Below, one piece after another: positions 1 to 21,792 of a stretch of DNA of 21,792 bases. Every line of letters starts with the position of its first letter. Positions within the stretch are counted from its first letter, which is position 1. The notes beneath the pieces are model-generated. The model ran no database searches, was not told where the DNA came from, and was given only the letters and a program-made list of their open reading frames with translations. The position numbers and the translations under genes are program-made. This DNA comes from a virus, in IMG/VR virus record IMGVR_UViG_3300022905_000072, positions 1 through 21,792 of that record. One strand, given 5' to 3'.

Positions 1-2465
1 TCCCAACTAAATATAAACCAGCCATCCTTTTCTTCCTTACCACCAATTACAGCAAATGCATCACCTACGAATGTTAATGAATTTGTTACTGCTTTGGCTA
101 AATCACCGTCTTCTGCAAAGTCTACCTCTTGTTTAATTAATTCTTGAAATGATTTGAGCCCTTGGGCAATGTTTGTTAATTCAGTACCTGCGCCCTTAAC
201 TGCATCAATACCTTTTTCAACAAGGTTCTCATCCCAGCTAAACGGACCCCAACCATCTTGAACTTCCATACCACCAATTGTAGCAAATGCTTTACTAACG
301 AATCCTAATGAATCTTTAATTGCTATGGCTAAAAATCCATCACTCTTAAAAGCCTCCTCTGTAAGTCCATACTTTTTTCTAAGATCAAGGAATCCTGCTA
401 AACCTTCAGTAATATCTTTAAGTGCTTTACCTGATCCTTTAACTGCATCAATACCTTTCTCTACATTATTTTCATCCCATTGAAATAAACCAAACATGGC
501 AGAGTCTGAAGTCTCATTAGCACCAATTGCAGCAAAAGCAGAATTTAAGAAACCTAATGTTTCGGTTATTGCAGTATTAAGATACCCACCGTCTTTAAAT
601 GCATCACCATCTAATCCGTATTTCTTTTTAAGATCTAAGAATGCACCTAAACCTTTTGTAATTTCCATAAGAGCTTTGCCGGAATCCATAACAGAATCGA
701 TACCTCTTTCGGTTGCATTAGGACTGAACGTGTTTCCGAATATTGCACCAAATAAACCACCAGGGCTTGCAGGTTCTCCACCAGCCTGAGCGAATGCTCC
801 ACTAACAGATCCTAAAGCTATTGCGAGTTCTTTTGAATCATCTTCAGTAAATCCTACGTCCTTAAATGCAGATAAGCCTTTAGACAATTCCTGTAAAGCC
901 AACCCGGCACCTGCATACATAGCGGATGCCGCAAGACCAGATCCACTCTGAATAACCCTGGTAAATAATCCACCTATCATACCAAACACGCCACTTTCAG
1001 GATTTATTCCAGAGAATGCCATTGCAACGGCTCCTAATGTAGTAGCAAGATCTTTAGAATCTTGTTCTGAAAAATCTAAATCTTTCATGGCCTGAAGACC
1101 TGGTGCTAACAAAAGTAAAGATCCACCAGCAGCAGCATAAAGAGCAGGGCCTAACAATACGGCTCCTGCCGATCCTGCAACTGCCAACCCAGCTAATGCC
1201 ATTATACCACCTACTGCCAATAGGACTCCACTTTGTATTCCAATGTCTCCTAATGACATCCCTTTAGTAGCATCAGCAAAAGGAACATAACCCATATTAA
1301 ACACGAGTAATCCAATACCATTTACTGCTAGCGACAATGCACCTTGTAAAATATTATTTACGCCAAATTTACCAACTAATGCGATGGCAGTTCCAATTCC
1401 TAGTATAGTAATACTTTGAATGAGTATATCACCAATACCAACAGTTGATGGGAAGGCTGCTGCAAATAGAGCATAACCTAATCCAAATACAACAAGACCT
1501 AATCCTATTATACTTAATGTCCCAGCTCCTCTTTTAATATTCTTTGACATCTTCTTACTTCCTAATAATGATACAGCCCCACCTATAAGTAGGATAGATA
1601 ATGTCATTCCAATTAAGACTGCAGGCTGCATAAGAACAATCATAGAAGCTAAAGCTGCTACTGCTAAACCAATACCAAATGCCAATAGTCCTTCAGCCAT
1701 CACAGTAAGAGCCCGTGACCCTCTCTTAATTCTTTTACTAAACTTTTTGCCACCTAACAAATAAAATACACCTCCCATAATGAAAAGCGTTGGTATAAGT
1801 ATTGGAAGACCAATAAGTCCTACTAGGATAAGAGGAGTTGATAATGCAAGAGCTGTTGCAAATTTCATTATAGCACCACCCATAGAGTCTAAAGCATCAA
1901 TTCCTTTTTGCACCTTCTTAACATCAAACTGTTCAAATTTTTCAAATGATTTGACTACAAAATCAAGGAATTTATCTACTGCCTTTTTTGGTACAATAGT
2001 CCAAAGTAACATAGCTTTACCTGTAAGTAAAGCACCCATTCCTAAATCTTTTAATGCTTGTGCACCACTACCTTTGATCTTTCCAGCACCTTTATCTGTT
2101 CCACTGCTTTTGGATGTAGAGGCTTTTGCAATTAATTCTAAATTCTTGGAATCTTTATTACCGAAAATTCTATCGACTGCATTTTGTCTAAGTCTGGCGA
2201 AGGCGAATGATTTACTCTGCTCAGCTTCCTGTGCTTGTACTTCTAATTGCCGCCCTAAAATAAATTCAATATTTCTTAAGCTAACTAATTGTTGCTGGGA
2301 TGTAGCTAAGATTTGTGCACTGAGCGCATCGCCACCATTACTGGAATTGCCCATCCCTTGAACAATGAATTCTTCAATTTTTTTGATGCTTTCATTAGTT
2401 TCATTTGCATAAGCCTCTATTTTTGATAGAGGGCTCATTAAGTCCTTAAGAGTTACAGCCGCCAT
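1..2465 (-). CDS. Tail tape-measure-like protein (3' end outside window)
   Basis: Open frame from ATG at 2465 with no stop down to the left edge (821 codons visible), so the C-terminus is missing. The N-terminus is polar and helical (start MAAVTLKDLMSPLSKIEAYA; glutamine-rich helix at about 55-85). A long glycine- and alanine-rich hydrophobic region follows at about 190-450, with several possible membrane segments and a degenerate repeat of about 62-64 residues anchored on KKFSKRIKRG and KKMSKNIKRG. The last 240 residues hold tandem 77-83-residue modules with GIDAVKG and DGW-FSW signatures. Length, hydrophobic core, repeats and position directly after a predicted frameshifted chaperone pair match tape-measure genes of long-tailed phages, which set tail length and act in DNA delivery. 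It is much longer than T4 gp29 (590 residues). I recognise no specific homologue, so the call rests on architecture and context. It starts 10 bases after the preceding stop. Confidence 0.62.
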   Translation of the reverse strand, partial: MAAVTLKDLMSPLSKIEAYANETNESIKKIEEFIVQGMGNSSNGGDALSAQILATSQQQLVSLRNIEFILGRQLEVQAQEAEQSKSFAFARLRQNAVDRIFGNKDSKNLELIAKASTSKSSGTDKGAGKIKGSGAQALKDLGMGALLTGKAMLLWTIVPKKAVDKFLDFVVKSFEKFEQFDVKKVQKGIDALDSMGGAIMKFATALALSTPLILVGLIGLPILIPTLFIMGGVFYLLGGKKFSKRIKRGSRALTVMAEGLLAFGIGLAVAALASMIVLMQPAVLIGMTLSILLIGGAVSLLGSKKMSKNIKRGAGTLSIIGLGLVVFGLGYALFAAAFPSTVGIGDILIQSITILGIGTAIALVGKFGVNNILQGALSLAVNGIGLLVFNMGYVPFADATKGMSLGDIGIQSGVLLAVGGIMALAGLAVAGSAGAVLLGPALYAAAGGSLLLLAPGLQAMKDLDFSEQDSKDLATTLGAVAMAFSGINPESGVFGMIGGLFTRVIQSGSGLAASAMYAGAGLALQELSKGLSAFKDVGFTEDDSKELAIALGSVSGAFAQAGGEPASPGGLFGAIFGNTFSPNATERGIDSVMDSGKALMEITKGLGAFLDLKKKYGLDGDAFKDGGYLNTAITETLGFLNSAFAAIGANETSDSAMFGLFQWDENNVEKGIDAVKGSGKALKDITEGLAGFLDLRKKYGLTEEAFKSDGFLAIAIKDSLGFVSKAFATIGGMEVQDGWGPFSWDENLVEKGIDAVKGAGTELTNIAQGLKSFQELIKQEVDFAEDGDLAKAVTNSLTFVGDAFAVIGGKEEKDGWFIFSW
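3..710 (-). repeat. Tandem protein-coding repeats in the tape-measure-like gene
   Basis: The reverse strand encodes repeated modules. The anchor Gly codon of the G-I-D motif lies at 704, 455 and 212, giving periods of 83 and 81 residues. The W codon of the W-D-E motif lies at 479, 236 and 5, giving periods of 81 and 77. Each unit reads roughly W-D-E-N, V-E-K-G-I-D, K-G-x-G, a helix ending G-L-x-x-F, a variable linker, then SLGFV-like and AFA-x-IGG segments. The DNA repeats are diverged, so this is old protein-level duplication rather than a recent DNA duplication. The array continues past the left edge. Confidence 0.75.
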
Positions 2466-2475
2466 AGTATATTTA

Positions 2476-2730
2476 TTAGAACTTAGGCATGCTTATTTTA
2501 GGCATTGATGGAGTTTTGTATGAAGACATACTTTTACTCATTTTATTTTGCATTCCGGACATATTCTTATATTGATCATCATAAGAAGACGTTTGTTTCT
2601 TTTCATCATCATTACGTTCTTTGATGATTTCATTAAACATTTCAAGAGTATACTCGTATTCATAGAAAGGTAGCAAATCCAACTCAGACGGTTGGAGATG
2701 CAACTTTTCCAATAAAAGAACTCTTATCTT
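2476..2730 (-). CDS. Frameshift extension of the tail-assembly chaperone (84 residues)
   Basis: This frame begins immediately after the stop of the 333-residue chaperone and is +1 relative to it. If a ribosome slips at CTT TAA, the next codon is AAG at 2730 and reading continues for 84 residues to the stop at 2476, giving a 417-residue fusion. The segment is a charged helix (PFYEYEYTLEMFNEIIKE) followed by an Met/Lys/Ser-rich tail ending SMPKISMPKF. The frame stays open upstream to an ATG at 2856, but that part is out of frame within the chaperone and has an unlikely composition. The first ATG downstream of the chaperone stop would lose 30 residues, so separate initiation is less attractive than frameshifting. 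Lambda G/GT is the model: a short chaperone plus a frameshifted long form encoded just before the tape-measure gene. A sequencing indel would look the same. Confidence 0.6.
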   Translation of the reverse strand, partial: KIRVLLLEKLHLQPSELDLLPFYEYEYTLEMFNEIIKERNDDEKKQTSSYDDQYKNMSGMQNKMSKSMSSYKTPSMPKISMPKF

Positions 2731-2734
2731 AAAG
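2728..2734 (-). promoter_or_regulatory. Candidate +1 ribosomal frameshift site CTT TAA G
   Basis: The last sense codon and stop of the 333-residue frame read CTT TAA followed by G. Slippage of the peptidyl-tRNA(Leu) from CTT to TTT places AAG in the A site and enters the downstream frame. This has the same logic as the CUU UGA site of bacterial release-factor-2 genes. A weak AGGA lies about 16 bases upstream, farther than the spacing used in the release-factor-2 gene, so no stimulator is evident. Confidence 0.5.
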
Positions 2735-3730
2735 AAGTTCAGAAGTGATATCCTGAATAATAAAGAGAGCCTTGACGCCGCCGGGAAAGGAAAGCGGGAC
2801 TGTGACCTCCGCATCACAACTTTCACATGGATAGACAAACTCAGGCTTGACTCCAATTTTCGCTTTTTCTACAAGTCTATAAACAATTGAATATTTACTT
2901 GCATCCCAACCTTGGAAATTGGTTATAGCAGAAAAGATTTCATTATCATTAAAACCTCTCCATTCTCTTTGTACATAAGGAAGCACAGTAAGAGATGCTT
3001 TATCCCAAGATTTATTTTCCTCTTCACGTTTTCTAATCCAATTAGTAATAGCTCTCATTACTCCGATCGTAGGTGGTGCTAATGTAATCTCTCCATGATT
3101 TTTAGTAGGAATTGTATAGCACTTATTTTGATAATCATAATATTTTTCTAATAGTTCATCAGTTTCCTGGAATTGTAGATTAGATGTTTTAAGCTCTACG
3201 GATTCCTGAGATTTACAGCTAGGAGTGGAACATCCTTTTTTACCAATTGGCATCATAAGTTTATTTTCACCTTGCTTAAACGTAAGTTCTCTAATTGATA
3301 AAATAAGGTAAATTCTATCTTCTTCCAATACGTCTCTATAAGATCCTCTCTGTGTACCGTACATTATTTTAGTACAATTAACAAGAATAGAATTTAACTT
3401 TTCATCTACATCTAAGATGTTATCCTCATCTACTGTTGAAAAATCTCTAATCTCACCAACTCTTGCGGCTCTGATATGAATTTCAAAATCTTCTCTATAG
3501 AAACGCCCACCCGATGGGAACTGTGTTAAATCTAATTTAACATGCCCAGCCAATGATTGTATTCTTTTAATTTCTGGATCATCAGGTGAAACTACACCAG
3601 AACCTCTAGTTGTGTCAACTTTACCTAGCTCTTTAATAGTACCGCTTTCATCAGTTACTACAGCAGCAGTATCCTGAATACTTTCAGCTGCTTCAAATTC
3701 CTTTTTAATATTGTCCTCGTGACTACTCAT
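2729..3730 (-). CDS. Tail-assembly chaperone / T4 gp26-gp51-like baseplate hub family
   Basis: Protein of 333 residues. The N-terminal 60 residues look disordered and acidic. The core begins with F-P-S-G-G-x-F-Y at 71-78, then I-H-I-R and V-G-E-I-R-D-F, a motif order I associate with the T4 gp26/gp51 baseplate-hub family (T4 members are about 210-250 residues). Four cysteines could form a zinc ribbon: C167 and C172, then C302 and C305 in YPCESCDAE. A bipartite layout, with the finger halves at the middle and C-terminus, fits the family. It starts two bases after the endonuclease gene stop and has no Shine-Dalgarno sequence. Its 3' end holds the proposed frameshift site, and the next gene is tape-measure-like, so the probable job is chaperoning the tape measure during tail assembly. 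The family call is by motif pattern only. Confidence 0.62.
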   Translation of the reverse strand: MSSHEDNIKKEFEAAESIQDTAAVVTDESGTIKELGKVDTTRGSGVVSPDDPEIKRIQSLAGHVKLDLTQFPSGGRFYREDFEIHIRAARVGEIRDFSTVDEDNILDVDEKLNSILVNCTKIMYGTQRGSYRDVLEEDRIYLILSIRELTFKQGENKLMMPIGKKGCSTPSCKSQESVELKTSNLQFQETDELLEKYYDYQNKCYTIPTKNHGEITLAPPTIGVMRAITNWIRKREEENKSWDKASLTVLPYVQREWRGFNDNEIFSAITNFQGWDASKYSIVYRLVEKAKIGVKPEFVYPCESCDAEVTVPLSFPGGVKALFIIQDITSELL

Positions 3731-3732
3731 AA

Positions 3733-4203
3733 TTATTTAGATTTTATTAATTGTTTTTCTGGTGATGTCTCTTTTACAATATGCTCTACTATTAATTGCC
3801 TAACATATCTTGATACGGGCATCGGTTTTGTTTTTGTTTCCATTGATTTTTGGATAATGATAGAATTTAAATTATCTTCATCTTCTGGGGTTAATAAGAC
3901 TTGTAATTTTTTTGTAAGTCTTTTCTTTTGTGGGATCATTTCTTGGACGCTTTCGTTATAACCATATTTAGGATTATCGGCTTTAAATTTTTTAATCCAA
4001 AATTCAAGTCTATCCATAATATGACCTAGTGATTCATCTTGTCCAAATTCTTCTAATGTAGTTTTAGTAAAGGATCTTAAACCAAAATCTTTTACCGCCC
4101 TCTTAATGTATTTTCCTGTACCTAAGTTGTTTGGATTATCATTAACAGAGTAGCCTACATAAATCTTCCCATCTGTTTGATTTTCTACTTTAAATATAGT
4201 CAT
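3733..4203 (-). CDS. GIY-YIG endonuclease with C-terminal ribbon-helix-helix domain
   Basis: A 156-residue protein. Residues 2-17 carry the paired strands of a GIY-YIG domain, with TIF in place of GIY and GKIYVG for YIG. A basic helix follows (KYIKRAVKDFG, R35). E67 in RLEFWIKKF sits where the metal-binding glutamate is expected, and GYN at 81-83 completes the fold. Residues about 98-145 (VLLTPEDEDNLNSI, then PVSRYVRQLIVEHI) look like a ribbon-helix-helix DNA-binding unit. The combination suggests a free-standing homing-type endonuclease comparable in kind to T4 Seg proteins. It lies between the tail tube and tail chaperone genes, behind a terminator and its own promoter-like motif. The first motif is degenerate (T-I-F), so activity is uncertain. 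Confidence 0.72.
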   Translation of the reverse strand: MTIFKVENQTDGKIYVGYSVNDNPNNLGTGKYIKRAVKDFGLRSFTKTTLEEFGQDESLGHIMDRLEFWIKKFKADNPKYGYNESVQEMIPQKKRLTKKLQVLLTPEDEDNLNSIIIQKSMETKTKPMPVSRYVRQLIVEHIVKETSPEKQLIKSK

Positions 4204-4225
4204 GTGTTTTAGATTATGTATTCTA

Positions 4226-4238
4226 TATTATATATTAG
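4226..4238 (-). promoter_or_regulatory. Late-promoter-like motif CTAATATATAATA
   Basis: Reverse-strand CTAATATATAATA lies between the tail-tube terminator and the endonuclease ATG. Its AATATATAA core ends 25 bases before the start codon. The same 13-mer is upstream of the gene starting at 20472. It resembles the T4 late-promoter box TATAAATA. It is the only evident promoter for the endonuclease-chaperone-tape-measure block. Confidence 0.5.
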
Positions 4239-4247
4239 TGCTATGAC

Positions 4248-4273
4248 AAAAAAACTGGCCCTAAGGCCAGTTT
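4248..4273 (-). terminator. Rho-independent terminator after the tail tube gene
   Basis: Perfect 9-bp inverted repeat, AAACTGGCC (4252-4260) and GGCCAGTTT (4265-4273), with a 4-base loop. On the minus strand the stem runs into seven T residues. It lies about 28 bases after the stop of the tail tube gene, so it ends that transcript. On the plus strand there is no T tract. Confidence 0.9.
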
Positions 4274-4301
4274 CTAAAAATATATTTAATGAACTTATAG
4301 A

Positions 4302-4865
4302 TTAAAGATTTGTAGCTCCAACATTTTCTTCAACCCAGTGATCACAACGGTAAGTCATTGTTAAATCAGCGGCATCTGGAGTTTCATAATTCAATTCATC
4401 TACGAAATCAGGTTGTCCTGTTGGGAATACATCTTTACAAGTAATCTTTCTGAAAATATCACCTGCTCTGTTGTACTGTACAATAATCATACTTCCAACA
4501 TAATCCTTTTTCAATCCCATTTCGCCGGTTAGTGGATCATAAATCAATTTGTACCAGTTACGGAATGTGTTGTAAATGTAGTTTTCATTTGCTTCATTCA
4601 GGTTTAAGCTGAAGTTGAGTGTGAGATCCAAGAATGTTTGTCCTGGCATACTTGCAAACGAACGATCAGCAAATTTATATTTCTGACCGATTGCATCTAC
4701 AGATGGATTAAGGTTATTTAATCCTCCGATAGTTTTAACCTGTTCCAAGATTAATCCTGTATCATCACCTAATGGGCTGAACACAGTTACCTCGAAAAGG
4801 TTTGGTTGGATAGGTTCATATCTCTGACTGCTGGCCCTTGATTGTGTATAATGTGGTAATGGCAT
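4302..4865 (-). CDS. 19: Tail tube protein (T4 gp19-like)
   Basis: A 187-residue protein (T4 gp19 has 163) that should polymerise as the inner tail tube. Near the N-terminus it reads Q-P-N-L-F-E-V-T-V-F, then the conserved loop region with SFASMPGQTF, followed by alternating beta strands (LDLTLNFSLN, VGSMIIVQYN). A helix FRNWYKLIYDP and an ending YETPDAADLTMTYRCDHW match the tube-protein pattern in which the last strand mediates ring contacts. It lies directly downstream of the sheath gene, the T4 order 18-19. A promoter-like GAATATATAA lies 17 bases before ATG and an intrinsic terminator follows, so it is probably also expressed as its own abundant short transcript. Confidence 0.9.
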   Translation of the reverse strand: MPLPHYTQSRASSQRYEPIQPNLFEVTVFSPLGDDTGLILEQVKTIGGLNNLNPSVDAIGQKYKFADRSFASMPGQTFLDLTLNFSLNLNEANENYIYNTFRNWYKLIYDPLTGEMGLKKDYVGSMIIVQYNRAGDIFRKITCKDVFPTGQPDFVDELNYETPDAADLTMTYRCDHWVEENVGATNL

Positions 4866-4881
4866 AACTTATCTTATTTTT

Positions 4882-4891
4882 TTATATATTC
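4882..4891 (-). promoter_or_regulatory. Late-promoter-like motif before the tail tube gene
   Basis: Reverse-strand GAATATATAA followed by an A run, in the 38-base gap between sheath and tube genes. The core ends 17 bases upstream of the tube ATG at 4865. It matches the motif upstream of the gene 16-like and membrane-protein genes. Confidence 0.5.
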
Positions 4892-4903
4892 ATCTTTCTT
4901 TTC

Positions 4904-7900
4904 TTATTGGAAGTTACCTGAGCTTATTGCACCTGTTTTAAGGATTGTAGTTCTTTGTACGAGAACTTCCATACCTCTTACTGGCTCGATATAAGTATCA
5001 AGGATACCTACATTCTGATCTATAACTTCTGGAGTATTATTAGTTTCATCCATAACATTCTTAAAGTCAAAAACACCATCATCGTTTTGAACGGTTGATA
5101 AGAAGTTATCAGCAAGAGTTTTAATTTCCAATCTAGTTTGAGCTGTGTTAAATTCAAATAAGTAGTTTTTCAGGATTGCTTCAATACCATCTTGGATGTA
5201 AATTACAACCTCTCTAACATTAATTGAGCTTAACGCAGATTTTGTAGTTTGCTGTGCTGTTTTATTAGCAAAGATTGTTGGGCCAGTTCCACTTTGGAAT
5301 ACAATTGGATTCAATCCAAATGGTTCTAAGTATTCTCTGTCCTCTTTACCAAGATTTAATTCTAAACCTACAACTCCAGTTCCACCTACAACGCCTCTAC
5401 GAACACCTGCAACTAATGACCACGGTAAAGCATTTTCATACTTTGCAATAAAGTTATTAGAAACATACGGTGCTGGTACAACGTTTATGTTCTTTCCTAA
5501 ATCTCTTACAGTAATGAAAGGATAGTAGAATGCGCCAAAGCTTGCACCTTGTGTTGGTGAAGGTAATGAGTATCTTACCGTTGGATTTTTACTAAGATCT
5601 CCACCAGTAGAAATAAATCTAGAGGAAAGCGATCCAGTTGCATCCAAGAAGGAAGGATCTGTATTATTCTTAAAGTCTTTAGCAGAAGGTGCATTAATTA
5701 TTGCAAATGCATTCTTTCTAGTAGAACATAAGTTTGTATAAATTGCCTTAGATCCACTTTCAATACCGTTTCCGAACGTATCAACTAAATATCTGAAGTT
5801 AATTGTTTCTCTATCAGTTAATGCTTTAAACAGGTTAGTTCCATTAAGAGTACCATTTAATATAGCATTCTGTCTTTCGTTAGTTCCGTTAGGTACATGT
5901 TTTGTATTATCTAACCTAAACCCATCTAAAGTAAATATGTTTAAGTAATCAATCCATGAATCTATTGGGTAATACAATTCAACCTTTTTAATACCGCCTG
6001 CAGTGGAAATTGAAATTTCACTTTGGCAAGTAACTAATAATGCCGTTTTGCCTGCAGGAATTGTACTATATTCAGAATTTGTTAATCCGCCTTGTACAAT
6101 ATTGATTCTGGTTAATCTTGAGTGAGGTACTGAAACAGAACCTTCAAAGTGTACTAAGTAGTTACCTACAACCACATCAGCAGCATCAGGATTAGCAGCA
6201 TCAATTAATACTTGGTTAGGCTTAAGAGCAGTTTCAGTTAATGAATCAGCCAAGATATCAATAGAAAGGTTATTTGCACCTTTCAGAGTTTGAATACCTA
6301 AAATATTTGCACCGTATGCAACAGCATCAGAATTTAAGAATACACCTGTACCATCTAAAGTAAACTGGGCATGTGGAGTCAAAGTGTTAAATGCATCTTC
6401 CTGGTAAGGAGTTATCTGAACCGATGGCAAGTTATATGCCGGGTCAGATATTCCAACAGTATCAACAGCAGTTGTTGGTGTTCCTACATGAATAGATCCG
6501 TAATCTACAGCATTAAATACTAAGTAAGAAGTATATTGAATCCCACCTACTTCATATACAGCTTCATCCCCATCAGTAAGAGTACCGTTTGAGAATTGGC
6601 TATATAAGGTAGATCCGTAAGAACCTATAATTCCAGCGGTTGGGTTAGATAATGGTAATTCATCAGCAACGAATCCAAAGTCACCTTCGTTAATGTAAGT
6701 GTATGTTGCGCCAGTTGTTGGGAAATCTCCTATTGCAACACCGCCTACAGAAGAAAGTAATAATGTAACGGTGTTTCCAACTACTTGGTGAGAAGTAACA
6801 GGAACATATTTTGAAATAACAGAATCAAAAATATAAGTACCTACAACAGTTGAACTATTTGCAGTCATATTAGCAAATGCATCAAAGAATGAATCACCTG
6901 CAGTTCCTTGTATTTGAATTTGAATATCTCCACCCGAAACAGCCGTAACGGAAATTAATTCTGTACCTTGTGTAACTGTATTAGGGACAGTGGCAGCTCT
7001 TGCATAATTTACGTCGGATACAATAGCACCGCTGTAAGATAAGAAGTTTACATCATCCTGTAAAGAAGTTGCTTGAGTATATTCTAAATTATGACCAATG
7101 AGATCAAGACCACCAGCAACACCGTCAATTAAAAAGTCTCCGCTAAAGAGATCCTCATTAACTGCAACAAATAATCCAGTAGATGCAGTATCAGCATTTA
7201 CAACTTTTTCTACGAAAAGGTTATTACCAATAAGATCCACAAAATCAGGAATAAGAGAAGCAGTGTAAGTTGCAATTAGATCAACCTCAGACTCATTAAA
7301 GAATTCTGCAATCTTAGTATCAGTTGCATCAGAATCAAATACTCTCCTCTTTAAACCCTGTGTCTTATCAAAATAGGTTTGGAATGTTGGATCAGCTTCA
7401 AATCTTTCGTAAGGTGTAGCAGAACTAAAGTCTCCACCAAAATTTCCACCAATTACAAAAATATCAACTAAGAAGTCGGATACTAAACTGTCCTTATCTA
7501 AGAATCCTGGAACGTTTGCAGCGCCATACCACTCTTCAACAGTTACATTAAAACCTGCAGAATTAGCAGCAGAAGCTTTTCTTACAATAACAGAAATAGG
7601 ATTTTGTCCTAAATTCACCATGTCTAATAGATCATTAGTTGTGGTAGAACTTAATGTTGTTCTGTTTGCATTTACATTATCTAGGAATGCATCAGAATCT
7701 GGATAGAAGAATTTATCTCTATTATAAAATTTTTGGTATTCTCCCATTGCACCACCATTAGCCTGAGCCTCTGGTGTTGCAGCCGTACCAAACTTAAGGT
7801 ACTCTACTTGGTCAGCAGAATCTAAATTAAGAAGATTAAGAGCAAGAATAGGTCCTCTTTCCAATGCTGCTAAACAGCTTCTGTGGAAAAAAGAATCCTT

Positions 7901-8110
7901 TCTTTCTAAGTTTCTGTCAATATCGCCATATACTTGCTTAAAGAATGCAGTATCTGGTATAAATACAGGAGTATTGAAAGGTCCTGTCTTAGAGAAACCA
8001 ACAATTAATCTTGTCTGATTAGCAGGGATACTAACAACTTGAGACTTATCGAATTCAAATCTATAAGTTCCTGCAGCTTTAATCGAAGCGATTTTTGGAT
8101 CTAGTGCCAT
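4904..8110 (-). CDS. 18: Tail sheath protein (T4 gp18-like), oversized
   Basis: Contractile tail sheath subunit. The N-terminus has typical sheath features (TRLIVGFSKTGPFNTPVFI at about 33-51, then a F-K-Q-V-Y-G-D strand-loop). The C-terminal third carries the conserved core: RETINFRYLVDTFGNG near 770-785, ALPWSLVAGVRRG near 925, then EDREYLEPFGLNPIVF and the last helix-strand segment used for inter-subunit linkage (VREVVIYIQDGIEAIL, YIEPVRGMEVLVQRT). At 1068 residues it is about 400 longer than T4 gp18 (659). The excess lies in the middle, about 150-750, as serine/threonine/glycine-rich beta-type sequence likely to sit on the outer tail surface. It lies between terminase and tube genes as in T4, with a promoter-like motif in the leader and no Shine-Dalgarno sequence. 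Confidence 0.92.
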   Translation of the reverse strand: MALDPKIASIKAAGTYRFEFDKSQVVSIPANQTRLIVGFSKTGPFNTPVFIPDTAFFKQVYGDIDRNLERKDSFFHRSCLAALERGPILALNLLNLDSADQVEYLKFGTAATPEAQANGGAMGEYQKFYNRDKFFYPDSDAFLDNVNANRTTLSSTTTNDLLDMVNLGQNPISVIVRKASAANSAGFNVTVEEWYGAANVPGFLDKDSLVSDFLVDIFVIGGNFGGDFSSATPYERFEADPTFQTYFDKTQGLKRRVFDSDATDTKIAEFFNESEVDLIATYTASLIPDFVDLIGNNLFVEKVVNADTASTGLFVAVNEDLFSGDFLIDGVAGGLDLIGHNLEYTQATSLQDDVNFLSYSGAIVSDVNYARAATVPNTVTQGTELISVTAVSGGDIQIQIQGTAGDSFFDAFANMTANSSTVVGTYIFDSVISKYVPVTSHQVVGNTVTLLLSSVGGVAIGDFPTTGATYTYINEGDFGFVADELPLSNPTAGIIGSYGSTLYSQFSNGTLTDGDEAVYEVGGIQYTSYLVFNAVDYGSIHVGTPTTAVDTVGISDPAYNLPSVQITPYQEDAFNTLTPHAQFTLDGTGVFLNSDAVAYGANILGIQTLKGANNLSIDILADSLTETALKPNQVLIDAANPDAADVVVGNYLVHFEGSVSVPHSRLTRINIVQGGLTNSEYSTIPAGKTALLVTCQSEISISTAGGIKKVELYYPIDSWIDYLNIFTLDGFRLDNTKHVPNGTNERQNAILNGTLNGTNLFKALTDRETINFRYLVDTFGNGIESGSKAIYTNLCSTRKNAFAIINAPSAKDFKNNTDPSFLDATGSLSSRFISTGGDLSKNPTVRYSLPSPTQGASFGAFYYPFITVRDLGKNINVVPAPYVSNNFIAKYENALPWSLVAGVRRGVVGGTGVVGLELNLGKEDREYLEPFGLNPIVFQSGTGPTIFANKTAQQTTKSALSSINVREVVIYIQDGIEAILKNYLFEFNTAQTRLEIKTLADNFLSTVQNDDGVFDFKNVMDETNNTPEVIDQNVGILDTYIEPVRGMEVLVQRTTILKTGAISSGNFQ

Positions 8111-8138
8111 CTTATATTATTTTTTTTATTTGCTTTTT

Positions 8139-8148
8139 TTATATATCC
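8139..8148 (-). promoter_or_regulatory. Late-promoter-like motif before the sheath gene
   Basis: Reverse-strand GGATATATAA followed by an A run, 29 bases upstream of the sheath ATG at 8110. It differs by one base from the GAATATATAA form found upstream of other late-type genes. The leader is almost entirely A/T. Confidence 0.45.
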
Positions 8149-8164
8149 AACAACCTGTAACTTT

Positions 8165-9982
8165 TTATACCAAGTCATAGATATCAAAATTCAATTGTCC
8201 TCCTTTTGCATCTTGCTCTAGAATAACATCAATCTTGTCTTGAATACTTTGATCCATTTCATCATGGATCTCTTCAGCAAAATCAGAAAAATCCAATGTA
8301 AAGAAGAATTCAGAACTATTTATACATGTCATTATTAAATCATCATGACCTAATTGACCTGCATAACTTCCATTTGGCATTTTACCAAATGTGGCTGCTT
8401 CATATACAGTTTGTTTATCTTTTAGTACAATTCTATTTTGTGTAATGTATTTTTTGAAGTTTTGGCAAAATATAGGTTTATTATCCTTTTTAACCTTTAA
8501 GCCGAATTGTTTAGTACGAGCATCTATTCTATGTTTAAATTTAACTACGGCTTCTTCATCAAAATCATTTCTTTGTGGAAATACTGTTTCCATTCTTTTT
8601 ATCAATTCACCTCCAAATAAATTCCATTCTATGATCATTTTTACATTCTCAGAATAAAAAACGTCATATGCTAAAATGTAAAGAGATTTTGCAAACTCTT
8701 CAATAGTATGTTCATTACTTCTAAATCTTCCAACTTGTCTTATTCTATAAAAGTCAATAAAACTACCAGGCGATGATACCTTTGCCCAATCCTTTTCATC
8801 CATGAGTTCTATCTTAAAAATATTAATGATAGAATAATCCCCACCGGTACCTTCTGCAATGTCTACCGAAAAACACCAATAATTAGAATTATCTTCGCAT
8901 TCTTCTAAATTAAAGTCTGGATCCCATAATAAGCCATCATATTCTACTTGCTCATCTTCAAACTCTACCATTTCACGATGTACAAATTCTAATTCTCCTT
9001 CTTTTAGTTTTTTAAGACTATCTGCTCCTAACAGTAATGAAGAGCTTGCAATAAATTGATTTCCGTATTGTCTATTAAATGCTTCTTCACTACCTAAGTT
9101 GGCAACTTCTTGTCTCATCCATGCCTCATCTCTTCCAGGGACATCCCACCAATCAACTCGGAATGGTGTATATTCACTTAACCCAGATTCAGCTGCGGAG
9201 TAAATATCATAAAACTTATTAAAGCCATTAGGGGTGCTCGTAATAATAACCTTCGAGTTTGAAGAAGCAGATACCGTAGGATATACGTTTTCATAAAAAG
9301 TTTCTACAAAGTTTTGGGGTATATGGGCAAACTCATCCATGAATAGCAAATGGATAGTAAAACCAATTGCCGCTTTCTTAGTTGTAGTTTGACCAATGAT
9401 TCTACAGCCATTATCAAATTTGGAATTAAATACATCCCATTTAAGTACACCTGGCTTTAAGAAAAAGGGTAAGTGTTCTAAAATAGTTTTTCCTTTGTCA
9501 ATAATTTCTCTTGTGGTTGCACCTTTGTTTGAAAGTACTAATGCGTTCTTATCAAAATTAAAAAGAACATACCATGCAATAAAAATTGAAGAACATATTG
9601 TTTTACCAACCTGCCTACTAGCTAAACAAATATTAAATCTCTCTGCCTGAAACTGCCTTAACATCTCTTCTTGATAAGGTCTTAATTGAATTGTCTGCAA
9701 ACCATGATCGGTCATTACAGTACAATACGTATTTGCAAAGTACACAATATCGGTTGCGCACTTTTTTATTTCCTTTATTTCATGAGGAGTATAATTAAAA
9801 ACAATGTTACCTTTTCTAAGATTAGGATTACCTTCGTAGAACGGTGTTGCTTTAGGTTTATAGCCTTCTTCCAATGCAAGCATAAGTTGCTCAACACCTT
9901 CACTTGTCCATGAAAAGGCTTGTTCAGCTTTACCTACACTAAAGTCAAATCCTGCACTAGGTGCTTGTGGTTTCTGTGGCAT
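8165..9982 (-). CDS. 17: Terminase large subunit (T4 gp17-like), ATPase and nuclease
   Basis: Packaging motor of 605 residues, close to T4 gp17 (610). The ATPase half has Walker A SRQVGKT at 122-128, Walker B LLFMDE at 212-217 and the coupling motif TSTPNG at 248-253. The RNase H-fold nuclease half has D374 in SVDIAEGTGGDYS, a candidate acidic residue E452 in IIEWNLFGGEL, and D547-D548 in GHDDL. All catalytic positions I can see are intact. It would cut concatemeric DNA and pump it into proheads at the portal. It overlaps the co-chaperonin gene by 26 bases, and the small subunit is one gene upstream, as in T4 apart from that insertion. No promoter is evident, so it is probably translated from the transcript starting before the small subunit. 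Confidence 0.97.
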   Translation of the reverse strand: MPQKPQAPSAGFDFSVGKAEQAFSWTSEGVEQLMLALEEGYKPKATPFYEGNPNLRKGNIVFNYTPHEIKEIKKCATDIVYFANTYCTVMTDHGLQTIQLRPYQEEMLRQFQAERFNICLASRQVGKTICSSIFIAWYVLFNFDKNALVLSNKGATTREIIDKGKTILEHLPFFLKPGVLKWDVFNSKFDNGCRIIGQTTTKKAAIGFTIHLLFMDEFAHIPQNFVETFYENVYPTVSASSNSKVIITSTPNGFNKFYDIYSAAESGLSEYTPFRVDWWDVPGRDEAWMRQEVANLGSEEAFNRQYGNQFIASSSLLLGADSLKKLKEGELEFVHREMVEFEDEQVEYDGLLWDPDFNLEECEDNSNYWCFSVDIAEGTGGDYSIINIFKIELMDEKDWAKVSSPGSFIDFYRIRQVGRFRSNEHTIEEFAKSLYILAYDVFYSENVKMIIEWNLFGGELIKRMETVFPQRNDFDEEAVVKFKHRIDARTKQFGLKVKKDNKPIFCQNFKKYITQNRIVLKDKQTVYEAATFGKMPNGSYAGQLGHDDLIMTCINSSEFFFTLDFSDFAEEIHDEMDQSIQDKIDVILEQDAKGGQLNFDIYDLV

Positions 9983-10241
9983 CTTCTTTTATTACGGCTA
10001 GGATATGATTAATATGTAAGATTTCATATCTTTTATCATCAAAGGTATATTCTGTACCTTTTCCTATTGTTTTTATTACTTTGTCACCTTTCTTAACTTC
10101 TAATCCATCTGATGCTTCAATAACTAAAGCCTTGCGGTTATACTTTTCTTCAGGAATCCATAAACCTCCCTTGGTTTGTGTTTCTTGTGGTATTTCTTCA
10201 GTGAGAATGTAATCATTCTTCATTTTCATCTTCGTCAACAT
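9957..10241 (-). CDS. GroES-like co-chaperonin (functional analogue of T4 gp31)
   Basis: Up to 94 residues, the usual Cpn10 size. It follows the co-chaperonin pattern: K-N-D-Y-I-L-T-E-E opening strand, TKGGLWIP at the mobile-loop/roof boundary, a K-A-L-V-I-E-A strand, then V-K-K-G-D-K-V, the G-D-x-V hallmark, and the closing strands R-Y-E-I-L-H-I-N-H-I-L-A-V-I. The segment between TEE and GGLWIP is short, so the mobile loop is compact. A phage co-chaperonin would replace GroES on host GroEL, as T4 gp31 does for folding the capsid protein. Three in-frame ATGs (10241, 10229, 10223) all overlap the small terminase gene. The family's usual spacing favours 10229, but I give the longest frame. The gene sits between the two terminase genes, which is not its T4 location. 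Confidence 0.8.
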   Translation of the reverse strand: MLTKMKMKNDYILTEEIPQETQTKGGLWIPEEKYNRKALVIEASDGLEVKKGDKVIKTIGKGTEYTFDDKRYEILHINHILAVIKEDATETTST

Positions 10242-10821
10242 CTTGAATATCTTCTTCGTTAATAGTTTCTTGTAATGCTCTCATTAAATCTTTAGTACCT
10301 CTAGATTTTAATCCTGATGTTTTTGATCTTGAATCCCCTTCAGGGCTTCCATGATAAACATCTATATCTCTACTTGTCTTTTTAGCATTTTCTTCAATAG
10401 CTACCATGTACATGGTTTGACTCTTTATGATGTCTAAAAGAGTTCTTTGCAAATCACTAAGTACTTCAAACATCCTAGGAGAAACATCCCCTTCATTAAT
10501 TATGTCCATTAAACTAGATATAGCAACTTCGCTGTTCTCCATCTGCCTTATCAACATTCCTAAAGCATATTCGTCTAATTGTGCCTTTGCTTGAATGTAT
10601 TCATGCTCGGCTATAATTTCTTCACTTAAATAAAATTTAAGAAGACTAGTCATTACCTTTTTAGCCTTTCCTTTGGCTTTAGTTAATGCAACGGCTTGAG
10701 TACCTTCTGCCCTAACCTTAGGTAATTGTGGAGTATCATCTAATCCAGGAACTTCATCAGGTAAATCATTAAGTAAATCCCCAATGCTATCTCTAAACTT
10801 TTCTTTCGGGTTTTCTTCCAT
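10213..10821 (-). CDS. 16: Terminase small subunit (T4 gp16-like)
   Basis: A 202-residue, mostly helical, acidic protein (T4 gp16 has 164). The central region has two long helices. SPRMFEVLSDLQRTLLDIIK at about 115-134 resembles the T4 gp16 segment with S-P-R-x-x-E-V followed by regularly spaced leucines. Disordered acidic ends flank the core, and the tail finishes DVDEDENEE. Small terminases form rings that recognise phage DNA and stimulate the large subunit ATPase. Position supports the call: it lies just upstream of gene 17 with only the co-chaperonin between. A promoter-like GGAATATATAATA stands 17 bases before the ATG. I could not identify a helix-turn-helix with certainty. Confidence 0.72.
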   Translation of the reverse strand: MEENPKEKFRDSIGDLLNDLPDEVPGLDDTPQLPKVRAEGTQAVALTKAKGKAKKVMTSLLKFYLSEEIIAEHEYIQAKAQLDEYALGMLIRQMENSEVAISSLMDIINEGDVSPRMFEVLSDLQRTLLDIIKSQTMYMVAIEENAKKTSRDIDVYHGSPEGDSRSKTSGLKSRGTKDLMRALQETINEEDIQDVDEDENEE

Positions 10822-10837
10822 TAATACTAAATTTGTA

Positions 10838-10848
10838 TTATATATTCC
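10838..10848 (-). promoter_or_regulatory. Late-promoter-like motif before the small terminase gene
   Basis: Reverse-strand GGAATATATAA, continuing TACAAAT, in the 32-base gap between the 651-residue virion gene and the gene 16-like ATG at 10821. The AATATATAA core is identical to those before the tube, endonuclease, coiled-coil and membrane-protein genes. Confidence 0.5.
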
Positions 10849-10853
10849 AAATT

Positions 10854-12809
10854 TTAACGGGCATCAGAAACTGTCTGAAGTAACAATTCTGGTGAAGCGT
10901 TATCCAGCAATAAAGTTAAATGAGTATCTTTAACAACGTATTGACTAAGAATTAAGCTTTGTAATTCTTCTTCTATTGGTTTTTCCCAAATTCTTATATT
11001 AGTTAAATCGGTCTGTGATCCTAAAAGTTTCCATTTTAAATCATTTACTACACCTACGGGCGTATAAGTCTTTGATTCGTAAAAAATCTTAGATAGTTTT
11101 GCTGTAAGGTTAGGATTTATTGAACCTGATGTTTCTGGTGTGTCATAGACATAAAGACTTAACTGCCTAGAAGTAGCATTAAGATTAATTACAAATGCAT
11201 ACCATTCATCTTTTGCCAATGATTGGGTCAATTTCCACTTATAATACTTGTCGTTTATTTTCATAATAAACCAATTAGGAGTATAAGTAAGAGATACAAA
11301 TTGCGTCGGTGGAAGTAAACCATTTTCATAAATCATAAAATTATTACTCGTCTCCTTGTTAAACTTAGGAGTACCTGAAGTAACATTATCTACATACGAT
11401 TCATCTAAAGTAATAGAATCTCCATCTATTTTAATTATCTTAGCTATTCCATTATATGATTGTGTTCCACTAATAGAAATCCAATCGCCAACATTTAAGG
11501 CTTGACCAAAGGTAGGTAATCCACCAGTATTAAATTTAACTTTTCCATTGTCATCTACTATAGAAAGAATTAATACATTAGTTCCTATAGGCGATTTATA
11601 CTGAGGTCTTGCCCAAAACGTAAAGGCCCTGTCTTCTTCCGCTGCCCATCCTTGATTATATCTGTATTCAATGGCTTCTTCTGCAGTTCTCATTGAATCT
11701 AATTCATAATGATATTTAGATATGATAGTCCATTCATTATAAACATTTTCTTCTTTAATAATTAGCTTCTTATCTAATACCCTTCTTACATAATCATTAC
11801 ATAAACTTCCTATAGTGTTATATTGATTAGGTTTTCTAACGTCTTCAAATTCATCTTCTCTTTCTACTTTAAATTTATCTAAATCTGAAACTAATGCTTT
11901 AGTATCAGCTTCTGCATTCTTACCTGCAAGAGAATCACTAAAACCAACGGCTGTCCTTTGTTGATATGGTACAAGACTTACTCTCCAATAAGAGCCACTG
12001 TAGAGAAAATCATCAGCTTCGGCAATAGCGTCAACTTCATACATTCGATTCATATATTGTTTAAAGTACAAATAGTCTCTCATTTCTGGTTTCGCACCAG
12101 CACCGAAGACTGCTTCAAATGCAGATTTAACAATATGAACTTCAAACTGAACCGGAAAATCCATCATCATTGGATTAAACTGAATCTCCCTTGTAGGTAA
12201 TTCATTATCAGGAATAAGTATCTTTACTTCAGCTTCTTGAATAACATCAAATAATGAATATTCTTTTAAAATAACATCTCTACTTCTTTGGTCAGCTTTA
12301 GTCTTAAAATAGTCAACACAGAACCCAAAAAGATTAGAAGTTACTGCTGAAAGCTGATCATACATTGCAGATGCTCTACTTAAATCATAAGGATTCCACG
12401 ATTCACCGCAACAATCCACTACTAGGTTTGGTAACCCAATACATCCTTCAGCACCACATTCTATTTGCGGAACTCTACATATTACACCACCATCTGTTAC
12501 CAGCTCTAATGCAATAGATTCGAATTCCAAAGTGCCATCGCCCACCTGTTCATACCTATATTGAATCCAAAATGGTTTATTTGGATCTAATAATAAAGCT
12601 TCCAGATTCGCATTAGTAAGAGTGATATAATCAGAATATGTTACACCGTCTGTACCCCACCTAAATTGCTTATTAAAATAAACACCAGTATTTTCGCCTT
12701 TGGTAACATCAGTATATCCTAATACCTCAACCACATTTTTATAAGGCTCTTGGAGGCTAATTAATATAGCATCCCCGTTGGCATTTGTCGTAGTTCCGTT
12801 AACTGCCAT
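10854..12809 (-). CDS. Virion structural protein with lectin-like (LamG/ConA) C-terminal domain
   Basis: A 651-residue protein with three visible parts. Residues 1-120 look like a beta-sandwich with an aromatic core (FRWGTDGVTYSDYI). Residues 120-350 are mixed alpha/beta, starting with a cysteine cluster (C111, C118, C123 and the CC pair near 133), then FEVHIVKSAFEAVFG and a tyrosine-rich stretch. From about 405 a laminin-G/concanavalin-like fold begins (AFTFWARPQY), continues with WYAFVINLNATSRQLSLYVY and closes with TDLTNIRIWEKPIEEE. That fold seems interrupted at about 435-485 by a small beta domain (NVGDWISISGTQSYNG, then ITLDESYV). The gene lies just before the terminase genes, the region where T4 encodes neck proteins 13-15. 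Location and sugar-binding-type fold suggest a neck, collar or surface decoration protein; I do not recognise a named family. Confidence 0.55.
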   Translation of the reverse strand: MAVNGTTTNANGDAILISLQEPYKNVVEVLGYTDVTKGENTGVYFNKQFRWGTDGVTYSDYITLTNANLEALLLDPNKPFWIQYRYEQVGDGTLEFESIALELVTDGGVICRVPQIECGAEGCIGLPNLVVDCCGESWNPYDLSRASAMYDQLSAVTSNLFGFCVDYFKTKADQRSRDVILKEYSLFDVIQEAEVKILIPDNELPTREIQFNPMMMDFPVQFEVHIVKSAFEAVFGAGAKPEMRDYLYFKQYMNRMYEVDAIAEADDFLYSGSYWRVSLVPYQQRTAVGFSDSLAGKNAEADTKALVSDLDKFKVEREDEFEDVRKPNQYNTIGSLCNDYVRRVLDKKLIIKEENVYNEWTIISKYHYELDSMRTAEEAIEYRYNQGWAAEEDRAFTFWARPQYKSPIGTNVLILSIVDDNGKVKFNTGGLPTFGQALNVGDWISISGTQSYNGIAKIIKIDGDSITLDESYVDNVTSGTPKFNKETSNNFMIYENGLLPPTQFVSLTYTPNWFIMKINDKYYKWKLTQSLAKDEWYAFVINLNATSRQLSLYVYDTPETSGSINPNLTAKLSKIFYESKTYTPVGVVNDLKWKLLGSQTDLTNIRIWEKPIEEELQSLILSQYVVKDTHLTLLLDNASPELLLQTVSDAR

Positions 12810-12812
12810 TAA

Positions 12813-13073
12813 TTATGAGTTTATTTGTTGTTCCTTACTTTCACTGGTTTTCTTAGCCCAGATTTTATCAGCTGAAGCTAATCCTAAACCGCCGATACAA
12901 ATAGCAGCAACTGCATTTACAATTGATGGTTCTACCGGGTGTTCAGTATAAAGATTAATAAATAAAGCTGCACATAAAGAAAGACCTGCAACTATACCAA
13001 TAAATCTTTTTGATGAAGGTGTACCTTTTTCGTCTCGTAAGAGCCCACTGACCCAATTAATTATCTTTTTCAT
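12813..13073 (-). CDS. Small two-helix membrane protein, holin candidate
   Basis: An 86-residue protein from ATG at 13073; a TTG at 13079 would add two residues but is less likely. A basic, amphipathic N-terminus containing RDEKGTPSSKRF precedes TM1 (about 24-42, FIGIVAGLSLCAALFINLY). A short acidic loop with two prolines follows, then TM2 (about 50-68, IVNAVAAICIGGLGLAS) and a charged tail ending KEQQINS. Size and topology fit class II holins or other small phage membrane proteins. No endolysin is visible nearby, so holin is only a candidate. It ends three bases before the virion structural gene, and the promoter-like motif upstream could serve both. Confidence 0.55.
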   Translation of the reverse strand: MKKIINWVSGLLRDEKGTPSSKRFIGIVAGLSLCAALFINLYTEHPVEPSIVNAVAAICIGGLGLASADKIWAKKTSESKEQQINS

Positions 13074-13090
13074 ATACAAACATTATTTGT

Positions 13091-13100
13091 TTATATATTC
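13091..13100 (-). promoter_or_regulatory. Late-promoter-like motif before the membrane-protein gene
   Basis: Reverse-strand GAATATATAA, whose first base overlaps the last base of the methyltransferase-like gene stop codon. It lies 18 bases upstream of ATG at 13073 and marks the probable switch from the replication/modification block to the morphogenesis block. Confidence 0.48.
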
Positions 13101-13621
13101 TACATCTCTGAACTTCCGCCAATATTCCAAGCAATGATCTTACCGTTAGGCTTTAAAATAGATTTAAGCTGGTCCCATGGTACAAATAAATTTTCATTTC
13201 CGCCAGAAGGATCCCAGTAAACTATATCGAATTTTTCGTTTTCAAATGTACTTTCATAATTAAAATTAAACGCATCTCCAATGATAACTCTAATATCATC
13301 AATGTTTTTGGTTTCAAGATTAATCACTTCTTGGTTTTTTTCAATGACTGTTAAGCGTGCATTCCTTTTTCTAATCATTTCATTAATAAATCCTATGCCA
13401 TACCCAATTGATAAAACATTACATTCATTAAAGATAGAGTCAAAAAAAAGTTTATTGGTTGAATGTTCAACTTCAGTATTAGACATTAACAGCTCTTTAG
13501 TATCAGTATCCCATAAAACCTCATATTCATTTCCTATTGCTGAATTACTAAAATATTGATTCCAAGAAACAGAAGGCAATTCAGAAATTCCATTAAATGT
13601 ATAAGATTCTCTTTTTAACAT
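13100..13621 (-). CDS. SAM-dependent methyltransferase-like (spermidine-synthase-like fold)
   Basis: A 173-residue Rossmann-type protein. Motif I is NVLSIGYGIGF at about 68-78, followed by an acidic ribose-binding position (E94 in LTVIEKNQ), an I-I-G-D-A-F motif with D116, motif IV FDIVYWDPSGG at 131-141, and a final L-K-P-N-G-K strand-loop. The first 50 residues form the short beta lead-in typical of spermidine-synthase-like methyltransferases. The core is nearly complete but short and ends soon after strand 5, so strands 6 and 7 are minimal. The substrate cannot be deduced: a nucleotide, sugar, polyamine or protein is possible. The start codon overlaps the preceding stop by one base (TAATG), suggesting coupled translation. 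Confidence 0.65.
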   Translation of the reverse strand: MLKRESYTFNGISELPSVSWNQYFSNSAIGNEYEVLWDTDTKELLMSNTEVEHSTNKLFFDSIFNECNVLSIGYGIGFINEMIRKRNARLTVIEKNQEVINLETKNIDDIRVIIGDAFNFNYESTFENEKFDIVYWDPSGGNENLFVPWDQLKSILKPNGKIIAWNIGGSSEM

Positions 13622-14289
13622 TAGAACGGGGTATAATCAGTTTTTACAATCAATGTAGGATCATCTTCCTCCAACTTAGGGTCAATATGATCCACTATGT
13701 TAAACATATCTATTTTACCATCAATCTCCATTGAAGCTAAAATGTCTATTATGGCAGTTGCCTTCATGTAGAAATAAGGCTTTCTCTCAAGATACTTATT
13801 TTTAAGAATTTTAAACTCGATAAGAGTTTTGTTAAATTTATCTAATTCTTCCCTAGAAAAAATCTGTGTTAAATCAAAAATTCCTTCAACTATTTTAAAA
13901 TGAAAACTATGAATCGGTAAACCATTTTCATTCTTAATAAGTCGCGTATATTTTTTATCGTTATTAACAGTAAATGTTAAAAACTGAATGTTTTCTAACT
14001 TTCTAAAAATTGACCATAAAAAATAAATTGAATTAGGCTTTATTGAAGGATCAGGAATTAAACCTAAATCTTGTACCTTTTCAATTTCATTTCTAATTCT
14101 TTTAGAGGTTTTAATTGCATTAATAAACGAAGATACCTTTACTGTATATTCACCATCTACTTTAGATAGGTTTTTGCATTCTTTTTTAACTCTACTTATT
14201 ATGATGCTATCAAAATAGTCATACTTAAATAGGACAAAAGAAATATGTGTAGGTATTCCTAATTCGAAGGTATTATCTATTAGCATCAT
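13621..14289 (-). CDS. Hypothetical protein, 222 residues
   Basis: I do not recognise this protein. It starts MMLIDNTFELGIPTHISF, is lysine- and isoleucine-rich, and appears to be mixed alpha/beta with no membrane segment, signal peptide or cysteine pairs. A patterned region at about 95-135 (SIYFLWSIFRKLENIQFL, then FHFKIVEGIFDLTQIF) suggests a compact globular core. It ends acidic (PKLEEDDPTL). It overlaps the gp62-like gene by 17 bases and shares one base with the methyltransferase-like gene, so the three form a tight translational unit. That placement between a replication-accessory gene and a modification gene hints at nucleic-acid metabolism, but nothing in the sequence confirms it. Confidence 0.6.
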   Translation of the reverse strand: MMLIDNTFELGIPTHISFVLFKYDYFDSIIISRVKKECKNLSKVDGEYTVKVSSFINAIKTSKRIRNEIEKVQDLGLIPDPSIKPNSIYFLWSIFRKLENIQFLTFTVNNDKKYTRLIKNENGLPIHSFHFKIVEGIFDLTQIFSREELDKFNKTLIEFKILKNKYLERKPYFYMKATAIIDILASMEIDGKIDMFNIVDHIDPKLEEDDPTLIVKTDYTPF

Positions 14290-14692
14290 TTCCCATCTGT
14301 TTTTCTAATATATCTATCGAGGATTGAATTAGTGATGGATTGTATTTTAATGCTTCTCTATATTCTCTTTCCCCAATCTCATTAAGTTTCATGTAAAATT
14401 CTAATGCCTTTGGATTAGGAGCCCATTCCTTTTCCTTTTGCTTTTGTGTCTTTTTTACTTTTGTGTAAATAAAACCAGGTACTCTATTAAATTTAGATGA
14501 TACTAAGCGCCATGCCTCGGCTTGGCCAACGGGGTCTATTTTAAGAGAGTTAAATAAGTTAGCTTGGATTGGGAACTTAATACTCATAAATCTATTAGTC
14601 ATAAATGAATTTTTAGATTTATCATAATTAGATAACTTATCCCAGTGTTGATCTTTACCAAACAAAACCTTTATGTAATCAAATAATTTCAT
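14273..14692 (-). CDS. 62: Probable clamp-loader small subunit (T4 gp62-like)
   Basis: A 139-residue protein. The N-terminus MKLFDYIKVLFGKDQHWDKL, then N-S-F-M-T-N-R-F-M-S at about 28-37 and a Q-A-N-L-F-N motif, resemble gp62 proteins of diverged T4-like phages such as cyanophages, where an F-(L/M)-x-N-R-x-(L/M)-S element follows a short N-terminal helix. A basic linker with K-K-T-Q-K-Q-K follows and the C-terminus is helical. T4 gp62 (187 residues) is longer and poorly conserved. gp62 joins four gp44 subunits to load the sliding clamp. In T4 the gene lies next to 44; here it is about 2.4 kb downstream of 44 but shares a promoter-like motif with it. The call rests on short motifs remembered from the family. 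Confidence 0.5.
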   Translation of the reverse strand: MKLFDYIKVLFGKDQHWDKLSNYDKSKNSFMTNRFMSIKFPIQANLFNSLKIDPVGQAEAWRLVSSKFNRVPGFIYTKVKKTQKQKEKEWAPNPKALEFYMKLNEIGEREYREALKYNPSLIQSSIDILEKQMGNDANR

Positions 14693-14702
14693 TAACCTAT
14701 TT

Positions 14703-14714
14703 TATATTTATATG
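14703..14714 (-). promoter_or_regulatory. Promoter-like motif CATATAAATATA before the gp62-like gene
   Basis: The reverse strand contains TATAAATA (14705-14712), identical to the T4 late-promoter box, inside CATATAAATATA. The 3' end of that 8-mer lies 13 bases upstream of the ATG at 14692. The longer element matches the one upstream of gene 44 in 11 of 12 positions and differs from the AATATATAA group. Confidence 0.45.
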
Positions 14715-14732
14715 AATAACTTTGCAGTTTGT

Positions 14733-15662
14733 TTATGATTCATCCAATCTTTCCCAAGTACGAGACGAGACTTTTTTACTAGGGTCTTCCATCATTTCTT
14801 TCATTTTACTAACTTGGTATTTATGACCATCATCCCAAATATCTGGAGATTTTTCCAAAGCATCAATCTTACCTTTAACCAACCACGGTGGTACTCTTTG
14901 ACCCCAAGACCACTCACCAACATGTTCAACTAAATTTTTCTTATCTTCACTATAAAAAGAAATTGCCCAATGATTTTTTTCTGACTTATCATTAATAATA
15001 TTATTGTATGCATTCATTACGTACCATATACCGCCCTCGCAAAATACGTGCTCTTTTATGTAATCTGAATGAACAGCAAGTTCCACTAGTTCAGGAATGG
15101 CATCTTCTTTCCACATTTTAATTGCATCTAAAAATTCTTTGGCTCTGGTTAATGAAAATGATGTATCAAATGTACAATCATTAAAATGATTTTTAGATAT
15201 GATGTGATAATTATTCCACTTTGTTAAAGGTAACTCACTAATTTTACGATCAGACTGCTTCGAATACCATTCAGCTTGATAAGCTAAAACTACCTGTAAA
15301 CACCATTTATTTTCATCTAAGTAATTTATTAGATCATCTATCTTAATGTAATTATTTATGATTAGATCATCTTCTTGGTGCCAAATAAAATCATAATCTT
15401 TTTCTAAATTAGATAAGATATCGATTGACTCTTCCCACGTATTAGTTAATCCTTTATTTTCTTCATGAAGTCTTATGTAATTATAACCATGAGATTCTGC
15501 TAAGAACCTCATAGTCTCATCATTTCTATCAGTTGGCATATCATCAATAAATATACCATCTACTTCATGGTCTCCCCAATCTATAAATTCATCTGATGTT
15601 TGTAATGTAGGTATCAGATATTCTAACCTGTTGGTTGACCATAATATTTTGCAAATTTTCAT
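14733..15662 (-). CDS. GT-A type glycosyltransferase
   Basis: A 309-residue cytosolic protein with a nucleotide-sugar-binding Rossmann start (KICKILWSTNRLEYLIPTL) and a donor-site strand GIFIDDMPTDRND at about 36-48. NKGLTNTWEESID at 69-81 is the helix preceding the metal site. The acidic metal-binding motif appears as WHQEDDL (E97, D98, D99) in place of DxD. A second acidic-aromatic region (EHVFCEGGIWYVMNAYNN) may form the acceptor pocket. Family-2-like transferases in T4-like phages modify DNA bases or host/virion glycans. No hydroxymethylating enzyme is in this window, so the acceptor is unknown. It follows the exonuclease gene by three bases, so the two are probably cotranscribed. Confidence 0.75.
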   Translation of the reverse strand: MKICKILWSTNRLEYLIPTLQTSDEFIDWGDHEVDGIFIDDMPTDRNDETMRFLAESHGYNYIRLHEENKGLTNTWEESIDILSNLEKDYDFIWHQEDDLIINNYIKIDDLINYLDENKWCLQVVLAYQAEWYSKQSDRKISELPLTKWNNYHIISKNHFNDCTFDTSFSLTRAKEFLDAIKMWKEDAIPELVELAVHSDYIKEHVFCEGGIWYVMNAYNNIINDKSEKNHWAISFYSEDKKNLVEHVGEWSWGQRVPPWLVKGKIDALEKSPDIWDDGHKYQVSKMKEMMEDPSKKVSSRTWERLDES

Positions 15663-15665
15663 ATT

Positions 15666-16892
15666 CTAAAACATTTTATTTTGTGATTTATTTCCTTTGA
15701 TAAAAGACATATCATTATTATCATCGGAATCGTCATCTTTAAAGAATGACGCCTTAAAAGAATTATCAATCTCTTTGGCATATTCAGTTCCTTCCAATAA
15801 AGATTTCATAGTTGAAATGGACTTTAACTGTAATCCTTTAAGATTTAATTTTGATTCAACAGATTTAAACATTTCATCAAGAATACCCTCTGGGATTGAT
15901 TCCGCGGCAAGAACCATAAGGTTTACATTAGACTTAATATTAGAAATGATTTGCTCTCGGCTCATATGCTTGGCATTCATAACTCGCACAGTCATATTTG
16001 CCAGGTCAGTAACATACTCATCATTATAAAGATACATATGAGAAAGATGGCCATGCTTTTCCTTAAACTCTGCAATAATAGCAGTTGCCTTTTTCTCACT
16101 GATACCGTATCTGCGATTTTTAGAAGTATAGTAATATGCAGGAGGTACATTATCACCAGCATCACCAGTAAGAACTTTACGGAAGCGGAAGTCTTCAGGA
16201 TCAACTTCTATAATAGATACCTTTTTCTTACGGACCAATTCTTTAAGTAATTTCTTAGCTTGATTTTCTGGTGAGACTGACGTTTTGAGTACATCAAATA
16301 CATTATCAGAAGATTCTTCAGTATTTTCAGTATTCATCCACTCAGAAAAACCTTGATAAGTATACAGCTTCTTATGAGCAGGTGAAAACAGAATAGTATG
16401 AGTGTTATTGTTTTTACTCTTATCAACTAATTGGACAAGGTCTCTATCACCAGTAAACATAATTACTGATTTATCATTTGCAAGAGATTCAGTATTCCAT
16501 GCATACATAAGATCATCACCTTCAGCGCCATCAATTTTAGAAATAATAACACCCTGTTTAGATAAGATAGAAATAAAATCAGATGTAGCCTTTGAGAAAT
16601 TATCCCAGTTAATGTTACTGTCTTGTTTACGATTACCCTTATAATCGGCTTCTGGGTAAAAGTCCTTTCTCCATGATCTTGAATCTACAGTCCACACAAT
16701 TTTATCAATAAGACCTTCAAAAAGCCTAACTTGATATGCAAAATCTGTTGCGAGCTTTTTTACAAAAGACTGAACGTCTTCATCAGTTCCTAGTAAACCT
16801 GCCTTTTTGGATCTACTTGGAATTACATAGAGGGTTCTAAATAAAAAATAATTGCCATCTATAACAAAAGTATGTCTACCTGTTTTTTTCAT
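15666..16892 (-). CDS. rnh: 5'-3' exonuclease, RNase H / FEN family (T4 Rnh-like)
   Basis: A 408-residue FEN/PIN-type nuclease that should remove RNA primers and 5' flaps from lagging-strand fragments. The acidic metal sites are intact: D12 in FVIDGNYFLF, D70 in WTVDSR, E124-D126-D127 in DGAEGDDL, D149 and D151 in FTGDRDL, D244 and D247 in LTGDAGDN. The helix-hairpin-helix-like segment after D247 (RYGISEKKATAIIAEF) would bind duplex DNA. A basic arch region with Y-K-G-N-R-K-Q lies near 84-90. It is about 100 residues longer than T4 RNase H (305); an insert at 180-225 and an acidic C-tail (DDDSDDNND) account for this. The tail end DMSFIKGNKSQNKMF may dock a clamp or SSB partner. It lies near gene 44, consistent with a replication cluster. 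Confidence 0.9.
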   Translation of the reverse strand: MKKTGRHTFVIDGNYFLFRTLYVIPSRSKKAGLLGTDEDVQSFVKKLATDFAYQVRLFEGLIDKIVWTVDSRSWRKDFYPEADYKGNRKQDSNINWDNFSKATSDFISILSKQGVIISKIDGAEGDDLMYAWNTESLANDKSVIMFTGDRDLVQLVDKSKNNNTHTILFSPAHKKLYTYQGFSEWMNTENTEESSDNVFDVLKTSVSPENQAKKLLKELVRKKKVSIIEVDPEDFRFRKVLTGDAGDNVPPAYYYTSKNRRYGISEKKATAIIAEFKEKHGHLSHMYLYNDEYVTDLANMTVRVMNAKHMSREQIISNIKSNVNLMVLAAESIPEGILDEMFKSVESKLNLKGLQLKSISTMKSLLEGTEYAKEIDNSFKASFFKDDDSDDNNDMSFIKGNKSQNKMF

Positions 16893-16922
16893 ATAGTGTG
16901 TATTTTATTTAAATATAACAGG

Positions 16923-17087
16923 TTATGGTTTAGATTGAAAGTTATCATCCATAAATTTATTTTCTAATTCAATAATGTTCAAATTAGGATACTCTGTCTT
17001 TAACCATTTAAACCTTCTAACTGCATCTCCTAACGTATAATTATTAGGATATTCTTTAATAAGTAATTCTAAAAATTCTGGTGTCAT
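16923..17087 (-). CDS. Small hypothetical protein, 54 residues
   Basis: A short frame that starts at an ATGA overlap with the clamp-loader stop codon (ATG at 17087, TGA ending 17084) and stops at 16923. It reads MTPEFLELLIKEYPNNYTLG, then DAVRRFKWLKTEYPNLNIIE and a short acidic tail. Two repeated E-Y-P-N elements about 21 residues apart suggest two helices of similar design. The tight ATGA coupling, normal residue composition and lack of any other use for the 165 bases argue that it is real. It is far too short to be gp62, although gp62 is the usual gene after 44. Function unknown; association with the clamp loader is inferred only from coupling. Confidence 0.68.
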   Translation of the reverse strand: MTPEFLELLIKEYPNNYTLGDAVRRFKWLKTEYPNLNIIELENKFMDDNFQSKP

Positions 17088-18046
17088 GCTCCATTAACTA
17101 TTGTTTGTAATTCATATATACACGCAAGCATTGATACAGCAGGATCAATTACAAGTTGACGTTGAGATTGGTATTTTGCTACTGTTACAATTATTTGTGG
17201 TATAAATTGAATATATGATTGTCTATCTTGTTTTATAAATTCTATAAATTCAGCACCTAATGAAGAAAGTACGTCATCTGTTCTATTGGCATAATTAGAT
17301 AGCATATATTGATAATTTTTAACAGGATCTTCACCATCTATTACCAAATCATAAATATCTCTATACACCGAACTAAACTTCTTAATATCATCAACAGTTA
17401 TTGTTTCTAAGCCTTGTGATTTAAAACCTTGTAACTGATTTAACATATTTCTTAAATCAGGGAATTTTCTTTTTACTAACTCCACCGCTGCATGTTTATC
17501 TATTCCAATACCTTCTTCTTTACAGATTTGAAAAACTCTCATAATGTAGCTTTTCATTATTTCGGTTTCTTCTTCTTTGGAAAAATCAAAATCAATCATT
17601 TCAAATCTTGATTGTATTGGATCAGGTACTTTGTTAATGTAATTACATGTTGCAATAAATCTTGCATTAACATTAAATTGATCCATAGTAGCTCTCAATG
17701 CTTTAAAGAATTGGTCAGACACACCATCAATCTCATCAAGAATAATAACCTTCATTTTCCCAGGTTCATCCATGATAGAACGATTAGCACAAAAGTCTGT
17801 AATTCTATTTCTAACAACATCAACAGAGGTATCAGTTGATGCATTAATGTAAAGATAAGGGTGCTTAAAGTGTTTTACTAATGCCTTAGCAGCTGAAGTT
17901 TTGCCAGTCCCTGGGCTACCATGTAATAATAAATGTTGGTAAACACCTTTACTTAATTTATCGCCTACTCTTTTTGGGGTTATGAGATCATCTAGAGACT
18001 GTGGTCTGTACTTTTCAGTCAAAAGTATGTTTTGCATATTTTTCAT
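17084..18046 (-). CDS. 44: Sliding-clamp loader ATPase subunit (T4 gp44-like)
   Basis: AAA+ ATPase of the RFC type that, with gp62, opens and loads the gp45 clamp for DNA polymerase. From ATG at 18046 it is 320 residues, against 319 for T4 gp44. Walker A GSPGTGKT is at 43-50, Walker B IILDEIDG at 101-108, sensor 1 ATCNY at 132-136, and the arginine-finger S-R-F (replacing S-R-C) at 146-148. The N-terminal T-E-K-Y-R-P is the standard RFC box. The frame extends to an ATG at 18076, but those ten residues add nothing conserved and would cover the promoter-like motif. A third ATG at 18037 is also possible. The gene diverges from the plus-strand gene at 18120. Confidence 0.95.
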   Translation of the reverse strand: MKNMQNILLTEKYRPQSLDDLITPKRVGDKLSKGVYQHLLLHGSPGTGKTSAAKALVKHFKHPYLYINASTDTSVDVVRNRITDFCANRSIMDEPGKMKVIILDEIDGVSDQFFKALRATMDQFNVNARFIATCNYINKVPDPIQSRFEMIDFDFSKEEETEIMKSYIMRVFQICKEEGIGIDKHAAVELVKRKFPDLRNMLNQLQGFKSQGLETITVDDIKKFSSVYRDIYDLVIDGEDPVKNYQYMLSNYANRTDDVLSSLGAEFIEFIKQDRQSYIQFIPQIIVTVAKYQSQRQLVIDPAVSMLACIYELQTIVNGA

Positions 18047-18061
18047 AAAATAAGATAGATT

Positions 18062-18073
18062 TATTTTTATATG
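18062..18073 (-). promoter_or_regulatory. Promoter-like motif CATATAAAAATA before gene 44
   Basis: Reverse-strand CATATAAAAATA, preceded by G, ends 16 bases upstream of the chosen gene 44 start (18046). It matches the gp62-like leader motif in 11 of 12 positions. It lies in the divergent region shared with the plus-strand gene, whose own promoter I could not recognise. Confidence 0.42.
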
Positions 18074-18119
18074 CAAAAAAAGGATAAGGTTTCAAATCAA
18101 ATAAATAAAAAAATCTGCA

Positions 18120-18908
18120 ATGAGAAGAGTAAGAAAAATTAAGAAAACTGTAGTAATTACATTGCCTAAAGACAATTCTTCAAATCAACCTTCACAGATA
18201 ACCAGAGGGTCTGTTAAAAAGAATGTAGTTAAAAAGGTAGTTTCGCCAGCACAAATGAAAGGAGGTAAAAATAAACCTGTGCCTTATGTTACACCTAAAG
18301 TGTTTAAAAAGGTTAGTCCTATATGGAAAGGGCAAACTGTTTATCTTATAGGTGGAGGTCCATCCCTTAAAGGGTTTGACTGGAATAGATTAAGAAACAA
18401 AAAAAGCATTGCCATTAATAAAGCCATAAAGTTTTGGCCAGAAGCTGATGCTATGTATTGGACAGATGGTAGAGTTTGGACCTGGTTAGAAAAAGAAATT
18501 AATAATTACAAAGGATTAAAATTTACCATTAGGCCTAGGCAATACTCTAACGATGTTCATATTCTTAAAAGAGGAAGAAAATTTGGATTTGAGGAATCTC
18601 CTGATACATTGGCTCATGGTAATAATAGCGGATATGCAGCTATTAATTTAGCAATTCACTTAGGAGCCAAACGAATAGTCTTATTAGGTTATGATATGGG
18701 AAACGACGGTAAGTCTAGTCATTTTCATGATGGGTATCCTACTGCTGCAACCGGCGAAAATATTTATAAGAATCAATTTTTACCAGGATTTGAAATTCTA
18801 AAAAATGAGTTAAAAGGTAAAGACATTCAAATATTTAATGCATGCCTTACAAGTAAACTTAACACATTTAAAAAGATATCAATAGAAGAAGCATTATCTT
18901 TTAGATGA
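18120..18908 (+). CDS. Rossmann-like MptE/DUF115 or GT42-type transferase-like protein
   Basis: The only plus-strand gene, 262 residues. The first 70 residues are very basic, with repeated K-K and V-V-K-K patterns. The folded part begins at TVYLIGGGPSLKGF (about 73-86), a glycine-rich nucleotide-binding turn. It continues with IAINKAIKFWPEAD and Y-W-T-D-G-R, then the second signature NNSGYAAINLAIHLGAKRIVLLGYDMG (168-194, in two adjacent blocks). This pattern is shared by MptE-like/DUF115 proteins and CST-type (GT42) sialyltransferases, so transfer onto a sugar or pyrophosphate chemistry is possible. The basic tail could bind nucleic acid or a membrane surface. The gene diverges from gene 44 and overlaps the 3' end of the zinc-ribbon gene by 15 bases. 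No terminator separates the two. The leader is A-rich with no clear ribosome site. Confidence 0.6.
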   Translation: MRRVRKIKKTVVITLPKDNSSNQPSQITRGSVKKNVVKKVVSPAQMKGGKNKPVPYVTPKVFKKVSPIWKGQTVYLIGGGPSLKGFDWNRLRNKKSIAINKAIKFWPEADAMYWTDGRVWTWLEKEINNYKGLKFTIRPRQYSNDVHILKRGRKFGFEESPDTLAHGNNSGYAAINLAIHLGAKRIVLLGYDMGNDGKSSHFHDGYPTAATGENIYKNQFLPGFEILKNELKGKDIQIFNACLTSKLNTFKKISIEEALSFR

Positions 18909-19385
18909 TCTGCGTACATAAGTGAGAAACTCCCTTTGTTCACCTTTTAGAAGAGATTTACAGTGTTTAGTAAATTTAATGGACGAATCTATTATCCTTT
19001 GATCGACCCTTTTATTCCGTGAGTTATGTGCCTCTGAGCATTTCTTACATACAAAGTTTTCAACCTTTTTAGAATCCATCCGGGATTTAATTTCTACTTT
19101 ACAGATTCCACAATTCCAATCTACTAAATCGGAGTCTTTTTCTAATTCTTTAATATTTGTAAAGGTTTCTCTAAAAGGATTCCAAAGGATACGGTTAGGA
19201 TTTTTTTCATGCTCATTCATATCCTCAACCTTAAAGATAACTTCAAATGCCTGAATATCAGAATCCAACCATTTAAGATAATTATTCTCTATCATAAATC
19301 GTTGCTTTAAAGGAGGCAGATTCTCTAATAGAATACCATGCCTCCTTTTATACCATCCAAAGTTTATCTTACGGACTTTATACAT
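18894..19385 (-). CDS. Zinc-ribbon protein of unknown function
   Basis: A 163-residue basic protein. C92-x2-C95 and C113-x2-C116 (NCGICKVEIK and FVCKKCSEAH) form a CX2C-X17-CX2C zinc ribbon. The N-terminal 90 residues are hydrophobic/basic with several aromatic residues (FGWYKRRHG, YLKWLDSD). The C-terminal 45 residues are strongly basic. It overlaps the coiled-coil gene by three bases (ATG at 19385, stop ending 19378 inside TATAA) and converges with the plus-strand gene. Zinc ribbons of this shape are common in phage transcription accessory and nuclease-related proteins, but I see no HNH or sigma-factor motif. Expression is probably by read-through from the coiled-coil gene. Confidence 0.65.
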   Translation of the reverse strand: MYKVRKINFGWYKRRHGILLENLPPLKQRFMIENNYLKWLDSDIQAFEVIFKVEDMNEHEKNPNRILWNPFRETFTNIKELEKDSDLVDWNCGICKVEIKSRMDSKKVENFVCKKCSEAHNSRNKRVDQRIIDSSIKFTKHCKSLLKGEQREFLTYVRRSSKR

Positions 19386-20472
19386 TCTTCATTAACCTTC
19401 TAAACTTTTCGGAAACAGATTCCTCAAGCGGTTGAAATGATTCGTTAGGTTTTGATAAATTTGCTAATTGCTTTTTAGCATCAGCTTCCTTTTTCTTAAG
19501 TTCAGCAATATCTTCTTTACTATCTTCGATTGCCTTTTGTAATTTTTGAACCTGTTCTTCTGAACCTCTACCAGTTTTTAAATCTCTTTTGGCCTGTTCT
19601 AAATCTTTAACAGCTTTATTCATAGTAGTTCGTTCAGCTTCTATGTTATCATTATAGGCTTTAATATCAGCTTCTAATTTTGCAGTAGGATCATCAGGAG
19701 TTTTATCTAAATCCTGTATCTTTTTCATAACTTCTCCTATGTCATCACCAAGCCCTTGTACTAATTCAGTATTACCTTCAGCCTTAGCTTTTTTCTGTTG
19801 TGCTTGTTTAAATTTGATTTCAGCTTGAAGTTTAGCCTTTTCATCATCACCGTCTTTAACTGCGTCATATGCTGCCTTTGCTTTATCTACTTCTTTTTGT
19901 GCATCTTCTACAGCTTTCTTTTTAGCATCGCCCTGAGGATCTTCATTTTTACCAACATCATCTACTTTCTGTGTAGCCGGTTCATTCTTTTGTTGTGGCT
20001 CTTCCTTTGCAGAAGATTCATAATCCTTAAGATCACTTTGAGCATCGGCGGCTCTTTTGTTAAGTTTTTGAATTCTAACTTTTAGTTGTTTAGTTTCTTC
20101 GGCATCTGCTGATTTAAGTGCAGTTTCTGCTGCTGCTACATTTGCTTTAGTTGTAGCAAGAGTTACAACTTTTTTAAGACCATCTGTGGTAGCCAAATCT
20201 TTCATTCTCTGATTAATAGCACTTGCTTTATCTTTAAGGGCCTGATTCTTTGCAGCATTAGCAGCCTTAAGAGTATCCATTGCCTTTTTATCTAAGTCAC
20301 CTTTAGATGCTTGCTTTTTCTTTTCAAAGTCAACATTATTTAAAGCCTGTTGTACTTTAGCCTGTTGATACTTTTTAGCATTATTTTTAATCTTTACAAA
20401 TTTAACAGGACTACCTAATGCAGCTCCAATATTTTCATTTACAAATTCATCGTATGATTTTACCTTTCTCAT
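19378..20472 (-). CDS. Coiled-coil internal head or scaffold protein candidate
   Basis: A 364-residue, lysine/glutamate/alanine-rich protein, mostly long coiled coil (about 35-165 and 185-335) with a glutamine/proline-rich hinge near 155-170. The N-terminus reads MRKVKSYDEFVNEN. T4 internal head proteins begin MKTYQEFIAEA, a capsid-targeting peptide cut after E by the gp21 prohead protease. The match in spacing (Y-x-E-F-x-x-E) predicts cutting after E13. The C-terminus has a similar charged element, FQPLEESVSEKFRRLM. The gene follows the capsid gene after a terminator and its own promoter-like motif, so it should be expressed independently with late genes. The likely role is prohead core or injected internal protein; a tail coiled-coil protein is the alternative. 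Confidence 0.55.
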   Translation of the reverse strand: MRKVKSYDEFVNENIGAALGSPVKFVKIKNNAKKYQQAKVQQALNNVDFEKKKQASKGDLDKKAMDTLKAANAAKNQALKDKASAINQRMKDLATTDGLKKVVTLATTKANVAAAETALKSADAEETKQLKVRIQKLNKRAADAQSDLKDYESSAKEEPQQKNEPATQKVDDVGKNEDPQGDAKKKAVEDAQKEVDKAKAAYDAVKDGDDEKAKLQAEIKFKQAQQKKAKAEGNTELVQGLGDDIGEVMKKIQDLDKTPDDPTAKLEADIKAYNDNIEAERTTMNKAVKDLEQAKRDLKTGRGSEEQVQKLQKAIEDSKEDIAELKKKEADAKKQLANLSKPNESFQPLEESVSEKFRRLMKNV

Positions 20473-20488
20473 TACTATATTTTGATTT

Positions 20489-20501
20489 TATTATATATTA
20501 G
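20489..20501 (-). promoter_or_regulatory. Late-promoter-like motif CTAATATATAATA
   Basis: Reverse-strand CTAATATATAATA, the same 13-mer found at 4226-4238. Its AATATATAA core ends 19 bases upstream of ATG at 20472. It begins 13 bases after the T tract of the capsid-gene terminator, an arrangement nearly the same as at the tail tube. Confidence 0.52.
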
Positions 20502-20513
20502 AGATATTAAAAC

Positions 20514-20542
20514 AAAAAAGGTCCGCCTTTCGGCGAACCTTT
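20514..20542 (-). terminator. Rho-independent terminator after the major capsid gene
   Basis: On the minus strand an 11-bp stem (AAAGGTTCGCC with GGCGGACCTTT, one T-G wobble) closed by a GAAA tetraloop runs into a six-T tract. It starts about 30 bases after the capsid stop at 20571. The stable tetraloop and GC-rich stem stand out against the AT-rich surroundings. Confidence 0.92.
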
Positions 20543-20570
20543 CTTAAAGTATTTATATACCTAAATAGAA

Positions 20571-21792
20571 TTAGATGATCGATACAGAAGCACCGAATGC
20601 GAATCCTACAGTGTAGTACATAGTTTCTGGGTGGAATCCAGCGTCTACTAAAGTGAATCTAGATTTAACCGCGATTTTAGGAGCCATAGTTCCTTCTGCG
20701 ATTGTTTCAACAGATTCAGCCATTAAGTAAGGCATGAATACCAAACCAGGAGAATTACCATCACCTTTTCTACCTACAGCAACTCTATAGTCAGTCCAAG
20801 CCATGTTTGGATCAACATAAATAGTTACACCAGCCAAAGCACCGATTGGATATAAAGATCCGCCGGCTTGGTTGATTGTATTTGATAGTGGGTAAGGTAC
20901 GAAACCTGCGATATCCTGAAGTGCCGTAGCAATTTCCCCAGAACATACTGCGAAGGTAGCAGGACCTCTACGACCTCTTGTTGCGATCAAGTTAGAAGCA
21001 GCAAGAATCTTAGTATACAATCTACGTTGTAATGATCCTTGTGTTTCACCACCTGTTCCTACCAACGTCTTATTCAATGTATAAGTTACGTTAGTGTTAG
21101 TTCCATTACCTGGACCTAAGTTTACAGTAGCAGTAGCAGCATCAGCAGCATTACCTAAGTAAATAGATAAGTTCAATCCATCAACAGCGTTTACATTAGT
21201 TGAATTTTGAGCTCCATTTCTGAAGATTCTATCCAAGATGTATTTGTTGATTGACTGAGTTAACTCATTAACCAATACAGCTTCTACTTGAGCAACTGCA
21301 TCAATTCCGAATTGCTTAAGATCTTGAACTTGCTCTCTGGTCACAGCGGCAGCAACTTGGTAAGTCTTAGCAGCAACTGACTTGTTAAACAAGCTTAATC
21401 CCATAATGTTATCCGGAGTGGCTTCACCTACACCTCTTTGGTAAGGATCAGTTCCATCAATAGATTCATTAGTAAAGGTAGGAGCACCGTTTAATGGGTT
21501 GTTATCTTCAAAAGCATTACCGGAGAATCCAGGAATGTGATCTTCTAAAGCTTTAACATACTCAGCAGCACCGTCCCAAGTACCAACTACATCACCAGCT
21601 TGAGCAGCAGCAGCATCATAGAAATTTACAGCGTTTGCAACAGCTTCGTAAATAGCTTCATAACCTTCTTCACCTTGAGCGAAAGAACCTGCAGTAGTTG
21701 GATCTAAAGTACCGTTACCTCTTACACGGAAGATTGCGTAACCGTCAATTCTAGATTTTCCTACGTAAGTTAATTCGTAAGATGCGCCTTCA
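20571..21792 (-). CDS. 23: Major capsid protein (T4 gp23-like), 5' end outside window
   Basis: The frame is open from the right edge, so the N-terminus is missing; 406 residues are visible, from EGASYELTYVGKSRIDGYAI. Features of the HK97-fold T4 group include V-T-R-E-Q-V-Q-D-L-K-Q-F-G-I-D followed by E-L-T-Q-S-I-N-K-Y-I, matching the gp23 helix E-L-A-Q-D-L-K-x-x-x-G-L-D. A central acidic loop segment and an end with AVKSRFTLVDAGFHPETMYY also fit. T4 gp23 is 521 residues before cleavage of its 65-residue leader, so about 100 residues plus any leader lie outside. An internal ATG at 21404 is not the start because conserved coding continues upstream. Low use of rare codons and a strong terminator fit very high expression. 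The GroES-like gene in this window probably assists its folding, as gp31 does in T4. Confidence 0.88.
   Translation of the reverse strand, partial: EGASYELTYVGKSRIDGYAIFRVRGNGTLDPTTAGSFAQGEEGYEAIYEAVANAVNFYDAAAAQAGDVVGTWDGAAEYVKALEDHIPGFSGNAFEDNNPLNGAPTFTNESIDGTDPYQRGVGEATPDNIMGLSLFNKSVAAKTYQVAAAVTREQVQDLKQFGIDAVAQVEAVLVNELTQSINKYILDRIFRNGAQNSTNVNAVDGLNLSIYLGNAADAATATVNLGPGNGTNTNVTYTLNKTLVGTGGETQGSLQRRLYTKILAASNLIATRGRRGPATFAVCSGEIATALQDIAGFVPYPLSNTINQAGGSLYPIGALAGVTIYVDPNMAWTDYRVAVGRKGDGNSPGLVFMPYLMAESVETIAEGTMAPKIAVKSRFTLVDAGFHPETMYYTVGFAFGASVSII

What the first reader, a model, noticed from the sequence alone, without database searches (positions are those of the whole stretch)
2476..3730. 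Predicted +1 frameshift at CTT TAA extends the tail chaperone
The 333-residue frame ends CTT TAA G and the next frame (+1) carries an 84-residue helical extension with no start codon in its first 30 residues. The slip CTT to TTT fuses them exactly. Tail chaperone pairs next to the tape-measure gene commonly use frameshifts, but usually -1 (lambda) or -2 (Mu). A +1 site of release-factor-2 type in a T4-like tail gene would be unusual, and it would tie fusion level to termination efficiency.
Basis: partly seen in the sequence, partly recalled or inferred. Interest (0 to 1): 0.78.

Follow-up and report, generated by a model that had tools for sequence, protein, structure and literature searches.

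The report
Upstream +1 frameshift in phage tail chaperone

Summary
The 333-aa frame (3730-2729, minus strand) ends CTT TAA G, and an 84-aa frame follows in +1. Every one of the ~150 relatives and 13 distant phage records examined has the downstream frame in +1, but the codon before the stop is not conserved (CTT, TTA, CTA, ATT, GAA). The conserved site is TTT_CCC at 2788-2783, 19 codons upstream. From there to the stop both frames code: 63 of 64 representatives are open in +1, and synonymous divergence falls from 0.41 to 0.05 in one group and from 0.36 to 0.16 in the window's group. A T4 gp51 tail profile matches the fusion made at TTT_C (3e-6) far better than the fusion made at the stop (0.018). 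One lineage (L095/L096) has split the genes and re-encodes the overlap peptide behind its own ATG. A covarying hairpin with GGAGG in its loop lies 10-12 nt before TTT. The 333-aa protein belongs to the T4 gp26/gp51 tail-chaperone family. Most likely this is +1 programmed frameshifting by Phe-tRNA (UUU to UUC) at a rare CCC codon, helped by the 5' hairpin, giving a 417-aa long chaperone. It is not of release-factor-2 type. No expression data exist.

The parts
2729..3730 (-). 0-frame ORF, 333 aa: short tail assembly chaperone (TAC-N), T4 gp26/gp51 family
   Evidence: phrog_150 3.5e-5; relative L082 hits PF12322 T4_baseplate above cutoff; AF2 + Foldseek hits T4-like baseplate hub assembly proteins
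2801..2818 (-). 5' stimulator hairpin TGTGA-TGCGGAGG-TCACA, ending 12 nt before the slip codon
   Evidence: stem kept in two divergent groups with different register; TGT/CAC to TGC/CGC covariation with at least 5 changes on the tree
2806..2810 (-). GGAGG in the hairpin loop (GAG GTC codons, nearly invariant)
2783..2788 (-). Slip site TTT_CCC: P-site Phe UUU to UUC (+1), A-site CCC is the rarest codon counted
   Evidence: the only in-frame TTT_CCC in 6763 codons of the window
2729..2788 (-). Dual-coded overlap: 0-frame C-terminus and +1-frame peptide AASRLSLLFRISLLNFF
   Evidence: synonymous suppression; +1 peptide homologous across phages; re-encoded in L095
2476..2730 (-). +1-frame extension, 84 aa plus stop: TAC-C domain, like the T4 gp51 C-terminus (phrog_634)
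2479..3730 (-). Predicted 417-aa fusion (TAC-NC): codons 1-315 in 0 frame, then +1 from 2784
3..2465 (-). Downstream long ORF (at least 821 aa, runs off the window), presumed tape measure
   Evidence: position and helical, glycine-rich repeats; no confident family hit
4302..4865 (-). Tail tube protein, upstream neighbour
   Evidence: phrog_45, phrog_3629
4904..8110 (-). Tail sheath
   Evidence: PF17482 4.3e-10

Best explanation
The locus encodes a T4-family tail assembly chaperone in two forms from one gene. Most ribosomes read 333 codons and stop (TAC-N). A fraction shift +1 at codon 315: peptidyl-tRNA-Phe slips from UUU to the cognate UUC while the rare CCC codon waits in the A site, and the ribosome continues for 102 codons to make a 417-aa TAC-NC. 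A small hairpin that refolds behind the ribosome (GGAGG in its loop, base 10-12 nt upstream of UUU) pulls the mRNA 5'-ward or otherwise favours forward slipping. By analogy with lambda G/GT, TAC-N coats the tape measure and the extension recruits the tail tube. Shown by sequence evolution: the +1 frame is translated from the TTT_C position onward, the fusion is collinear with T4 gp51, and the hairpin stem is conserved with covariation. Inferred: the exact slip (UUU to UUC), the role of CCC, the hairpin as stimulator, the efficiency, and the chaperone function.
For: (1) +1 register in all homologues examined. (2) The +1 frame is open from TTT_C to the stop in 63 of 64 representatives; per-sequence chance given the 0-frame protein is about 0.04-0.95, product about 1e-28, lineages not independent. 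+1 stops occur up to 2 codons before TTT (L102, L173, L187, L190, L082, L263) but not after. (3) Synonymous divergence in the overlap is 0.046 against 0.408 upstream and 0.442 in the extension (0 of 188 windows as low); in the window's group 0.164 against 0.364 and 0.361 (0 of 192). (4) phrog_634 (T4 gp51 C-terminus): L264 fused at TTT_C E=3.1e-6 across the junction, fused at the stop 0.018; L082 0.001 against no hit. (5) L095/L096, which lost GGAGGTC and CCC, carry +1 stops and re-encode SILSMFKINLENFFKAKLALYYH behind their own ATG. (6) An HMM of six +1 products, overlap included, finds the +1 ORF of PTm1, PAU, pT24, MA9V-2, MaF61, Lak and others at E from 3e-17 to 4e-4, in most of them from within the overlap. 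(7) CCC is 4 of 5963 codons; TTT before C is avoided in the window (12 TTT:20 TTC before C against 251:67 elsewhere, p=2e-6), not seen for Tyr, Asn, Asp, Ile or most four-fold codons. (8) Hairpin: 98% and 90% of cells paired, slid controls 19-67%; TGC_CGC arose at least 5 times on the tree. (9) Literature: UUU_Ynn is prone to +1 in bacteria, 5' hairpins can stimulate +1 (PMC5009743, PMC3639245).
Against: No protein or ribosome-profiling evidence. TTT_C is not at the aligned place in MA9V (TTT CTA, 7 codons later), PTm1 (TTT CAA, earlier) or LR756504 (TAC CCC ATC), so the slip is not universal. The A-site codon varies (CCC, CCT, CAA, CGA). The hairpin overlaps codons of a Cys-x-x-Cys motif, only one pair per group shows double changes, and the tree-corrected pair test is marginal (median p 0.06). 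No 3' structure with covariation was found.
Confidence: 0.9

Rival explanations
1. One reading: +1 slip at CTT TAA, release-factor-2 type, controlled by termination.
For: CTT TAA G is present in the window and in its nearest relatives; CTT to TTT re-pairs.
Against: Most relatives have TTA TAA, where UUA to UAU re-pairs poorly; others have ATT, GAA, AAG or GAG before the stop and one has TGA. It does not explain coding constraint in the +1 frame for 19-21 codons before the stop, the gp51 match of the overlap peptide or its re-encoding in L095. No Shine-Dalgarno sequence 3 nt upstream, as prfB has.
Confidence: 0.03
2. Two proteins: the +1 ORF is translated on its own by internal or coupled initiation.
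For: ATG at extension codon 7 in L069-L081; ATG ATG in the overlap of the LR745206 group; public records annotate a separate small gene; L095 and possibly MaF61 have a usable ATG.
Against: The start codon is not conserved (TTG, TTA or CTA at position 7 in most of the window's group); constraint and +1 openness begin at TTT_C, upstream of every candidate start; +1 stops close the frame just upstream with no ATG/GTG/TTG before the conserved peptide in L102; the fusion is collinear with T4 gp51. It could coexist as a second product.
Confidence: 0.06
3. The overlap is an RNA regulatory element, not dual coding.
For: A conserved hairpin exists nearby and the overlap is almost invariant in the LR745206 group.
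Against: No covarying structure inside the overlap; L095 keeps the peptide with quite different bases; the overlap peptide is homologous to T4 gp51 and across phages.
Confidence: 0.02
4. -2 instead of +1 slippage at the same place (same frame, one extra residue), as in Mu.
For: Same resulting frame; -2 is used by Mu-like phages.
Against: UUU or CCC tRNA cannot re-pair two bases back (CCU or AAU; UUC), while UUU to UUC is a perfect +1 re-pairing; UUU_C is avoided elsewhere in the window.
Confidence: 0.03

Closest known systems
T4 gp26 and gp51 (PF12322, phrog_150, phrog_634), reported in the literature as T4's tail assembly chaperones
   Same: Same protein family; the long product matches the gp51 C-terminus across the junction.
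   Different: T4 has two separate genes. Here one gene and a +1 frameshift make both forms; only one copy was found in seven related records.
Lambda G/GT, P2 E/E' and other tail assembly chaperone frameshifts
   Same: Short and frameshift-extended chaperone encoded just before the presumed tape measure.
   Different: Those are -1 (or -2 in Mu); no detectable sequence similarity; here +1 with a 5' hairpin and no 3' structure.
HSTV-2 haloarchaeal myovirus chaperone, predicted +1 (PMC5009743)
   Same: +1 direction in a contractile-tail phage chaperone.
   Different: Archaeal host; site and homology not compared here.
Influenza A PA-X (UCC_UUU_CGU, +1) and bacterial UUU_Ynn shift sites
   Same: UUU_C slip without a stop codon; the window even has UCC_UUU_C.
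   Different: Phage mRNA on bacterial ribosomes; CCC A-site codon; an upstream hairpin, whereas PA-X has no evident stimulator.
Synthetic 5' hairpin that stimulates +1 shifting in yeast (PMC3639245); T4 gene 60 5' stem loop
   Same: Stem loop upstream of the shift site.
   Different: Synthetic construct (yeast) or bypassing (gene 60); here a natural +1 site in phages.
prfB (RF2) +1 frameshift, CTT_TGA_C
   Same: +1 direction.
   Different: No conserved stop at the slip, no Shine-Dalgarno sequence 3 nt upstream, not autoregulatory.

Membership tests
Frameshifted tail assembly chaperone (G/GT type) | Two overlapping frames between tail tube/sheath and tape measure | tested here: met
   Order sheath, tube, (endonuclease ORF), this gene, long ORF; tube and sheath identified. 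The tape measure is presumed from size and position only.
Frameshifted tail assembly chaperone (G/GT type) | Shift direction and extension conserved across relatives | tested here: met
   +1 in all homologues examined except the split lineage L095/L096.
Frameshifted tail assembly chaperone (G/GT type) | Both short and long products are made at a fixed ratio | not testable with these tools
   Needs proteomics or reporters.
T4 gp26/gp51 chaperone family | Profile match of the N-terminal protein (PF12322, phrog_150) | tested here: met
   L082 PF12322 7.8e-7, above cutoff; window phrog_150 3.5e-5 but no Pfam hit above cutoff; structure search supports it.
T4 gp26/gp51 chaperone family | gp51-type C-terminal region (phrog_634) | tested here: met
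   L264 fusion 3.1e-6; window fusion weak, 0.048.
T4 gp26/gp51 chaperone family | Two separate full genes, no frameshift (T4 itself) | tested here: not met
   One copy per record; frameshift architecture instead.
RF2 (prfB)-type +1 shift | Conserved CTT and stop codon at the slip, Shine-Dalgarno sequence 3 nt upstream | tested here: not met
   Codon before the stop varies; GGAGG lies 17 nt upstream of a different site.
UUU_C (PA-X / UUU_Ynn) +1 shift | P-site UUU followed by C, slow A-site codon, no stop needed | tested here: met
   TTT_C conserved in nearly all lineages, CCC rarest codon counted; three distant phages deviate.
UUU_C (PA-X / UUU_Ynn) +1 shift | Measured shifting at the site | not testable with these tools
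   Experiment needed.
5'-hairpin-stimulated recoding | Conserved, covarying stem upstream of the site | tested here: met
   tree-corrected pair test marginal.

The most novel reading that the evidence does not exclude
A natural, widely conserved +1 frameshift in phages related to those of Bacteroidota hosts (Lak, Tenacibaculum and Chryseobacterium phages among them) driven by a hairpin that refolds behind the ribosome and pulls the mRNA by one base at UUU_C, with a GGAGG loop that may also touch the 16S anti-Shine-Dalgarno. This would be a natural case of a 5' mRNA zipper acting as a +1 motor, and an alternative to T4's gp26/gp51 gene pair.
Probability: 0.55. Interest if true: 0.82.

Novelty: new variant of a known kind. 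Interest (0 to 1): 0.7.

Why it matters
Chaperone frameshifting was described as conserved in long-tailed phages 'except T4' (PMC5009743), and T4's chaperones are cited as gp26 and gp51 made from two genes. Here the same family uses a +1 frameshift, so the short/long pair can be reached by two genetic routes, and the split lineage L095 shows one way a frameshift can be lost. The cassette (5' hairpin, UUU_C, rare CCC) is compact, lacks a stop codon and a 3' structure, and gives a natural system for testing how mRNA refolding behind the ribosome drives +1 slipping. It also corrects annotation: the annotated records inspected here list the extension as a separate hypothetical gene with the wrong start.

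Tried and rejected
CTT TAA / RF2-type slip: rejected (stop context not conserved; +1 coding upstream). Sequencing error or pseudogene: rejected, the same arrangement is in about 150 loci from independent samples. Internal start at extension codon 7: ATG only in part of the relatives. 3' pseudoknot or stem: RNAalifold on two groups gave no covarying downstream structure. Intron or inserted element: none, the frames are contiguous. GGAGG as a classical Shine-Dalgarno stimulator: spacing of 17 nt is outside the 3 nt (prfB) and ~10 nt (dnaX) ranges, so a loop role is favoured. Structure prediction of the fused protein was not accepted by the tool, so only the 0-frame protein was modelled. Scan with MA9V-2 found no relatives; with PAU only itself. 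The paper on T4-like tail chaperones (10.1016/j.virol.2021.11.003) is not held; its content is known here only through citing papers.

Full report
What is in the sequence. On the minus strand the 333-codon ORF 3730-2729 ends GAA CTT CTT TAA G, and a +1 frame runs from AAG (2730) to the TAA at 2478-2476. The window is a 21,792-base virus record. Upstream lie a GIY-YIG-like ORF, a tail tube protein and a tail sheath; downstream lies a long ORF (at least 821 aa) that is presumably the tape measure. This is the usual place of tail assembly chaperones.

The register is conserved, the stop context is not. In 80 IMG/VR homologues the downstream frame is always in +1 and begins K-[IV]-R-V-L-L, with synonymous codon changes right after the stop (Arg as AGA, AGG or CGA), so this stretch is translated in +1. 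The last sense codon is CTT, TTA or CTA. In 13 distant phage records (LR756500, PTm1, MA9V-1 and -2, PAU, pT24, Lak-B5 and -C1, MaF61 and others) the second frame is again in +1, but the codons before the stop are TTA, ATT, TCT, GAA, AAG, TTT, AAA or GAG, and PTm1 has TGA. A slip that depends on CTT TAA cannot explain this.

The shift lies upstream. In the alignments an in-frame TTT_C (mostly TTT_CCC) 19-21 codons before the stop is conserved. +1 stops occur up to two codons before it (L102, L173, L187, L190, L082, L263), but in 63 of 64 representatives none lies between it and the 0-frame stop. Resampling synonymous codons gives a per-sequence chance of 0.04 to 0.95 for an open +1 frame; the product is about 1e-28, an overstatement because lineages are related. 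Synonymous divergence of the 0 frame drops over this stretch: 0.046 against 0.408 upstream and 0.442 in the extension for the LR745206 group, 0.164 against 0.364 and 0.361 for the window's group, with no other window as low.

The overlap peptide is a real part of a protein. The PHROG profile of the T4 gp51 C-terminus (phrog_634) matches the fusion made at TTT_C across the junction (L264 3.1e-6, L082 0.001) and is much weaker or absent when the fusion is made at the stop codon (0.018, none). An HMM of six +1 products finds the +1 ORF of other distant phages at E from 3e-17 to 4e-4, in most of them starting inside the overlap. Lineage L095/L096 is a natural experiment: it has lost GGAGGTC and CCC, has +1 stops in the overlap, and carries the peptide SILSMFKINLENFFKAKLALYYH after the stop, behind its own ATG, where its sisters encode SLFQISLKNFFKAKAVLYYH across the overlap.

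What the protein is. Relatives of the 0-frame protein hit PF12322 (T4_baseplate; L082 7.8e-7, above the cutoff) and phrog_150, to which both T4 gp26 and gp51 belong; gp51 also carries phrog_634. A profile comparison with gp51 is collinear over 185 columns, with a modest score, and the AlphaFold2 model (pLDDT 74) hits T4-like baseplate hub assembly proteins in BFVD. So this is a T4-type chaperone in which the gp26-like short form and the gp51-like long form come from one gene; a second copy was not found in seven related records, which may be fragments.

Signals. CCC is the rarest of the codons counted (4 of 5963), and TTT_CCC occurs in frame once in 6763 codons of the window. TTT before C is avoided elsewhere in the window (12 TTT to 20 TTC before C, 251 to 67 before other bases, p=2e-6), an effect absent for most other pyrimidine-ending codons, which fits a shift-prone tetranucleotide. 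Upstream, a hairpin with GGAGG in its loop (window 2818-2801) ends 10-12 nt before TTT. Its stem is kept in two divergent groups in different register; the Cys wobble base covaries with the opposite base (TGT/CAC, TGC/CGC), and TGC_CGC needs at least five changes on the tree, though the strict independent-pair test is marginal. RNAalifold gives no covarying 3' structure.

Mechanism. [quoted passage not shown] a 5' hairpin did so in a yeast construct (PMC3639245). The best reading is a Phe-tRNA slip UUU to UUC while CCC waits in the A site, favoured by the hairpin refolding at the mRNA exit. The frame and the place of the shift are well supported; the tRNA step, the hairpin's role and the efficiency are inferred.

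What is known. Chaperone frameshifts are classic (-1 in lambda, -2 in Mu) and +1 has been predicted in the haloarchaeal myovirus HSTV-2 (PMC5009743). T4-like phages are cited as having a short and a long gene instead (PMC10274946, citing a 2022 Virology paper not held here), while another paper cites it for -1 signals in T4-like phages (PMC12846349), so how far frameshifting in this family was already noted could not be checked. I found no annotation or paper describing a +1 shift or a 5' hairpin at this locus, within a limited open-access library.

Noticed in passing
window 3733-4203 (-): GIY-YIG/homing-endonuclease-like ORF between tail tube and chaperone genes (phrog_314 1.5e-8), two bases from the chaperone start.
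   Followed up: no
window, all CDS: Phe codon TTT is avoided before a C-starting codon (12:20 against 251:67, p=2e-6); Val, His and Cys show weaker effects, most other codons none.
   Followed up: partly
L095 3398-3713: Lineage in which the frameshift was lost and the C-terminal domain became a separate gene with its own ATG; no second full-length copy in the 39.7-kb and 21-kb records.
   Followed up: yes
L091 3752-4120 (LR756501): Keeps hairpin and TTT_CCC but has a linker insertion, so the conserved +1 peptide lies after the 0-frame stop.
   Followed up: partly
L093 3790 region (LR756504): No TTT_C at the aligned place; TAC CCC ATC would allow a CCC to CCA slip instead.
   Followed up: no
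L089, L090 (Lak phages): The +1 frame is open in Lak-B5 only if TAG is read as an amino acid (code 15), fitting Lak recoding.
   Followed up: partly
window 4904-8110 (-): Tail sheath of 1068 aa, unusually long; only its C-terminus matches a family.
   Followed up: no
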